Origin: Solirubrobacteraceae bacterium
GTDB taxonomy: Bacteria; Actinomycetota; Thermoleophilia; Solirubrobacterales; Solirubrobacteraceae
DNA: 64,000 nt
Reading direction: 5' to 3'
NCBI GenBank assembly: GCA_029263125.1
Contig: JAJCYD010000035.1
Coordinates: forward strand, 124,001 to 188,000
The position numbers were made by a program, and so were the translations under genes. This document shows, piece by piece, positions 1 through 64,000 of this stretch. Under the pieces are notes generated by a model that saw nothing but the letters and a program-made list of their open reading frames with translations, was not told the origin of the DNA and made no database searches. Within the stretch, counting starts at the first letter, position 1; every line of letters starts with the position of its first letter.

Positions 1-1496
1 ACGAGCAGTCCGCGGCATTCGCCGCCGAGGGCTGGGCGAAAGTCACCCGCCGGCCAGGCGTCGCCGCGCTGACGGCGGGCCCCGGGGTCACCAACGGGAT
101 GAGCGCGATCGCCTCCGCCCAACAGAACCACTCGCCGATGCTTATCCTCGCCGGGCGCGCTCCAACGATGCGCTGGGGCCAGGGATCGCTGCAGGAGATC
201 GATCACGTCCCGTTCGTCGCTCCGCTGGCGAAGTCTGCCGTCACCGCTCCGAGCACCAACGCGATCCCCGCGCTGATCGACGCGGCGCTCGCGGCAGCGG
301 TAGCGCCGCACGGCGGCCCGGCGTTCGTTGACCTGCCGCTGGATGTCGTCTTCGCCGAGGGATCCACGACGCCGACGCCGACGCCGGTGCCAACGCCCGA
401 CCCGGGCGGAGGACCGTGCGCCGACGGCGCCTCACTCGACGCGGCCGTGGCGCTGCTGCGCCACGCGCGCAGGCCGGTTGTGATGGCAGGCACCGACATG
501 TACTGGAGCCATGGCGAAGACGCCCTGCGCGCGCTCGTGGAGGAGCAGCGGATCCCGGTCCTGCTCAACGGCCTCGCACGCGGGTGCATCCCGGCCGACC
601 ACGAGCTCTTCTTCTCTCGCGCGCGAGGCGAAGCGCTGCGCGAGGCCGACGTTGCGCTTCTCGTCGGCGCCCCGATGGACTTTCGCCTGGGCTTTGGCGA
701 TGCGTTCGGCGAGTCGACGCGCATCCTGGCGATCGATCGCGTGCGACCACGGCTCGATCCCCCACGCGAGGCCGCCGCGCGACTGTACGGCTCGATCGCG
801 ACGACGCTCACTGAGCTGCGCGGCGCGACGCCCGCCGGGGGTGGTCGCGCCAGGGAGGCCTGGGTGGCGCGGCTGCGGACCACAGAGAGCGCACTGCGCG
901 ACGGCGAGCGCGTCCATCTCGGCGACGACCGCGCACCGCTTCATCCGATGCGCGTGTACGCGGAGCTGCGCGGGCTGCTGGATCGCGACGCGATCGTGAT
1001 CGGCGACGGCGGCGACTTCGTCTCCTACGCCGGCCGCATGATCGATTCCTACGAGCCTGGCTGCTGGCTTGACCCCGGCCCCTTCGGCTGCCTGGGCGCC
1101 GGTCCGGGCTACGCACTGGCGGCCAAGCTCGCCCATCCGGATCGCCAGGTCGTGCTGCTCCTCGGCGACGGAGCGTTCGGCTTCAGCTCAATGGAGTTCG
1201 ACACGCTCGCCCGGCATGGCGTCGGGATCGTCGGGATCGTCGGGAACAACGGGATCTGGGGGCTGGAGAAGCACCCGATGCAGGCGCTGTACGGGTACAC
1301 GGTCGCCGCCGACCTGCGGCCCGAGACCCGCTATGACCTCGTCGTCGATGCGCTCGGCGGCCATGGCGAGATCGTGCGCACCCCAGCGCAGCTGCGGCCG
1401 GCGCTCGTGCGAGCCTTCGAGGCTGACCGGCCGGCGCTCGTGAACGTGCTGACCGATCCCACCGTGGCCTATCCGCGGCGCTCGAACCTCGCCTGA
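1..1496 (+). CDS. ilvG: Acetolactate synthase-like ThDP enzyme, IlvG type (5' end missing)
   Basis: Thiamine-diphosphate enzyme of the acetolactate synthase family (pyruvate condensation for branched-chain amino acids, or a related 2-oxo acid reaction). The gene begins left of the window; the first whole codon is at position 3 and about 497 residues are visible. They run from the end of the N-terminal ThDP domain ([12 protein letters not shown]), through the central domain, to the C-terminal pyrophosphate domain with GDGAFGF followed about 30 residues later by GNNGIWG, the classic GDG-NN metal/ThDP motif. [11 protein letters not shown] and the C-terminus AYPRRSNLA match what I recall of mycobacterial IlvG, a paralogue distinct from IlvB. 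No small regulatory subunit is visible next to it. The family is sure; the substrate is not. Confidence 0.9.
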
Positions 1497-1821
1497 AACA
1501 CCGAGCCCGGATTCACCGATGATCGTGGATGCGAGCTGAGGCAGCGCTCCAGAGGGCCGAAGAACGCGGAAGCCGCCCCCAGGGGAAAGGGCGGCTTCCT
1601 GATGTCGGCCCTGACAGGATGGCAGGGGATACGTACCTAACTGGGCCTATGAGGCGGCCGCGGGCGGGAGGCGCCGATCGAACGGCGATACCCGGGGCCT
1701 ATGGGGGCCGAAGCGGTTACCCATTGCTGGGTCCATCCCTCGGCACACGTCGTATCGGCAGGTGCGGCGCAGACCTTTAGGGCACGATTCGCGCCCGCGT
1801 CGAGCCGGCCCTGCGCCGTCG
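1497..1821. other. Intergenic region between convergent genes
   Basis: About 325 bases lie between the ends of the convergent ilvG-like and ppx-like genes. Apart from the hairpin at 1569-1598 I see no credible gene, tRNA or repeat here. Short open frames on both strands lack start signals and family resemblance. Confidence 0.5.
1569..1598 (+). terminator. Hairpin terminator after ilvG-like gene
   Basis: A perfect 10-bp stem (GAAGCCGCCC at 1569-1578, GGGCGGCTTC at 1589-1598) with a 10-nt loop lies 72 bases after the stop codon. There is only a short CT-rich tail, so termination is likely but not certain. Confidence 0.6.
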
Positions 1822-2757
1822 CTAGGCGGGCAGGCTGCCGGACGCGAGCGACATGGCCGCGCCACGCAGGATGTCGTGCTCGGAGACCTCGACTCGGTCG
1901 AGCCCGAAGGCGCGCATCGCCTCGATCAGCATCGCCATCCCGGCGACGATCGTCGGGGCGCGATCGGGGTGCAGGCCGACGACCTCGCGGCGCTCGTCGT
2001 TGGTCATCTGCGCCAGGCGCGCGAGCAGCATCTCGCATGTTCCGAGCTCCAGCATGTGGCCGTGCACGCGTGCGGGGTCATACGGGTCGAGCTGCAGCTC
2101 GATCGCGGCCGATTGCGTCGCGGTCCCGGCGACCGCGACCGCGATCTCGACGCGCTCGCGAAGGTCTGCTGGCACGGACGCCTCGAAGATCTCCTCGACC
2201 TCTGCGGCGAGGTCCTGAAGCCCCTCCGATGGCGGCGGGTCGTCGTCGCGCAGATGGCGCTCAGTCTGGCGCACGACGCCGGCCTGGGTTGAGACGTGAA
2301 AGCTCACGACGCCATCGCGGCCCACGACGAACTCCGTCGATCCTCCGCCGATGTCGATGACGACCACCTCGGCACCGTCGTGCGGCCGCTCGCTCGTGGC
2401 GCCGGCGAACGTCAGCGCGGCCTCTTCGTCGCCGTCGATCGTGCGCGCGTCCAGCGAGTAATCCGCGCGCACCCGGCTCGTGAACTCCGCGCCGTTGGCG
2501 GCGTCGCGCACGGCGCTGGTCAGGACTGCCGTCGTGGCCGTTGCGCCGTGCTCGTCGATCACGACGCGGTAGTGCTCCAGGACGTCGAAGACCCGCTGCA
2601 TCGGAGCGTCCCCGAGCCGCCCGGCGCCATCGACGCCCTCCCCGAGGCGCGTGACGATCGACTCGCGGAAGAGCTCCTTCAGGTCGTCGCCGGCGACGAC
2701 GTCGGCGATCAGCAGCCGCGTCGAGTTCGTTCCGATGTCGACGACGGCGACGCGCAC
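1822..2757 (-). CDS. ppx: Exopolyphosphatase / guanosine pentaphosphate phosphatase (Ppx/GppA family)
   Basis: Cytoplasmic ASKHA-fold phosphatase acting on polyphosphate or pppGpp, linked to the stringent response. The 311-residue protein shows the phosphate-1 motif DIGTNSTRLL near its start and the phosphate-2 motif DIGGGSTEFVVG near residue 140. Its length fits the short two-domain actinobacterial form that lacks the C-terminal HD domain. The start is set at GTG 2757: it begins the conserved VRVAVVDIG segment, and a TACTCT box (minus strand, 2766-2771) sits 8 nt upstream, as expected for a leaderless transcript. An in-frame GTG at 2781 is possible. Whether Ppx or GppA activity dominates cannot be told from sequence. 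Confidence 0.88.
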   Translation of the reverse strand: MRVAVVDIGTNSTRLLIADVVAGDDLKELFRESIVTRLGEGVDGAGRLGDAPMQRVFDVLEHYRVVIDEHGATATTAVLTSAVRDAANGAEFTSRVRADYSLDARTIDGDEEAALTFAGATSERPHDGAEVVVIDIGGGSTEFVVGRDGVVSFHVSTQAGVVRQTERHLRDDDPPPSEGLQDLAAEVEEIFEASVPADLRERVEIAVAVAGTATQSAAIELQLDPYDPARVHGHMLELGTCEMLLARLAQMTNDERREVVGLHPDRAPTIVAGMAMLIEAMRAFGLDRVEVSEHDILRGAAMSLASGSLPA

Positions 2758-2830
2758 GGCTTGCGAGAGTAGTGATCGCACCGAGCGTTGACCGGCCTCG
2801 CGGGTGGTTGCTAAGCTGTGAGGTCCACGC

Positions 2831-2904
<74 letters not shown>

Positions 2905-2909
2905 TACGG

Positions 2910-2934
2910 AAACCCCCTCTCGCCAGGGGGTTTT
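2910..2934 (+). terminator. Intrinsic terminator after tRNA-fMet
   Basis: A perfect 9-bp stem (AAACCCCCT at 2910-2918, AGGGGGTTT at 2925-2933) ends in a TTTT run and starts six bases after the tRNA. This is a textbook intrinsic terminator. Confidence 0.9.
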
Positions 2935-3366
2935 CGTGCTTAAGGAGCGGGAGGCATGGGGCCAGATCCTGGCCGTGGGACAACGCTTGGAGCAACAGGC
3001 CCCTGTCAGTTCCTCTCAAGCGGGCCGCGTCGTTTGCCCGGCGCGTGCTACGGCCGTCGCTGCGAGGTAGGAGCTGTCAACTCGTGATTGTCGTGTCAGG
3101 TCGCAGGCGCACACTCGGCCGGTGCCGTCCGATGACCTGACGTTCGCGCTGGCCGTCGTCGGTGCCGCTACGCCGCTGCGACTCCGATCACCCATCGCCA
3201 CGTGCCGGCACCACCGACGGGGATGACCACCTGACCGCCGAGCGCGGCCTCCGCGAGATCCGCGATGTCCTACGCCGCCGGAAACGCGGAGGCGAGCCGG
3301 CGCGCGAGCGTGTCGATCGCGGTCGCGTCGAGTGGGCCGTCGGCGTTGAGGCGCTTGGCGAGTGGC
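2935..3366. other. Gene-free region bordering IS30 element, with a possible coding remnant
   Basis: No intact gene is visible. On the minus strand from about 3366 down to 3185 one frame reads as plausible protein (for example LAKRLNADGPLDATAIDTLA and DIADLAEAALGGQVV) but it contains an in-frame stop and no start. It directly abuts the left end of the IS30 element, so it may be the decayed end of an older gene. I do not recognise the family. Confidence 0.3.
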
Positions 3367-3389
3367 GGATTCTGGCGGTCAGCGCAACA
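3367..3389 (+). repeat. IS30 element left terminal inverted repeat
   Basis: Read inward it begins GGATTCTGGCGGT and ends CGCAACA; 19 of 23 positions match the inward-read right repeat. It overlaps the last codon and stop of the transposase. Confidence 0.8.
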
Positions 3390-4545
3390 GTAGCGGCCCG
3401 AGTTCCTCGATGGGCTTGGCGAACGCGAGGCGCTTGCGCGGTCGGTCGTTGAGCTCGGCGGCGACGGCGTCGAGGTGCTCGACGGTGTGAACGGACAGGT
3501 CGGTGCCTTTCGGAAAGTATTGGCGCAGCAGTCCGTTGGTGTTCTCGTTGGTCGCGCGCTGCCACGGCGAGTGCGGGTCGCAGAAGTAGATGTCGATGTC
3601 GGCGGCGACGCTGACGCTGTGCCAGTCGCGCATCTCGGGACCCTGATCCCATGTCAGCGACGCGCGCAGCTGCGCCGGGAGCGTTTGGATCTTGGCGGCG
3701 AGGGCGTCGCGGACCTGCTCGGCCTTGTAGCCGTCGGGCAGGTGCATGAGCATCGTGTAGCCCGTCGTGCGCTCGACGAGCGTGCCGATCGCCGTCAGGT
3801 TGGCCTTGCCGATGATCAGGTCGCCCTCCCAGTGGCCCGGTACGGCGCGGTCATCGGCCTGCGCGGGACGCTCGCTGACGTTGATCATGTTCGGGATGCG
3901 GTTCTTTCGCTGCGCAGGCGCGCGGCAGGGGCGGCGTAGCGCGCGGCCGGTGCGCAGGCAGCGCGACAGATCGCGGCTCAGCGCGCCGCGCGACTGCACA
4001 TACAGCGATTGGTAGATCGTTTCGGTCGACACCCGCATCTCCGTGTCGTCGGGGAACTCGCGGCGCAACCTGCCGGCGATCTGCTCCGGTGAGTAGCGCC
4101 GCTGCAGATCCTGCTCGACCTTCGCGCGCAGCACCAGGTTCGTCGCCAGCTTCGAGGGCTTGGGGCGACTCGCGCGCCCGTAGGCCAGCGCGTGCGCCGT
4201 CGTCGCGCGGTAGCGTCCCGAAGGCTCGGCGTTGCGCATCAACTCGCGACTGACTGTCGACGGGCTGCGACCCAGCCGCGCGGCGATCGCACGGATCTTC
4301 TCCCCGCCGGCGCGCCCCAGCGCGATCTCCTCACGCTCCGAAAACGACAAACAGCGGCCCTTCAGATCGCGGCCGCGGCGCGGACGCACGCCACCGGCCT
4401 CGCGGAGCCACGCCAAGCCGCGATGGCGGTGCGTACCGGCGAGCGCGGACGCATCGGTAAGAAACTCACCGGCCTGCAATGCGGCCCAGAACGGCTGGAT
4501 CGCCTCGGCGACCAGCGCATTGGAGAAACGAACAGTCATCAACAT
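3379..4545 (-). CDS. IS30-family transposase
   Basis: DDE transposase that cuts and moves the surrounding element. The 388-residue protein has an N-terminal helix-turn-helix (FSEREEIALGRAGG, then IRAIAARLGRSPSTVSREL near residues 85-105), the IS30 signature YSPEQIAGRLRREFPDD, and the catalytic core with Asp in GHWEGDLIIG, Asp in LTWDQGPEM, and Glu in SPWQRATNENTNGLLRQYFP. The length is typical for the family and no frame break is seen, so it looks functional. The ATG at 4545 gives an N-terminal extension ahead of the HTH that resembles other actinobacterial members. Confidence 0.95.
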   Translation of the reverse strand: MLMTVRFSNALVAEAIQPFWAALQAGEFLTDASALAGTHRHRGLAWLREAGGVRPRRGRDLKGRCLSFSEREEIALGRAGGEKIRAIAARLGRSPSTVSRELMRNAEPSGRYRATTAHALAYGRASRPKPSKLATNLVLRAKVEQDLQRRYSPEQIAGRLRREFPDDTEMRVSTETIYQSLYVQSRGALSRDLSRCLRTGRALRRPCRAPAQRKNRIPNMINVSERPAQADDRAVPGHWEGDLIIGKANLTAIGTLVERTTGYTMLMHLPDGYKAEQVRDALAAKIQTLPAQLRASLTWDQGPEMRDWHSVSVAADIDIYFCDPHSPWQRATNENTNGLLRQYFPKGTDLSVHTVEHLDAVAAELNDRPRKRLAFAKPIEELGPLLLR

Positions 4546-4716
4546 CCTCCCCGGCGTCGACGTGTCACCCGCCGCTCGAGAGGGAGCCCCTCACCCCGGA
4601 CGCGCGCAGCGCCCCGATCGCCGCTGCACCTCGCCCGGGCTCGGCTTCGCGACGACCGGCGCGCTACTCAAGCACCACGGTCAGACGGCTCAACGGTCCT
4701 CTCGATCTCGACGGCG

Positions 4717-4739
4717 TGTTGCGATCACCGCGAGAACCC
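4717..4739 (-). repeat. IS30 element right terminal inverted repeat
   Basis: The plus strand reads TGTTGCGATCACCGCGAGAA from 4717. Its complement is the inward-read partner of the left repeat, with mismatches at only 4 of 23 positions. Confidence 0.8.
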
Positions 4740-4782
4740 AAGGTTCCCCCTTTGACGAGTCGCGGCGGGTGCTGCCGGCTCG

Positions 4783-5567
4783 TCAGTCCGGTTCAGCCGG
4801 CCGGCGCAGCTCGTAAACGATGTAGGGGCTGTGGATCAGCAGCTCGGCTGCGCCCTCGTTGCCGGCAGTGAGTTCGTGGATCATCTCCTCGCGCAGACTG
4901 TCGAGCAGTCCGGCGCGTTCGAGGATCGGCCAGACATCCGTGGCCATCGGATGCTCACGGCCGGCATCGACGTACGCCTCGGGCGACGCTGCGCGGATCT
5001 CGAGCTCGCCGTGGGTCGTGCTGAGCGCCAACCACACCGCTCAACGATCGAACCGACCGCGTCGCCATCCGACCACGCGAAGCGTTCGGGCGGCGGTGCG
5101 CCAGTCGCGCGCCCGACCGCTCGGCCAAAGACGGTCAGCATCGCGTTGATCGGCCCAGCCGGGACCCATGCCGTGATGTACGCCCGGCCATCGGAGCGCA
5201 GCACACGCGCGACCTCGCTCACCGCCTGGGCGGGATCAGGCGCAAAGATGACGCCGAAGACCGACAGGACAATGTCAAACGACGCGTCGGCGACAGGAAG
5301 CGCAAGCGCGTCTCCCACCAGGAACTCTGCGACCAGACCCGCCTCGCCAGCCCGCTGCATGGCGACAGCGACAAGTCGTTCAGACGGATCCACGCCCACG
5401 ACATCGGCGCCACGAGCGGCGGCGAGCAACGCCGCGTTCCCGGTCCCGCAACCAACATCAAGCACGCGATCACCCGCGACCGGTGCCGCCATCCCGACGA
5501 CCGCCTCGGCAACCGGCTCCAGCTCCGCCGCCGTCTGCTCATAGCGCCCCTTGCCCCAGTCGACCAT
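4783..5567 (-). pseudogene. Class I SAM-dependent methyltransferase, frameshifted
   Basis: The N-terminal part starts at ATG 5567 (MVDWGKGRYEQTAAELEPVA) and has the SAM-binding motif VLDVGCGTGNAALLAA, the acidic VVGVDPSERL, and motif IV-like FDIVLSVFGVIFAP. Near 5030 the frame is lost. The rest of the protein continues in another frame (LALSTTHGELEIRAASPEAY to IVYELRRPAEPD, stop at 4783). Adding one T in the TT at this point, giving ERCGLALSTTHGELEI, restores a continuous protein of about 261 residues, a normal size for the family. So a single-base deletion broke the gene, or there is a sequencing error. The substrate is unknown. It lies next to the IS30 element. Confidence 0.8.
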
Positions 5568-5789
5568 GACCGCGAGTATCGTCCTTCAGCGCGGCCGTAG
5601 CCGTCCCGGATGCCGTTGGACTGCCGAGACTGATGCCGCGCCGTTGAACGTTGTGCGGCCTTGCCGGAAGCCACGACGTTCAAGCCTTCGGCTCGGCGGC
5701 CAGGAGCTTCGGTGCGGGACCGCGCGTCAGCGCGACGTGGGCGACCGAAGTCCTCGTCGCACGTGCTGCGGAAACTGTGCCGGAACCCG

Positions 5790-5920
5790 TTTTTGGTGCC
5801 GTTTCGTTGCCGTTTCCCCCTCCGGTTGCCGATTTGGTTGCCGATTCGGGGTCTGAAAGGGGGAGCAATCGGCAATCGCGCTGAGAGAATTTGTCCCGTG
5901 AACACGGGCGATTGCGCAGT
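5790..5920. repeat. Direct and inverted repeat cluster ahead of tyrosine recombinase
   Basis: The 357-base gap 5568-5924 has no gene I can support, but its right part is highly structured. Degenerate copies of TTGCCG(A/T)TT recur between 5795 and 5846, the last two being GGTTGCCGATT and GGTTGCCGATTC. Inverted copies follow (GCAATCG twice at 5865-5878). GCAATCG at 5872-5878 pairs with CGATTGC at 5909-5915 around a perfect small hairpin, CCCGTG-AA-CACGGG (5895-5908). The array ends at the recombinase start, so it may be the recombinase's own binding or crossover site, or an operator. That function is inference. Confidence 0.6.
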
Positions 5921-5924
5921 CTAG

Positions 5925-6887
5925 ATGCGTGCGCCGTGTGTCGACATGATCCGTCAACGACGCGCCAGCCCGCACACGATCGCAAGCTACCGCGACACGT
6001 TCCGACTGCTGTACGCCTACATCCAGCGAACAACCGGGACGCCGCCATCGCGGCTAGAGATCACCGACCTCGACGCGGCGACGATCGGCGCGTTTCTTCA
6101 GCACCTCGAGCAGGAACGCCAGAACACCGCCCGCACCCGCAACGTCCGGCTCGCCGCGATCCACTCCTTCTTTCACTACTGCGCGCTGCGCCACCCCGAG
6201 CACGCCGCCGTCATTCAACGGGTGCTCGCGATCCCGCGCAAACGCGCCGACAAACGCACCGTCACGTTCCTCACCGCCGTCGAGACGCAAGCGCTGCTCG
6301 ACGCCCCGAACCGATCAACATGGGCCGGCCGCCGCGACCACGCGCTGCTGCTCACCGCCGTCCAGACCGGCCTGCGAATCTCCGAGCTGCTGGGCCTCAC
6401 CCGCGCTGATACGCAGCTCGACACCGGCGCGCACGTCCGGACGGTCGGTAAAGGCAGAAAGGAACGCGTCGCGCCGCTCACCAAGCAGACCGTCGCGGTG
6501 CTCCGCGCCTGGCTGCGTGAAACCATCGACCAACCCGCAAGCCCGCTGTTTCCCTCGCGCGATGGCGGCACGCTCACCCGCGACGCGATCGAGCGGCGCC
6601 TCGCCCAGCACGTCCAGACCGCGCAGCATGCGTGCCCGTCGCTGCGATCCAAGCGGATCACGATGCACACGCTGCGTCACACCGCTGCGATGAACCTGTT
6701 CGCCGCCGGCGTCGACACCTCCACGATCGCGCTGTGGCTCGGCCACGAGCAGGAACGCACGCACATCTACCTCCACGCCGACCTCGCGCTCAAGCAACGC
6801 ACCCTGGACCGCATCACGCCTCCTGACGGCCGCCCGGGACGGTACCGAGCACCAGACACTCTGCTCGCCTTCCTCGATGGCCTATAG
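5925..6887 (+). CDS. Tyrosine recombinase / site-specific integrase
   Basis: DNA strand-exchange enzyme of the phage-integrase family. Residues 1-90 form the SAM-like core-binding domain (RQRRASPHTIASYRDTFRLL), and the rest is the catalytic domain. The active-site set is complete: Arg in TGLRISELLGL, Lys in GKGRKERVAPL, HTLRH, the His of WLGHE, and the nucleophile Tyr in THIYLHAD. At 320 residues it is full length apart from a somewhat short N-terminus: an in-frame TAG at 5922 prevents an earlier start. It belongs to the group of stand-alone recombinases common on actinobacterial plasmids and transposons. No partner recombinases or cargo genes are adjacent. The upstream repeat cluster is probably its cis site. 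Confidence 0.9.
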   Translation: MRAPCVDMIRQRRASPHTIASYRDTFRLLYAYIQRTTGTPPSRLEITDLDAATIGAFLQHLEQERQNTARTRNVRLAAIHSFFHYCALRHPEHAAVIQRVLAIPRKRADKRTVTFLTAVETQALLDAPNRSTWAGRRDHALLLTAVQTGLRISELLGLTRADTQLDTGAHVRTVGKGRKERVAPLTKQTVAVLRAWLRETIDQPASPLFPSRDGGTLTRDAIERRLAQHVQTAQHACPSLRSKRITMHTLRHTAAMNLFAAGVDTSTIALWLGHEQERTHIYLHADLALKQRTLDRITPPDGRPGRYRAPDTLLAFLDGL

Positions 6888-7007
6888 CCCGCCCGCGCGA
6901 CCGCTGCGCGCCCGAAAGCAAGCACGCCAGCGGTAGCCAGCCGCACGCTCGCGTTTGTCGGTGCAACTGGCCAGGCGCTCGCTACCAGGCGAAAGCGAAC
7001 GTGGCAG

Positions 7008-7223
7008 TCACCAGGGACGAGCGCGCTCGCCGGCCTGAACAGCCTCTATGGCTGCCAGCCAGTCGTCCCACTGTGCAGGGTCGTTCGTGCCTCCGTCTGC
7101 CCACGCTTCCCGGCCAGTCCAATCAAGGAGGTCGACGAGCTCGCCATTTGGCTTGCTCCCACCGCGTTTCCAGAACTCGGTCAAGAAGTACCGCATCGCC
7201 TCAAATGCCTCTCTGTCAGTCAT
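7008..7223 (-). CDS. Small conserved acidic protein of unknown function
   Basis: This 71-residue protein (MTDREAFEAMRYFLTEFWKR, later DWTG and DPAQWDDWLAAIEA) resembles a widespread group of small proteins with an AMxxFL start and a DPAxWxDW end. Members often lie in variable regions, sometimes as possible immunity proteins, but I cannot assign a function. The ATG at 7223 is supported by a TAGCCT box on the minus strand (7230-7235), exactly 6 nt before the start, as at other leaderless genes here. No toxin gene is directly attached. Confidence 0.65.
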   Translation of the reverse strand: MTDREAFEAMRYFLTEFWKRGGSKPNGELVDLLDWTGREAWADGGTNDPAQWDDWLAAIEAVQAGERARPW

Positions 7224-7631
7224 GAGCCGAGGCTACATGCGAGTACGAGCGCGGTCCCGCAGCCGATCGGCTTCGGCCTCGGCACGCCTGCTTTGAGGCT
7301 TGCAGAAGCGGCAGCCGCCATCCAGGCGAAAGTGGATGCCAGGATACTGCGCAGGATGGACCAGCGGCCCGAGGACTTCATGCAGGCGATCACGACGCGT
7401 GACGGCCTCGCGACTTTCAGTGCCCCGCGCGACATGTCCTCGCCACGATGAGCAGCGGGTGCTATCACCAGTGATAGCCGGGGCTATACACACGCGAAGG
7501 CGACGGGCGCCCACCCGCCCCCTTTCGAGGATTCCAGGCGATCCGCAAGGAACTTCTGGCGCGGACCACGTAGGCAGGACCGGCGGTCTCGGCCGGCCCC
7601 AGCCGTTGCATCTCAGGATCCTGGCCACCTC
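7224..7631. other. Region without a firm gene; possible short reading frame and a palindrome
   Basis: Between the small acidic protein and the PIN gene I see no clear gene. On the plus strand 7293-7451 one frame reads as plausible protein (RLAEAAAAIQAKVDARILRR, then MDQRPEDFMQAITTRDG) but only a TTG could start it and no family is recognised; it may be a remnant. A perfect 8-bp inverted repeat, GCTATCAC-CA-GTGATAGC, lies at 7461-7478 and looks like a regulator-binding site without an obvious target gene. Confidence 0.35.
7461..7478. repeat. Perfect 8-bp inverted repeat, operator-like
   Basis: GCTATCAC, a two-base spacer, then GTGATAGC. It stands alone in a gene-free stretch, so its role is unknown. 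Confidence 0.4.
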
Positions 7632-8051
7632 TCACGGCAGCGAACCCAGCGGTGCGAGCGCGTCCGCGGGCACCGCGAGATCAGTGTGGGCGGTCAGGCG
7701 CTCGAAGTCGGCGTCATAGTGCAGGATCGACGCCCCATGGTCTTCGGCGATCGCAGCAATGAGATAGTCCAGCGGTGGCACCCCGAGGTGCTGGTGGGCA
7801 GTGCGCAACTGCTGCTGGATCTCGGTGGCGCGGCGCTCGGCACGCTCGGTGATCCAGAGGCACGGCAGCTCGCCCGGATCGACCGGAGGGAGGTCGCGAC
7901 CCGCTCGCGTCTCGAGCAGCAACGGCGTGCTCGCGGCAACGATGCCTCTCGCGATCCAGTCGGTCACCTGGCGACGACGGCCGGGGTCGAGCTGCGGGCT
8001 ACCGAGTCGCCAGAACGCGCTGGCGACGAGCAGCACCAGCGTGCTGCTCAC
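7632..8051 (-). CDS. PIN-domain (VapC-like) toxin lacking the first catalytic Asp
   Basis: RNase-type toxin of a VapBC-like pair. The 139-residue protein keeps the C-terminal PIN features: PPLDYLIAAIAEDHGASILHYDADFERL contains the Asp of the DYLIAA helix and the DxDF motif. The N-terminal strand, normally LVDTSA with the first catalytic Asp, reads LLVASAFWRL. The DNA (GTCGCCAGC) fits a three-base in-frame deletion from an ancestral GTCGACACCAGC, removing Asp and Thr and creating Ala. Without this metal ligand the enzyme is probably inactive. The GTG start at 8051 overlaps the antitoxin stop as GTGA, so the two genes are translated together. Confidence 0.8.
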   Translation of the reverse strand: MSSTLVLLVASAFWRLGSPQLDPGRRRQVTDWIARGIVAASTPLLLETRAGRDLPPVDPGELPCLWITERAERRATEIQQQLRTAHQHLGVPPLDYLIAAIAEDHGASILHYDADFERLTAHTDLAVPADALAPLGSLP

Positions 8052-8314
8052 GGATGGCGGCTGGCGTCGCGGATGCGGCCGACTTCGTCGAGGTCGGGGG
8101 CCGGGCCGGCACAGAGCCGACTCACGAACGTCTCGAGCGCCTGCGCATCGACCCGCTCCTGTGCCTCGAGCTCGCGCAGCTTGGCCTCTGCGCCTCGCAA
8201 CACGAGCTCTGCCAGCGTCGGGGCTTTTGCGCCCAAGCGCGCGCGGAGCGGCTCAAGCACCGCGGCAAGCGCGGGCGTTTCGGTGATCGAGTGTCGGGGG
8301 TGAGACGTCGGCAC
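8048..8314 (-). CDS. Antitoxin of the PIN-toxin pair
   Basis: The 88-residue protein starts (V)PTSHPRHSITETPALAAVLE and then forms charged helices (LAELVLRGAEAKLRELEAQE). Small proteins with this PRHxITET start are commonly found directly upstream of PIN toxins in actinobacteria; they neutralise the toxin and repress the operon. The GTG start at 8314 is chosen because a TACACT box (minus strand, 8321-8326) lies exactly 6 nt upstream. The open frame continues upstream without a stop to an ATG at about 8456, so a longer form cannot be excluded. It ends by overlapping the toxin start in GTGA. Confidence 0.75.
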   Translation of the reverse strand: MPTSHPRHSITETPALAAVLEPLRARLGAKAPTLAELVLRGAEAKLRELEAQERVDAQALETFVSRLCAGPAPDLDEVGRIRDASRHP

Positions 8315-8321
8315 CCAGCAA

Positions 8322-8341
8322 GTGTAGCACCGTACAGCACC
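8322..8341 (-). promoter_or_regulatory. Tandem 10-bp repeat over the toxin-antitoxin promoter
   Basis: On the minus strand GGTGCTGTAC is followed directly by GGTGCTACAC, so GGTGCT repeats at 10-bp spacing, one helical turn, and includes the TACACT box. This fits an autoregulatory operator for the antitoxin; binding is inference. Confidence 0.45.
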
Positions 8342-8473
8342 TGCAATCTCGGCATCCGTAGGCGGATCCGATTGCGCTGCATGGTTCCCGGCCGGGGCCC
8401 CACCCAGGACCAGCCAATCCCCGTCGTCAAAGAATGTGACATCAGTTGATGACATCGTGCTAGGCTGGCGCGC

Positions 8474-10324
8474 ATGACCTCCCTGGACGCCGGTCTCTCG
8501 CTCCTCGCCGCCGCCTCGCCCCCCGCCGGGGGCGCCTCCGTCAAGGACCTCGCCATCGGCGTGGGCATGCTGACGATCGTCTCGTCCATCGTGGTCGCCG
8601 TCGGGCTCGGACATCGCTCCGGGCGCATCGGGATCCTGGGCTGGTTCGAGCGCTTCTCCGAGCGTGTCTCGGGGCAGCCGGGATGGGCCTCGATGCCCTG
8701 CGGACTGGCGATCCTCGCGCTCTTCGCCGCCCTGTTCGGCGTCTACTGGGACGTCGCGCTGCACCTGGACATCGGGCGCGACGAGGGGCCGTTCGGCACG
8801 CCGGCGCACTACTTCATCCTCGCGGGCCTCTTCGGCCTCGTGATGGCGGGCTTCTTCGCGATGGTCCTCCCCGCCAAGCGCGAAGGGCCGACCTTCGTGA
8901 AGATCACGCGCACCTGGCACGCCCCGCTCGGCGGCGTCCTGATCCTCGCCGCGGCGACGTTCTCGCTGATCGGCTTCCCGCTGGATGACCAGTGGCACCG
9001 GCTCTTCGGCCAGGACGTCACGCTGTGGGGGCCGACGCACCTGATGCTCGTCGGCGGCGCCTCGATGGCGCTGCTGGGGATCGCCGTGCTGCAGGTCGAG
9101 GTCGTGCGCGTCATGCGCCGCACCGGCCAGATCAAGACCGAGCGCATGTGGGTGAAGATGCTGCGCAACGTCTGGCTGCCCGGCGGCCTGCTGATCGCGC
9201 TGTCGACCTTCCAGATGGAGTTCGACCTGGGCATGCCGCAGTTCGCGCTGATCTTCCAGCCGATGCTCATCATGCTCGCGGCAGGCGTCGTGCTCGTGGC
9301 CGCGCGCGTGTGGCTGGGCAAGGGCGCCGCGTTCGGCGCGGTCGCCTTCTTCCTCGTGATGCGCGGCCTGCTGGCCCTGGGTGTGGGCGGTCTGGGCGAG
9401 AGCGTCGCGCACTTCCCGCTGTACATCGTCGAGGCGGCACTCGTCGAGGGGCTCGCGCTCGTCGTGTCGGTCAAGCGGCCGCTGCGCTTCGGCGCGTGGT
9501 GCGGGCTGGCGCTCGGCACGATCGGCCTGGCGGCGGAATGGGGCTGGTCGCACATCTGGATGCCGATCCCCTGGCCGGCGGAGATCCTGCCGGAGGTCGT
9601 CGCCCTCGGCCTGGCGATGGCACTCGCCGCGAGCCTGATCGGCGCGTGGATGGGCGCGAGGCTAAATGCCGACCGCATGCCCGACCTGCGCTGGCTGCGC
9701 ACCGCCGGGCTCGCCGGCGCCGTCGCGGTGACGGCGATGATCGCCTACGGCCTGTACACGCCCAGCGACGGAAGCAGCGTGAGCGCGAGCGTCGCGCTGC
9801 GCGACGTGACCAGCGGCCCCGAGCGCACGGCGATCGTCACGGCAAAGCTCCAGCCGGCGGATAGCGCCGAGAACGCGACCTGGCTGACGGCCTCCGCCTG
9901 GCAGGGCGGCAGCGTCGTCGTCGACCGCCTGCGCAGGATCGGTCCGGGCACCTATCAGTCGACCAAGCCGATTCCCGTACACGGCGAATACAAGACGCTG
10001 CTGCGCCTGCACTCGGGCAACTCGCTGACGGGCGTCCCGATCTACGCCCCGGCCGACGACGCGATTCCGGTGCCGGCGATCGCCGCGCCGCCGACCTTCG
10101 AGCGCGCGTTCGTCTCCGATCACAAGCTCCTTCAGCGCGAGGCCAAGACGAAGGATCCCGCCGTGACCTACGGCGCCTACGCCGTCATCGGGTTCTGCAC
10201 GCTCGTGCTGCTCGCGATGCTGTCGTGGGGCCTGCACCGCGTCCGCCTGACCGCCGATGGCGGCCAGACGCCGGCGCCGGGGTCGCGAAAGTCGCAGATG
10301 CTGGCGACACCGCCCGCGGCCTGA
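8474..10324 (+). CDS. Large multi-pass membrane protein of unknown function
   Basis: I do not recognise a named family. The 616-residue protein has about 12 hydrophobic segments between residues 25 and 440 (for example LAIGVGMLTIVSSIVVAVGL and GLAILALFAALFGVYWDVAL), with conserved-looking polar motifs DIGRDEGPFGTPAHYFILAG, TRTWHAP and WHRLFGQDVTLWGPTHLML. The His/Asp-rich loops may bind a metal or haem. A soluble beta-rich domain (about 455-560) is followed by a last TM and a short tail. The ATG at 8474 follows a TAGGCT box by 7 nt. An inverted repeat CATCA-GT-TGATG at 8440-8451 lies in the promoter and may be an operator. The next gene, a monooxygenase, is 14 bases on. Confidence 0.75.
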   Translation: MTSLDAGLSLLAAASPPAGGASVKDLAIGVGMLTIVSSIVVAVGLGHRSGRIGILGWFERFSERVSGQPGWASMPCGLAILALFAALFGVYWDVALHLDIGRDEGPFGTPAHYFILAGLFGLVMAGFFAMVLPAKREGPTFVKITRTWHAPLGGVLILAAATFSLIGFPLDDQWHRLFGQDVTLWGPTHLMLVGGASMALLGIAVLQVEVVRVMRRTGQIKTERMWVKMLRNVWLPGGLLIALSTFQMEFDLGMPQFALIFQPMLIMLAAGVVLVAARVWLGKGAAFGAVAFFLVMRGLLALGVGGLGESVAHFPLYIVEAALVEGLALVVSVKRPLRFGAWCGLALGTIGLAAEWGWSHIWMPIPWPAEILPEVVALGLAMALAASLIGAWMGARLNADRMPDLRWLRTAGLAGAVAVTAMIAYGLYTPSDGSSVSASVALRDVTSGPERTAIVTAKLQPADSAENATWLTASAWQGGSVVVDRLRRIGPGTYQSTKPIPVHGEYKTLLRLHSGNSLTGVPIYAPADDAIPVPAIAAPPTFERAFVSDHKLLQREAKTKDPAVTYGAYAVIGFCTLVLLAMLSWGLHRVRLTADGGQTPAPGSRKSQMLATPPAA

Positions 10325-10338
10325 CAGGATCGCCGGCC

Positions 10339-11841
10339 ATGACTGAGGTACGCATCGCGATCGTCGGCGGCGGATTCGCCGGCATCGGCATGGCGATCCG
10401 CCTGCGCCAGGCGGGGATCGAGGACTTCGTCGTGCTCGAGCGCGCCGGCGACGTCGGCGGCACCTGGCAGGCGAACACCTACCCGGGCTGCCAGTGCGAC
10501 GTGCCCTCGCACCTGTACTCGTTCTCCTTCGAACCCAACCCCGGCTGGTCGCGGACCTACTCGCGCCAACCGGAGATCTGGGACTACCTGCGCCGCTGCG
10601 CACAGCGACACGGGCTCGGCCCACAGCTGCGCCTGCGCCACGAGATGACCGGCGCGGCATGGGATGCGCAGACGCAACGCTGGAACGTGAAGACCTCGCG
10701 CGGGCACTTCTCCGCGGCGCTGCTGGTCGACGCGACGGGGCCGCTGAGCCACCCGGCGAGGCCGTCGATCCCGGGCCTGGAGGACTTCGAAGGCACAGTC
10801 TTTCACTCCGCCGAGTGGGATCACGATCACGACCTCGCGGGCGAGCGCGTGGCGGTCATCGGCACTGGCGCGTCGTCGATCCAGTTCGTGCCGCAGATCG
10901 CGTCGAAGGTCGGCAAGATGCACGTCTTCCAGCGCACCGCGCCGTGGATCATTCCGCACTCCGACCGCGCGACCACGCGAGCGGAGCGAAGGATCTACCG
11001 TGCGCTGCCGGTCACCCAGCGAGCGGTGCGGGCAGGCATCTACTGGGGTCGTGAGGCGACGGTGGTGATGTTCGCCAAGCGGCCGCGCCTGGGACGGATC
11101 GTCGAACGCGCCGCGGGGCTGCACCTGCGCCGTCAGATCCCCGATCGGAGCCTGCGCGAGCGGCTCAAGCCGAGCTTCCGCCTGGGTTGCAAGCGCGTGC
11201 TGATCTCCAACACCTTCTATCCCGCGCTCGCGCGGGAGAACGTCGAGCTGATCACCGAAAAGATCGCGGCGATCGACGGACGCGCCATCGTCATGGCCGA
11301 CGGCAGCCGTCGCGAGGTCGACACGATCATCCTCGGCACCGGCTTTCACGTCACCGATCCGCCGACCGCGTGGCTCGTGCGGGGGCGCGGCGGCAAGACG
11401 CTCGCCCAGATCGCGGGACCGAGCCCGCGGGCCTACCTCGGCACGGCGATGCGCGGCTTTCCCAACCTCTTCAAGCTCATCGGGCCCAACACCGGCCTGG
11501 GGCACAGCTCGATGGTCTTCATGATCGAGTCCCAGCTCGCGTACGTGATGGACGCCATTCGCCAGATGGACGAGCGCGCGATCGCGAGCGTCGAGGTGCG
11601 CCGCGACGCGGTCGACGCCTACAACGACGAGCTGCAGGCGATGATGGCGGGCACGGTGTGGGCGACGGGCTGTGCGAGCTGGTATCTCGACGCGACCGGC
11701 CACAACACCACGCTGTGGCCCGACTTCACGTTTCGCTTTCGCAAACGCACGCGCCGCTTCGACGCGGACGCCTACGACTGCAAACCGCGAACTGTCGTGT
11801 CCACGAGCACGGGGACCGGCACGCCGGCCGCGGTCGCATGA
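10339..11841 (+). CDS. FAD-dependent monooxygenase, Baeyer-Villiger/FMO type
   Basis: NADPH- and FAD-dependent flavoprotein inserting oxygen into ketones or related carbonyls. The 500-residue protein has the FAD-binding IVGGGFAGIGMAIRLRQAG at residues 6-24, the second Rossmann motif VIGTGASSIQFVPQIA near 175, and between them FEGTVFHSAEWD, a form of the Baeyer-Villiger fingerprint FxGxxxHxxxW with D in place of the usual final P. TYPGCQCDVPSHLYSFSFEPN is also typical. The ATG at 10339 is 14 bases after the membrane protein stop. Its stop overlaps the next gene, an SDR, as ATGA, so the two probably act on one substrate. The substrate cannot be inferred. Confidence 0.88.
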   Translation: MTEVRIAIVGGGFAGIGMAIRLRQAGIEDFVVLERAGDVGGTWQANTYPGCQCDVPSHLYSFSFEPNPGWSRTYSRQPEIWDYLRRCAQRHGLGPQLRLRHEMTGAAWDAQTQRWNVKTSRGHFSAALLVDATGPLSHPARPSIPGLEDFEGTVFHSAEWDHDHDLAGERVAVIGTGASSIQFVPQIASKVGKMHVFQRTAPWIIPHSDRATTRAERRIYRALPVTQRAVRAGIYWGREATVVMFAKRPRLGRIVERAAGLHLRRQIPDRSLRERLKPSFRLGCKRVLISNTFYPALARENVELITEKIAAIDGRAIVMADGSRREVDTIILGTGFHVTDPPTAWLVRGRGGKTLAQIAGPSPRAYLGTAMRGFPNLFKLIGPNTGLGHSSMVFMIESQLAYVMDAIRQMDERAIASVEVRRDAVDAYNDELQAMMAGTVWATGCASWYLDATGHNTTLWPDFTFRFRKRTRRFDADAYDCKPRTVVSTSTGTGTPAAVA

Positions 11842-12755
11842 GGCTGCCGTTCGTCCGCCCGTCCTTCGATGTCGCTGGTCGCACGGTGTTCATCACGGGC
11901 GCCGCGCGCGGCATCGGAGCGGGTGTCGCGCGGCGACTGCACGACGCCGGAGCCAACGTCGCGCTCGTCGGCCTGGAACCCGAGGCGCTGGAGGCGCTCG
12001 CCGCCGAGCTCGGCGACCGCGCCGCGTGGTTCGAAGCCGACGTCACCGATCTCGGTGCGCTGCAGCGCGCGGTCGCCGGGACCGTCGAGCGCTTCGGAGC
12101 GATCGACGTGGCGATCGCCAACGCCGGCATCAGCTTCATCGGGACGCTTGCGACGGCGCCGGTGGCACAGGTCGAGCGGGCGCTGGAGGTCAACCTCATG
12201 GGCGTCTGGCGCACCAACCGCGCCGTCATCGAGCAGATCGTCAAACAGCGCGGCTACCTGTTGAACATCGCCTCGCTGAGCGCGATCACCCACACCCCGC
12301 TGATGGGCGCCTACACCGCCTCCAAGGCCGGCGTAGAGGCGCTGACGGACTGCCTGCGCGCGGAAACGGCACACACGGGAGCGCGTGTCGGCTGCGCATA
12401 CTTCGGCTTCATCGACACCGACCTCGTGCGCGGGAGCTTCGCCCATCCCTCGACCGGCGGGATCACCGCGAGCGTGCCGGCGTTCGTCGCGACGCCCGCG
12501 CCCCTGTCAGACGCCGTCGACGCGATCGAGCGCGGCATCCGTCGCCGGTCGGCGCGCCTGTGGGCGCCGCGCTGGGTCGGCGGAGCGCTCGTGATGCGCG
12601 GCGTGCTGCAACCGCTCATCGACCTGCGCGCCTGCCACAGCCGCGGCCTGCCCGAAGCGCTGAAGCTCGCGGATCCTGCGAGCGGCGGTGTGTCAGACCA
12701 GCACGCCCAACTGGGCGTCGCGGCCGATGCGGCGCGCGAGCCGGAGAATGGCTAG
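11838..12755 (+). CDS. Short-chain dehydrogenase/reductase
   Basis: NAD(P)-dependent oxidoreductase of the SDR family, 305 residues. It shows the cofactor motif TGAARGIGAGVARRL (about 21-35), NAG in ANAGISFIG, the catalytic Ser region LLNIASLSA and the YTASK motif (Tyr and Lys) near 160. The C-terminal part is longer than the classical 250 residues and resembles lipid- or steroid-related SDRs. It starts at ATG 11838, overlapping the monooxygenase stop, so a two-step oxidation such as alcohol to ketone to ester is plausible. That pathway is inference from the pairing. Confidence 0.88.
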   Translation: MRLPFVRPSFDVAGRTVFITGAARGIGAGVARRLHDAGANVALVGLEPEALEALAAELGDRAAWFEADVTDLGALQRAVAGTVERFGAIDVAIANAGISFIGTLATAPVAQVERALEVNLMGVWRTNRAVIEQIVKQRGYLLNIASLSAITHTPLMGAYTASKAGVEALTDCLRAETAHTGARVGCAYFGFIDTDLVRGSFAHPSTGGITASVPAFVATPAPLSDAVDAIERGIRRRSARLWAPRWVGGALVMRGVLQPLIDLRACHSRGLPEALKLADPASGGVSDQHAQLGVAADAAREPENG

Positions 12756-12885
12756 GCGGCGCGGTGCCGGGCTGTGACCCGCGTCTAGACCGAAGCCCAC
12801 CCCCAGCCACAGCGAACGAAACCGCCGGACCGCGGCTCCACGCACCCGCGTGCTCAACAACCGCGCAGCAGAGCGCTCGCGGCGC

Positions 12886-12934
12886 GGGGTGTGTCGAATG
12901 CGTATCGGTATGCGCGACTGATTCGACACACCCC
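12886..12934. terminator. Strong stem-loop between convergent genes
   Basis: A perfect 14-bp inverted repeat (GGGGTGTGTCGAAT at 12886-12899, complement at 12921-12934) has a 21-nt loop. It lies between the SDR gene and the oppositely oriented UvrA-like gene and probably terminates transcription from both sides, although it has no T-run. Confidence 0.6.
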
Positions 12935-13029
12935 CACGGAGGACGCAATCCGCGAGTCCTCACAGACCACGGGTCGGCTTGCTGTCAATCCACCGACGCG
13001 GACGGCTGTTTGCTCAGCAAGCGCTCGGG

Positions 13030-15372
<2,343 letters not shown>

Positions 15373-15379
15373 GGACGCC

Positions 15380-15790
15380 TCAGCGCAGTTCTTGGACGAG
15401 GATCAGGTTGCCCGCGGGATCGCGGACGGCGCAGTCGCGAACGCCGTACGGCTGCTCGGTGGGCTCCTGGACGATCTCGGCGTCGCCGGCCTGCAACCGC
15501 TCGAAGGTCCCGTCGAGATCCTTGGTCGCCAGCAGGATCATGGCGTAGGTGCCCTTCGCCATCATCTCGGCGATCGTGCGGCGCTCGTCGTCGGTGCGGC
15601 CGGGGTCCGCGGCCGGTGGATGCAGGACGATCGACGTACCGGGCTGGTCGGCGGGGCCGACTGTGATCCAGCGCATCGTGCCCGTTCCGACGTCGTTGCG
15701 GACCTCGAAGTCGAGGGTGTCGCGATAGAAGGCCAGGGATGCGTCGGGGTCGTCGTCGGGGAGCATGCTCGCGTGAATGGTGATGTCCAT
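15380..15790 (-). CDS. VOC (glyoxalase/bleomycin-resistance fold) protein
   Basis: The 136-residue protein has the paired beta-alpha-beta modules of the VOC superfamily: MDITIHASMLPDDDPDASLAFYRDTLDFEV at the N-terminus and YGVRDCAVRDPAGNLILVQE at the C-terminus, where the final Glu is a usual metal ligand. Relatives are dioxygenases, lyases or drug-binding resistance proteins. ATG 15790 is preceded by a TAGCGT box (minus strand, 15798-15803) at 7 nt, so this is probably the first gene of a leaderless transcript that continues into the UvrA-like gene. A resistance or detoxification role for the pair is inference. Confidence 0.85.
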   Translation of the reverse strand: MDITIHASMLPDDDPDASLAFYRDTLDFEVRNDVGTGTMRWITVGPADQPGTSIVLHPPAADPGRTDDERRTIAEMMAKGTYAMILLATKDLDGTFERLQAGDAEIVQEPTEQPYGVRDCAVRDPAGNLILVQELR

Positions 15791-16102
15791 GGCGGACACG
15801 CTAGCTGCCGATCGGGGGGTCGCGCTTCTTGATTCCTGACCGGTCTGGTCACCTGCTTGGCCACGCACGACGGGCTCCCCGCCGTGGTGCGTGCCGCGAG
15901 GCGGCGGTACGTGGTGGGGCGCCGTGCGCTCCGGGCCTGGCGCGCGGGAGCCGTAGGGGTGCCTCGCCACGCCATCCCCGGCGCGCCTCGCGTTCGCGAC
16001 CCGTCGGGTGAAGCTGTAACCGGGCTGTGTCGGCTCTTGCTCAATCAGGAAAAACACGTTTGCGTTTGCACAACCGCCAACGCCTTCCCAAAAGGGGCCC
16101 AG
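15791..16102. other. Divergent promoter region
   Basis: About 310 bases separate the VOC gene and the divergent secreted-protein operon. The left end holds the VOC promoter. The right part (16030-16100) is less GC-rich and ends in an AAAGGGG Shine-Dalgarno-like run before ATG 16103. I see no gene or RNA in it. Confidence 0.45.
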
Positions 16103-16723
16103 ATGGATGAGTTTTGTGCACGATTAACATCGCGTGAACGCGCGGTGCTGATCGTACTCACGTTGTACATCACGGTTGCGACGCTTATACTGACGCCAAT
16201 CGGTGGCGCCTTCGGAGACGAGCAGCGAGCGGCTCTGCCGCCACCGCCCGCCCGTGCGATCGCGGACCCGACACCTGAGCGCACGGCGCCGTCAGTCGAG
16301 CTGGCAGCGGTGCAGGAGCAGCGAGCACACCGCATCGTGGCCGCCGACCGCTCGCTGGCCGAGGCGCTAGGAGGAACGTCGCACTCAATCGTCAAGTCCG
16401 GCCCTTGGACGACCAGTGGTGACAACGGCAGCGCGCGTGTGCTGGGAGCGGCGTTCGTCGTCGCACCTGCGAAGCCGATCGAGCTGCGGTCCGTGCCTCT
16501 GCCCGGCGCCCTCTACGACCAGACCGAACGGACGAAGTCGCCGTACCAGAGCGTCGTCAATACGGTCAGCGGAAGTCAGGTCGAGGAGCTGCTGGTGCTC
16601 GTCGACCTCGATCGGGGCCAGGTGGTCAACATCACGCCCGGACCTGGCGCCAAGAACCTGCAGAGCGTTCCTCCCGCGGGCTTCCGCCGGACCGTTCCCG
16701 TCCCACGAGAGGGAGGTCGTTAA
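16103..16723 (+). CDS. Membrane-anchored protein of unknown function (first gene of secreted operon)
   Basis: No family recognised. This 206-residue protein has a short cytoplasmic N-terminus, one hydrophobic segment (VLIVLTLYITVATLILTPIG, about 16-35), a linker rich in Ala/Pro/Glu, and a C-terminal globular part (about 95-200, with WTTSGDNGSARVLGAAFVVA and VSGSQVEELLVLVDLD). It is probably anchored by the N-terminus with the rest outside. The ATG at 16103 has an AAAGGGG ribosome-binding run about 7 bases upstream. Only 3 bases separate it from the next gene, which shares the segment LYDQT, suggesting that the two proteins handle the same partner. Confidence 0.7.
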   Translation: MDEFCARLTSRERAVLIVLTLYITVATLILTPIGGAFGDEQRAALPPPPARAIADPTPERTAPSVELAAVQEQRAHRIVAADRSLAEALGGTSHSIVKSGPWTTSGDNGSARVLGAAFVVAPAKPIELRSVPLPGALYDQTERTKSPYQSVVNTVSGSQVEELLVLVDLDRGQVVNITPGPGAKNLQSVPPAGFRRTVPVPREGGR

Positions 16724-16726
16724 GCA

Positions 16727-17401
16727 ATGCGCTCGATGAGAACCCGCGCTCTGATCGCGCTCGTCACAGTCGGAGCGCTCTGCGCTTCCGCCGGCGTCGC
16801 CTACGCCGCGACGGCGCGCAGCGGTAACCTGACAACGTTGTACATCCACGAGGACGCTTTCCGCAACTACGATTTCACCGAGCGCACGGTCTCCCGCACG
16901 AGGGTCGATTGGACGGTCGCCCTGATGTTCTGGAACAACGCCAGCATCAACCGCGTCAAGAACTCAGCCATCGGTCCGCTGTACGACCAGACCGGCGGGA
17001 CGATGCATGGCCGCCTGAGTGACAACACCAACAGCGGCTATGTCTGGGACGACGACGGGGGGCGCAAGACCACCAAGTGCCCGGGTGCGCCCTTCCAGCC
17101 GCGCAACGCCCGTCACTACCGGATCTACGCCGACGGTGACGACCGGCTGTACAACCTGTCCTGGGGCTACTGGGTCTACGGCAGTACCCACTGGGACATG
17201 GACGAGTGCAGTCTGTCGAACCCGGCCTGGTTCGGCTACAGCGAGAATGCCGAGGAGTGGCTCGTCTACGACTGGGTCAATCGCACCGGACGCGGAGCGG
17301 CCAACGATTGGGCGTCCTTCTACAACAACGAGCCGTTCCGAGTCGCCGGGGACCACATCTGGGATAGCAACGGGTACGCCTCGGCGTTCAACGTCGGATG
17401 A
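16727..17401 (+). CDS. Secreted aromatic-rich protein of unknown function
   Basis: The 224-residue protein has a Sec signal peptide (RTRALIALVTVGALCASAGVAYA, cleavage likely after AYA). The mature part is rich in Trp, Tyr and Asn (for example LYNLSWGYWVYGSTHWDMDE and AEEWLVYDWVNRTG) and has two Cys (in TKCPG and DECSL) that could form a disulphide. No catalytic motif is evident; such composition suits a carbohydrate- or wall-binding or structural protein. It lies between membrane proteins and its stop overlaps the next start as ATGA. The function is unknown. Confidence 0.75.
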   Translation: MRSMRTRALIALVTVGALCASAGVAYAATARSGNLTTLYIHEDAFRNYDFTERTVSRTRVDWTVALMFWNNASINRVKNSAIGPLYDQTGGTMHGRLSDNTNSGYVWDDDGGRKTTKCPGAPFQPRNARHYRIYADGDDRLYNLSWGYWVYGSTHWDMDECSLSNPAWFGYSENAEEWLVYDWVNRTGRGAANDWASFYNNEPFRVAGDHIWDSNGYASAFNVG

Positions 17402-18399
17402 CGCAGCGCCGGCTCGTGCGCGCCGGGCACCTGGCCGTCTGCCTGATGCTCTGCGCGTGCGCGCCGGCGACTGCCGACGCGGCTGTCGAACAGGAGATCG
17501 TCAGGCTCGATACGGCGCGACATGCGCCGGCGGTGCTGGTCGGCGGAGCGGGTCCCAAGACGCTGCGAGTGCCCTTCGAGTTACCAGTCGGCGCCAGGCA
17601 AGGGCCGGATAGCTGGTACCTCGTGCGTCTGCGCTACCGCGTGCGCTTCGCCCGCGACAGCGGTCGCGGCTTCGCCTGGGTGACGAGTACCACCAACGAC
17701 CGCACCGCTGCCCAGATCGAGTACACGACGGACCGTCGACGCGGTCGCCTGTCCGTGCGACGCACGACCGTCGACCTCGAGCACGGACAGCGTGAGCGCA
17801 GCAGCCGGTCTGCCCGTGACTCGCTGACGTTCACGAACTATCTCCAGTACCAGGGCATTCGCCCCGGCAAGAACATGTGGACGATCGACCTCGAGCAGGC
17901 GGGATCCGCACGCGTCGAGCGTTTGGAGGTGCTTGGCGATAGCGCAATCGTCCAGACCAGCCGCAACCCATTTCCGCTCACGCTGACCGCTGCGGCCGAT
18001 CGCGAGCGGCCGCAGATCGGCGAGCGATTCACCATCAAGACGGTGCTCACAGCGCGCCCTGGGCAGCCTGTCCGTGACATCGTGGTACGCGCCCTGCCGC
18101 CCGAGGGCGGGGGTGTCGAGATCCTCGGACCAGCCAAGCGCCGCATCGGTCGCCAGGACGATCGACGGCGCACGGTGACGTTCACCGCGCGCGCTCGACT
18201 GCCCGGCACGCATGCGATAACGGTGGTGGCCGACTCAGACGCCAACAGGCCGAACGCGAACGTGCAGGTCGAGGTGCGACAGGCGACGCGAGCGACAAGC
18301 GCGCCGGCGACGGCGTGGGTACTCACCTTGGTGCCCGCACTGACGATGGCCGCATGGCTCGTCGTCTCCCGGCGTCGCCAACGTCATCTCCCGCTCTGA
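17398..18399 (+). CDS. Exported beta-rich protein with C-terminal membrane anchor, unknown function
   Basis: This 333-residue protein starts with a signal sequence (HLAVCLMLCACAPATADA; the Cys residues could form a lipobox but the fit is poor). Two beta-sandwich-like regions follow: one about 45-190, and one about 200-295 (FPLTLTAAADRERPQIGERF to HAITVVADSDANRPN) that resembles CARDB/Ig-like domains. A C-terminal hydrophobic helix (WVLTLVPALTMAAWLVV) and an Arg-rich tail give the topology of a surface protein held in the membrane. It overlaps the genes on both sides (ATGA, TGATG), so it is an obligate part of this operon. Confidence 0.72.
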   Translation: MTQRRLVRAGHLAVCLMLCACAPATADAAVEQEIVRLDTARHAPAVLVGGAGPKTLRVPFELPVGARQGPDSWYLVRLRYRVRFARDSGRGFAWVTSTTNDRTAAQIEYTTDRRRGRLSVRRTTVDLEHGQRERSSRSARDSLTFTNYLQYQGIRPGKNMWTIDLEQAGSARVERLEVLGDSAIVQTSRNPFPLTLTAAADRERPQIGERFTIKTVLTARPGQPVRDIVVRALPPEGGGVEILGPAKRRIGRQDDRRRTVTFTARARLPGTHAITVVADSDANRPNANVQVEVRQATRATSAPATAWVLTLVPALTMAAWLVVSRRRQRHLPL

Positions 18400-18617
18400 T
18401 GCGAGCCGTGCTCGCCGCCGCGCTGATCGTTCTCGGGGTGCTCGCATGCGCCTACGGCGTGCTCATCTGGGCCAGCATCGCGCGGTCTGACACCGCCGCG
18501 TGGGTGCTCGCCAGCTTCGGGCTGACGTTCGCCGTGCCCGGCCTAGTCGCGATCGGTGCTGGAACTTGGCTCCTGCGCCGTAAGCGTTCAGGGGGTCGGC
18601 CGGTCAGGTCGGGGTGA
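18399..18617 (+). CDS. Small two-helix membrane protein, last gene of secreted operon
   Basis: The 72-residue protein consists of two hydrophobic segments (VLAAALIVLGVLACAYGVLI and VLASFGLTFAVPGLVAIGAG) and a basic tail (WLLRRKRSGGRP). Its ATG at 18399 shares one base with the stop of the preceding gene (TGATG), so translation is coupled. It is probably a small membrane partner of the upstream proteins. Confidence 0.6.
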   Translation: MRAVLAAALIVLGVLACAYGVLIWASIARSDTAAWVLASFGLTFAVPGLVAIGAGTWLLRRKRSGGRPVRSG

Positions 18618-18824
18618 GCAGGGCGAGGATTGCTGGCCGTCGAGGTCGTCGGTGATCGCTGCGGTGAGGTACTCGTGCATGCGGCGGCATGTCTCGCGAA
18701 CGGTGAGGAGTCGTTCGACAACGCAGTCGCCGTGGTCAGCCTGGGTGCGGTAGCTGGTCTTGCGCCACATCACGGCGATGACCTGGCTGTATGACTCTGA
18801 AGCGACGCGGGGCCGCACCGCCAA
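18588..18824 (-). pseudogene. Remnant of IS66-type transposase C-terminus
   Basis: The minus-strand frame contains VMWRKTSYRTQADHGDCVVE and RLLTVRETCRRMHEYLTAAI. From memory this follows the C-terminal part of IS66-family (TnpC) transposases, where it reads like VIWRKTSFGTQS-G-RFVERxLTVxATCRxQxR. The catalytic domain, upstream orfs and inverted repeats are absent, and the frame ends in unrelated sequence, so only a fragment is left. The remainder of 18618-18916 holds no other gene I can support. Confidence 0.6.
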
Positions 18825-18916
18825 GATGACAGCACCGCACAGGTCGCCACAACAGCTCAGACGCTCGCTCGCGCTGCGGGACGAGGCCGCCGCGTGCCGC
18901 GCTAGCCTCTCGCCCC

Positions 18917-20518
18917 GTGGAGTACCCGGTCGAGACCTTCACCGCCGACGAGCGCGCCCGCTTGGAAGCACACGTCACGAACCTCGATCGGCCGGTGTTC
19001 GCGCTCGTCAACCTGCCCGAGACCGCCAAGGGCGCGCTGTTCGCGCGCTACTCGCGCTATCCGGGGACGCTGCGGCGGCTGTTTCTCGACGAGTTCGCGG
19101 GATCGCTGGACGCCGGCGGCGCCGCCTATGACAACGACGAGGGGGCGCGGGCGGCCGACTTCTACGAGCGCATCTTCGTCGGCTACGGCGATGACTCGAT
19201 CGCCCAACTCGGCGGCGCGCACGTCGCGTGCGAGTGGGTTTCCAACGTCCTGACGAAGGTGCTGCAGCGCCCACGCCTGGGCGCCTATCTCGAGCAGTCC
19301 ACGCGCTACATCGCCTACGACAACCCGATCGAGGGAACGTCGCGCTACCGCTACTACCGCGACGAGCAGCTCGGCCCGGAGTACGAGGCCGCGATGGACG
19401 AGCTGTTCGAGATCTACTCCGCGGCGATCCCGCGCGTGATGGCATGGGCCGCCGAGCGCTATCCGGCCGCCGACGGACAGTCCGCGAAGGCGCACGCACG
19501 CGCGATCAAGGCCAAGGCGCTTGATCTGCTGCGCGGGCTGCTGCCGGCCTCGTCGCTGTCGCACATGGGGATCTTCGCCACCGGCCAGACCTACGAGCAG
19601 CTGATCCTGCACCTGCTCGCCCACCCGCTGCCCGAGGCGCGCCACTACGGCTCGATGATCCTTGAGTCGTTGCAGGCGGTGATGCCGAGCTTCGTCTCGC
19701 GCGTGGAGCGTCCCGAGCGCGGCGGCGAGTGGATCTCCTACCTCAAGCGCCGCGAGCAGACCGGCGAACATTGGGCGGCGCGATTGGGCCTGGACCGGGC
19801 TCCGGCCGACGACGGCGCGGGCGGCCCGTCGGTGCGCCTGACCCACGTCGACGGCGACGAGGACCTGCTGCTGTCGGCGCTGCTCTTCGAGGCCACCGGC
19901 GTCGATGAGCAGACCACGCGTGCGGCGCTCGCAGGCCTGAGCGACGGCGAGCGCACAGAGCTGCTCGGCGACCTCACAAGCGAGCGCGCCAACCGCCGCC
20001 ACCGCCCCGGCCGCGGCCTGGAGTCATTGCGATACCGCTTTGAGATCGTCAGCGACTACGGCGCCTTTCGCGACCTGCAGCGCCATCGCATGCTGACCTG
20101 CCAGTGGCAGACCCTGACGCCCGATCTCGGCGCCGGGGTGCCCGAGGAGGTCGACGAGGCCGGCGCCGGCGAGGACTTCCGTCGCGCGCTTGACATCTCA
20201 CGCCAGGCCTACGAGCGCCTGCTCGGCGCGGGCCACGACCGCCGCGAGGCGATGTACGCGCTGTGCCTTGGATATCGCCTGCGCTACGTGCTCGACCTCA
20301 ACGCGCGCGAGGCCATGCAGCTCATCGAACTGCGCTCCGGCCGCGAGGGACACCCCGCCTACCGGGCGATCGCGCACGCGATGCACGAGCACATCGCCGC
20401 CGTGCACCCCGCGGTCGCCGCGGCGATGACGCATGTCGACCGCGAGACCGAGCCGCGCCTGGAGCGGATCGTCTCCGAACTGCGCACGCAGGCGAAGATC
20501 GACGCGGTGACGCGCTGA
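18917..20518 (+). CDS. Double-domain ThyX-like (flavin-dependent thymidylate synthase family) protein
   Basis: ThyX makes dTMP from dUMP using FAD and methylene-folate. This 533-residue protein is about twice the usual ThyX length and carries two ThyX-like halves. The first has RPRLGAYLEQSTRYIAYDNP, the second RHRMLTCQWQTLTPDLG. The family motif is RHR-x7-S; here the halves read RPR-x7-S and RHR-x7-T, so each is imperfect. ELRSGREGHPAYRAIAHAMH near the C-terminus is the usual substrate/FAD helix (R-x3-xA-xx-R). Pairing of an altered motif in each half suggests a pseudo-dimer or a changed function. GTG 18917 follows a TAGCCT box by 8 nt. No thyA is visible in the window. Confidence 0.82.
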   Translation: MEYPVETFTADERARLEAHVTNLDRPVFALVNLPETAKGALFARYSRYPGTLRRLFLDEFAGSLDAGGAAYDNDEGARAADFYERIFVGYGDDSIAQLGGAHVACEWVSNVLTKVLQRPRLGAYLEQSTRYIAYDNPIEGTSRYRYYRDEQLGPEYEAAMDELFEIYSAAIPRVMAWAAERYPAADGQSAKAHARAIKAKALDLLRGLLPASSLSHMGIFATGQTYEQLILHLLAHPLPEARHYGSMILESLQAVMPSFVSRVERPERGGEWISYLKRREQTGEHWAARLGLDRAPADDGAGGPSVRLTHVDGDEDLLLSALLFEATGVDEQTTRAALAGLSDGERTELLGDLTSERANRRHRPGRGLESLRYRFEIVSDYGAFRDLQRHRMLTCQWQTLTPDLGAGVPEEVDEAGAGEDFRRALDISRQAYERLLGAGHDRREAMYALCLGYRLRYVLDLNAREAMQLIELRSGREGHPAYRAIAHAMHEHIAAVHPAVAAAMTHVDRETEPRLERIVSELRTQAKIDAVTR

Positions 20519-20550
20519 GCCGGGCGATCGCGCGCTGCTAGTGTCGCCTT

Positions 20551-20907
20551 GTGTCCACCGAGAATGAGATGCGCGAGGAGCGCGCGCGCACGCAGGGAAG
20601 CCTGATCCTTCGCAGTGTGCGCGACGCCGATACCCACGTGGTCGAGCTGCTCGGAGAGCTGGACATCGCGGGCGCCCCGAACCTCGAGGAGGAGCTCATG
20701 CGCGTCGAGGCCACAGACGCGCCGTCGATCGTCATCGACCTGAGCGCGCTGGAGTTCATCGACTCGACGGGCATCCGGCTGCTGTTGATGGCGGCCGATC
20801 GCTGCGCCGACGACTCACGCCTGACGATCCTGCGCGGGCCCCAGCAGGTGCACCGCGTCTTCGAGCTCACCGATCTCGTCGGCCGGCTGCCGTTCGCTGA
20901 CGCCTGA
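20551..20907 (+). CDS. STAS-domain anti-sigma factor antagonist
   Basis: Small cytoplasmic switch protein (118 residues) of the SpoIIAA/RsbV class that frees a sigma factor by binding its anti-sigma kinase. The STAS core is clear: HVVELLGELDIAGAPNLEEEL, IVIDLSALEFIDSTGIRLLL (the Ser in DSTG is the phosphorylation site) and the C-terminal VHRVFELTDLVGRLPF. GTG 20551 follows a TAGTGT box by 6 nt. Neither a cognate anti-sigma kinase nor a sigma factor is adjacent. Confidence 0.92.
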   Translation: MSTENEMREERARTQGSLILRSVRDADTHVVELLGELDIAGAPNLEEELMRVEATDAPSIVIDLSALEFIDSTGIRLLLMAADRCADDSRLTILRGPQQVHRVFELTDLVGRLPFADA

Positions 20908-20995
20908 CGATCCGCAGGCGCAGCCGACCGCGTGACCGAGGTCTGCTCCTCCTGCATCGTCACGCGCACGACCATCGATCTGGCCACGGACGCGT

Positions 20996-22969
<1,974 letters not shown>

Positions 22970-22973
22970 GAGG

Positions 22974-24521
22974 TCAGGCCTCCTTGGTGTGTCGGTCGCG
23001 CAGCTCGATACGGCGGATCTTGCCGGTCAGGGTCTTGGGCAGGTCGTCGACGAACTCGACGATCCGCGGGTAGGCGTAGGCCGACAGGTGCTCGCGCACG
23101 AACGCCGAGATCTCCTTGCCGAGCTCGTCGGATCCCTCGTGCCCGGCGGCGAGCACGACGAACGCCTTGACGACGTTGCCGCGCCGCTCGTCCGGCCAGG
23201 CGACGGCTGCGGCCTCGGCGACGGCGGGATGCTCCAGGCACGCCGACTCGACCTCGAACGGGCCGATCCGATAGCCGGCGGAGATGATGACGTCGTCGGC
23301 GCGGCCCTCATACCAGTAGTAGCCGTCGTCGTCGGTCGCGGCGGCGTCCTTGGTGTGAAACCAGTCGCCGCCGAAGGTCTGTGCGCCGGCTTGCTCGTTG
23401 TTCCAGTAGCCGAGCGGGTAGTGGGGGTTGGAGCGGGCGCGCAGGCAGATCTCGCCGCGCACGCCGGGGCCGACGGGCTGCTCGTCCTCGTCGAGGATCG
23501 CCACCTCCCAGCCGGGCATCGGCTTGCCCATCGATCCCTCGCGGACCTCCATGAAGGGGAAGTTCCCGCACAGCGGATAGGACTCAGACAGGCCGTAGTA
23601 GTCGAGCACCGTGACGCCGTAGTGCTCGCGAAACCAGCGGATCGCCTCGGGGTTCAGCGGCTCGCCCGCCGAGCAGACGATGCGGAAGTCCTGCGGATAG
23701 CGGGTGCCGGCATCGGAGATGCCCATCATCGAGCGGATCGCCGTCGGCGTGCCGAAGACGTTGGTCGGCTTGTGGCGCGCGAGGAAGTCCAGCTGCTGGT
23801 GGGGATCAAAGCCGCCCTTGCGCTGCAGCACGACCTGCACGGCGCCATAGCGCCACGGGCCGATCAGCGGGCAGATCCCGGCGGCCCACGCCCACTCGCC
23901 CATGCCGTGGAAGCGCTCGCCGTCCTGGACGTCGTGGCAGTACTGAAACTCGTTGTGGCCGATGATGTAGCGGTGGGCGTGCAGGATGCCCTTCGCCAGG
24001 CCGGTCGTGCCGGAGGTGTAGTAGAGCTGTGCCGGGTCGTCGGCGGCGGTGTCGACGCGCTCGACGTCGGTCGAGCCGTCGTCCAGGCCCCCGGGCTCGA
24101 GCTCGAGGATCTCCGTCAGGCCCTCGACGCGCGCGCGGTTGGCCGCGTTGGTGACGACGAGCGCGGCCTGGGAGTCCTTCAGGCGGTGGCGGATCCCGTC
24201 GTCGCCGTAGAGCACCGACATCGACAGCAGGATCGCGCCCGCCTTCCACGTGCCCAGGAAGGCGGCGGCCGTCTCGGGCGTGGGCGGCAGCAGCATCGCC
24301 ACGCGATCGCCGCGCTTGACGCCAAGCTCGCCCAGCCGGATGGCAAAGCGATCGGACATGTCCTGCAGCTCTCCCCACCGCAGCTCGCGGACGTTGCCGT
24401 CGGGATCCTCGTGGATCATCGCGAGCTTGTCGCGCGGGTGCTTGTCGCAGACGTCGGCGGCGATGTTGTAGCGCTCGGGGACCCGCCACGAGTGCTGCGC
24501 GCAGGCTTCCTCGTAGGTCAT
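22974..24521 (-). CDS. Acyl-CoA synthetase (AMP-forming), medium-chain/acetate type
   Basis: Adenylate-forming CoA ligase, 515 residues. Motifs: YYTSGTTGLAKGILHAHRYI (P-loop), YYGLSESYPLCGNFPFMEVR (adenine binding), GDWFHTKDAAATDDDGYYWY, GRADDVIISAGYRIGPFEVE (hinge) and the catalytic Lys in PKTLTGKIRRIELR. It resembles the medium-chain acyl or benzoate-type CoA ligases often found beside acs. ATG 24521 is preceded by a TACGGT box (minus strand, 24528-24533) at 6 nt, making it the first gene of a leaderless two-gene operon with acs. The chain length of the substrate is not predictable from sequence alone. Confidence 0.92.
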   Translation of the reverse strand: MTYEEACAQHSWRVPERYNIAADVCDKHPRDKLAMIHEDPDGNVRELRWGELQDMSDRFAIRLGELGVKRGDRVAMLLPPTPETAAAFLGTWKAGAILLSMSVLYGDDGIRHRLKDSQAALVVTNAANRARVEGLTEILELEPGGLDDGSTDVERVDTAADDPAQLYYTSGTTGLAKGILHAHRYIIGHNEFQYCHDVQDGERFHGMGEWAWAAGICPLIGPWRYGAVQVVLQRKGGFDPHQQLDFLARHKPTNVFGTPTAIRSMMGISDAGTRYPQDFRIVCSAGEPLNPEAIRWFREHYGVTVLDYYGLSESYPLCGNFPFMEVREGSMGKPMPGWEVAILDEDEQPVGPGVRGEICLRARSNPHYPLGYWNNEQAGAQTFGGDWFHTKDAAATDDDGYYWYEGRADDVIISAGYRIGPFEVESACLEHPAVAEAAAVAWPDERRGNVVKAFVVLAAGHEGSDELGKEISAFVREHLSAYAYPRIVEFVDDLPKTLTGKIRRIELRDRHTKEA

Positions 24522-24576
24522 GGGCAGACCGTACCCCTCCAGAGCGCGGGCCGATGCGCCAGGCCGCCGCCGGAGG

Positions 24577-25542
24577 TCAGCGGCGCTTGTGCTTCTTCTT
24601 CTTCTTCGACGACGGATGCGGGCGGCGCTCGGGCATCTGCGGTGCGGGCGTCTCGGGCGCCTCTGCGGGGGCGCGCCGCGAGCCGCGGCGCGGCTTGTCG
24701 TCCTGCGCTTGATCCTGTTGTGCCTCGACGCGCCGCTCGCGCAGCTCCTGCTGGGTGGGCCACGGCTGCGCCTCGCCGGTGACCCATGCCGGCGGCATGC
24801 CGCCGGGCCAGCGACCGAGGAACAGCACGCCCAGCGCGACCAGCCAGAATGCCTGCACGATCGGCAACGACGTGCCGAGCGGGATCAGCAACCCCAGCAC
24901 GCCCATGAACAGGACGCCGACGATGATGCCCAGCACGCCCATGAAGCGGGTGAGCAGGCCGACGCGCATCGCGTTGAGCGCGAGCAGGATGAAGCCGAAG
25001 CCCAGAGCGAACGTGCCGATCTGGCGCAGCAGCAACGAGGCCACCACGACCGGCGCCGTGAGGACGTCGCGGGCGGCGTCGGAGCTCTGTGTCGAGGCGT
25101 CGGCGAAGGATGCGGACTCCAGCGAGATGCCGATCGCCTGCACGATCCCGGACACCGCAACGAGCACCGCGCCTGCGATCACCGCATACACGATCCTCGG
25201 CGTCAGCTCCGGCCGGCGCGCCTTGACGGAGCGATACAGGTGCGACAGCGCGAGCCCGATCGCCGCGGCGGCGACGGCCAGCACGATCGAGACGAGGATC
25301 AGCTTGAGCGCGTTGTCGTGGTACCACAGCACCTGCAGGGCCTTCAGCGACGGGCTCGGCGGCTTCTCGGCCAGTCGCTCACGCAGCGCGCCGAGCACCG
25401 GCACGGTCGGCAGGTCGTTGTAGACGACGGCCGCCAGCGCGCCGCCCGCGATCGTCAGGATCCCGGCGGCGATCGCGGACGCTGCGGCCTGAACGCGCGT
25501 ACGCTGCTCGTCGCCGAGCGTGTCGTCCCCGGTGGCGGCCAC
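24577..25542 (-). CDS. Multi-pass membrane protein with basic C-terminal tail
   Basis: Unknown function. This 321-residue protein has about six hydrophobic segments between residues 12 and 220 (for example LILVSIVLAVAAAAIGLALS and FMGVLGIIVGVLFMGVLGLL), then a hydrophilic tail ending in PHPSSKKKKKHKRR. The Lys/Arg-rich end may bind nucleic acid or phospholipid head groups. The GTG start at 25542 is chosen because TACACT (minus strand, 25549-25554) lies 6 nt upstream. The long upstream continuation of the frame would run over the divergent CBS gene. The two divergent genes share a 22-base promoter region. Confidence 0.75.
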   Translation of the reverse strand: MAATGDDTLGDEQRTRVQAAASAIAAGILTIAGGALAAVVYNDLPTVPVLGALRERLAEKPPSPSLKALQVLWYHDNALKLILVSIVLAVAAAAIGLALSHLYRSVKARRPELTPRIVYAVIAGAVLVAVSGIVQAIGISLESASFADASTQSSDAARDVLTAPVVVASLLLRQIGTFALGFGFILLALNAMRVGLLTRFMGVLGIIVGVLFMGVLGLLIPLGTSLPIVQAFWLVALGVLFLGRWPGGMPPAWVTGEAQPWPTQQELRERRVEAQQDQAQDDKPRRGSRRAPAEAPETPAPQMPERRPHPSSKKKKKHKRR

Positions 25543-25564
25543 GGCGCAAGTGTATGTTGCGCTC

Positions 25565-26014
25565 GTGGAAATTCGTGACGTCATGACCGAGGGCGTCGTC
25601 ACCGCCCAGCCCGTCGCAAGCGTCCGCCAGGTCGCCGAGCTCATGCGCGAGCGCAACGTCGGTTCGGTGGTGCTCGTCGACGTCGACGGCGCGCTGACCG
25701 GATTCGTCACCGATCGAGACCTGGCGCTTGGCGCGCTCACCGACGGCCGCGACGCCGGCGATCCCGTCGCCGCGCACAGCTCCTCGCCCGTCGTCACCGC
25801 CGAGCCCGGCATGGACATCGAGGAAGCCGCGCAGCTGATGGTCCGCAACGGCATCCGGCGCCTGCCGATCCTCGACGACGGTCGCCTCACCGGGATCATC
25901 ACGCTCGACGACATCGCCGTTCGCACCGGCGACCTCGAGCTCGCGCACCACATGACCGTGCAGATCACTCAGGCGGCGCTGCCGGGCTTCTACTTCCACG
26001 ACCGCGGCGGGTGA
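25565..26014 (+). CDS. CBS-domain pair protein
   Basis: Small regulatory protein of 149 residues made of two CBS domains, which as a Bateman module binds adenosyl ligands. Domain 1 is VEIRDVMTEGVVTAQPVASV to TDRDLALGALTD. Domain 2 is SSPVVTAEPGMDIEEAAQLM to LTGIITLDDIAVR. No catalytic domain is fused. GTG 25565 follows TATGTT (25553-25558) by 6 nt, on the opposite face of the promoter used by the divergent membrane protein gene. Its stop overlaps the next gene as GTGA. Confidence 0.9.
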   Translation: MEIRDVMTEGVVTAQPVASVRQVAELMRERNVGSVVLVDVDGALTGFVTDRDLALGALTDGRDAGDPVAAHSSSPVVTAEPGMDIEEAAQLMVRNGIRRLPILDDGRLTGIITLDDIAVRTGDLELAHHMTVQITQAALPGFYFHDRGG

Positions 26015-26952
26015 GCGGCCAACCGGCGTCCGCGTGCCCCGCGTGCGGTGCACCGCTGGCCCCGTGGCGGACGGTCCCAGGATCAGATCCGGCGCTGCTG
26101 GGCGACTACGAGCTCGCACGCTGCGAGTCCTGCGGCACGGCGGTGACGCTCGCGCCGGTGCCGGTGCAGGCGCACGAGGCGGGGGCGTACGGCGGTGGCG
26201 TGCCGCGCGGCGCCGGCATCGCCGCGCCCGTGCTGCGAGCGTTCGATCGTCGGCGCCTGCGTCAGCTCGCGCGGGCTGGCGCGATCCCGCCCGGTCGCCT
26301 GCTGGACGTCGGCGCCGGGCGCGGGCGCTTCGTCGCGCAGGCGCGCGCGGCCGGCTGGTACGCGCACGGCATCGAGCCGTCGCGGCGCGGCGTGGAGGGC
26401 GCACGCGCGCTGGGAATCGAGCTCGTGAGCGCGGGGATCGACGACGCCGAGGTGCCCGCCGCGTCACTGGACGCCGCGTCGCTGTGGCACGTGCTCGAGC
26501 ACGTGGAGGATCCCGGCGCGGCGCTTGATCGCATCGCCGGCTGGCTGCGGCCCGGGGGCATGCTCGTCGTCGGCGTGCCGAACCTCGCAAGCGTGCAGGC
26601 GCGGCTGGGGGGCGGGCGCTGGTATCACCTCGACGTCCCGCGCCACCGCACCCACTTCACGACCGCCGGCCTCCAGACGCTGCTGCAATCCCATGGCCTA
26701 CAACCCGTCTCGACCTGCCACCTGCTTGCCGAGCACAACCCGTTCGGGCTGTGGGTGTCGCTCGTCAGCCGCGCGACGCGCGTGCCGTCGTGGCTCTACC
26801 ACGCGCTGAAGCGCAACGCCCCGCTGCGCAGCCGCGACGCGCTCATCACAGTGCTGGCCCTGCCCCTGGCGCCGCTGGCGGTGCTGGCCGAGGCCGTCTT
26901 CGGCCTCGCCGGTCGTGGCGGAACCGTGTCGGTGGTCGCGCGGCGCGTCTGA
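26011..26952 (+). CDS. SAM-dependent methyltransferase with N-terminal zinc ribbon
   Basis: The 313-residue protein begins with a Cys4 ribbon (CPACGAPLAPW, then CESCGTAVTL about 25 residues later) followed by a class I methyltransferase domain: LLDVGAGRGRFVAQARAAGW (SAM motif I, about 97), HGIEPSRRG (motif II), SLWHVLEHVEDP (motif IV) and LRPGGMLVVGVPN. Proteins of this layout often modify sugars or lipids of the cell surface. The C-terminus carries a hydrophobic stretch (ALITVLALPLAPLAVLAEAV) that may associate with the membrane. The GTG at 26011 overlaps the CBS gene stop. Confidence 0.85.
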   Translation: MSGQPASACPACGAPLAPWRTVPGSDPALLGDYELARCESCGTAVTLAPVPVQAHEAGAYGGGVPRGAGIAAPVLRAFDRRRLRQLARAGAIPPGRLLDVGAGRGRFVAQARAAGWYAHGIEPSRRGVEGARALGIELVSAGIDDAEVPAASLDAASLWHVLEHVEDPGAALDRIAGWLRPGGMLVVGVPNLASVQARLGGGRWYHLDVPRHRTHFTTAGLQTLLQSHGLQPVSTCHLLAEHNPFGLWVSLVSRATRVPSWLYHALKRNAPLRSRDALITVLALPLAPLAVLAEAVFGLAGRGGTVSVVARRV

Positions 26953-26961
26953 ACCGCGGCC

Positions 26962-27149
26962 GGGCGGGTTCTGTGTGGCCGACGTGCAAGACCCGCCCAG
27001 GCACAGGGCGGCGACTGGCGCACGACGGCGCCGGGGCGGCTTCCGCATCACCGACGTGCAATTCCCGCCCAAGCACAGGGCAGCGACTGGCGCACGACGG
27101 CGCCAGGGCGGCTTCCGCATCACCGACGTGAAAAACCCGCCCAAGCGGG
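26962..27149. repeat. 72-bp tandem repeat, about 2.6 copies
   Basis: Three units begin at 26962, 27034 and 27106; the marker GACGTG recurs at 26981, 27053 and 27125, exactly 72 bases apart. Units share GGGCGG near the start, CCGCCC about 30 bases on (so each can fold), and a tail with GCGACTGGCGCACGACGGC. The third copy is cut short and ends in the terminator of the following minus-strand gene. The period is a multiple of three and stays open in several frames, but no credible protein uses it. Confidence 0.85.
27131..27149 (-). terminator. Intrinsic terminator for the hydrolase-like gene
   Basis: On the minus strand CCCGC-TTGG-GCGGG is followed by TTTTT. It lies 14 bases past the end of the hydrolase-like gene. 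The first two copies of the 72-bp repeat carry weaker versions of this hairpin without the T-run. Confidence 0.75.
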
Positions 27150-27162
27150 GGTGCAGGTCCGA

Positions 27163-27894
27163 TCAGAGCAACGCGCGAGCTGCGGTGATGACGTCGCCGA
27201 CGTTGGAGAGGCGCGCGTCGGGCAGCAGCTCGACAAGCGCACCCGCGGCTTGGACGACGTGCGCCGGCGTCGACGGGCGCGTGACGACGGCCACCGGGAC
27301 GTCGATGCCGCGCAGCTCGCGCCGCGACGGCGACCAGCTGGCCTGTCCGGCGTAGTCGGCGAAGAAGCCCAGCGGCGACGAACGCGCGCGCTCGACACGA
27401 TCCGCCGGGGCGTCAGCACCGACCCACGCCTGGATCGCATGGCCGGCGCCGCCCTCGCGCAGGGCCTCTTCGAGCATGAAGCGCTCCGTCGCGAGCGCCT
27501 CGCTGCCGGTCGGCACGAACGCCAGCAGCGGCGGCTCGACGAGCACGGCGGCATTCGCGAGCTGCGGGAGGCGCACGAGCAGCTCGAGCACGACGAGCGC
27601 CCCGAAGCCGTCTCCAACGAGCACGGCGGGGCCGCAGCCCAGCGCGCGCAGCAGCGTGGCGGCGTCCTCGGCCTGCTCCTGGATGGTGGTCGCGGTGTAG
27701 GGGTCCGGCGCGCCGCTGCTCCCGTAGCCCCGGCGGTCGTAGGCGATCGCACGGGCACCGGCGGCCGCGAGCTCGTCCAGCGCGGGCTCCCAGTCGGCGC
27801 AACCGCCACCCATCGCATGGACGATCAGCAGCGTCGCGCCCGCGCCGCGCTCGACGTAGTGCAACTCCACACCCGGACCCTCGATCTTCGGCAT
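27163..27894 (-). CDS. Alpha/beta-hydrolase-fold protein lacking catalytic Ser and His
   Basis: The 243-residue protein has the hydrolase fold order: LLIVHAMGGGCADWEPALDE (oxyanion region), AIAYDRRGYGSSGAPDPYTA, the nucleophile-elbow position VLVGDGFGALVVLELL, and a C-terminal LLPDARLSNVGDVITAARAL. At the elbow the usual GxSxG reads GDGFG, with Gly in place of Ser. Where the catalytic His (G-H) is expected the sequence reads VGDVIT. So two of the three catalytic residues appear lost and the protein may be a binding or scaffold pseudoenzyme. ATG 27894 follows TACGCT (minus strand, 27901-27906) by 6 nt, which supports this start over the ATG at 27912. Confidence 0.82.
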   Translation of the reverse strand: MPKIEGPGVELHYVERGAGATLLIVHAMGGGCADWEPALDELAAAGARAIAYDRRGYGSSGAPDPYTATTIQEQAEDAATLLRALGCGPAVLVGDGFGALVVLELLVRLPQLANAAVLVEPPLLAFVPTGSEALATERFMLEEALREGGAGHAIQAWVGADAPADRVERARSSPLGFFADYAGQASWSPSRRELRGIDVPVAVVTRPSTPAHVVQAAGALVELLPDARLSNVGDVITAARALL

Positions 27895-27952
27895 CCCGCG
27901 AGCGTACGCCACACCTGCCGAGCCCGCAGGTCGGGCTCGCTACAGTGCAAGG

Positions 27953-28219
27953 ATGGAAGGATTCGGAGGCATGTTCGGCGACCCGGAAGAGCTGCAGAAG
28001 CGGATGGCCGAGTTCGCCGAGCAGATGCAGGCCCAGCAGGGCATGGTGTGGGCCGACAACGCGATCAAGCTCGCCGTCGAGATGACCGTCGCGGCGATCA
28101 ACCGCGTGAACATCCAGGGCACCGTCGAGCAGCAGGCTGAGCAGATCCGCGCGGTGATGGCGACGGTCTTTCCCGACGCGGTCGCGCTCGTGCGCGAAGC
28201 GCGCTCAGGCATGCAGTAG
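27953..28219 (+). CDS. Small conserved protein of unknown function
   Basis: This 88-residue, mostly helical protein (MEGFGGMFGDPEELQKRMAE, FAEQMQAQQGMVWADNAIKL, then AEQIRAVMATVFPDAVALVR) has a Met/Gln-rich amphipathic N-terminal helix. I recognise no domain. ATG 27953 follows TACAGT (27941-27946) by 6 nt, a typical leaderless start here, so the gene is real. It converges on the flippase-like gene with only 3 bases between the stops. Confidence 0.7.
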   Translation: MEGFGGMFGDPEELQKRMAEFAEQMQAQQGMVWADNAIKLAVEMTVAAINRVNIQGTVEQQAEQIRAVMATVFPDAVALVREARSGMQ

Positions 28220-28222
28220 CCC

Positions 28223-29218
28223 TCAGCTCTCGGGCGCCGGGGCGGCGCGCTCGGCCTCCCGCTCGCTCTCTCGCTCGGCCTTGCCCATCCGGATCGCCTC
28301 CTTGAATGAGCGGATGCGGAAGATCGACAGCAGCGCGACGAACCCGACGCTCAGCGTCGTCACCGCGATGACGATCTGCTGGCCGACGGAGTAGGCCGCG
28401 ACCGTCGCGCCCGCCGCGGCGCCCGCGAAGACCTTCACCAGCAGCGCCTGCTGGACGCCCGCGCCACCCGGCGTGAAGGGCACGACCGCCGCGACCGCGT
28501 TGACGCCGAGCACGAGCAGGACGTTGCGCACCGAGCCGCCGACGTTGAAGGCTTCCAGCAGAAACCAGAAGGCCGCGAAGCGAAAGCACCAGCCGGCGAG
28601 CTGCACGAGGAACACCTGGCGCATGTAGCGGCGGCGGTCGCGGAGGATCGTCAGGCCCTGTCGTACCCGCGCCCAGAACGCCTTGACGCGCTGGGAGAGC
28701 ACCGCGAAGGCGACGAGCGCCATCAGCGCCAGCGCCGTCAGGACGAAGAGCGTGAACTTCGGATGCGAGGCGAAGAACGACAGGTCGAACGCGTCGAGCT
28801 TGGCGAAGTCCGGCGGCTTGGGAAAGACCCCCTGCGTGAAGGCGAACGTCAGGATGAAGACGGCCATCACCGCGTCGAAGACGGCTTCCACGCAGATCGC
28901 GGCCCCGACCGCGGGGTACGTCGCGTTGGGGATCGACTGTTTGACGAGAAACAGCTTGATGACGTCACCTCCGCGCGCCGGGATGACGTTGTTGAAGCCA
29001 TAGGCGGCGATATAGGCACCCCAGATGCGCCGGAACGGGATCGCCTCCGCGGGATAGGCGGCGCGCAGGGCATTGAAGAATGCGCGCGAGCGCAGCGTCA
29101 GGTAGATGACGAAGCACAGCGCACCCAGCGCCAGCGGGCCCCATCCCACGCGCGAGAGGCTGTCGAAGAACGAGCCGATCGCATCGAAGAAGGATCCGAT
29201 GCTGGCCACGGGGATCAC
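28223..29218 (-). CDS. UPF0104 / lysylphosphatidylglycerol synthase-type membrane protein
   Basis: Integral membrane protein of 331 residues from the flippase-like family of the MprF N-terminal domain. Typical motifs are YIAAYGFNNVIPARGGDVIKLFLV (NxxxPARxGD) and VNAVAAVVPFTPGGAGVQQALLV (PxxPGGxG-x-E, with Gln for Glu). About eight TM segments follow the pattern, and a charged tail (KAERESEREAERAAPAPES) ends it. The synthase domain is missing, as in most actinobacterial members, so lipid flipping or an unknown lipid role is likelier than aminoacylation. GTG 29218 is supported by TAGTCT (minus strand, 29226-29231) 7 nt upstream. Confidence 0.85.
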   Translation of the reverse strand: MIPVASIGSFFDAIGSFFDSLSRVGWGPLALGALCFVIYLTLRSRAFFNALRAAYPAEAIPFRRIWGAYIAAYGFNNVIPARGGDVIKLFLVKQSIPNATYPAVGAAICVEAVFDAVMAVFILTFAFTQGVFPKPPDFAKLDAFDLSFFASHPKFTLFVLTALALMALVAFAVLSQRVKAFWARVRQGLTILRDRRRYMRQVFLVQLAGWCFRFAAFWFLLEAFNVGGSVRNVLLVLGVNAVAAVVPFTPGGAGVQQALLVKVFAGAAAGATVAAYSVGQQIVIAVTTLSVGFVALLSIFRIRSFKEAIRMGKAERESEREAERAAPAPES

Positions 29219-29296
29219 CGCGCGAAGACTACGCTGGCCACCCTCTGGACAGCTGGGCTCAGACGTTCGCCTACCGCTGCCGATAGGACACAGACG

Positions 29297-30811
29297 ATGC
29301 AGGCATCGACGACAGTCGATCCGGGCGCGATCAGCATCGTCCCGTGGTCGCGGCTCGGAGACGAGAAGCTCGCGTGCCGCGCGGCGAAGGGCAACGGGGC
29401 GGCGTTCGCCGCGCTGTACGAGCGCTACTACGGCCCGCTGCTGGGCTACACCCGCTCGATCCTGCTGGACATCGAGGACGCCCGCGATGCCACGCAGACG
29501 GCGCTGGAGAACGCCCTGCGCGCGCTGCCCAGCCGCGAGCCCGGACGTCCGCTGCGCCCGTGGCTGTACCGGATCGCCCACAACGAGGCGATCGCGATCG
29601 TGCGTCGCCGCCGGCCGCAGACGGAGCTGACGCCAGCCTTCGAGCCGGTCGTCCCGGGTCCGGATGTCGATGCCGAGCTGCGCGGGCGCCTGACCCAGCT
29701 CGTCGACGACCTGCGCGGCCTACCCGAGCGCCAGCGCGGGGCGCTGGTCATGCGCGAGCTCAGCGGGCTCAGCTATGCCGAGATCGGCGCGGCACTCGAG
29801 CTCTCCGTCGAGGCGGCCCGGCGCGCGGTCTTCGATGCCCGCACCTCTCTGCACGACGCCGCCGACGGCCGTGCGACGCAGTGCGTCACCGTGCGCCACT
29901 GCATCTCCGACGGGGACCGCCGCGCGCTGCGAGCGCGCGGCATCCGGGCGCACCTGCGCTCCTGCGACGACTGCGACTCCTTCCGGCGCTCGATCGACGC
30001 CCGCCGCGCAGACCTGCACGTGCTGGCGCCGTGGGCCTCCGGGGCGGCCGTGATGGGCGCGATCGGCAGCGGCGCGTTGCTGGCGGGCGGCGGCTCGTCC
30101 GCCGCGAGCGGCGGCATCACCTGGGCGAGTCTGCCGGTCGCGATCAAGGGCGTGGCGGTCGCGGCGGCCGTCGCGACCACCGGCACGGCCGCTGTGGAGA
30201 TCAAGAACGTCACGAAGACCGACCCGGCGGTCATCGCGAGGATCGTGCAACCGAGCCCCAAGCCGGCGGAGGCCGCGACGTTGCGTGCCACTCCGTCGCC
30301 ACGACCATCGGCGCGCACGAGTCCCGCACCGAAGACGAGATCCGGCAGCGGGCGCACGCCGCAGACGTCGACACCGCGTGCGGACTCGACCGCCCCCAAG
30401 ACCCCGCGACCCGCGGCGGTCACGACCGCTCCGGCGCTCCCGCAGGCCGTCCCCGTGGTCGACGTGCCACCGCCCGACCCGGCACCCGCGCCTGCCGCCA
30501 AGCAGACGCCGCGAGAGGCGGCGGTGGGCAAGCTCGAGCCGCTGACCGAGGCCGTTCAGCAGGTGCTGTTGGACGTCCAAACCCTCGCCTCCAACGGCAC
30601 GAAGGATTCGCTGGCGCTCGCGAGCAGCCTGCTCGATCGCTCGTTGAGCCCGCTGCTGACGCAGATCAACCAGATCCTCACGCCGCTGGGCCTCGAGCTC
30701 CCGGGCGTCGACACGTCGGCGTCGCCGTCGAAGACGAACGTCCTCGGTTCCGTTCAGCACGTGCTCGACGGCGTCCAGAGCCTGGCGGCCCGGCTCGTCG
30801 GCCGCACGTGA
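29297..30811 (+). CDS. ECF sigma factor fused to zinc-finger, membrane and Ala/Pro-rich tail
   Basis: The 504-residue protein starts with an extracytoplasmic-function sigma factor: region 2 (FAALYERYYGPLLGYTRSIL to RPWLYRIAHNEAIAIVRRRR) and region 4 (LRGLPERQRGALVMRELSGL, SYAEIGAALELSVEAARRAV). Then come a zinc-finger-like HLRSCDDCDSFRRS (HxxxCxxC, as in ZAS anti-sigma factors), hydrophobic segments (GAAVMGAIGSGALLAGGG and WASLPVAIKGVAVAAAVATT), a Pro/Thr/Ser-rich linker and a helical C-terminus with VQQVLLDVQTLASNG. Sigma and anti-sigma-like parts in one chain imply membrane-tethered self-inhibition released by an outside signal. ATG 29297 follows TAGGAC by 7 nt. Confidence 0.85.
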   Translation: MQASTTVDPGAISIVPWSRLGDEKLACRAAKGNGAAFAALYERYYGPLLGYTRSILLDIEDARDATQTALENALRALPSREPGRPLRPWLYRIAHNEAIAIVRRRRPQTELTPAFEPVVPGPDVDAELRGRLTQLVDDLRGLPERQRGALVMRELSGLSYAEIGAALELSVEAARRAVFDARTSLHDAADGRATQCVTVRHCISDGDRRALRARGIRAHLRSCDDCDSFRRSIDARRADLHVLAPWASGAAVMGAIGSGALLAGGGSSAASGGITWASLPVAIKGVAVAAAVATTGTAAVEIKNVTKTDPAVIARIVQPSPKPAEAATLRATPSPRPSARTSPAPKTRSGSGRTPQTSTPRADSTAPKTPRPAAVTTAPALPQAVPVVDVPPPDPAPAPAAKQTPREAAVGKLEPLTEAVQQVLLDVQTLASNGTKDSLALASSLLDRSLSPLLTQINQILTPLGLELPGVDTSASPSKTNVLGSVQHVLDGVQSLAARLVGRT

Positions 30812-30899
30812 CGCCGAGCTTCAACGTGCCAGGTTCAAGACGTCGTCTCGATAGCGCATCACAACCACGCCACGGCTCCGTGTAGGAGCCAGCACATCC

Positions 30900-30976
30900 C
30901 GAACAGGCAAGCCCGTCGTGAGGCGGGTGCGCAAAACCAGGGGCCTCAGCCGAGGTCGCCCAGTTGCCGAAGGAGC
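30900..30976 (+). promoter_or_regulatory. Predicted cyclic-di-GMP-I (GEMM) riboswitch
   Basis: The leader contains GGCAAGCC, then 12 bases, then GGTGCGCAAAACC. In the Vibrio Vc2 aptamer, as I recall it, the same frame is GGCAAACC, 12 bases, GGGACGCAAAGCC. P2 forms as CCCGTC-GTGA-GGCGGG with a GNRA tetraloop (30912-30927). P3 can form from GGCCTC (30942-30947) and GAGGTC (30952-30957). P1 closes with GGCAA (30906-30910) and TTGCC (30964-30968). The Shine-Dalgarno AAGGAG (30970-30975) follows P1 at once and the ATG is at 30987, so control of translation is plausible. Confidence 0.7.
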
Positions 30977-30986
30977 CCATCCCGCC

Positions 30987-32039
30987 ATGTCAGCATTCCG
31001 CCGTACCCTCGCCGTCGCTGTGACGCTCACAGCCGTCGCGGCACTTCCCGCCACAGCACCGGCGAAATCTCCCTCCAAGAACACGGTGTCGGCCGTCAAG
31101 TCCAGCGCCGCCAAGGCCGACAAGGCCGCCAAGCGCCTCAAGCGCGCCGCGCGCCTGAACCAGACGAGCGTCGCCAAGCGCCAACTGAAGACCGCTCGCC
31201 GCCAAGCCGCCGCCGGATCGCGGACCGCCCGCAGAATGGCCAACCGGGCAACGAACGGCAAGTCGGCCACGAAGGCCGCCCAGGCCCTGACGATCGCGGG
31301 CACGCAGTACGACTCGCTGCTTGAGACCCTGACCGGACTGGCCACCGACACGACGGCGCAGAAGGACGTCGTCAAGTCCATCCGACCGACGATCGCCGGC
31401 AAGGCGCGGGTGCTGCGGTCGCTGACCTCACTGGTCGACGACGTGCCGTCAAGCGTGGCCCCGATGGTCGCGTCGATCGTCGTCGCGCTCGGCGCGGGTG
31501 ACGCGAAGGAGATCACCAACCTCGACGGCGCGTTGAACGGGGGGCTGCCGGCCTCCATCAGCGCCATCGTCAGCCAGGCCCTCGCCGCCGCGACGGGAGC
31601 GATCGAGACCGCGCTTGGGCTCGTGCAGAGCATCCTGCCCGTGCTGCCAGCCGAAGTGCAGCCGCTGATCGGCGCGATCCTCAACCAGGTCATGGGCATC
31701 GTCGGAACGCTCGTGCCGAGCGTCCTGAGCACCGTCACCGGCCTGATCGACTCGATCCTCGGCGCGCTGCCGTTCGTCGGCTCATCCGAGGGTGGCCTCT
31801 TCGGCGGCCTGCTCAGCGGCATCCTCGGCGGCGCACCGAGCGCCTCCGACGGCGTCTCCGGCGCGACCGGCGGCATCCTCGGCACGATCCAGAACCTGCT
31901 CGGCGGCCTGCTGGGCGGCGGCGGCATCGTCGACGGCGTCCTGGGCACCGTCAACGGCGTCCTCGGCACCGTCACGGGCCTGATCGACAACCTGCTCGGT
32001 GGCCTGCTGGGCGGCGGGCTGTTCGGCGGCGCTTCCTGA
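30987..32039 (+). CDS. Secreted helical protein with Gly-rich repetitive C-terminus
   Basis: The 350-residue protein has a signal peptide (RRTLAVAVTLTAVAALPATAPA), a Lys/Ala-rich basic helix region (about 28-90), a predicted helical middle and, from about 200, a hydrophobic Gly/Leu/Val repeat array with motifs like LLGGLLGGG, VDGVLGTVNGVLGTVTGLID and ILGGAPS. The repeats resemble those of self-associating surface proteins. The C-terminal helix pattern also resembles the tail of the ECF sigma protein just upstream. With a c-di-GMP riboswitch in front, a role in surface attachment or matrix is plausible (inference). The start is fixed by SD AAGGAG and the signal peptide. Confidence 0.8.
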   Translation: MSAFRRTLAVAVTLTAVAALPATAPAKSPSKNTVSAVKSSAAKADKAAKRLKRAARLNQTSVAKRQLKTARRQAAAGSRTARRMANRATNGKSATKAAQALTIAGTQYDSLLETLTGLATDTTAQKDVVKSIRPTIAGKARVLRSLTSLVDDVPSSVAPMVASIVVALGAGDAKEITNLDGALNGGLPASISAIVSQALAAATGAIETALGLVQSILPVLPAEVQPLIGAILNQVMGIVGTLVPSVLSTVTGLIDSILGALPFVGSSEGGLFGGLLSGILGGAPSASDGVSGATGGILGTIQNLLGGLLGGGGIVDGVLGTVNGVLGTVTGLIDNLLGGLLGGGLFGGAS

Positions 32040-32066
32040 CCCATCCGACCGCAGAACCGAAGGACC

Positions 32067-32097
32067 GGCAGGGCGGAGCGACACGCTCCGTCCTGCC
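32067..32097 (+). terminator. Hairpin terminator after Gly-rich protein gene
   Basis: GGCAGGGCGGAGCG (32067-32080) pairs with CGCTCCGTCCTGCC (32084-32097), 14 pairs with one G-T and a 3-nt loop. It lies 27 bases after the stop and serves convergent genes. There is no T-run. Confidence 0.7.
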
Positions 32098-32197
32098 GCG
32101 CCCGTTCATGGCAGGCCGCACGTGGATGTGCCAGCGCTCGTGCGTCGCATGAGACGTTGGGGATCGCGCGGTCGCGAACTGAGGCCGCCTCGCCTGA

Positions 32198-32872
32198 TCA
32201 GCGTGATCCGCGGCTCGCTGCTGGGGGGGCTGGTTGGCGGGGCGCCCGCCACATGAGCCACAGCGGCGGACCCCCGGGAAGCTCGACGCATTCGGTCACC
32301 GAGAATCCGTGGCGCACGTAGAAGTCGACGTTTGACTCCTTGGAGCACTCCAGGTAGGCGGCGATCGCCTCGGAGTCGCAGCGATCCAGGACCACGCTCA
32401 GCAGGGCGGAGCCGATCCCTTCGCCCTGCACTGCGGGTTCGGTGCCGATGACCGACAGGTAGTAGTGCGGCACGATCGGATGGCGGCGCTCGATCTCGCG
32501 CACCGCGCGCGTCGAGCGCACGATGTGCGGCAGCAGCGCGGGCATCATCGGCAGCAGCATCAGCGACTGGCGCAGATCCTCGCGCCAGCGGCCCGGAGGC
32601 GTCCACAGCGCCGCGCCGCTGTGATCGGTCGTCGTGAAGGTCAGCCGTAGGCCGTCGAGCTGGCGCAGCCTGATCGCGAAGAAGCGCCGGGCATACGCCA
32701 GGCGCCGTTGCGGCCTGGGATAGAACCACGAGGTGATCGGGTCGTCGTAGAACGCCCGAGCGAGCATCGCCGACAGGGCGTCGAAGTCCTCGCGCCGGGC
32801 ACGTCGCACACCGACCGGCACGCCGGGGGCCTTGCGGCCCGTCGCGTCGCGATCGGTGGGTGGACGGACCAC
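32198..32872 (-). CDS. GNAT-family N-acetyltransferase
   Basis: Acetyl-CoA-dependent acetyltransferase of 224 residues. The N-terminal part VRRARREDFDALSAMLARAF and the acetyl-CoA-binding motif A segment YYLSVIGTEPAVQGEGIGSALLSVVLDRCD (QGxGxGxxL near 145) are typical, followed by AYLECSKESNVDFYVRHGF (motif B). It has a wide central insert seen in small-molecule-modifying members. The GTG at 32872 follows the ArsC-like gene stop by 2 bases, so it is the last gene of the nucleotide-sugar operon. It could acetylate the amino-sugar made by the upstream enzymes; that link is inference. Confidence 0.88.
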   Translation of the reverse strand: MVRPPTDRDATGRKAPGVPVGVRRARREDFDALSAMLARAFYDDPITSWFYPRPQRRLAYARRFFAIRLRQLDGLRLTFTTTDHSGAALWTPPGRWREDLRQSLMLLPMMPALLPHIVRSTRAVREIERRHPIVPHYYLSVIGTEPAVQGEGIGSALLSVVLDRCDSEAIAAYLECSKESNVDFYVRHGFSVTECVELPGGPPLWLMWRAPRQPAPPAASRGSR

Positions 32873-32874
32873 GT

Positions 32875-33240
32875 CTACTGGTCGAGCAGCTCGAGAACGC
32901 GCTCGACGGGACGGGCGAGCACGGCCCGCTCGCCGCGCACCACGATCGGGCGCTGCAGCAGCTCGGGATGCTTGGCCATCAGCACGATCAGCTCGTCGTC
33001 GCCCACGCCACCGCCGTCGGCATTGAGCAGCCCGAGCTCCGCCGCCAGCGGCTCGCGCACGCGCAGCGCCTCGCGCGGACCGATCCGAGCCTTGCTCAGC
33101 AGCTCGCGGATCGTGGTCTCGTCAATACCCTCGACGTGGTACTGGACGCGCTGCGCCTCGACGCCGCGGTCGGTCAGCAGCTCGTGCAGCCGCCGGCACG
33201 TCGAGCACGTGCGCTTCTCGTAGATCGTGAGATCGGTCAT
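32875..33240 (-). CDS. ArsC/Spx-family thioredoxin-fold protein (arsenate-reductase-like)
   Basis: The 121-residue protein has YEKRTCSTCRRLHELLTDRG, the CxxC-type active site with the following Arg, and the conserved C-terminal RPIVVRGERAVLARPVERVL (Arg of RPI is used in the ArsC family). It probably reduces arsenate or acts in thiol redox chemistry. ATG 33240 overlaps the stop of the nucleotide-sugar dehydrogenase gene as ATGA and it is followed 2 bases later by the GNAT gene. Its place in a sugar operon is unexpected and offers no direct functional clue. Confidence 0.88.
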   Translation of the reverse strand: MTDLTIYEKRTCSTCRRLHELLTDRGVEAQRVQYHVEGIDETTIRELLSKARIGPREALRVREPLAAELGLLNADGGGVGDDELIVLMAKHPELLQRPIVVRGERAVLARPVERVLELLDQ

Positions 33241-34520
33241 CCCCGGATAGTGCCGGGTCGGCCGATCCGCTGCACGCGCACGCCCGCCGCCGCGAAGGTG
33301 TCGAGATCGAGCACGCCGCGACCGTCGACGACGACGCTCGCGCCGCCGATGTCGCCGGGCCCGAGCCGGCGGTACTGCTCGTGGTCGGTCTGCACGATCG
33401 CCCCCGCCACGGCCCCGTGGCCATCCCACGGCTCGTAGCCGGCCGCCCGCAGCTCGTCGCCGGTGTACAGCGGGTCGCTCGCCAGCGGCTGGGCGCCGCG
33501 CTCGCGCAGCTCGTCGCGCAAGCCGGCCGCGCCGGAGAACGCGAGCTCCTTGATCGCGCCGCGGTAGGCGACGCCGAGGATCAGGATCGCTCGGCCCTCC
33601 AGCGCGCCCAGCTCGTGCTCGAGCAGGTCGACCGCATACGCCGGCATCGCGGCGTTGATCTCGCGCGCGACGCGCGGCAGCCGCGCGCCCTGATCGCCGG
33701 ACAGCAGGAAGTGCGGATAGACCGGGATGCAGTGCCCGCCGACGGCGACGCCGGGGCTGTGCACGTGGCAGTAGGGCTGGCTGTTGGCGGCGTCGATGAC
33801 GCGCTGCACGTCCAGACCGAGCGTGTCGGCGTAGCGCGCGAGCTCATTGGCATAGGCGATGTTCAGGTCGCGGTAGGTCGTCTCGGCGAGCTTGGTCAGC
33901 TCCGCCGCCTCCGCGGATCCCATCGCCCGCACCTCGGCGGCGATGAACTGCTCGTAGAGCCCGACCGCGCGCGCCTCACCCGCCGGATCCAGGCCGCCGA
34001 CGAGCTTGGGGTAGGTGTCCAGGTCGCGGAAGACGACGCCGGACGAGACGCGCTCGGGGCTGAAGACGACGTGGAAGTCGCGGCCGGCGCGAAGGCCGCT
34101 GGCGTTCTGGAGCGCCGGCGCGACCCGGTCGCGCGTCGTGCCGACCGGCACGGTGGTCTCGATGCTGACGGTCGCGCCCACGCGCAGTCCGCGCCCGATC
34201 GCCGCGCAGACGTCGTCGAGGATCGCCCAGTCCGGCCGCGCGCGCTCGTCGACGTACAGCGGCGCGACGGCGATGACGAGGTCCGGGCCAGCGGCGACGG
34301 CCGCCGTCGTGTCTGTGGTCGCGCGCAGGCGCCCGCCCGCGACGGCGTCTCGCAGCGCCTCGTCCAGCCCGGCTTCACCCGCGATCGGCGAACGGCCCGC
34401 GTTGACGAGATCGACGGTGCCGGCGTCGACGTCGCAGCCGACGACCTCATGGCCGGCGCGCGCGATGTAGGTCGCCAGCGGCAGGCCCATCTTGCCCAGC
34501 GCGACGACGACCGCCCTCAC
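33237..34520 (-). CDS. Nucleotide-sugar dehydrogenase (UDP-sugar 6-dehydrogenase family)
   Basis: NAD-dependent two-step oxidation of a UDP-sugar C6 alcohol to the uronic acid. The 427-residue protein has the Rossmann start VVVALGKMGLPLATYIARAG, with Ala in place of the usual first Gly (GxGxxG reads ALGKMG), the ETTVPVGTT motif, VFSPERVSSG, the catalytic Cys in VAVGGHCIPVYPHFLL, and the C-terminal domain ILGVAYRGAIKELAFSGAAG. The context with a Gfo/Idh oxidoreductase suggests the UDP-N-acetyl-hexosamine branch (WbpA/WecC-like) rather than UDP-glucose. It overlaps the genes on both sides by 4 bases. Confidence 0.9.
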   Translation of the reverse strand: MRAVVVALGKMGLPLATYIARAGHEVVGCDVDAGTVDLVNAGRSPIAGEAGLDEALRDAVAGGRLRATTDTTAAVAAGPDLVIAVAPLYVDERARPDWAILDDVCAAIGRGLRVGATVSIETTVPVGTTRDRVAPALQNASGLRAGRDFHVVFSPERVSSGVVFRDLDTYPKLVGGLDPAGEARAVGLYEQFIAAEVRAMGSAEAAELTKLAETTYRDLNIAYANELARYADTLGLDVQRVIDAANSQPYCHVHSPGVAVGGHCIPVYPHFLLSGDQGARLPRVAREINAAMPAYAVDLLEHELGALEGRAILILGVAYRGAIKELAFSGAAGLRDELRERGAQPLASDPLYTGDELRAAGYEPWDGHGAVAGAIVQTDHEQYRRLGPGDIGGASVVVDGRGVLDLDTFAAAGVRVQRIGRPGTIRG

Positions 34521-35530
34521 ACGCGCACCGTCTGCGACTCGCTCGCGCTCTGCAGCACCCGCTCGGCGCAGCGGACGGTCTGCAGGCCCTCCTCCAGTGA
34601 GACCGCGGGCGAGTCCTCGTCGCCGAGCACGAAGTCACAGAAGGCCTCCAGCTCGACGAGCAGCGGCTCGCGGCGACGCAGGGCATAGCGCGTGGAGTTG
34701 CCCTCGGCGACGCCGCGCAGCGCCTGCGAGCTGTCCCACTCCGACGTGACGCTCCCGTTCTCGTGGAAGGTGAGATCGGAGGTCAGCGTGTCGGCGACGA
34801 GCATCCCGCGGTCGCCGAGGATGCGCATGCGGCGGATCTTCGTCGGCGTCAGCCAATCGACGGTGATGCTGAACGCCAGGCCCGCTCGCAGGCGGCCGGT
34901 GACGAGGACGAGATCCTCATGCGCGCGGCCGGTCTTGTGGGCGGTCTGCGCGGCGACGACGTCGATCGGCGACTTGCCCAGCCAGCCGACGAGGTCGAGG
35001 TCGTGCGTCGCGAGGTCCTTGACGACGCCGACGTCCTTGACGCGGTCGGGAAACGGGCCGCAGCGTTCGGTGCCGATGAGGAAGACCTCCCCCACCTGGC
35101 CCTCCTCGGTGCGCCGCCGCAGCTCGATCAGCGCGGGGTTGAAGCGCTCGACGTGACCGACCGCGGCGCGCACGCCGCCCGCGCGGCAGGCGGCGATGAT
35201 CCGCTCGGCCTCCCGCACGCTGCCGGCCAGCGGCTTCTCGATGAGCATGTGCACGCCCGCGGCAGCCAGCGTGCCCGCCACCGCGAGGTGCTCGTCGGTC
35301 GGCACGGCGACGATCGCGAAGTCGGGCCGGCCGCGCTCCAGCAACTCCTCGACGGTCACATGGATGTCGGCGGCTTCCCGCACCGCCCCGTGGCGATCGC
35401 CGAGCGGATCCACGGCGCCCGCGAAGTCCACCCGCGGCGATGACTGCAGCAGCCGCGCGTGATGGCGGCCCATCATCCCCAGCCCGATGATCGCGCCACG
35501 CAACGGCTGTGCCTGATCGGGCGAGACCAT
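34517..35530 (-). CDS. Gfo/Idh/MocA-family oxidoreductase
   Basis: NAD(P)-dependent sugar oxidoreductase of 337 residues. The Rossmann motif AIIGLGMMGRHHARLLQSSP is at 13-32; EKPLAGSVREAERI carries the signature EKP, and DLATHDLDLVGWL holds the catalytic His region. With the downstream UDP-sugar dehydrogenase this fits a WlbA/WbpB-like 3-dehydrogenation of UDP-GlcNAc uronate in surface-polysaccharide synthesis (inference from the pairing). ATG 35530 is 6 nt after TAGGGT (minus strand, 35537-35542), which lies inside a perfect palindrome, so the operon is likely repressed from that site. It overlaps the next gene by 4 bases. Confidence 0.88.
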   Translation of the reverse strand: MVSPDQAQPLRGAIIGLGMMGRHHARLLQSSPRVDFAGAVDPLGDRHGAVREAADIHVTVEELLERGRPDFAIVAVPTDEHLAVAGTLAAAGVHMLIEKPLAGSVREAERIIAACRAGGVRAAVGHVERFNPALIELRRRTEEGQVGEVFLIGTERCGPFPDRVKDVGVVKDLATHDLDLVGWLGKSPIDVVAAQTAHKTGRAHEDLVLVTGRLRAGLAFSITVDWLTPTKIRRMRILGDRGMLVADTLTSDLTFHENGSVTSEWDSSQALRGVAEGNSTRYALRRREPLLVELEAFCDFVLGDEDSPAVSLEEGLQTVRCAERVLQSASESQTVRV

Positions 35531-35533
35531 CCG

Positions 35534-35550
35534 CCAACCCTAAGGGTTGG
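35534..35550 (-). promoter_or_regulatory. Palindromic operator over promoter of nucleotide-sugar operon
   Basis: CCAACCCT-A-AGGGTTGG is a perfect 8-bp palindrome. It contains the TAGGGT box of the minus-strand operon and lies 4 bases from its start codon. Binding would block initiation. The regulator is unknown. Confidence 0.6.
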
Positions 35551-35638
35551 CTCCGCAACGTCGGTTGGATGCCTGCGAGGATTCGCCACCAATCGGTGTT
35601 GTTCGTGCACACCTTCTCGCCCAGTCTCATGGCCATGC

Positions 35639-35700
35639 GATCACCGGTGATCAGGCCTCGCGGGCGTTCTTGTGATCAGCGCGTGATCGGGGTTTAGGAT
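35639..35700 (+). promoter_or_regulatory. GTGATC motif cluster in promoter of Uma2-like gene
   Basis: A perfect palindrome GATCACCGGTGATC (35639-35652) is followed by GTGATCA at 35672 and GTGATCG at 35683, then the TAGGAT box (35695-35700) 7 nt before the ATG. Repeated half-sites upstream of one promoter suggest a regulator-binding region. Confidence 0.45.
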
Positions 35701-35707
35701 CACTGCG

Positions 35708-36265
35708 ATGGTCACACGCGTCGATGCCGCCCTCCCCATCCGTGCCCTCACGGTCACCGATGTCTACGCCATGCTCGACGCCGGCATCCTGTCCGAGGAC
35801 GACCACGTCGAGTTGCTCGACGGGGTACTCGTCGAGATGAGCCCGCAGGGCCCGCCCCATGCCTACGCGCTCCGCGAGCTCACGATGCTGGGCGCGCCGG
35901 TCGCCGCAGCGGCTGGCTTGCGGCTGACGATCCAGGGTCCGCTGGATGTCGGCAGTCCGGTGACGCTCCCGGAGCCCGACTTCGCGATCGTGCCCGTCAC
36001 CCCGATCGACCGCCACCCGAGCGGCGCGCTGCTCGTCGCCGAGATGGGCAACACGTCGCTGGCGATGGACCTGGGCCTTAAGGCCCAGATCTACGCGGAG
36101 GCCGCGATCCCCGAGTACTGGGTGCTCGACGTCAAACGCCGTGAGGTCGTCGTGCATCGCGAGCCGGCCGGCTCGGCGTATACGGACGTGCACCGCTTCG
36201 GCGGCGGGCAGACGATCACCGCCGTGGCCGTGGACCTCGTCGTTCCGGTCGCCTCGCTGGTCTGA
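35708..36265 (+). CDS. Uma2-family (DUF820) PD-(D/E)XK nuclease-like protein
   Basis: Members have a restriction-endonuclease-like fold and unknown cellular role. The 185-residue protein shows the family pattern VTDVYAMLDAGILSEDDHVE, LLDGVLVEMSPQGPPHAYAL, PEPDFAIV, LLVAEMGNTSLAMDLGLKAQ and IYAEAAIPEYWVLDVKRREV. The usual core is E-x-S-xSL-xxD-xxxK; here Glu, Ser-Leu, Asp and Lys are all kept, so it may be active. ATG 35708 follows TAGGAT by 7 nt. Confidence 0.9.
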   Translation: MVTRVDAALPIRALTVTDVYAMLDAGILSEDDHVELLDGVLVEMSPQGPPHAYALRELTMLGAPVAAAAGLRLTIQGPLDVGSPVTLPEPDFAIVPVTPIDRHPSGALLVAEMGNTSLAMDLGLKAQIYAEAAIPEYWVLDVKRREVVVHREPAGSAYTDVHRFGGGQTITAVAVDLVVPVASLV

Positions 36266-36295
36266 CGAGCGGCCCTCCGCTGTAGCCGGCGAGCG

Positions 36296-36325
36296 GCGAG
36301 GCCCGGCATCCGCGCCGGGCCTCGC
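36296..36325. terminator. Bidirectional hairpin terminator
   Basis: GCGAGGCCCGGC (36296-36307) and GCCGGGCCTCGC (36314-36325) form a perfect 12-bp stem with a 6-nt loop. It lies between the ends of the convergent Uma2-like and collagen-like genes. Confidence 0.75.
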
Positions 36326-36335
36326 GTGGCTCCCG

Positions 36336-37643
36336 CTACGGCGTAGCCGTGGCCTTGATCACCCCTCCGGGCTCGAAGTCGAACACCTCGTCGTTGACCT
36401 GCAGCGCGTCGACGGCGCCGACGAACGCGTTGTCACGACCCTTGGTGAACCCGAGGCTGTAGGAGATCACCGCGTCGGACCCCAGCGCGGTCTTGAGCTC
36501 GTCGAACGTGCACGGTGCTGCCGACGTGCATCCGGTCGCCGTCCCTCCGCTGCCGGTCGCCATCCAGGCGCTGCCGCTCGCGGCCGCGTCGTACTCCTGC
36601 CAGATACCGGGCACGGGCGAGGCCGGCGCCGACGGCACCGACGACGCATCGGGCAGGTAGACGAGCTGGGTGTAGTCCGCACCCGCCGTCGTCGAGTCCT
36701 GGTCGACCTCGATGCCCAGACCGGGCTGCGACACGCCGGTGAGGCTGTCGACGCCGGCGAACATCGAGTAGCTGAGGTCGGTCAGGTCCTCGACGGGCGT
36801 GTCGGCGAAATCGGTCTCGTTGCCGAAGGCCAGCTTCTCGGCGTCTGTGGTGGTGCCGCCCGACGGAACGCCGGCGACGCTCATGCCCAGGCTGCCGTCA
36901 CCCAGCGGCGGAGGCTCCTCGGCTGAGTAGTCGTCCGGGGCCGTGCGGCCGAAGGGACCCACGCGGTAGTCGGCGCTCGGGGAGCCCAGCGTGTTGCGTC
37001 CGATGACGCCCCACTTCTCCGTGGAGAACGAGGCGCCGTCGCCCGGATCTCCCTTGTCACCCTTGTCACCCTTGTCACCGGGATCGCCCTTCGGTCCGGC
37101 GGAACCCGTCCCACCCAGCCCGGCGCGGGCCGCCGCGATGATCTCGGAGGCGTTCAGGCCGTCGACGCGATCGGCGTTGAGCCCGAGTGCGACGCCCGTC
37201 GCGTTGGTGATGAACGGGCGAGCCTTGGCATCCGGGGCGAAGCCGCCGCCGCTCTGGATGACACCACCGAGTGGCCCCTTGAAGGCGAACTGGAAGGCCA
37301 GGCCGTTGCTGAGGTTGTTCACGCGCACACAGGGCGTGGACTTGGCCGGATTCTGCGGCGCCGAGGTGTCAAGCGCGCTGCGACAGCCGTAGATCGCGCC
37401 TCCGCCCTTGCCAAGGTTGGACTGGCGGGTGCCATAGGTGTTCGTCGCGGTGCTGGCGATGATCTGCGTCTCGCGCGCAGCGCTGCCCGAGGTCGGATTG
37501 CGCAGCCCCTCTCGGATCGTGCTGCCGGTGGTCGCCACGGCGACCGGCGCCAGCAGCGCTCCTGCTGCCACGGTCGCCATAAGCGCCCACAATCCGTTGC
37601 CGTCCGAGCGCAGCCAACGCGCTGCCTTGCCAAGTCTGTACAT
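36336..37643 (-). CDS. Secreted protein with collagen-like Gly-x-y segment
   Basis: The 435-residue protein begins with a signal or anchor sequence (GLWALMATVAAGALLAPVAV). It has a beta-rich N-terminal part with two Cys-containing segments (YGCRSALDTSA, STPCVRVNN) and a pseudo-repeat (NADRVDGLNASEIIAAA). A short collagen-like run of about seven Gly-x-y triplets follows (GPKGDPGDKGDKGDKGDPGD, about 192-212), then an acidic, Gly/Ser/Thr-rich C-terminal domain. Bacterial collagen-like proteins trimerise and are displayed on the surface. ATG 37643 with GGGAG upstream is preferred over the longer ATG at 37664 because it gives a normal signal region. Confidence 0.8.
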   Translation of the reverse strand: MYRLGKAARWLRSDGNGLWALMATVAAGALLAPVAVATTGSTIREGLRNPTSGSAARETQIIASTATNTYGTRQSNLGKGGGAIYGCRSALDTSAPQNPAKSTPCVRVNNLSNGLAFQFAFKGPLGGVIQSGGGFAPDAKARPFITNATGVALGLNADRVDGLNASEIIAAARAGLGGTGSAGPKGDPGDKGDKGDKGDPGDGASFSTEKWGVIGRNTLGSPSADYRVGPFGRTAPDDYSAEEPPPLGDGSLGMSVAGVPSGGTTTDAEKLAFGNETDFADTPVEDLTDLSYSMFAGVDSLTGVSQPGLGIEVDQDSTTAGADYTQLVYLPDASSVPSAPASPVPGIWQEYDAAASGSAWMATGSGGTATGCTSAAPCTFDELKTALGSDAVISYSLGFTKGRDNAFVGAVDALQVNDEVFDFEPGGVIKATATP

Positions 37644-37808
37644 ACGGGCTCCCTCGCTGATCAATTTCGCGCTGCATGCCCCGTGGCTGCGATCCTACGG
37701 TGCGCAGCCAACAGAGCGCACCGCCAGACGGCGCCGCAGACACATCTCCGGTTTGTTGCGCAAGCGCCCATCGTCCTTCCGTCCACATCCCCTGGGGTTT
37801 TGCAGCGA

Positions 37809-37899
37809 GCTGCCGCGGCAGCCTCAAGGGCCTACGGACACGATCTACTACACTGGCACGCAGATTTCTTAGCACGCGTTCTGGAAGGAGCCTCACCAC
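37809..37899 (+). promoter_or_regulatory. dnaK operon promoter region
   Basis: A perfect palindrome GCTGCCGCGGCAGC (37809-37822) runs into CTCAAG (37823-37828), which equals one half of the HspR-binding HAIR element (CTTGAGT-N7-ACTCAAG); no partner half is visible at the right distance. A TACACT box lies at 37849-37854, and the SD GGAAGGAG ends 9 bases before ATG 37900. So the promoter is credible but the HspR site is degenerate at best. Confidence 0.5.
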
Positions 37900-39804
37900 A
37901 TGGGCAAGACCATTGGCATCGACCTCGGCACCACCAACTCCTGCATGGCCGTGCTGGAAGGTGGCGAGCCGACGGTCATCGAGAACTCCGAGGGTGGTCG
38001 CACGACCCCCTCGGTCGTCGCGTTCGCGCAGTCCGGCGAGCGCCTCGTCGGCACCGTCGCCAAGCGCCAGTCCGTCACCAACCCGCAGAACACCGTCTCC
38101 TCGATCAAGCGCTTCATGGGCCGCAAGGAGGCCGAGGTGCGCGAGGAGGAGTCGATCGTCCCCTACAAGGTGGTCTCCGGGCCCAAGGGCGACGCCCGCG
38201 TCGACGCCGGCGGCAAGCAGCACTCCCCGCCGGAGATCAGCGCGATGATCCTGCAGAAGCTGCGCGCCGACGCGGAGGCCTACCTCGGCGAGACCGTCGA
38301 CGGCGCCGTCATCACCGTCCCGGCGTACTTCAACGACGACCAGCGCCAGGCCACCAAGGACGCCGGCAAGGTCGCGGGCCTCGACGTCAAGCGGATCATC
38401 AACGAGCCGACCGCCGCCTCGTTGGCCTACGGCCTGGACAAGGAGTCTGACCAGACGATCCTCGTCTTCGACCTCGGCGGCGGCACGTTCGACGTGTCGG
38501 TCCTGGAGATCGGCGACGGCGTCTTCGAGGTCAAGTCGACCGCCGGTGACAACCACCTCGGCGGCGACAACTTCGACAAGACGATCGTCGACTTCCTCGC
38601 CAGCGAGTTCAAGAAGGACCAGGGCATCGACCTCAAGCAGGACCCGATGGCTCTGCAGCGCCTCTACGAGGCCGCCGAGAAGGCGAAGATCGAGCTCTCC
38701 ACCGCGCAGGAGTCCCAGATCAACCTGCCGTTCATCACCGCCGACACGAGCGGCCCCAAACACCTCGACGTGCGCCTGACCCGCGCCAAGCTCAACGAGC
38801 TGACCTCCGATCTCGTCGGCAAGATCGTCGCCCCGGTGCGCCAGGCGCTCGACGACGCCAAGGACAAGGGCGCGGCGAAGATCGACCACGTCGTGCTCGT
38901 CGGCGGCATGACCCGCATGCCGGCCGTGCAGGAGAAGGTCAAGGAGCTCACGGGCAAGGAGCCTCACCGCGGCGTCAACCCCGACGAGGTCGTGGCCGTC
39001 GGCGCGGCGATCCAGGCCGGCGTCCTGGCCGGTGACGTCAAGGACGTGCTGCTGCTCGACGTGACCCCGCTGACGCTGGGCATCGAGACCAAGGGCGGCG
39101 TCATGACCAAGCTCATCGAGCGCAACACGACGATCCCCACGCGCAAGGGCGAGACCTTCTCGACCGCCGAGGACAACCAGCCTTCGGTCGAGATCCACGT
39201 CCTGCAGGGCGAGCGCGAAATGGCCAGCTACAACAAGTCGCTGGGCAAGTTCCAGCTCACGGGCATCCCGCCCGCGCCGCGCGGCATCCCGCAGATCGAG
39301 GTCGCCTTCGACATCGACGCCAACGGCATCCTCAACGTGTCCGCGAAGGATCTCGGCACCGGCAAGGAGCAGAAGATCGAGATCAAGTCCGGCTCGGGGC
39401 TGACCGACGACGAGATCAAGAACATGGTCGCCGACGCCGAGACGCACGCCGACGACGACAAGCGCGCGCGTGAGCTCGCCGAGGCCCGCAACGGCGCAGA
39501 GAACGCCGCCTATCAGGGCGAGCGCCAGCTCAAGGATCTCGCGGAGAACATGGACGAGGCGCAGACGTCCGAGATCGAGGGCCTGATCAAGGATCTGCGC
39601 GAGTCGCTGACCTCCGAGGACCCCGCCGAGCTCAACGCCAAGACCGAGGCGCTGCAGTCGGCCTTCCACAAGGTCTCGGAGGCGATGTACGAGAAGGCGG
39701 CCGCGCAGCAGTCGACCAACGGCGACGGGTCGGCGGATCCGGAGGCGTCCTCAGAAGAGGAGGAGGACGTCGTCGACGCCGAGGTCGTCGACGAGGGGCG
39801 CTAG
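37900..39804 (+). CDS. dnaK: Chaperone DnaK (Hsp70)
   Basis: ATP-dependent folding chaperone, 634 residues, the normal length. Motifs: [20 protein letters not shown] (phosphate 1), [55 protein letters not shown] (phosphate 2), [20 protein letters not shown], then the substrate-binding domain ([20 protein letters not shown]), and an acidic C-terminal tail ([16 protein letters not shown]). A strong Shine-Dalgarno precedes the ATG. It is the first gene of dnaK-grpE-dnaJ-hspR, with grpE 3 bases downstream. Confidence 0.98.
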
Positions 39805-39807
39805 CGC

Positions 39808-40428
39808 GTGTCAGGCCACGAACGAGCAGACGAGGAGGTGGCGTCGCGGGCACAGGCGGCGCCACCGCCGGTCGACTGGGCCGATCGCGAGACCCCGGCC
39901 GATCGCGAGATCGCCGGCGACCTCGAGTCCGACGGCGCCGAGGGCGATGGCGCCCCCGAGGGCGAGGCCCCCGAGCCGGCCGACCCGCTGACCGAGCAGC
40001 GCGAGCTGGCCGGCAAGTACCTCGATCTGGCTCAGCGCACGCAGGCGGACTTCGACAACTACCGCAAGCGGATGGCCCGCGAGGTGCGTGCCGCCGAGGC
40101 GCGCGGCATCGGCAAGCTCGCGCGCGAGATGCTGCCGGCGCTGGACAACCTCGAGCGCGCGCTCGCCGCGGCCGACGCCTCCGATCCCGAGCACGACCTC
40201 TCACAGGGCATCCGTCTCGTCGCGGCGGAGCTGTCGGCCGCCCTGGGACGCGCCGGCATCACGGGCTATGACCCGACCGGCGAGGTCTTCGATCCCGCCC
40301 ACCACGAGGCCGTCGCCCAGCAGCCCATCGAAGGCACCGACGCCGGGATCGTCGTGCAGGTGCTGCAGTCCGGCTACCGGCTCAACGACGCGATCCTGCG
40401 GCCCGCACGGGTGATCGTGGCGAGCTAG
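39808..40428 (+). CDS. grpE: Nucleotide exchange factor GrpE
   Basis: Releases ADP from DnaK. The 206-residue protein has an acidic disordered N-terminus, the long dimer helix (LDLAQRTQADFDNYRKRMARE), LPALDNLERALAAAD, and the C-terminal beta-wing YDPTGEVFDPAHHEAVAQQP to VLQSGYRLNDAILRPARVIV. The GTG start at 39808 lies 3 bases after dnaK. DnaJ follows 12 bases after its stop with GGAGGAGACACGG-type spacing for ribosome binding. Confidence 0.97.
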   Translation: MSGHERADEEVASRAQAAPPPVDWADRETPADREIAGDLESDGAEGDGAPEGEAPEPADPLTEQRELAGKYLDLAQRTQADFDNYRKRMAREVRAAEARGIGKLAREMLPALDNLERALAAADASDPEHDLSQGIRLVAAELSAALGRAGITGYDPTGEVFDPAHHEAVAQQPIEGTDAGIVVQVLQSGYRLNDAILRPARVIVAS

Positions 40429-40440
40429 GAGGAGACACGG

Positions 40441-41541
40441 ATGGCCGCACAGGATCACTACAAGGTGCTCGGCGTCGATCGCAAGGCGACGGCTGAGGAG
40501 ATCAAGAAGGCGTACCGCAAGCTCGCGCGCCAGTACCACCCCGACAAGAACCCGGGCGACGCGAAGGCCGAGGCGCGCTTCAAGCAGGTCTCCCAGGCTC
40601 ACGACGTCCTCGGCGATCCCGCCAAGCGCAAGGAGTACGACCGCGCCCTGGTCAACCCGTTCTCGGGCGCCGGACGTGGCGGCTCCGGCCAGCCGGGCTT
40701 CGATGCCGGCGGCTTCGGCGACATCCTCTCCGATCTCTTCGGCCAGGCCCGGGGCCGCGCTCCCGGTGGTCCCGGCACGACGCGCCCCCGCCAGGAGCGC
40801 GGGCGCGACCTGGAGGCCGAGATCTCGATCGGCTTCGCACAGGCGGTCGCCGGCGCCGAGGTGCCGATCTCCGTTCCGACCTACGAGCGCTGCCCGACGT
40901 GCAACGGCAGCGGCGCCAAGCCCGGCACGTCGCCGATCGTCTGCCCGCGCTGTCAGGGCCGCGGCGTCGAGGCCGAGGGGCAGGGCCTGTTCTCGATCTC
41001 CCAGCCGTGCTCGCGCTGCGGCGGTGCCGGCACGGTGATCGAGCATCCATGCACGACATGCCAGGGGCAGGGCCGCAAGCGCACCGTCAAGCGCTACCGC
41101 GTCAACGTTCCCGCGGGCGCGCGCGAGGGCAGCCGGATCCGGCTGGCCGGCAAGGGCGAGCCGGGCCGCAACGGCGGCCCTCCGGGCGACCTGTTCGTCG
41201 TGACCCACGTGCAGGCCTCGCCGGTCTTCGCGCGCAAGGGCGACAACGTCGAGGTCGAGGTGCCGCTGAGCATCCCCGAGGCGCTGCGCGGCGCGAACAT
41301 CGAGGTCCCCACGCTCAGCGGGCGAAAGACGCTGCGCGTCCCGCCCGGCACGCGTCCCGGCACGGTCCAGCGTCTGCGCGGCGAGGGTCCAAAGCGCTTC
41401 GGCAAGGCCGGTCACGGCGACATCCACTATCGCTTCGTGCTGGACCTGCCCGACAGCCTGACCACCGAGCAGGAGGAAGCGGTCGACGGGCTGGCGAAGG
41501 TGTTCAACGGCGACCCCCGTGCGAAGCTGTTCGCGTCATGA
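40441..41541 (+). CDS. dnaJ: Chaperone DnaJ (Hsp40)
   Basis: Co-chaperone that stimulates DnaK ATPase. The 366-residue protein has the J domain with HPD (YHPDKNPGD) at 6-70, a Gly-rich linker, the four CxxCxGxG zinc motifs ([32 protein letters not shown]) around 155-210 and two C-terminal beta domains ([40 protein letters not shown]). It is a complete type I DnaJ. The stop overlaps hspR as ATGA. Confidence 0.97.
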
Positions 41542-41999
41542 CCGCCCGCCGGACCACGACGCGGATCGAGGTCTCCTCCAGCCGCGGCGTGTTCATGATC
41601 TCGGTCGCCGCCGAGCTCGCGGAGATGCATCCGCAGACGCTGCGGATGTACGAGCAGCGCGGGCTGATCGAACCCAAGCGCTCGCCGAAGGGCACGCGCC
41701 TGTACTCCCACGAGGACGTCGAGAAGCTGCGCCGCATCCAGCAGATGACGGCCGAGCTTGGCCTGAACCTCGCGGGCGTCGAGAAGGTGCTCGAGCTCGA
41801 GCAGCAGCTCGAGCGCACGCGCCGGCGCGTCGCGGCGCTCGAACGGCGGCGCGAGCAGCTCGAGGCCGAGATCGTGGCGCTCGAGGGCAAGCGCGAACAG
41901 GTCCGCGCCGAGATCGTGCGCTACGAGAAGGCCAAGGGCGTCGAGATCGTGCGCGCGAGGGACGTCAAGCCCTTCGTCATCCCGATCCAGCGGCGCTGA
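41538..41999 (+). CDS. hspR: Heat-shock repressor HspR (MerR family)
   Basis: DNA-binding repressor of the dnaK and clpB genes in actinobacteria; DnaK is its co-repressor. The 153-residue protein has a MerR-type winged helix: [61 protein letters not shown] long coiled coil follows ([20 protein letters not shown] to [13 protein letters not shown]). [14 protein letters not shown] is diagnostic for HspR. The coiled coil is somewhat longer than in Streptomyces HspR. clpB at the right end of the window is a probable second target. Confidence 0.95.
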
Positions 42000-42020
42000 G
42001 AGCACCCGTCCCCCACCGCA

Positions 42021-42066
42021 GTTAGGGTTGCCTACCCTCGGGGCCGAGTTAGGGTAGGCTAACTCG
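42021..42066 (+). promoter_or_regulatory. DtxR/IdeR-like inverted repeats before FAD oxidoreductase gene
   Basis: CGAGTTAG-GGTAGG-CTAACTCG (42045-42066) is a perfect 8-bp inverted repeat that includes a TAGGCT box (42055-42060). The 17 bases from TTAGGG at 42049 resemble the DtxR/IdeR consensus TTAGGTTAGSCTAACCTAA at most positions, and a second, weaker copy starts at 42022. Bases 42030-42038 and 42051-42059 can also pair (GCCTACCCT/AGGGTAGGC), which could serve as terminator of the dnaK operon. Confidence 0.55.
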
Positions 42067-42071
42067 CGGGG

Positions 42072-43598
42072 ATGGCGATCGAGGCGCAGCTGGCGCATGC
42101 GAGCACGGACACGGACGACCGGCTCCCGGTCGTGGTGATCGGCGCCGGGCCGGCGGGGCTCACGGCCGCCTACGAGCTCGTACGCCTGGGCATCGCCGTG
42201 ATCGTGCTCGAGGCTGAGCATCAGGTCGGCGGCATCGCCCGCACCGAGGAGCGCGACGGCTACCGCTTCGACCTCGGCGGGCACCGCTTCTTCACGAAGT
42301 CGCACGAGGTGCAGCAGCTCTGGCATGAGCTGATCGGCGACGAGTTCCTGCTGCGCCCGCGCATGTCGCGCATCTACTGGCACGGGCGCTTCCTGCACTA
42401 CCCGCTGCGGGCCGCCGACGTCATCCGCAAGCTCGGCCCGGTCGAACTCGTGCGCTCGGTCAGCTCCTACGCGTGGGCGGCGCTGATGCCGAGCCGGCGC
42501 GAGGAGTCCTACGAGGACTGGGTGTGCAACCGCTTCGGGCGGCGCTTGTTCGAGCTGTTCTTTCAGAGCTACACGGAGAAGGTCTGGGGCGTCCCGACGA
42601 CCGAGCTGCGCGCGCAGTGGGCCGCCCAGCGGATCAAGGGCCTGTCGTTCCTGTCGGCCGCCAAGCACGCGCTCCCGGGCCGCCGGCGCGGCCACGTGAA
42701 GTCGCTGATCACCGAGTTTCGCTATCCGCGCCTGGGTCCGGGCCAGATGTGGGAGGCGATGCGCGATGCCATCGAGGCCGGCGGCGGCGAGGTGCGCATG
42801 CGCACGCCGGCACGCGGCTTTGAGGTCCGCGACGACCGCGTGGTGTCCGTCGAGGCCGGCGGGGAGCGCATCGCCTGCTCGGCGCTGATCTCGTCGCTGC
42901 CGTTGCGCGCGGTTGGAGCGATGGCCGACCCGCCCGCGCCCGAGTCGGTGCTGCAGGCCGCCGGCGGCCTGCGCTACCGCGACTTCCTGACGGTCGCCCT
43001 CGTGCTCGACGGCGAGGATCCGTTCCCCGACAACTGGATCTACATCCACGAGCCGTCCGTGCGCGTCGGTCGCATCCAGAACTTCCGCGCCTGGAGCCCG
43101 GCGATGGTCCCCGACGAGCGCAAGGCCTGCGTGGGCCTGGAGTACTTCTGCTTTCAGGGCGACGACCTGTGGGACGCCACCGACGACGAGCTCGTCGAGC
43201 TGGCGATCACCGAGCTCGTGCAGCTCGGCCTCGCCCGCCGCGACGCCCTGGATCGCGGGTACGTGACGCGCGTCCCGCTCGCCTATCCGATGTACGACGA
43301 GCACTACGAGCAGCGCGTCGGCGACATCCGCGCATGGCTCGACGGCGTCGCGAACCTCCAGCAGGTGGGCCGCAACGGTCTGCACCGCTACAACAACGCC
43401 GACCACTCGATGCTGACCGCCATCCGCGCGGTCGACAACCACGTGACCGGCGCGGGCCACGACGTCTGGGCGGTCAACGTCGAATCCGTCTACCACGAGG
43501 AGGACGAGCAGCCCTACCGGCGCGCGCCGACGACGGAGGCGATGCACCAGCCGCTGGCGGCATGCGCCGACCTGGCAGCGGCGCGCGCGACGCTGTGA
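42072..43598 (+). CDS. FAD-dependent oxidoreductase, amine-oxidase / UDP-galactopyranose-mutase-like
   Basis: The 508-residue flavoprotein has [20 protein letters not shown] (FAD dinucleotide motif, 19-38), [60 protein letters not shown] and a C-terminal [20 protein letters not shown] (FAD-contacting). It resembles the protoporphyrinogen-oxidase/UGM-like group found beside glycosyltransferases in polysaccharide clusters. GTGA overlap with the following GT2 gene supports a shared pathway. A DtxR-like operator suggests metal control. The reaction cannot be fixed from sequence. Confidence 0.85.
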
Positions 43599-44581
43599 AC
43601 CTCTCAATCGTCGTTCCGGCCACCAACGAACCGGCCACGATCGGCGAGTGCGTCACCGCGATCCGGGCGGCGATGGCGCCCGGCGACGAGCTGATCGTCG
43701 TCGACGAGAGCACCCACCGCTCGCCGGCGCACGTCCGCAACCACGGCGCCGCGAAGGCGCGCAACGACGTGCTCGTCTTCATCGACGCAGACGTCGTCGT
43801 CCGGCGGGACGCGTTGGACCGGCTGCGAGCTGCCCACGCCGCCGATCCGGGGCTCGTGGCGGCGTTCGGGTCCTACGACGACCGGCCGCCGCCGGGGATC
43901 GTCTCGTCGTTTCGCAACCTCCTGCACCACCACGTCCACCAGCACGGCGCGGGCCCGGCGCAGACGTTCTGGGCGGGTCTCGGCTCGGTCCGGCGTGAGG
44001 CGTTCGTTCAGGTCGGCGGCTTCGATGCCGCGCGGTTTCCCAGGCCGATGATCGAGGATGTCGAGCTCGGCCTGCGACTGTCGTCCGCCGGGCACCGCAT
44101 CGTCCTGCTGCCCGGGGTGCAGGGGCGCCACCTCAAGCGCTGGGATCTGCGCTCGATGCTGATCTCGGACTTCCATGACCGCGGGATCCCGTGGGCGCGC
44201 ATCCTGATGCAGCGGCGCGAGGTGTCGACCACGCTGAACCTCGGCTGGCATCACCGCGTCACGGCGCTCACCGTCGTCGGGGCTCCGGCGATCGCGCTGG
44301 CGACGCGCCGCCCGCGCGCCCTGGCCGCGGGCACCGGGTTGGTCGCCATCCTCAACAGGCGCTTCTACGCGCTGCTGTTCCGGCGTGGCGGCCCGCGGCT
44401 GGCCTTCTGTGGCGCCGCTCTTCATGCCCTGCACCACGCGACCGCCGTGGCGGCCATGGCGCTCGGCGTCGTCGCCCATATCCGGCGGGCCGGCGCGGCC
44501 CCGCTGCCGCTTCCGCCCATCCCCACCGACGGCGACATGGAGTCCGAGCAGGCCGCGTCGATGCCGCCGAGCGCGCGCTGA
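43595..44581 (+). CDS. Family 2 glycosyltransferase, membrane-associated
   Basis: The 328-residue protein has the GT-A fold: [51 protein letters not shown] with the DxD motif (DAD), [20 protein letters not shown], and [14 protein letters not shown] (acceptor ED motif). C-terminal hydrophobic stretches ([20 protein letters not shown] and [16 protein letters not shown]) suggest membrane association. The GTG start at 43595 overlaps the stop of the FAD gene. It probably transfers a sugar to a lipid or wall glycan made with the upstream enzyme. Confidence 0.9.
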
Positions 44582-44769
44582 TCCACCGCGATCGCATTCC
44601 GGCGGGAGAGGGCGCCCGCGCCGCAACCCGCCGCAGGGCCCCCCGCTCGCCGCCCGCCAGGCGACACGCCATCGTGTTGCGATAGGTCGTCCAGCCGGAG
44701 ATCCGCTCATCGGTCACCGCGCGCGGGTCGGCGCCTGCCCAGCTGGCCGGCGCCGCCCGCTTCGCGTGG

Positions 44770-45360
44770 TCAGCCGGAGTGCTCCGCGCTCCCCGCACCG
44801 CCCGTGCCCGTGCCACTGGCGGCCAACTGCTTGCGCATGCCGGCGATCTCGCGCTGCTGGGCGTCGATGATATCCTGCGCGAGCGCCTTCAGCTCGGGAT
44901 CCTCGCCCTGTGCGAGCTCGGCCCTGGCCATCACGACGGCTCCCTCGTGATGAGGCAGCATCATCTGCATGAACGCCGCATCGAACGGATCGGCGGTCTT
45001 CAGTTTCGCCGGGTCGTCGCTCATGCCCTTCATGTGGTCGGCCACGCCGAGCGAGGTGAGCTTCACGCCCGCGTCTTCCAGCGCCTGGTACTCGCGGCGC
45101 AGGATCGCGATCTCCTTGCTCTGTGAGCTGGAGATGTCGTCGGCGAGCTGCTTGACGAACGCGCTCTTGCCGCGCTGCTGGGCGATCTTGGCCATCACGA
45201 TCGCCGACTCGTGGTGAGGGATCATGTCGGCCGCGAACGCGCGGTCGACGCCGTTTCCGCCGGCTGACGTGCCGCTCGTGTCATCGCCGCCGCAACCGGC
45301 GACGGACAGGGCAAGGGTGGCCGCGAGCGCGGTCAGGATCCTCGGGTTGATGAGGCTCAT
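44770..45360 (-). CDS. DUF305 lipoprotein
   Basis: Exported lipoprotein of 196 residues with lipobox LSVAGCGG (Cys near 23) and two copies of the DUF305 His motif: FAADMIPHHESAIVMAKIAQ and FMQMMLPHHEGAVVMARAEL. Members bind metal through these HH and Met residues and often sit beside copper-resistance genes. SD AAGGAG is 9 bases ahead of the ATG. The neighbours (multicopper oxidase, CDF exporter, SmtB/CzrA-like repressor) suit metal handling in the periplasmic space. Confidence 0.93.
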   Translation of the reverse strand: MSLINPRILTALAATLALSVAGCGGDDTSGTSAGGNGVDRAFAADMIPHHESAIVMAKIAQQRGKSAFVKQLADDISSSQSKEIAILRREYQALEDAGVKLTSLGVADHMKGMSDDPAKLKTADPFDAAFMQMMLPHHEGAVVMARAELAQGEDPELKALAQDIIDAQQREIAGMRKQLAASGTGTGGAGSAEHSG

Positions 45361-45450
45361 GGTGCTGGTGCTCCTTGGTGTGTCGGATTGATCTCAAAGA
45401 CAGGCGGTCGGGCGGCGCGCACGAGGGCGCGTCACCGGGTCAGCTGTCGA

Positions 45451-45798
45451 TCAACGCCGACTGACACACAGCAGGACAAGCAGGTCCGGACCTGCTCGCG
45501 TCGTCGACCGAGGCCGTCTTGAGCGGGTGCACACGCCATCTCGGCCGAGCTGGCTCGCCGGTCGCCAGCGGCCCAGCGCGAGCAGGCCGATCGCGACCGC
45601 CACGACGGCGGCGCCGACCGCCGCGAACACACCGAGACAGATCGCCATCACCACCATGGAGGAGTCGTGGTGCATGCCGTCCAACGCCGGCGCACCGTGA
45701 TGCAGCGCGACTGACCCTGCCACGGCGACCAGGACTGCCAGCAGAACGCCACGATGTCGCCACCGGCGCATCCCGCGCCTGAGAGCGATTGGGCTCAT
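45451..45798 (-). CDS. Small membrane protein of the metal-handling region
   Basis: The 115-residue protein has two hydrophobic segments (RGVLLAVLVAVAGSVAL and MVVMAICLGVFAAVGAAVVAVAIGLLAL) linked by LHHGAPALDGMHHDSSM, a His/Met-rich loop that could bind metal, and a basic Cys-containing tail (LLVLLCVSRR). I recall similar small proteins near DUF305 and copper genes in actinobacteria but have no family name. ATG 45798 is the likely start; a shorter one is possible at the second Met. Confidence 0.6.
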   Translation of the reverse strand: MSPIALRRGMRRWRHRGVLLAVLVAVAGSVALHHGAPALDGMHHDSSMVVMAICLGVFAAVGAAVVAVAIGLLALGRWRPASQLGRDGVCTRSRRPRSTTRAGPDLLVLLCVSRR

Positions 45799-45912
45799 GC
45801 CCGATCGTGCGCGAGCGCGAACCTGATCGTGCGGAGGCGCGCTGCTTCACTCATCGGCGCCATCGTAGCTGGGCGGCACCACTGGGCCATCGCACAACTA
45901 GACTGCTTCGTC

Positions 45913-45972
45913 GTGGCCGCGACGAGCAACTTTCGTGGCGCAGCAGGCGGCCAGGTCCGGCCCGCACGCTGA
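45913..45972 (+). CDS. Possible 19-residue leader peptide coupled to lgt-like gene
   Basis: A GTG at 45913 lies 8 nt after a TAGACT box (45899-45904) and opens a 19-codon frame (VAATSNFRGAAGGQVRPAR). Its TGA stop shares one base with the ATG of the lgt-like gene (TGATG). This would allow ribosomes starting on a leaderless mRNA to be handed to the downstream gene. It may be chance. Confidence 0.3.
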   Translation: MAATSNFRGAAGGQVRPAR

Positions 45973-46790
45973 TGGGACTCAACGCGGTCATCACGGTCGG
46001 CATCGATCCCGAGGTCAACCTCGGCCCGCTGACCCTCTCCTGGCACGGGTTCACGATCGCGCTGGGCATCGTCATCGGCGCGGTCGTGGCCGGCAGATGC
46101 CTGCGACAACGCGGCCTGAACACCGAGCCGATGCAGACCTTCGCCCTGCTCGCGGCGCTCGGCGGCGTCATCGGCGCGCGCCTCTTCTACATCGTCGAAC
46201 GCGACCCGGGCGCGCTGCTGGCTCCCAACCGGCTGCTCTCAAGCAACGGCTTCACCCTCGACGGCGGACTCGTCCTCGCCGCGATCCTGATCGCCGCATA
46301 CGTCGCCCGCACCGGCTTGAGCGGTCGCTACCTCGACGCCGGAGCCGTCGGGCTGCCACTCGGACTGGCGATCGGGCGCATCGGCGACATCATCAACGGC
46401 GAGCACTACGGCTCGCCCAGCACCTCACTGCTGGCCGTGCGCAACTCAAACCCCGACGCGCGGACGCCGGACCCGACGGTCGCCTACCACAACGGCGGTC
46501 TCTACGAGTTCCTCATGGGCATCGCGATCTTCGCGATCGTCTGGCCGTTACGCCACCGCCTGAAACGTCCCGGTGACCTCGCCTGGCTCGTCCTCGGGCT
46601 GATCGCCGTGGGACGGTTCGTCGTGTTCTTCTACCGTTCTGACAGCCCGCAGCTCGCACTCGGCATGGACAACGCGCAATGGACAAGCGTCGTCCTGCTC
46701 GCCGTCGTCATCGCCGGCCGAACGCTGACCGTGCGCATCGGTGACCGGCGATCGACCACGATCGACGATGCAGATCCCCACAGCACGTAG
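45972..46790 (+). CDS. Lgt-like prolipoprotein diacylglyceryl transferase paralogue
   Basis: Multi-pass membrane protein (272 residues) of the Lgt family, which attaches diacylglycerol to lipobox Cys. Matching features are LTLSWHGFTIALGIVIGAVV, GGVIGARLFYIVERDPGALL, GLAIGRIGDIINGEHYGSPS, YHNGGLYEFLMGIAIFAIVW and GRFVVFFYRSDSPQLALGMD. In E. coli Lgt the signature reads GRIGNFINGE with an essential Asn; here it is GRIGDIINGE with Asp. The essential HGG is TLDGGL. So it may be a specialised paralogue. A DUF305 lipoprotein is encoded nearby and could be its client (inference). Confidence 0.85.
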   Translation: MGLNAVITVGIDPEVNLGPLTLSWHGFTIALGIVIGAVVAGRCLRQRGLNTEPMQTFALLAALGGVIGARLFYIVERDPGALLAPNRLLSSNGFTLDGGLVLAAILIAAYVARTGLSGRYLDAGAVGLPLGLAIGRIGDIINGEHYGSPSTSLLAVRNSNPDARTPDPTVAYHNGGLYEFLMGIAIFAIVWPLRHRLKRPGDLAWLVLGLIAVGRFVVFFYRSDSPQLALGMDNAQWTSVVLLAVVIAGRTLTVRIGDRRSTTIDDADPHST

Positions 46791-46858
46791 ACGGCGTGCC
46801 TGATCACGACGGGCAGGCACCAGCCACGACGGGGCGGGATGACGCTCGCCCGAGCGGC

Positions 46859-47839
46859 TCACGCGCCCAGCGCGCGGCGGCCGAGCAACTGCCATGCCGC
46901 TTCGAAGCGAGACCGGCTCCAGGTCTCCAGCGTGCCCTCCAGCGGGTTGACGACGCGCAACTCGCCGTCGCCGCTCATGCCCGTCAGCACGATCGTGTGC
47001 TCCCCGTAGTTGACGTCGATCTTCTTGCCCTGCGGTGATCGCCAGGAGTCATACGGCCCGTCGGACAGCCCGATCCACGCCATGACCGCGCGCCCCGCCA
47101 AGACGCGGGCGTAGATGCGCTCGGGCGAGCTGGCGGTGAGATCCTCAAACCGGCCGCCGTACTTGCGGGCCGTTTGCGCCACCGGCCCCGGGTACACGCC
47201 GAAGCCTCCGGCCACGCCACCGCCATCGGGGCGCCCCACGTACCCCAGGTCGGGATCGCCCCACGATCGCGTCGATCCGGAGCCTTCTGGGTCCAGCGGG
47301 CCGGAGCGCGGAAACGCCGCCTGAAGTCGCTGTTGGGATACGCGCACCCCCGCGCTGGCCAGCAGCACCTCAAGTGCTGCCGCCTCGCAGGTGTTGCGCT
47401 GAAACTGAGCGACGACCGGCGCCAGGATCTTCGACGACACGCGCTCGCGGACAGCCTGCACGCGACCCCCGCGGGCTCCGAGGGCGACGGCGCGCCTGAG
47501 CGTGGCTTCGAGGTCATAGCGGTAGGTGATGCGCGCCCGACCGCGGCTGGCGACGACCTGCCGCGGGAGCCTCGTGGTGAGCAGGCGGCGCAACCTGCCC
47601 TCGTCAACCGGTCGATCGGCACGCAGCTTCACACGCACCAGCTCGCGCTGCCCAGTCGCGATCTCGAGCACCCTCGAGGCCGGACGAGGCACCGGAGGGG
47701 GCGCTGCGCCGGAAACGACGCGATTGCCCAGCTGGGTCGCACCGACCACCGCGGCGAGGAGCACGGCAACAGCGATCAGGCGTCGTCGCCAGGTCACGGA
47801 AGGAGGGGTACCGGCCACTGACCGCCGCCGCACAGACAC
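46859..47839 (-). CDS. Membrane-anchored C39-type cysteine peptidase
   Basis: The 326-residue protein has an N-terminal TM (LIAVAVLLAAVVGATQLG), a linker, and a papain-like C39 domain in the second half: FQRNTCEAAALEVLLASAGV (catalytic Cys), GEHTIVLTGMSGDGELRVVN (catalytic His), then the Asn/Asp position in VVNPLEGTLETW. It is predicted to face outside. GTG 47839 lies 6 nt after TAGGAT (minus strand of 47846-47851), and this box is inside a BlaI-type operator, so expression is probably repressed by BlaI. A divergent methyltransferase gene shares the promoter region. The substrate is unknown. Confidence 0.82.
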   Translation of the reverse strand: MSVRRRSVAGTPPSVTWRRRLIAVAVLLAAVVGATQLGNRVVSGAAPPPVPRPASRVLEIATGQRELVRVKLRADRPVDEGRLRRLLTTRLPRQVVASRGRARITYRYDLEATLRRAVALGARGGRVQAVRERVSSKILAPVVAQFQRNTCEAAALEVLLASAGVRVSQQRLQAAFPRSGPLDPEGSGSTRSWGDPDLGYVGRPDGGGVAGGFGVYPGPVAQTARKYGGRFEDLTASSPERIYARVLAGRAVMAWIGLSDGPYDSWRSPQGKKIDVNYGEHTIVLTGMSGDGELRVVNPLEGTLETWSRSRFEAAWQLLGRRALGA

Positions 47840-47845
47840 GCCTGG

Positions 47846-47864
47846 ATCCTACAGCGCGTAGGAT
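47846..47864. promoter_or_regulatory. BlaI-type operator, copy 1 (C39 peptidase promoter)
   Basis: ATCCTAC-AGCGC-GTAGGAT is a perfect 7-bp inverted repeat with a 5-nt spacer. It contains the TAGGAT box used by the C39 gene on the minus strand and a mirror TAGGAT for the plus strand. The same arms occur at 47876 and at 59901 beside the blaI-like gene. Confidence 0.75.
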
Positions 47865-47875
47865 GGTCGCTATTC

Positions 47876-47892
47876 TCCTACTTGATGTAGGA
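47876..47892. promoter_or_regulatory. BlaI-type operator, copy 2 (methyltransferase promoter)
   Basis: TCCTAC-TTGAT-GTAGGA, 6-bp arms with a 5-nt spacer, centred 29 bases from copy 1 (nearly three helical turns) and 11 bases before ATG 47904. Two adjacent sites would allow cooperative repression of both divergent genes. Confidence 0.75.
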
Positions 47893-47903
47893 CCCACCAC
47901 GAT

Positions 47904-48632
47904 ATGACCACCATGACCAAAGACTGGGACCGGCACGTGATCGATGCCGAACAGATCGCCCGAGGAACGGGCTTTCTGCATCTGCGCGAACGCATCCTCG
48001 AGCTTGCCGCCCCTCACGAGACCGACGTCGTGGTGGATGTCGGCTGCGGAACAGGGCTGCTCGCGCTGCGACTGGCCGAGCGTGTCGAGCGCGTCTGGGC
48101 GATCGACATCTCCGCGTCGATGGTCGACTACCTGCGCACGAAGGCCGCGAGTGCCGGCATCGAGAACATCGACGCCGCGGTCGCGTCGGCCGTGAGCCTG
48201 CCGCTCGTCGACGCCTGCGCCGACCTCGTCGTCTCCAACTACTGCCTACACCATCTCGACGCCGCGGGAAAGCGTGGTGCGCTGGCTGAGGCCTTCCGTG
48301 TCCTGCGTCCCGGCGGACGCCTGGTGTTCGGAGACATGATGTTCGACCTGGATCCCGGTGACCCGCGCAACCGCGCGGTCATCGCCGGCAAAGTTCGCGC
48401 GATGCTCCAGAAGGGTCCAGCCGGGGTGCTGCGCCTGGCCAAGAACGCCATTCGCCTCGCGTCCGGCCGATGGGAGAACCCGGCGACGGCCGACTGGTGG
48501 CTCGAAGCGCTCGCCGGCGCCGGGTTCGTCGACGTCCATGTCGACCTCCTCCATCACGAAGGTGGCATCGGGCACGCGCGTCGCCCGCTCGATGCGGGCA
48601 TGACCGCCGGCGTCCTGCCAGCTGCGGCGTGA
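47904..48632 (+). CDS. Class I SAM-dependent methyltransferase under BlaI-type operator
   Basis: The 242-residue protein has VVVDVGCGTGLLALRLAERV (motif I, about 47), VWAIDISASMVDYLRTKAAS (motif II), NIDAAVASAVSLPLVDACAD, LVVSNYCLHHLDAAGKRGAL (motif IV) and RVLRPGGRLVFGDMMFDLDP, followed by a C-terminal part with a helical lid. It resembles small-molecule or lipid methyltransferases of the UbiE/MenG-like group. Divergent from the C39 peptidase, with two BlaI-type operators in the 64 bases between the genes. An alternative ATG is at 47913. The substrate is unknown. Confidence 0.85.
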   Translation: MTTMTKDWDRHVIDAEQIARGTGFLHLRERILELAAPHETDVVVDVGCGTGLLALRLAERVERVWAIDISASMVDYLRTKAASAGIENIDAAVASAVSLPLVDACADLVVSNYCLHHLDAAGKRGALAEAFRVLRPGGRLVFGDMMFDLDPGDPRNRAVIAGKVRAMLQKGPAGVLRLAKNAIRLASGRWENPATADWWLEALAGAGFVDVHVDLLHHEGGIGHARRPLDAGMTAGVLPAAA

Positions 48633-48746
48633 CGTGAGCCGACCCACGTTGGGTAGTAGACGCATCGAAACGCCGATCATCGGGGTCCCAGCGGTGCTCC
48701 ACCATCGGTCAACGATGCGGTCTTGAATGAGGAGAGGAAACGATCG

Positions 48747-49817
48747 ATGCGTCCGCGCCTGTCGGTTCTGACGTTCGTTGGGTCCCTCGCCGCGGCGCTC
48801 GTGGTCGCGCTCGTGCCGAGCGCCGCCGGCACCGCCCAGGCCCACACCCCCACGTCCAAGATGGTCCGTCCCACGGTTCCGACGACGCCGAGCGTGAACA
48901 CGCGGCTGGGTCGCAAGCGCAACGGGACGCGAACGTTTCGCCTGACGGCGTCGCAGTTCACTCAACGCATCGCGAACTTCCCGATCAAGACCGCGAAGGT
49001 CTGGGGCTATGACAACTCCACCCCCGGCCCGACGCTCGTCGCCTACGAGGGCGAACGGCTGCGTGTCATCCTCTCAAACCGCCTCCCCGAAGCGACGACG
49101 ATCCACTTCCACGCCGCCGGCGCTCCCAACAGCAACGACGGCGTCGCGGGCATCAGCCAGCCCAAGCCGATCGCCGTGGGCGCGACGTACACCTACAGCT
49201 TCAAGCTGCGGCGGGCCGGCACCTTCGCCTACCACTCCCACACCCGCTCTGCCGTGCAGGAGCTTCGCGGGCTGGACGGGTTCCTGACGGTCCTACCGCG
49301 CCGCCAGCGGGCATCGGAGAAGGTCGACCGCGACTACGCCATGGCCCTGCAGCAGTTCGCTTTGCCTGAGGAGGGCGCGCTCGTCGAACCGTTTCCTCCT
49401 GGCTCGGGCGATTTCCCCTTCTCCACGATCAACGGCAAGACGGGTGACGCGTCGGGCGGGACGCTGAACATCAGGCTCGGCGACCGCGTCAAGCTCCGCC
49501 TCTACAACGCCTCCAACCTCTCGCACTCCATGCACCTGCACGGCATGCCCTTCGAGGAGGTCGCCAAGAACGGCTACGCGATCCCTCGATCCGCTCGATC
49601 ACGCGAGACCGTCGTCAACCTCGGCTCCGGCGAGTTCGTCGACATCGAGTTCAAGGTGACGCGGCCGGGCAACTGGATCTTCCACTGCCACGTTCCCCAC
49701 CACACCTCCAACAAGAAGCTCGATGGCTACAACGGCGCGCCCGTCGGCATGACGAGGGTCTTTCACACGATCGGCTACAAGCAGGTGTCGCCGAAGTACT
49801 TCTCCTTCGAGGGGTGA
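48747..49817 (+). CDS. Two-domain multicopper oxidase, exported
   Basis: Secreted laccase-type enzyme (356 residues) oxidising Cu(I) or phenolic substrates with O2. A signal peptide (VLTFVGSLAAALVVALVPSA) is followed by cupredoxin domain 1 with HFHAAGAPNSNDGVAGISQ and YHSHTRSAVQELRGLDGFL, and domain 2 with HSMHLHGMPFEEV and NWIFHCHVPHHTSNKKLDG. These supply the HxH, HxH, HxxHxH-like and HCHxxxHH ligand sets of the T1 and trinuclear copper sites. ATG 48747 with SD AGGAGAGGA (48730-48738) gives the proper signal peptide. Neighbouring DUF305, CDF and ArsR-type genes place it in a metal-resistance region. Confidence 0.92.
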   Translation: MRPRLSVLTFVGSLAAALVVALVPSAAGTAQAHTPTSKMVRPTVPTTPSVNTRLGRKRNGTRTFRLTASQFTQRIANFPIKTAKVWGYDNSTPGPTLVAYEGERLRVILSNRLPEATTIHFHAAGAPNSNDGVAGISQPKPIAVGATYTYSFKLRRAGTFAYHSHTRSAVQELRGLDGFLTVLPRRQRASEKVDRDYAMALQQFALPEEGALVEPFPPGSGDFPFSTINGKTGDASGGTLNIRLGDRVKLRLYNASNLSHSMHLHGMPFEEVAKNGYAIPRSARSRETVVNLGSGEFVDIEFKVTRPGNWIFHCHVPHHTSNKKLDGYNGAPVGMTRVFHTIGYKQVSPKYFSFEG

Positions 49818-49826
49818 GCGAGCGAC

Positions 49827-49850
49827 CGAGCTCCGTGACGGCGGAGCTCG
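49827..49850. terminator. Hairpin between convergent metal genes
   Basis: CGAGCTCCG (49827-49835) and CGGAGCTCG (49842-49850) form a perfect 9-bp stem with a 6-nt loop between the ends of the multicopper oxidase and CDF genes. Confidence 0.6.
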
Positions 49851-49862
49851 CGCGCCGGCCGG

Positions 49863-50693
49863 CTACGGCCGTCGCGCGTCCGGCCGCGCGCCGTCGCGGT
49901 CCTCGACGCGGACGCCGTGCTCGGTCCCGGGCTCGCGCTGGACGGTACGAAAGGACTGCCAGGTGATACGCAGGATGACGAGCGTGATGACCATGCCGAT
50001 GAGCGGGTCGCCAACCTCCAGGCCCAGTGCGATGACGATCGCGCTGGCCACGACGGACAGGCTGACGAGGCCGTCGGTGCGGGCATGCGCGCCGTCGGCG
50101 ATCAGCGCTGGGCTATCCAGGCGCCTGCCGGCGCGCGTGCGGATCTGCGCGGCGATCTCGTTGCCGACGAAGCCGACGACGCCGGCGGCGGCCAGCGGCA
50201 AGAGATAGTCGATCTGCTCGGGGTTGACGAGCCGTTCGATCGACTGCCACAGCGCCACGCAGGCGCTCACGAAGATCGCCGCGACGACGAAGTACCCGGC
50301 GCGCTTCTCGGCCTTGAAGGAGCGCAGCAGGAACGCGATCCCCACGGGGATAGCCGTGAGGGCGTCGCCGAAGTTGTGGATCAGGTCGGCGAGCAGCGCG
50401 ACGCTGCCGGTCAGCAGGAAGACGCCGACCTGCAGGATCGCCGTGATCAGCAGGACGAGCAGGCTCCATGCGACCGCGCGCAGGCCCGCCCGCGAGGACA
50501 GGATCGAGCGCGCGACGAGCCCGTGGCTGTGGCCGTGCCCGCCGTGGTCGTGGCCGTGCCCACCATGGGCATGGTCACGGCCGAGGCCGGAGTCGTGCCC
50601 ACCGTGGTCGCGGCCGTGGCCGTCCTCGGCGCCGTGGTCGTGGCCGTGATCGCCCGCGGTCGCGTGGTCGTGTCCGGCTGCTCGGGCGCTCAC
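49863..50693 (-). CDS. CDF-family metal exporter with His-rich N-terminus
   Basis: Cation diffusion facilitator (CzcD/ZitB type) exporting Zn, Co or similar ions by proton antiport. The 276-residue protein opens with a very His/Asp/Gly-rich stretch of about 60 residues (HDHATAGDHGHDHG and HGHDHGGHGHSHG), then six TM segments with the metal motifs HNFGDALTA (HxxxD, TM2) and HARTDGLVS (HxxxD, TM5). It has a short C-terminal tail, without the usual cytoplasmic dimer domain. The GTG start at 50693 overlaps the ArsR-type repressor stop (GTGA), so exporter and repressor are one operon. Confidence 0.94.
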   Translation of the reverse strand: MSARAAGHDHATAGDHGHDHGAEDGHGRDHGGHDSGLGRDHAHGGHGHDHGGHGHSHGLVARSILSSRAGLRAVAWSLLVLLITAILQVGVFLLTGSVALLADLIHNFGDALTAIPVGIAFLLRSFKAEKRAGYFVVAAIFVSACVALWQSIERLVNPEQIDYLLPLAAAGVVGFVGNEIAAQIRTRAGRRLDSPALIADGAHARTDGLVSLSVVASAIVIALGLEVGDPLIGMVITLVILRITWQSFRTVQREPGTEHGVRVEDRDGARPDARRP

Positions 50694-51064
50694 GATGCCT
50701 GCCCGGCCGCGTCGGCCGCGGGCCCATGCGCACCGAGGCGCAGGTGCTGGACGTGGAAGATCGCCTGGTCGAGCAGCTCGGCGACGTGCGAATCGTGCAG
50801 GTCATAGATGACCTGCTTGCCTCGGCGCTCTCCGACCACGAGGCCGAGGTGACGTAGCTGGCGGAGCTGATGTGAGACGGCCGAGGCCTCCATGCCGACG
50901 GCGTCGGCGAGCTCGGCGACCGCGCACGGGCCGCCGTCCTTCAGGCGACCGAGGATCTGCACCCGGCTCGGCGTCGAAAGGATCTGCATTCGCTCGGCTA
51001 TCAGCTGCGCCGTCTCACCATCGACGGCCGTCCTCGCGGTCATGCCCTGAACTCCGTGACTCAT
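50690..51064 (-). CDS. ArsR/SmtB-family metal-sensing repressor (CzrA-like)
   Basis: The 124-residue winged-helix repressor has AERMQILSTPSRVQILGRLK, CAVAELADAVGMEASAVSHQ (recognition helix) and LGLVVGERRGKQVIYDL. Its last helix reads DSHVAELLDQAIFHVQH, an exact D-x-H-x10-H-x-x-H match to the alpha-5 zinc/cobalt site of SmtB and CzrA. It should release DNA when Zn or Co binds and so induce the CDF exporter in the same operon. ATG 51064 lies 8 nt after TATCAT, inside its own operator. The metal is inferred from family knowledge. Confidence 0.93.
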   Translation of the reverse strand: MSHGVQGMTARTAVDGETAQLIAERMQILSTPSRVQILGRLKDGGPCAVAELADAVGMEASAVSHQLRQLRHLGLVVGERRGKQVIYDLHDSHVAELLDQAIFHVQHLRLGAHGPAADAAGQAS

Positions 51065-51090
51065 CTGAACGCATGATAGTCCGTTCAGAT
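51063..51090 (-). promoter_or_regulatory. Operator of the ArsR/SmtB-type repressor
   Basis: ATCTGAACG-N10-CGTTCAGAT is a perfect 9-bp inverted repeat of the TGAAC/GTTCA type bound by SmtB-like repressors. It covers the TATCAT promoter box (51073-51078) and the start codon of the repressor gene, so binding would shut off the whole exporter operon. Confidence 0.8.
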
Positions 51091-51107
51091 GTTCAGCCTG
51101 GCGAGCT

Positions 51108-52607
51108 TCAGCCGCTCAGCATCGTCGCCTTCTCCGCGAGGCGCAGCAGCGGCTCGGCGGCTAGGCCGAATGCCACGGTCGCGACCGCGGTGAGGCCGAG
51201 CACGACGGCGATCGGCGTTGGCCGGACCACCCAGGTACGTGGGACGCCGGGTTCGGCTTCGGCTGGCGCGTCGAGGACGGCCGGGGAGATGACGCGCAGG
51301 TAGTAGTAGAGCGAGATCACGGTGTTGACGACGGCGACGACCGCCAGCCAGCTCTGTCCCGCGTCGATCGACGCCTTGAACAGCTCGAGCTTGCCGACAA
51401 ACCCCGCCAGCGGCGGCAGGCCGAGCAGCGAGAGAAACGAGAGCACGAGCACGACCGTCCACCAGGGATGGGTTCGTCCCAGCCCCTTGAAGGCGTCGAT
51501 GTCGACCGAGCGCCGTTCGCGCTGGACGGCGGCGACGACGGCGAAGGCGCCGAGGTTCATCGCCGCGTAGGCCATGGCGTAGTACACGAGGGCCGCAAGT
51601 CCCTGGTCTGAGCCGTTGATGGCGGCGACGCCCATCAGCAGGTAGCCGGATTGCGCGATCGACGAGTAGGCCAGCAGCCGCACGACGTTGCGCTGCGCGA
51701 GAGCGGCGACGTTGCCGACGGTCATCGTCAGCGCGGCGAGCACGGCGATCGCGGTCGCCCAGCCGGCGGTGTCCTCGGGCAGCGCGAGCGTCAGCACGCG
51801 AGCCAGAGCGGCAAGCCCGGCGAGCTTGGGCAGCACCGACATGTACGCGGCGACCGACACCGGAGCGCCGTCGTAGGCATCGGGCGTCCAGAAGTGAAAC
51901 GGCACGAGCGCGGCCTTGTAGCCCAGGCCGAAGATCACGAGCGCCGTCGACGCGATGACGTAGCCCTGCGGCGCGCTCTGAAGCTGCTCGCCGATGAGCC
52001 GCAGGTTCGTGGTGCCGGCCAGACCGAACCACCAGCTCAGGCCGTAGAGCATGAACGCCCCGGAGACGGTCCCGAAGATGTAGTACTTGATCGACGCCTC
52101 GTTGGAGCGCGTGGAGCGCCGCAGGTACCCCGTCATCACAAAGGTCGATAGGCCCAGCGCACCGATCGCCAGGCCCAGCAGGGCGGCGTCGGCGGCCATC
52201 ACGAGCATCACCGCCGACAGCGACGCGAACGTCAGCATCGCGTAGAACTCGCCCTCGCGTTCGGTGCCCGCCAGCGCGGGACGCGCGAGCGCGATGCACA
52301 ACGCGCCGCTGATCCCGATCAGTGCGGTCATCGTCAGCGACAGACCGTCGACGATGACGGTCTGCTCCATGATCGCCCGCACGCCGCGGTCAAGCCAGAC
52401 GGCGACGGCGAGCACGGCCGCGGTCACGTGAGCCCCCGCCGCCCAGGCGCCGATCAGGCCCTGGCGGTGGCGAGGCAGGACCATCGTGAGGAGCACCGCG
52501 ACGATCGCTCCGAGCGTCAGCGCGCCGATCGGCCACAGCCAGGCCAGCTCGCGCAGCATCATCTCCTCGATGCTCTTGGCCTGCTCCAGGGTGCCGCCGT
52601 TGGGCAC
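51108..52607 (-). CDS. nuoN: NADH-quinone oxidoreductase subunit N-like antiporter subunit
   Basis: Antiporter-type membrane subunit of complex I, 499 residues and about 14 TM. The channel Lys/proline region YKAALVPFHFWTPDAYDGAP and VSVAAYMSVLPKLAGLAALA is kept, as are LLAYSSIAQSGYLLMGVAAI and LSLLGLPPLAGFVGKLELFK. The conserved TM5 Glu (GLELLSL in typical NuoN) appears replaced: the segment reads LLGLAIGALGLSTFVMTGYL. It is the last gene of the nuo-like operon, 3 bases after nuoM. The GTG at 52607 is the likely start. Confidence 0.92.
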   Translation of the reverse strand: MPNGGTLEQAKSIEEMMLRELAWLWPIGALTLGAIVAVLLTMVLPRHRQGLIGAWAAGAHVTAAVLAVAVWLDRGVRAIMEQTVIVDGLSLTMTALIGISGALCIALARPALAGTEREGEFYAMLTFASLSAVMLVMAADAALLGLAIGALGLSTFVMTGYLRRSTRSNEASIKYYIFGTVSGAFMLYGLSWWFGLAGTTNLRLIGEQLQSAPQGYVIASTALVIFGLGYKAALVPFHFWTPDAYDGAPVSVAAYMSVLPKLAGLAALARVLTLALPEDTAGWATAIAVLAALTMTVGNVAALAQRNVVRLLAYSSIAQSGYLLMGVAAINGSDQGLAALVYYAMAYAAMNLGAFAVVAAVQRERRSVDIDAFKGLGRTHPWWTVVLVLSFLSLLGLPPLAGFVGKLELFKASIDAGQSWLAVVAVVNTVISLYYYLRVISPAVLDAPAEAEPGVPRTWVVRPTPIAVVLGLTAVATVAFGLAAEPLLRLAEKATMLSG

Positions 52608-52610
52608 CGT

Positions 52611-54092
52611 TCAGCCTCCGCCGGCCAGCCAGCTCACCGAGCGGATGAGGTCCAGCGCCAAGCGCGGGTAGAGGCCCAGCGCGACGAACAGCCCCACGAG
52701 CGGCACGACGGCCACGAGCTCGCGCGCGCCCAGGTCGGCGAGCTTGCGCAGCCCCTTGGGGGTCGTGCCCATGAACGCGCGCTGCAGCGCGAGTAGAAAC
52801 AGCGCGGCGGTGATGACGATCCCCAGCACGGCGACGGCGGCGATCGCCGGGTAGACGTCGAAGGTCCCGAGGAAGATCAACAGCTCCGCCGGGAACTGCG
52901 CCAGCCCCGGCAGTCCGAGGCTGGCGAAGAACGTCAGCGCGACGAGGCTTCCGTAGACCGGCATCGGGCGCAGCAGACCGCCGAGCTTGCCGAGGTCGCG
53001 GGTCTTCGCGCGATCCTTGATGAAGCCCGCCAGGAAGAACAGCGTCGCCGTGACGAGGCCGTGGGCGACCATCTGCAGCACGGCGCCGTCGACCGCCAGC
53101 TCGCGTGCGCGCGAGGAGATGCCCGACGCCGCCGCCGCGGCGACGGCGATGACGACATAGCCCATGTGGTTGACGGAGGTGTAGGCGATCATCCGCTTGA
53201 GGTCGGTCTGGGCGAGCGCCACGAGCGCGCCATAGAGCACCGAGACCAGGCCCAGCAGGGCGATCGGCAGCGCGTACGTCGCGAAGGCGTCGGGCAGCAT
53301 CTGCAGGTTCACGCGGACCAGGCCGTAGGTGCCCATCTTCAGCAGCACCCCGGCGAGCAGCACCGATCCCGCGGTCGGCGCCTCGACGTGAGCGGCCGGA
53401 AGCCACGTGTGAAACGGGACGATCGGGATCTTGATCGCGAAGCCGACGAAGAACGCGAGAAACACGAGCGTCGCGCCGAGCCCTCCGCCGGCCACCGGAT
53501 GCTCGGTCGCCAGCCGCGTCATGTCGAAGGTCTGCGGATCTGAGGACAAGAACAGCGCGATGATCCCCAGCAGGATCGGCAGCGACCCGATCAGCGTGTA
53601 GAGAAAGAACTTCAGCGCGGCGTAGCGGCGGCGCTCTTCGCCCCACAACGCGATCAGGAAGTACATCGCCACGAGGCTCACGTCGAAGGCGACATAGAAC
53701 AGGATGAAGTCCTCCGCGAGAAAGAACGCGAGCGTCGAGCCCTCAAGCAGCAGCAGCAGCCCCGCGGCCGCGCGCGTCATCGGCCGCGGGCCGACCCCGT
53801 AGCCGATCGCCGCGGCCGACAGCACGACGGTCAGCAGCGCGAGCACGAGCGCCATCCCGTCGACGCCCAGGCGCCAGGCGACGTCGATGCTGGGAATCCA
53901 GCGTGCCTGCTCGACGAGCTGCATCCCCTCCGCGGTGTCAAAGCGCACGACGGTCGCGACGAGCGCGATCGCGCTGACGGCCGTCGCGCCCAGCGCGACG
54001 ACGTGGGGCAGCCTGCTCGCCCGCGCCGGCAGCGCCGCGCACAGGGCCGCGGCGATCAGCGGGACGACGACGGCGACGGTGAGCCAGGGCAC
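52611..54092 (-). CDS. nuoM: NADH-quinone oxidoreductase subunit M-like antiporter subunit
   Basis: Proton-pumping antiporter subunit, 493 residues. It has FILFYVAFDVSLVAMYFLIA (TM5, with Asp for the usual Glu of FFE), FAIKIPIVPFHTWLPAAHVE (TM7 Lys), APTAGSVLLAGVLLKMGTYG, LKRMIAYTSVNHMGYVVIAV and FASLGLPGLAQFPAELLIFL. Most NuoM core residues are therefore present. GTG 54092 is chosen because it lies 2 bases after the nuoL stop and gives the usual N-terminal TM; upstream the open frame runs antisense-free but without homology. Confidence 0.93.
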   Translation of the reverse strand: MPWLTVAVVVPLIAAALCAALPARASRLPHVVALGATAVSAIALVATVVRFDTAEGMQLVEQARWIPSIDVAWRLGVDGMALVLALLTVVLSAAAIGYGVGPRPMTRAAAGLLLLLEGSTLAFFLAEDFILFYVAFDVSLVAMYFLIALWGEERRRYAALKFFLYTLIGSLPILLGIIALFLSSDPQTFDMTRLATEHPVAGGGLGATLVFLAFFVGFAIKIPIVPFHTWLPAAHVEAPTAGSVLLAGVLLKMGTYGLVRVNLQMLPDAFATYALPIALLGLVSVLYGALVALAQTDLKRMIAYTSVNHMGYVVIAVAAAAASGISSRARELAVDGAVLQMVAHGLVTATLFFLAGFIKDRAKTRDLGKLGGLLRPMPVYGSLVALTFFASLGLPGLAQFPAELLIFLGTFDVYPAIAAVAVLGIVITAALFLLALQRAFMGTTPKGLRKLADLGARELVAVVPLVGLFVALGLYPRLALDLIRSVSWLAGGG

Positions 54093-54094
54093 GA

Positions 54095-55918
54095 TCAGAT
54101 CAGCGCCGTGAGCGTGAGGATGAAGCCCAGCGCAGCGGCACCGAGCACCGCGTCGCGCAGGTAGTGATGCAGGTGGCCGCTCTGCACCCGCCGCAGGTTC
54201 TCGCCGCCGCGACCGACCGCATGCGCGACGCCGTCCACCGACGGATCGATGGCCCGGCGTTCGATCCACTCCTGGCTGCGCGCGAGCGCGAGCCCGCCGC
54301 GGCCGATGCCATCGACCGCGGCGTCCAGGACGCGCCGCTCGAAGCGGTCGAGCAGCACCGCGGCGACGCGCAGCGGACGCTGCACGGTCCAGCGCAGGAC
54401 GTCGTCGACGTAGAGCTGGCGGCGCAGCGCATCGACCACGCCCGCGGGCACCGCGATCGTGGCGATCACCGCCGCGGCGCCGAGGGCGATCGCGGCCAGC
54501 GAGAGCAGCACGCTGATCAGCGACGTCGGCAGCGACGGCTCGTCGAGCAGCCGCGCGAGCGGCCCGCCGGCGGCGCCGAGCAACACCGACCCCACGACTG
54601 TCGCGCCCACGCCCGTGAGCATCAGGCTGCGGGCCGGGTTCGCAGCGACCGCCTCGCCGCGAGCGCCGCGACGGTCCCACAGGATCAGCGCGGGGCGCAG
54701 CAGGTAGGCCGCCGCGCCCGCTCCCGCCACGAGCACCAGCGCGAACCAGGCGACGCGGTGCTCGGCGGCGGCGGCGATGTGGTCCTTGCTCCAGAACCCG
54801 GCCAGCACGGGCACCGCGGCGATGCTCAGCGCACACAGCGCGAAGGCCGCGAACACCCGGCGGTCGTCGCGGCCGGCGCCGCGCAGGCCCTCCAATTCGG
54901 TCGTGTCGCGCGCGTGGCCGAACATCCCGGCGGTGAGAAACAACCCCGCCTTGCCGGCCGCATGCGCGACGAGGTGAAAGAGGGCGACCGCCGGCCCACC
55001 GGCGGCGAGGCCGACGAACATCAGCCCGAGCTGGCTGGTCGTCGAACCGGCCAGCACGCGCTTGAGATCGGTCTGACACAGCGCGATGCCCGCGCCCGCC
55101 ACCGCCGTGATCGCCCCGACCCAGCCGGCGACCTCAAGCGGCCAGCCGGCGACGAGGGTGTGCGAGCGCATCAGCAGGTAGACGCCGGCGGCGACCATCG
55201 TGGCCGAGTGCAGCAGCGCGCTGACGGGCGTCGGGCCGGCCATCGCGGCAGACAGCCAGCTCTGAAGCGGCGCCTGGGCGCTCTTGCCGACCGCCGCCAC
55301 GACCAGGCCGAGCCCGACCAGCGCGCCGAGCGTGCCGTCCGGGCGATCGGTGCCGAACGCCAGCGTGCCGTTGGCGGCGAACAACGCCAGCACCGCGACG
55401 TAGAAGCCGACGTCGGCGCTGCGCGTCGTCAGGAACGCGCGGACCGCCGCGGGCGCCGCGGCCGAATCGTCGCGCGAGTAGGCGATCAGCCGCGCGGACG
55501 CGACGCCAACCAGCTCCCAGAAGACCAGCAGCGCCAGGTAGCCGTCGGCGAGCACGAGCCCCTGCATCGCCGCCAGAAACGCCAGCAGCCCCGCCAGCGC
55601 GGTCGGCCGGCGGGGGTCGCCGGCGAAGTACCCGACGGCGTACACGACGACGAGCAGTCCGACGGTCGCGACGGTCGCCGACATCGCCGTCGACAGGCCG
55701 TCCATGCGCAGCCCGACTTCCAGGCCCGCGCCCGGCAGCCACGCGAAGCCCGACCGCGCCGTCGAGCCGCCGGCGGCCTGCGCGAGCAGGACCCAGACCG
55801 GGACCGCGGCGGCGCCGGCGGCGACGATCGCGCCGACCCCGCCGGTCCGCGGAACGAGCCGCACGACCGGCGCCCCCAGCAGCGGGAGCGCGACGGCGAG
55901 CCACAGCAGGACGCTCAT
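54095..55918 (-). CDS. nuoL: NADH-quinone oxidoreductase subunit L-like antiporter subunit
   Basis: Largest antiporter subunit, 607 residues, slightly short. Motifs: LALLVFWELVGVASARLIAY (TM5 Glu kept), VGKSAQAPLQSWLSAAMAGP (TM7 Lys), TPVSALLHSATMVAAGVYLL, LKRVLAGSTTSQLGLMFVGL and LFHLVAHAAGKAGLFLTAGM. The C-terminus (about 480-590) holds the lateral-helix region and a final TM. Its ATG shares one base with the nuoK stop (TGATG). It belongs to the operon lacking the hydrophilic arm genes. Confidence 0.94.
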   Translation of the reverse strand: MSVLLWLAVALPLLGAPVVRLVPRTGGVGAIVAAGAAAVPVWVLLAQAAGGSTARSGFAWLPGAGLEVGLRMDGLSTAMSATVATVGLLVVVYAVGYFAGDPRRPTALAGLLAFLAAMQGLVLADGYLALLVFWELVGVASARLIAYSRDDSAAAPAAVRAFLTTRSADVGFYVAVLALFAANGTLAFGTDRPDGTLGALVGLGLVVAAVGKSAQAPLQSWLSAAMAGPTPVSALLHSATMVAAGVYLLMRSHTLVAGWPLEVAGWVGAITAVAGAGIALCQTDLKRVLAGSTTSQLGLMFVGLAAGGPAVALFHLVAHAAGKAGLFLTAGMFGHARDTTELEGLRGAGRDDRRVFAAFALCALSIAAVPVLAGFWSKDHIAAAAEHRVAWFALVLVAGAGAAAYLLRPALILWDRRGARGEAVAANPARSLMLTGVGATVVGSVLLGAAGGPLARLLDEPSLPTSLISVLLSLAAIALGAAAVIATIAVPAGVVDALRRQLYVDDVLRWTVQRPLRVAAVLLDRFERRVLDAAVDGIGRGGLALARSQEWIERRAIDPSVDGVAHAVGRGGENLRRVQSGHLHHYLRDAVLGAAALGFILTLTALI

Positions 55919-56226
55919 CAGCCCTTGAGCTCGTGCATGTCGTCGATCTCGGCGGTGCGGCTGTGGCGAAAGGCGCTGATGACCAGCGCGAAGCCGACGG
56001 CGGCCTCGACGGCCATCAGCGTCATGAGGATCAGCACGAAGAACGCGCCCGACGTCGCGTCCGGCCAGCTGTAGCGCAGGAAGCCGACGACGTTGAGCAT
56101 CGCCGCGCCGAGCATCAGCTCGACGCCCATCATCACCATGATCGTGTTCGTCTGGCCCAGCACGCCGTACAGGCCGATCGCGAACATCAGCCCTGCGGCG
56201 ACGAGCACGACGGGCAGCGAGATCAC
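55918..56226 (-). CDS. nuoK: NADH-quinone oxidoreductase subunit K-like
   Basis: Three-TM subunit of 102 residues. Both proton-path Glu residues are present: GVELMLGAAMLNVVGFLRYS (TM2) and LMAVEAAVGFALVISAFRHS (TM3). The GTG start overlaps the nuoJ stop as GTGA. Length and spacing are canonical. Confidence 0.94.
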   Translation of the reverse strand: MISLPVVLVAAGLMFAIGLYGVLGQTNTIMVMMGVELMLGAAMLNVVGFLRYSWPDATSGAFFVLILMTLMAVEAAVGFALVISAFRHSRTAEIDDMHELKG

Positions 56227-56762
56227 GCCTCGCCCTTCCCGGCCGCGCCGATCTGAGCGAAGCGGCCGCCGTGCTTGGCCAGCAGCACGCCGCCGACCAT
56301 CGCGAACAGGATCGTCATCGCGGCGAACAGGAACGTCAGCATCGAGCGGCCCATCACCTCAAAGCCGATCGCCCGCACGTCCGGCGCGTCGCGGCCGACC
56401 ACGCGCGCCGGCCAGTCGGTGAGGACCGCGACCACCGCCAGGCCGATCCCGACGGCGACCGCCAGCGACGCCGAACGACGCTTGTCGTGGGTCATGTCCA
56501 TTCCCATCAGCCCGCCCGGGTCGGGCATGAACATGACCATGAAGAACACCATGATCACCATCTCGCCGCTCATCATCAGCAGCTGCAGGACCCCGAGGAA
56601 CTCGCTCGCCAGCGCCAGGAACACGAGGCCCTCGATGCCAAGCGACGCCAGCAGCAGCAGCCCCGCGCGCGCCATCGACGCGGTGCGAAACACGTAGACG
56701 CCGGTCACGAGCATGATCGCGACCGCCGGCCAGAACACGAGCGCTGTGGCGAGGTCGCTCAT
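56223..56762 (-). CDS. nuoJ: NADH-quinone oxidoreductase subunit J-like
   Basis: Five-TM subunit of 179 residues. The TM3 region, which in standard NuoJ carries YaGAI, here reads FLGVLQLLMMSGEMVIMVFF, so the conserved Tyr is lost and a Glu appears. A Met/Pro/Gly-rich loop (MFMPDPGGLMGMDMTHDKRR) follows. Identity rests on position, size and TM pattern. ATG 56762 overlaps the nuoH stop. Confidence 0.85.
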   Translation of the reverse strand: MSDLATALVFWPAVAIMLVTGVYVFRTASMARAGLLLLASLGIEGLVFLALASEFLGVLQLLMMSGEMVIMVFFMVMFMPDPGGLMGMDMTHDKRRSASLAVAVGIGLAVVAVLTDWPARVVGRDAPDVRAIGFEVMGRSMLTFLFAAMTILFAMVGGVLLAKHGGRFAQIGAAGKGEA

Positions 56763-57667
56763 CGGTAGAAGAGCAGGGTCACGAGGCCGGCCCACACGAT
56801 CGCGACGAGCGCCAGGGGGTTGGCGACCTTCCACGCCAGCTCCAGCGCACGGTCGATCTCCATGCGGGGCACACGCCCGCCCATCCACAGCATCCCCGCC
56901 GCCACCGCCGCGGTCTTCGCCACCATCCACACCGCGGCGGGCAGCAGCGGGCCGTGCCAGCCCGAGAAGAACAGCACGACGGTCATCCCCGAGACGGCCA
57001 CCAGCAGCACGCGCCGCGCCAGCGCGACGAGCGCGGCGTCCAGGCCGCGATACTCCGAGAACACCCCGCCGCCGAGCTCCTCATCGCAGTGCGCGACGTC
57101 AAACGGCGCCAGGAAGCAGACCGCGAGCGCCGCCGGCACCCACAGCGCCAGCGCCAGCGGCTGAACGAGCGCCATCGGAACGGCGTGCTGCACCTCGACG
57201 ATGTCCGACGGGCGCAGCGAACCCGCGGGAGCCGCGACGGCCGTGATCACCATCGCCAGCGGCATCGCGTAGGCGAGCATCAGCGCCAGCCAGCGAAACG
57301 CGCCCAACACCGTCAGCGCACGCCCCGCTCCCCACCCGGCCATGAACACCGCCGGCGTGACGTAGGCCAGCGCCGCGGCGAACCCGATCGCGCCGGTGGA
57401 CAGGTCGATCCCGCGAAAGCCCGGCGCCCACGGCACGAAGGCCAGCGCGGCGACCGCGGCCACCAGCAGCAACCCGGGCGCGAGGTGATACAGCCACCCG
57501 TCGCGCACTTGCGGAGCACGCAACGGCTGTCGCAGGGTTCTCGACACCGACGTCAGCACGGCCTGCGGCGAGACGCGCAACCCGGACACGACCTGCTCAA
57601 GCAGCGCCGCGCATCCCGCCCCGACGAGCGCGACGGCGAGCACGACGAAGGGCGTGAGGTCGCTCAC
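56759..57667 (-). CDS. nuoH: NADH-quinone oxidoreductase subunit H-like, divergent
   Basis: Eight-TM subunit of 302 residues that in complex I forms the quinone tunnel. Recognisable are FLAPFDVAHCDEELGGGVFS with EYRGLD (standard PFDLPEAExELVAG-x-TEYSG), MAGWGAGRALTVLGAFRWLA and GGRVPRMEIDRALELAWKVA (standard LPRxRxDxLMxxxWK). The N-terminal ERKxLGRxQxRxGPN motif is absent, replaced by LRVSPQAVLTSVSRTLRQPL. Several quinone-tunnel acidic residues are therefore changed. GTG 57667 overlaps the stop of the NuoD-like gene. Confidence 0.85.
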   Translation of the reverse strand: MSDLTPFVVLAVALVGAGCAALLEQVVSGLRVSPQAVLTSVSRTLRQPLRAPQVRDGWLYHLAPGLLLVAAVAALAFVPWAPGFRGIDLSTGAIGFAAALAYVTPAVFMAGWGAGRALTVLGAFRWLALMLAYAMPLAMVITAVAAPAGSLRPSDIVEVQHAVPMALVQPLALALWVPAALAVCFLAPFDVAHCDEELGGGVFSEYRGLDAALVALARRVLLVAVSGMTVVLFFSGWHGPLLPAAVWMVAKTAAVAAGMLWMGGRVPRMEIDRALELAWKVANPLALVAIVWAGLVTLLFYR

Positions 57668-58995
57668 GACGCCATCCGCCAGGCCGACAGGTCAAACGAC
57701 GCCAGCGTCGCCAGGGCGCTGGACCACTCGCGTCCGACCATCGATGCCTGGGCAGCGCACAGCGCGGGCTCGGCGCCGGGGGCGGTGAGGCGCCACCCGT
57801 CGTCTGTTCGCCGCGCGCGGAGCGGACCGCGCGGTCCTTCGACCAGCGAGGCCCCCGCGCGCGTGGGGCTTGCCGGCAGCTCGGCGCCCGACACGACCGC
57901 CGCGTGAGCCCCGAGCGCCATGTCGACGGCGACGACGGCCTCGCTCGCGCGCACGACGGTCCGCGCGAGCGCGTCGCCCGGCTCGCCGACGACCGGCTCG
58001 AACCCCAGCGCGCCATAGCGGTCGTCGCCGATGCGAGCGTCATCCTCGCCGCCGCAGGCTCGTGCCGGCGGACCGCGCAGACCCAGCTCGTCGACCTCCT
58101 GCCGGGTGATGGGCGCGATGCCCGCGAGGCGCAGGCGCAGGCTCCGGCTCCCCGCCACGAGATCGCGCAGGCGCGTGAGATCCACGCGCGCGAGCGACAG
58201 CGCGTCGGCGAGCGATGCCGGGGCCTCCACGGGTGCGTCGACCTCGAGGTCGACGATCGCCTGGCCGCGTGCGGTCAGCAGCGACGACAGCGCGTCGGTG
58301 CACGCGTTCACCGGCCGCCGCCACCCCAGCAGCCGGGCGAAGGACCGCAACCAGGCCGTGTGGCTGACGGCCCGCTCGATCTCGACGGCGGCGATCCAGG
58401 ACCAGCCCGCTGGCCCGTCCGCGACGCCGGCGCCGGCGTCGCGGATGGCGAGATTCCACGCGATCGGCGACAGCAGGTCGGCGGGCATCGGACGGTCTTG
58501 AGCCTGCGTCGCGACGAGCATCGCGCTCACGTGGCTCTCGGCCACCACGTCCCCATCCAGCGTGGCGCTGACGACGAGGCCACCGGGCAGCGGCGTGGCC
58601 AGCGGGCCGTAGACGACGTCCATGGACTCCATCACGAGCCCGTCGGCCGACGGATCGCCGACGATGGCCATCATGTCCCCGTGGTCGGCGTCCTCGTCGC
58701 CGTCGTGCGACGTGTCGCCGTGGCCGTGGCCACCGTCGTGTTCGGGCGGCGCATCGGCCGCCGCCATGACGGGTGCGAGCTCCCGCATGCCGGCGTCGGC
58801 CGCCAGCCGCTCGCGATAGCGAGCCAGCGGTGCCGCGAGGACATCGGGAAGCAGGCCCGGGGCCACCACGCCGCGCGCCGCGGCCGGCGCGAACACCGGC
58901 CGTACGCCCTCGCGCTCGAGATCCACGCCCCATGCCGCCCAGGACTGCTCGTCTGGAATGACGACCACCGGCAGCATGACGGCTGGCCGGCTCAT
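57664..58995 (-). CDS. Degenerate NuoD-like subunit with His/Asp-rich insert
   Basis: The 443-residue protein occupies the place of the hydrophilic genes. Residues 125-300 resemble NuoD/hydrogenase large subunit: VYGPLATPLPGGLVVSATLD (standard GPxHPxxHG-xxR), WSWIAAVEIERAVSHTAWLR (standard EKxxExRxx-x-R) and SFARLLGWRRPVNACTDALS. The quinone-site HG and other hallmark residues are missing. The N-terminal 85 residues (LPVVVIPDEQSWAAWGVDLE) are not NuoD-like and are followed by HDGGHGHGDTSHDGDEDADH, a likely metal-binding insert. No CxxC pairs for Fe-S clusters or NiFe are present. ATG 58995 overlaps the nuoA stop as ATGA. Confidence 0.65.
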   Translation of the reverse strand: MSRPAVMLPVVVIPDEQSWAAWGVDLEREGVRPVFAPAAARGVVAPGLLPDVLAAPLARYRERLAADAGMRELAPVMAAADAPPEHDGGHGHGDTSHDGDEDADHGDMMAIVGDPSADGLVMESMDVVYGPLATPLPGGLVVSATLDGDVVAESHVSAMLVATQAQDRPMPADLLSPIAWNLAIRDAGAGVADGPAGWSWIAAVEIERAVSHTAWLRSFARLLGWRRPVNACTDALSSLLTARGQAIVDLEVDAPVEAPASLADALSLARVDLTRLRDLVAGSRSLRLRLAGIAPITRQEVDELGLRGPPARACGGEDDARIGDDRYGALGFEPVVGEPGDALARTVVRASEAVVAVDMALGAHAAVVSGAELPASPTRAGASLVEGPRGPLRARRTDDGWRLTAPGAEPALCAAQASMVGREWSSALATLASFDLSAWRMAS

Positions 58996-59315
58996 GCCCA
59001 CTCAAGCGCCCGTTCGCGCCACGCGTAGGCGATGCCCAAGCCGAGCACGGTCAGAAAGAAGCCGATCTCCGCGTATGCGAAGAACCCGAGCTCGCGAAAC
59101 ACGACGGCCCACGGGTACATGTAGGCCATCTCCATGTCAAACGCCAGGAACAGCAGCGCGACGGTGTAGTAGCGGACGTGGAAGCGCGGCCAGGACGGCT
59201 GCTCCCCCGGGTCGGACACCACCCTGCCGCGGCGTGCCAGCGCGATCGCGTACCCAACGCCGACCAGCGCGGCCACCATCGCCAGCAGCACGAAGAAGAG
59301 CTCGAGCGCGTTCAT
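58992..59315 (-). CDS. nuoA: NADH-quinone oxidoreductase subunit A-like
   Basis: Three-TM subunit of 107 residues. YYTVALLFLAFDMEMAYMYP matches the conserved FY-x-VA-x-LF-x-xFDxE-x-x-x-x-YPW with both acidic residues. The loop Cys found in many NuoA (SGxxCG) is absent; it reads DPGEQPSWPRFHVR. ATG 59315 follows TAGCTT (minus strand, 59323-59328) by 7 nt, so it begins the leaderless eight-gene operon. Confidence 0.93.
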   Translation of the reverse strand: MNALELFFVLLAMVAALVGVGYAIALARRGRVVSDPGEQPSWPRFHVRYYTVALLFLAFDMEMAYMYPWAVVFRELGFFAYAEIGFFLTVLGLGIAYAWRERALEWA

Positions 59316-59382
59316 CTCGGCCAAGCTACCCGCACGCGCAAGCGCTCACCGGCGGCTCACCTCGGTCCTGGCGGAGGCTCGG

Positions 59383-59892
59383 TCAACGAGCCGGCAGCGG
59401 GCAGGCGATCGCGCCGCGCAGCCGCACCGTCAAGCCGGCCAGCAGCAGGGCGATGCTCAGCACGCCGAGCACCGGCTGCAGCGGCGCCCAGTAGCTCAGG
59501 GCGCCGCTTACGCCGATCAGGCCGACCACGAGCTTGTTGCAGATCGGGCAGCCGATCGCGAACGTCGACAGCAACGTCGCTCCCATCGTGCGGCCACTGC
59601 GGTCCGTGCCCGCCGGCCGCGCGCCGGCGACCCGGACGTAGGTCGCCGCGGTCAGGCCGACCAGCACCGCGGAGATCGCCCACACCGGATAGTCCCACCA
59701 GGTGACAGGCGTCATCCGCGTGTAGAAGCTCGTGCTCAGGACCCCCGTCGGCACGCCCATGAGCACAGCCGCCAGCACGGCCGCGGCGCCCGCCACCCAA
59801 AACCGCCGCGGCGGCCATGCCCGGATCGACGCAAGCGCGCTCCCGATCCCCGTCACACCCCTCACCGGATCGAAGACGTTCGTGGTCTGCAC
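59383..59892 (-). CDS. Four-to-five-TM membrane protein with CPxC motif
   Basis: The 169-residue protein has TM segments (FWVAGAAAVLAAVLMGVPTG, YPVWAISAVLVGLTAATYVR, LQPVLGVLSIALLLAGLTVR) and a conserved-looking LLSTFAIGCPICNKLVVGLI, a CPxC motif at the start of a TM, as in redox or copper-binding membrane proteins. I recall similar proteins next to BlaI/M56 pairs in actinobacteria but no family name. GTG 59892 lies 7 nt after TAGGAT, which is part of a BlaI-type operator (59901-59917). It is divergent from blaI. Confidence 0.75.
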   Translation of the reverse strand: MQTTNVFDPVRGVTGIGSALASIRAWPPRRFWVAGAAAVLAAVLMGVPTGVLSTSFYTRMTPVTWWDYPVWAISAVLVGLTAATYVRVAGARPAGTDRSGRTMGATLLSTFAIGCPICNKLVVGLIGVSGALSYWAPLQPVLGVLSIALLLAGLTVRLRGAIACPLPAR

Positions 59893-59900
59893 GAACGGAA

Positions 59901-59917
59901 TCCTACATCCTGTAGGA
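59901..59917. promoter_or_regulatory. BlaI-type operator, copy 3 (blaI / CPxC gene intergenic region)
   Basis: TCCTAC-ATCCT-GTAGGA, arms and 5-nt spacer identical in form to the copies at 47846 and 47876. It overlaps the TAGGAT box of the minus-strand CPxC gene and lies 84 bases before the blaI-like start, so it could serve autoregulation too. Confidence 0.8.
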
Positions 59918-60001
59918 GCCGACCCAGAGCCAGTACGCGGCTTCTGGATGGCAGCGCCCGAAAGCCGAACTCCTGTGCGGGACGCTGCGATACTGCGGGG
60001 C

Positions 60002-60394
60002 GTGGCAGATGTGACGCCGATCCTGGGCGACGTGCAGGCGCAGATCATGGCGGCGATGTGGCGGCTTGAGGCCGGCACGGTCGACCAGGTTCGCAATGCG
60101 CTGCCGCCGCGATATCAGGGCGCGTACACGACCGTGCAGACGATGCTCAACCGCCTCTCCGAGCGAGGATTTCTCACCCGTAGGCGAGCTGGCCATGCGA
60201 TCATCTACCGGCCGAAGATCAGCGAGACGCAATACCTCTCGCGCACGATCCAGAGCACCCTCGCGTCCGCATCGCCCGACGCCCGACACGCCGCGCTCGC
60301 GCAGCTCATCGGTGGGTTGCAGGACCACGAGCGCGTTGCCCTCATGCACCTGACCGACGAGGTCGACGCTGCCCGCAAGGCCAAGCGCCCATGA
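60002..60394 (+). CDS. BlaI/MecI/CopY-family transcriptional repressor
   Basis: The 130-residue winged-helix repressor has LGDVQAQIMAAMWRLEAGTV, DQVRNALPPRYQGAYTTVQT and MLNRLSERGFLTRRRAGHAI (recognition helix and wing), then YRPKISETQYLSRTIQSTLA and a C-terminal dimer region. In the family a membrane metallopeptidase cleaves or inactivates the repressor; that partner is the overlapping next gene. GTG 60002 follows GATACT (59989-59994) by 7 nt; an in-frame ATG at 59948 would add 18 residues. Its probable operator TCCTAC-N5-GTAGGA is found at three places in the window. Confidence 0.92.
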   Translation: MADVTPILGDVQAQIMAAMWRLEAGTVDQVRNALPPRYQGAYTTVQTMLNRLSERGFLTRRRAGHAIIYRPKISETQYLSRTIQSTLASASPDARHAALAQLIGGLQDHERVALMHLTDEVDAARKAKRP

Positions 60395-61344
60395 GCGTGC
60401 TGATCGCGTTGCTCGTCGCCACGGCGATCGCCGCGCCGCATGTGCTGCGTTTGGAGAACGCGCATCCGGCCAGCGCCGCGCTGATCTGGTTCGAAGCCGT
60501 CTGCCTGCGCGCGCTCGTGGCGCTGTTCGTGGCGGTGTTCGTCGTGTTCTACATACCGGCGACTGCCCTGTTTGCGCTCGTGACCCGGTGGTGCTGGCAC
60601 ACGGTGCTGCCCGTGCTGACGGCACATGTGGGATTCAGCGGCCACAGCATCGGTGATCTCGCGCTGCTTGCTCCGATGCTCGCGCTGGCATTGTCCCTCG
60701 TCACGGTCAGCATCGGGCTGTGGCACGCGATGCACACGGTGAGCACGTGGGTGCGGCGCAGCACGATCGGCTCCCGGCCCGACGGCAGCCTGCTCGTCGG
60801 CGAGCGGGACATCGTGGTCGGCGCCGCTGGGCTGCGCCGCCCCCGCGTCATCATCTCGGCCGGCGCGTTGGCGACCTTCGATGACGAGGAACTCGAAGCG
60901 AGCCTCGCCCACGAGCGCGGGCACATCGCGCGTCGCCACCGCTTCGTGCTCGTCATCGCCGCGATCTCACGCGCTCTTGCCAGGCCGATCCCGGGAACAC
61001 GATGCGCGGTCGCGGAGTTGACCTTTCATCTCGAGCGCGACGCCGACCGCTGGGCCCTGGAACGTCGGCACGACCCCGCGGCGCTGGCCAGCGCGATCTG
61101 CAAGGCGGCGACGCCCCCCCAGCGGGCCTGCGGCGCGCTGCAGGCCCTGGGCGGCGGTGCGGTCATCCGCCGTGTGCGTCAGCTGTTGGACCACGATGGA
61201 CCACCCCGCCGCACGGCACGTCTTGACCTGGTTGCAGGCGCCATGCTGGTCCTCGTCGTCGGACTCGGCGCGCTGGCGCCATCCGTGACGCTCGCAGGGA
61301 TCACCGCGGCGACGCAGGGCGCCGTGGTGCAGTGCCCAACCTGA
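60391..61344 (+). CDS. M56/M48-type membrane metallopeptidase (BlaR1-like without sensor domain)
   Basis: The 317-residue protein has four or more TM segments and a zinc site HExxH: LEASLAHERGHIARRHRFVL (HERGH), with a likely third ligand Glu in AELTFHLERDADRWALERRH. It lacks the extracellular penicillin-binding sensor of BlaR1, as is usual for actinobacterial partners of BlaI. ATG 60391 overlaps the repressor stop. It probably relays an envelope signal by proteolysis leading to BlaI release. Confidence 0.9.
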   Translation: MSVLIALLVATAIAAPHVLRLENAHPASAALIWFEAVCLRALVALFVAVFVVFYIPATALFALVTRWCWHTVLPVLTAHVGFSGHSIGDLALLAPMLALALSLVTVSIGLWHAMHTVSTWVRRSTIGSRPDGSLLVGERDIVVGAAGLRRPRVIISAGALATFDDEELEASLAHERGHIARRHRFVLVIAAISRALARPIPGTRCAVAELTFHLERDADRWALERRHDPAALASAICKAATPPQRACGALQALGGGAVIRRVRQLLDHDGPPRRTARLDLVAGAMLVLVVGLGALAPSVTLAGITAATQGAVVQCPT

Positions 61345-61438
61345 GCCGCTGACATCGACCTGCGGCGAGCGGCGAGCGGCGGCACGCGCCGGGCCGCCCG
61401 CTTGTGATCGCGATGGACCATATTGCTACGGTAGGGCT

Positions 61439-61735
61439 ATGGCTCGAACGCAGACGATGGTGCAGCTCACACAGGAGCTGCTCGAGTCCCTGGACACCAT
61501 CGCCGAGCAACGTTCGATCTCGCGATCGGCGCTGATTCGGGAGTTCGTGCTCGACGGCCTGCGCCAGGGCGAGGCCTCCGCGATCGGCGAGCGCATCGCC
61601 GACGGCTACCGCAGGATCCCTCAGGCACACCCCGACGAGTGGGGCGACCCCCTCCTGTCAGCGGACGTCGCGACCGGCGAGCTGCTGGCCCGCCTGGACG
61701 CCGAAGAGCGCGCCGCAGGTCACGATTCCTGGTGA
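61439..61735 (+). CDS. Ribbon-helix-helix antitoxin (MazE/CopG type)
   Basis: The 98-residue protein has an RHH DNA-binding N-terminus (QTMVQLTQELLESLDTIAEQ, RSISRSALIREFVLDGLRQG) and an acidic C-terminal half (HPDEWGDPLLSADVATGELL) that should wrap the toxin. ATG 61439 follows TACGGT (61427-61432) by 6 nt. The stop overlaps the toxin start as GTGA, the usual layout of a toxin-antitoxin operon. Confidence 0.9.
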   Translation: MARTQTMVQLTQELLESLDTIAEQRSISRSALIREFVLDGLRQGEASAIGERIADGYRRIPQAHPDEWGDPLLSADVATGELLARLDAEERAAGHDSW

Positions 61736-62043
61736 AGCGCGGCGACGTCTGGTGGTATGACCACCCTCGAGCCGGGCGCAGGCCCTTCCTGATCCTGACC
61801 CGCGACGAGGCGATCGGCGTGCTCAGCCAGGTTCTTGCGGTCCCCGCGACACGGACCATCCGCGAGATCCCTACGGAGGTCCCAATCGGGCGAGCCGAGG
61901 GGATGCCATCGGCGTGCTGCCTGGCGCTTGACAACGTCACGGTGATTCGCCGCGCACTGTGCACCGAGCGCATCACGCGGCTCCCGCCGAGCACGATGCG
62001 CGAGGTCTGCGCCGCGCTCGCGGTGGCCACGGCTTGCATGTGA
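61732..62043 (+). CDS. MazF/PemK-family mRNA interferase toxin
   Basis: Ribosome-independent endoribonuclease of 103 residues. The family pattern is clear: VKRGDVWWYDHPRAGRRPFL (KRGDVWxxxxP-x-GRRPxL), ILTRDEAIGVLSQVLAVPAT and SACCLALDNVTVIRRALCTE (the conserved N-V-T and downstream catalytic region). It lies immediately after and overlaps its antitoxin gene. Conserved residues look intact, so it is probably active. Confidence 0.93.
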   Translation: MKRGDVWWYDHPRAGRRPFLILTRDEAIGVLSQVLAVPATRTIREIPTEVPIGRAEGMPSACCLALDNVTVIRRALCTERITRLPPSTMREVCAALAVATACM

Positions 62044-62233
62044 CCGGGCGCCGGGCAGCCGCGATCGACCTCACTGCGACGCACATGCTTCGCACCAGGG
62101 CTCCGGCGCCTTGCGCGTGGCATGGATGCGCGCGCTGCCAGCGCCTCGGCTCGTCGCGGTCGCCAGATCGTGAGCATTCGATGAGACCGGGGCTCGCGCG
62201 CCGGGGACGCGGGGCTAGATTCTGCGTGCCTCG

Positions 62234-63517
62234 ATGCCCGCTCGTCACCTTGCCACGGCCCTCGCGCTCGCGCTGCTGCTCGCCGCCGCCCCCAACGCCT
62301 GGGCACAGAATCCGGCTCCTCCCGTGGTCACGGCCAAGGCCGCGAAGAGCATCACGCGCACGAGCGCCGCGATCCCTGCGACGATCGATCCCAATCGCGC
62401 GGCGACGAGCTTCGTCGTGGAGTACGGCACGACGAAGAGCTACGGCCTGACGTCCGCGCCGCGCGGCGCGGGCTCGGGCGACAAGCCGGTCTCCCTCTCG
62501 ATCACGCTCACGGGACTGACGCCCAACACGCCCTACCACTACCGCGTCGTGGCGAGGAATGCCGCCGGCATCACCCGCAGCGGCGACCGCAAGCTGCGCA
62601 CGAAGAACCCGCCCAAGCCGCTCGTCACGCTGGGTGCGGCCGGTGGCCTGACCACGTCGGCGATCAGCCTGGCCGGCACCGTCAACCCTCGTGGCGGGCC
62701 GACGCGCTACCGCTTCCGCTACGGCAAGGCCAAGAAGCTCGACAAGCGCACGAAGCTCGTCGCTGCCGGCGCTGGAAGCACCCCGGTCCCCGTGGGCGTC
62801 ACGCTGAAGCTCGCAGCCGACACGAGCTACAGCTACCAGCTCGTCGCGACAAACGCCGGTGGCACGACCCGCAGCGCGCGCCGGACGTTTCGGACGCCGG
62901 GCGATTGCCGGCTTCGCTATCCGGCGAAGCTCTCGATCGCGCGCGCCAGCACACCGGGCTCGATGATCGACACGCTCGCGCCGATCAGCTCGCGTGCGTC
63001 GGGCCGCGTGAGCGTGGAATACCACGCCGCCCAGCGACGCACGCGCCTGACGATCGGGATCGACCGCGTCAACCGGCGCATCCGATTCCGGCGGCGCGTT
63101 CCCGACGCGCAAGCCCGCATGGGCACCGGAATCCTGACCATCGGCTATCCGGGCGACGCTGACACGCAGCCGCAATCGGTACGGCTGCGAGCCGCGGCTC
63201 GCAAGGCGCTCCTGGACCTGTCGCGGCCGCAGATCGCCGGCGACCGCGTGCGGGCCAGCGGGACGATCAGCAGTCGCGCGCGCGGCGTCGTCAGGCTGCA
63301 GCTGCAGTACCAGTTCGCGTGCACCGTGCGGACCCTGCGCTTCACCGGCGCCATCGCCGGCGGGCGCTGGAGCATCAACGAGCAGCTCGGCACCCGGGAG
63401 CTCGCCGAGATCGCCGCGCGCAAGGGCGCCGTGCACAGCACCACGCTGTTCACCGGATACCTGCCCGCCCGCATGCGCGGGGAGATGCGATCGTTCGAGG
63501 TGCTCGGCTCCCCGTAG
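62234..63517 (+). CDS. Secreted FN3-type repeat protein
   Basis: The 427-residue protein has a signal peptide (TALALALLLAAAPNAWA) and two fibronectin-III-like domains: VVTAKAAKSITRTSAAIPAT to PYHYRVVARNAAGITRSGDR, and VTLGAAGGLTTSAISLAGTV to SYSYQLVATNAGGTTRSARR. A C-terminal beta-rich domain of about 200 residues, with two Cys (GDCRLRY, FACTVRT), follows. The first domains match the L-x-P-x-T-x-Y-x-Y-R motif of actinobacterial exported proteins. No anchor is seen, so it is probably released or wall-bound. Confidence 0.82.
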   Translation: MPARHLATALALALLLAAAPNAWAQNPAPPVVTAKAAKSITRTSAAIPATIDPNRAATSFVVEYGTTKSYGLTSAPRGAGSGDKPVSLSITLTGLTPNTPYHYRVVARNAAGITRSGDRKLRTKNPPKPLVTLGAAGGLTTSAISLAGTVNPRGGPTRYRFRYGKAKKLDKRTKLVAAGAGSTPVPVGVTLKLAADTSYSYQLVATNAGGTTRSARRTFRTPGDCRLRYPAKLSIARASTPGSMIDTLAPISSRASGRVSVEYHAAQRRTRLTIGIDRVNRRIRFRRRVPDAQARMGTGILTIGYPGDADTQPQSVRLRAAARKALLDLSRPQIAGDRVRASGTISSRARGVVRLQLQYQFACTVRTLRFTGAIAGGRWSINEQLGTRELAEIAARKGAVHSTTLFTGYLPARMRGEMRSFEVLGSP

Positions 63518-63549
63518 ACAACAAATCTCAGTCGGCTACACTCAGATTC

Positions 63550-64000
63550 ATGAACGCCGACCGTTTCACGATCAAGACGCAGGAGGCCATCCAGGCAGCG
63601 CTGTCCCTGACCGCCGCGCGCCAGCATTCACAGGTCACGCCCGCGCATCTGCTCGCCGTCCTGCTCGACCAGGAGGACGGATTCGTGACCCCGGTCCTCG
63701 GCAAGATCGGCGTCGCGCCAGTCGCACTGCGCGGCGACGTCGATGCCGAGCTCGGCTCGCTGCCGACCCTCTCCAGCGACGCCGAGCCCACCACCTCCGC
63801 CGAGCTCGTGTCCGTGCTGCGCGCCGCCGAGCGCGAGATGCGCAAGCTCAAGGACGACTACGTCTCCACCGAGCATCTGCTGCTCGCTCTCGCAAAGGAC
63901 GACGGCCCCGCCGGCGACGCCCTGCGTGGCGCGGGCGCCACCCGCGACCGGCTGCTGCAGGCGCTCACGGAGGTGCGCGGCTCACACCGCGTCACCGACC
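63550..64000 (+). CDS. clpB: ATP-dependent disaggregase ClpB (3' end outside window)
   Basis: Only the N-terminal 150 residues are visible: the double Clp-N domain, with FTIKTQEAIQAALSLTAARQ, HSQVTPAHLLAVLLDQEDGF, AEREMRKLKDDYVSTEHLLL and ALAKDDGPAGDALRGAGATR. This is the substrate-handling N domain of ClpB rather than ClpC, judged by FTIKTQEAI and DYVSTEHLLL. ATG 63550 follows a TACACT box (63537-63542) by 7 nt. HspR from the dnaK operon may control it. Confidence 0.93.
   Translation, partial: MNADRFTIKTQEAIQAALSLTAARQHSQVTPAHLLAVLLDQEDGFVTPVLGKIGVAPVALRGDVDAELGSLPTLSSDAEPTTSAELVSVLRAAEREMRKLKDDYVSTEHLLLALAKDDGPAGDALRGAGATRDRLLQALTEVRGSHRVTD

What the first reader, a model, noticed from the sequence alone, without database searches (positions are those of the whole stretch)
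51108..59315. Complex I-like membrane arm operon without any electron-input genes
Eight genes overlap or nearly touch in the order nuoA, nuoD-like, H, J, K, L, M, N, on one strand behind one leaderless promoter. nuoB, C, E, F, G and I are absent and no room is left for them. Standard bacterial complex I, and even the 11-subunit ferredoxin type, needs NuoB, C, D and I to carry electrons. NuoH and NuoJ are also strongly changed at quinone-site positions. This looks like a proton- or ion-translocating module driven by an unknown input, or one that shares or replaces the peripheral arm.
Basis: partly seen in the sequence, partly recalled or inferred. Interest (0 to 1): 0.82.

Follow-up and report, generated by a model that had tools for sequence, protein, structure and literature searches.

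The report
Copper-linked relative of respiratory complex I
A conserved eight-gene relative of the respiratory proton pump has lost all of its electron-handling parts, gained metal-binding and methionine-rich parts, and travels with copper-resistance genes in bacteria of two phyla, so it is probably a proton-driven copper pump that had been taken for a broken or 'marine' complex I.

Summary
The eight-gene operon is real (51108-59315, minus strand, order A-D-H-J-K-L-M-N) and is not a stray membrane arm. The same genome carries a separate canonical nuo operon. The same eight genes in the same order occur in 35 of 396 sampled Actinomycetota genomes and on plasmids of Alpha- and Gammaproteobacteria; NuoH of all of them forms one clade (support 100/100).

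The 'NuoD-like' protein is a NuoB-NuoD fusion: a NuoB remnant without the iron-sulphur cysteines, a metal-binding linker (HMBD domain and/or His/Met-rich repeats), and a NuoD remnant without the quinone site. And the missing input is probably copper: CsoR, CopZ, Cu(I)-ATPase, multicopper oxidase and CopB genes are significantly close. CsoR lies within 10 kb in 20 of 36 genomes against 0.5 expected.

The antiporter subunits keep their proton-channel residues. The coupling channel has been rebuilt with invariant methionines: six in NuoJ TM3 (32/32 sequences), three in NuoA, two in NuoK. Canonical complex I has V/L/Y/A at these places.

Best reading: a proton-motive-force-driven Cu(I) efflux machine (mechanism inferred, about 0.5). 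Marinobacter, Salinispora and Kocuria papers saw pieces of it; none described this family.

The parts
58992..59315 (-). NuoA-like subunit (ATG at 59315)
   Evidence: PF00507 E 1.5e-23; 66-75% identical to the close relatives
59118..59141 (-). NuoA motif FDMEMAYM: the two acidic residues of canonical FD[IV]E are kept, three methionines replace I/V/L
   Evidence: M66 and M69 31/31, M64 29/31 in the family, 0/12 in canonical NuoA
57664..58995 (-).
   Evidence: PF00346 E 3e-12; NuoB remnant in the family
58762..58977 (-). NuoB-derived N-terminal segment, no Fe-S cysteines
   Evidence: hhalign of family N-termini against NuoB: probability 96.6, E 4.9e-10 over the PRQAD...YDQM..PK stretch; in the window copy itself the motif is eroded
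58669..58752 (-). His/Asp-rich metal-binding linker (PPEHDGGHGHGDTSHDGDEDADHGDMM)
   Evidence: sequence; the same place holds HMBD domains (PF19335, E 1e-13 to 1e-22) in Rubrobacteraceae members and was annotated 'heavy metal-binding domain' on plasmids
57667..58644 (-). NuoD-derived domain without the HPxTHG and Tyr-87-region quinone elements
   Evidence: alignment with the genome's own canonical NuoD; PDB profile search
56759..57667 (-). NuoH-like subunit lacking the quinone-entry loop RYGPNRVG
   Evidence: PF00146 E 1e-47; loop missing in 32/32
56223..56762 (-). NuoJ-like subunit
   Evidence: PF00499 E 8e-16
56526..56576 (-). Methionine ladder in NuoJ TM3: M63 M64 E67 M68 M71 M75 M79
   Evidence: all 32/32 in the family; canonical V, Y, A, V/I, L, V, V/L; M64 aligns with E. 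coli Tyr59
56487..56501 (-). NuoJ M88-x-M90-x-H92 motif after TM3
   Evidence: 32/32 invariant
55918..56226 (-). NuoK-like subunit: E36 and E72 (window E74) kept, M30 and M71 gained
54095..55918 (-). NuoL-like antiporter subunit with all key channel residues
   Evidence: E144, K229, H254, K342, K399 (E. coli numbering) 30/30
52611..54092 (-). NuoM-like antiporter subunit
   Evidence: E/D144, K234, K265 28/28, E407 27/28 plus one D
51108..52607 (-). NuoN-like antiporter subunit
   Evidence: K247 and K395 27/27, K217 23/27 plus 4 E
50690..51064 (-). ArsR-family regulator directly downstream
   Evidence: PF01022 E 2e-12; 43 nt after nuoN
49863..50693 (-). His-rich cation-efflux (CDF) transporter, overlaps arsR
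   Evidence: PF01545 E 1e-22
48723..49817 (+). Multicopper oxidase
   Evidence: PF07732 E 1.6e-32, PF07731 E 2e-22

Best explanation
The operon encodes a complex-I-derived machine that handles Cu(I). Shown: it is a conserved, horizontally mobile eight-gene module; it has lost NuoC/E/F/G/I, the four NuoB cysteines, the quinone elements of NuoD and the quinone-entry loop of NuoH; its antiporter subunits keep the proton-channel residues; its NuoA/J/K coupling region carries invariant methionines that canonical complex I lacks; its NuoB-NuoD fusion carries metal-binding sequence; and it sits in copper-resistance loci. Inferred: cytosolic Cu(I), from CopZ or free, is captured by the metal-binding linker of the B-D fusion, enters the former quinone/E-channel region at the NuoD-NuoH-NuoA interface, and moves along the methionine ladder of NuoJ TM3 (MxxxM repeats as in CTR1, and methionine relays as in CusA). 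Proton flow through NuoL/M/N and NuoK, running in the inward direction, supplies the energy to expel Cu(I). Neighbouring multicopper oxidase, CopB and Cu-ATPase handle the same metal in the envelope. It works like a proton-driven copper efflux pump but is built from the membrane arm of complex I.
For: Same order A-D-H-J-K-L-M-N in every complete locus; 35/396 Actinomycetota genomes; NuoH of the family one clade, 100/100, Actinomycetota and Proteobacteria mixed. HMBD in the fusion, E 5.7e-13, 2e-14 and 8e-23. NuoB remnant without ligands. Methionine substitutions: NuoJ ten columns 32/32, NuoA two columns 31/31, NuoK two columns 32/32 that are V or A in canonical; TM3 methionines lie on one helix face (p about 0.02). 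Channel residues kept. CsoR within 10 kb in 20/36 genomes (expected 0.47, p 2e-29; outside Rubrobacteraceae 4/18, p 2e-5), multicopper oxidase 12/36 (p 5e-15). The neighbouring regulators have the Cu(I)-CsoR C...HxxxC ligands and the ATPases CPC/YN motifs. In L035 copZ and nuoA overlap by 4 nt in one directon with csoR and copA. On plasmids next to copA oxidase, copB, CusA and Cu ATPase. In Marinobacter a NuoADHJKL cassette is co-expressed with copper genes (PMC8233155).
Against: No experiment shows copper transport or binding by this complex. 12 of 36 genomes have neither CsoR nor multicopper oxidase within 10 kb. The window's own genome has no CsoR nearby; its neighbours are ArsR, CDF and a multicopper oxidase. 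Copper loci usually already have a P-type exporter, so a second pump must be justified. Direction and stoichiometry are guesses. The structure prediction of the fusion was poor (pLDDT 44), and no multi-subunit model could be made, so the claim that the methionines face one path rests on homology to E. coli NuoJ TM3.
Confidence: 0.5

Rival explanations
1. Copper-gated ion pump or antiporter: Cu(I) binding in the B-D fusion and methionine channel acts as a sensor that opens H+ or Na+/H+ exchange to restore pH or ion balance under copper stress; copper itself is not transported.
For: Channel residues kept, metal-binding linker, copper loci. A sensing role needs binding only.
Against: A ladder of six methionines along a membrane helix plus methionines in NuoA and NuoK is more than one sensor site needs.
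Confidence: 0.2
2. Copper-redox-driven pump: oxidation of Cu(I) supplies electrons and energy that drive outward ion pumping (the suggestion of Eddie et al. 2021 for Marinobacter).
For: Co-expression with copper genes in Marinobacter (PMC8233155); frequent multicopper oxidase neighbours.
Against: No Fe-S ligands in the NuoB remnant, no quinone elements in NuoD or NuoH, no cytochrome or cupredoxin subunit in the operon, so no electron acceptor is visible.
Confidence: 0.12
3. Marine or salt adaptation: a partial NDH-1 that pumps Na+ or H+ for osmotic and pH balance (the reading for the Salinispora 'partial 2' operon and for Kocuria flava).
For: PMC3314556 and PMC6002675 report membrane-arm operons of matching gene content enriched in marine strains; many plasmid carriers here are marine.
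Against: Also on a plasmid of Arthrobacter sp. FB24 beside a multicopper oxidase. Does not explain HMBD, methionines or CsoR/CopA linkage. Identity of those operons with this family was not tested here by sequence.
Confidence: 0.08
4. It supplies an alternative membrane arm for the genome's own complex I or for a hydrogenase, borrowing NuoB/C/I from elsewhere.
For: A canonical NuoB exists in the same genomes; the NuoD domain profile is nearest to the MBH large subunit in the PDB.
Against: The NuoB position is filled by a fused remnant, the quinone parts are lost, and the module moves on plasmids as a closed eight-gene unit.
Confidence: 0.05
5. A decaying duplicate without function.
For: The NuoD and NuoB parts have lost catalytic residues.
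Against: Open frames everywhere, strict order, invariant new residues in 32/32 members, channel residues kept.
Confidence: 0.02

Closest known systems
Respiratory complex I (NDH-1, NuoA-N) and its 11-subunit ferredoxin form
   Same: Membrane arm A, H, J, K, L, M, N and a NuoD-derived subunit; channel residues kept
   Different: No NuoC, E, F, G, I; NuoB reduced to a cysteine-free segment fused to NuoD; quinone elements lost; metal-binding linker and methionine-rich NuoA/J/K gained
NuoADHJKL cassette in the copper region of Marinobacter atlanticus (PMC8233155)
   Same: Same kind of gene content within a copper-resistance region, co-expressed with copper genes; very probably this family
   Different: Described as one case, as lacking nuoMN; fusion, methionines, distribution and conserved order not reported; the authors suggested copper redox as the energy source. 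Sequence not compared here
'Partial 2' NDH-1 operon of Salinispora (PMC3314556) and partial NDH-1 operon of Kocuria flava S43 (PMC6002675)
   Same: Membrane-arm operon (nuoAHJKLMN in Kocuria, seven membrane genes in Salinispora), patchy, horizontally acquired, with proteobacterial relatives
   Different: Interpreted as marine Na+/H+ adaptation; no copper link drawn. Sequence not compared here
Mrp Na+/H+ antiporters
   Same: NuoL/M/N/K/J-type subunits working without electron transfer
   Different: Mrp lacks NuoH, NuoA and NuoD relatives and has MrpE/F/G
Membrane-bound hydrogenase MBH / Ech / Hyf
   Same: The NuoD domain is nearest to the MBH large subunit among solved structures (E 5e-22)
   Different: No [NiFe] or [4Fe-4S] cysteines; the membrane arm is the complex I type
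CusA (RND) and CTR1 copper transporters
   Same: Methionine relay / MxxxM in membrane helices; association with copper handling
   Different: Unrelated folds

Membership tests
Respiratory complex I (14 or 11 subunits) | NuoB with four cysteines for cluster N2 | tested here: not met
   N-terminal NuoB remnant lacks them
Respiratory complex I (14 or 11 subunits) | NuoC and NuoI present | tested here: not met
   absent in the window and in every relative examined
Respiratory complex I (14 or 11 subunits) | Quinone site: NuoD His/Tyr elements and NuoH entry loop | tested here: not met
   NuoD HPxTHG replaced; NuoH RYGPNRVG loop missing 32/32
Respiratory complex I (14 or 11 subunits) | Membrane arm A, H, J-N with channel residues | tested here: met
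Mrp antiporter | MrpE/F/G present, no NuoH/NuoA/NuoD | tested here: not met
   gene content
[NiFe] membrane-bound hydrogenase | CxxC pairs binding [NiFe] in the large subunit | tested here: not met
   no such pairs in the NuoD domain
Copper-resistance module | Genomic association with Cu(I)-specific genes | tested here: met
   CsoR and multicopper oxidase proximity, ligand motifs, plasmid copper loci
Copper-resistance module | Copper induction and copper phenotype | not testable with these tools
   only indirect RNA-seq from Marinobacter in PMC8233155
Cu(I) transporter (works like CusA/CTR1) | Methionine path through the membrane | tested here: inconclusive
   invariant methionine ladder found; no structure of the complex to show a continuous path

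The most novel reading that the evidence does not exclude
A previously unrecognised branch of the complex I superfamily, spread between phyla on plasmids, in which the quinone chamber and E-channel were converted into a methionine-lined Cu(I) path, so that the proton-pumping arm runs in reverse as a proton-driven copper exporter.
Probability: 0.45. Interest if true: 0.95.

Novelty: new variant of a known kind. Interest (0 to 1): 0.86.

Why it matters
How complex I couples chemistry in its arm to ion movement about 200 Angstrom away is a central open question. A natural relative that keeps the whole ion-moving arm and E-channel but replaces the electron chemistry by a metal ion would be a new tool for that problem. 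It would also be a new class of copper-resistance system, present on conjugative plasmids, and it would explain 'partial NDH-1' operons that have been read as marine adaptation since 2012.

Tried and rejected
Structure prediction of the B-D fusion from the four sequences allowed: mean pLDDT 44, not used. Promoter scan: no result. Considered and rejected: ordinary complex I with split genes (a separate canonical operon is present); a hydrogenase arm (the other NuoB-like hits of the genome look like [NiFe]-hydrogenase small subunits by their neighbours); a chance gene cluster. NCBIfam has no dedicated model: most window subunits score far below the curated Nuo cut-offs; K, M and N each pass a Nuo model. 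Literature searches for a copper-translocating complex I relative found only the three papers named.
Full report
THE OBSERVATION. Eight open reading frames lie on the minus strand between 59315 and 51108 with overlapping or nearly touching ends. Pfam identifies them as NuoA, a NuoD-domain protein, NuoH, NuoJ, NuoK and three antiporter-type subunits L, M, N. No nuoB, C, E, F, G or I gene is among them. The leaderless promoter cannot be confirmed; a consensus scan upstream finds nothing.

THE SAME GENOME HAS AN ORDINARY COMPLEX I. Contig C47 carries the canonical genes A to L in order with the start of M at the edge of the stretch that was fetched. The remaining NuoB-family hits of the genome look like [NiFe]-hydrogenase small subunits by their neighbours. 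In all 27 well-assembled genomes that carry the eight-gene module, a NuoB is found elsewhere. So the module is an additional system and does not supply a missing membrane arm.

A CONSERVED, MOBILE EIGHT-GENE UNIT. A NuoJ profile from three copies finds 35 of 396 sampled Actinomycetota genomes in 22 of 236 genera, but only 6 of 146 genomes of the window's own family: widespread but patchy. Every locus that could be read in full shows A-D-H-J-K-L-M-N in this order, without B, C, E, F, G or I. Named carriers include Conexibacter sp. DBS9H8 and Candidatus Siliceabacter maunaloa. Fifteen plasmid records hold the diagnostic NuoJ: Sulfitobacter, Paracoccus, Roseovarius, Thioclava, Nitratireductor, Halomonas, Vreelandella, Rubrobacter and Arthrobacter sp. 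FB24; of the ten whose surroundings were read, nine show the whole operon, and the Vreelandella record is annotated as many short fragments. NuoH of 32 members forms one branch with full support, apart from canonical NuoH and hydrogenase homologues, with proteobacterial plasmid copies nested among actinobacterial ones. This indicates one origin and transfer between phyla.

THE 'NuoD-LIKE' GENE IS A NuoB-NuoD FUSION WITH A METAL-BINDING LINKER. A NuoB model rang weakly inside this gene in many genomes. Profile-profile comparison of 16 family N-termini with 13 canonical NuoB proteins gives probability 96.6 and E 4.9e-10 over the PRQADL...YDQM..PK segment. An independent PDB search with the family profile hits NuoB/NDUFS7 chains at positions 36-89 (E 8e-9) and NuoD or MBH large subunits at 184-453 (E 5e-22). 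None of the four cluster N2 cysteines is kept. Between the two parts sits a linker: HMBD heavy-metal-binding domains (PF19335, E 5.7e-13, 2e-14 and, two copies, 8e-23) in Rubrobacteraceae, or His/Asp/Met-rich repeats, as in the window (HDGGHGHGDTSHDGDEDADHGDMM), or a GEGMMGGxPYGRPMAMT motif. RefSeq annotates several plasmid copies only as 'heavy metal-binding domain-containing protein'. In the window's own copy the NuoB part is eroded; the statement rests on the family.

WHAT IS LOST AND WHAT IS KEPT. Lost: the HPxTHG and Tyr-bearing quinone elements of NuoD, the RYGPNRVG loop of NuoH in 32/32, and mostly the NuoH glutamate E157. Kept: NuoL E144, K229, H254, K342, K399 in 30/30; NuoM E/D144, K234, K265 in 28/28; NuoN K247, K395 in 27/27; NuoK E36 in 32/32 and E72 as E or D in 32/32. 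The ion-moving machinery is intact and the redox machinery is gone.

THE METHIONINE LADDER. Of the 29 most conserved columns of family NuoJ, ten are methionines present in 32/32. In TM3 they are M63, M64, M68, M71, M75 and M79, with a new glutamate E67; twelve canonical NuoJ proteins have V/I, Y, V/I, L, V, V/L and, at 67, A there. M64 aligns with E. coli Tyr59, a conserved TM3 residue. NuoA gains M64, M66 and M69 around its conserved acidic residue and H49 nearby; NuoK gains M30 and M71, near its two buried glutamates. The TM3 residues fall on one helix face (p 0.014-0.025). From established knowledge of copper transporters, MxxxM repeats and methionine relays are the signature of Cu(I) passage in CTR1 and CusA; here the resemblance is to how they work, not membership in those families.

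COPPER CONTEXT. Within 10 kb of the module, CsoR-family regulators occur in 20 of 36 genomes against 0.47 expected, multicopper oxidases in 12 of 36 against 0.47 expected; outside Rubrobacteraceae the figures are 4 of 18 for each against about 0.2 expected (p about 2e-5 and 4e-5). These p-values treat genomes as independent and gene positions as uniform. The neighbouring CsoR proteins carry the Cu(I) ligands C...HxxxC, and the ATPases the CPC and YN motifs of Cu(I) pumps. In L035 copA, csoR, copZ and nuoA lie in one directon, copZ and nuoA overlapping by 4 nt. On plasmids the module lies beside copA-type oxidase, copB, CusA or Cu-ATPase genes. In the window a multicopper oxidase, an ArsR regulator and a His-rich CDF transporter follow nuoN.

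LITERATURE. Eddie et al. 2021 (PMC8233155) saw a NuoADHJKL cassette inside a copper-resistance region of Marinobacter atlanticus, co-expressed with it, and proposed that copper redox drives ion pumping. Penn and Jensen 2012 (PMC3314556) and the Kocuria flava study (PMC6002675) classed a partial NDH-1 operon as marine adaptation. A 2025 HMM survey of complex I (PMC12361115) does not mention copper. None describes the family, the fusion, the methionines or the general copper linkage. Whether those operons belong to this family was judged from gene content, not sequence.

MECHANISM. The most economical reading is a proton-motive-force-driven Cu(I) exporter: the linker captures Cu(I), the former quinone/E-channel region accepts it, the methionine ladder conducts it, and inward proton flow through the antiporter subunits pays for it. 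Steps shown: parts present or absent, conservation, copper context. Steps inferred: binding, direction, coupling, stoichiometry. Rivals are a copper-gated ion exchanger, a copper-redox pump, and salt adaptation.

VERDICT. It is a new variant of the complex I superfamily with a probable copper function, partly glimpsed before but, in the papers searched, not recognised.

Noticed in passing
window 51062-51091: Inverted repeat CATCTGAAC...GTTCAGATG between nuoN and the ArsR gene, overlapping the arsR start; looks like an ArsR operator, so arsR-CDF may be regulated separately from the nuo genes.
   Followed up: no
window 60011-61344: BlaI-type repressor and M56/M48 peptidase pair (PF03965, PF01435) divergent from the operon; similar BlaI/M56-like pairs sit near the operon in L026 and L039.
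   Followed up: partly
window 61439-62043: RHH protein and PemK/MazF-type toxin, a type II toxin-antitoxin pair.
   Followed up: no
window 59383-59895: Small membrane protein with a CPIC motif directly upstream of nuoA, same strand, no Pfam family.
   Followed up: no
L012 5548-8738: A [NiFe]-hydrogenase-type small subunit directly next to a putative PAS-domain protein and no large subunit seen in the stretch: possibly a sensor or an orphan.
   Followed up: no
L028 and L029 (relatives G007, G006): Hyf/Ech-like membrane hydrogenase-type clusters in relatives of this genome, distinct from the module.
   Followed up: partly
L040, L044, L045, L046, L056 NuoJ C-termini: NuoJ of several members ends in a His/Gly-rich tail (e.g. 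HGGHGGHGGH), a second likely metal-binding extension.
   Followed up: no
L041/L055 and L042 (Rubrobacter tropicus): Two copies of the module in one genome, one on the plasmid and one on the chromosome.
   Followed up: no
L061 9204-9979 (Rubrobacter marinus plasmid): nuoH annotated in two pieces, so this copy may be frameshifted or misassembled.
   Followed up: no
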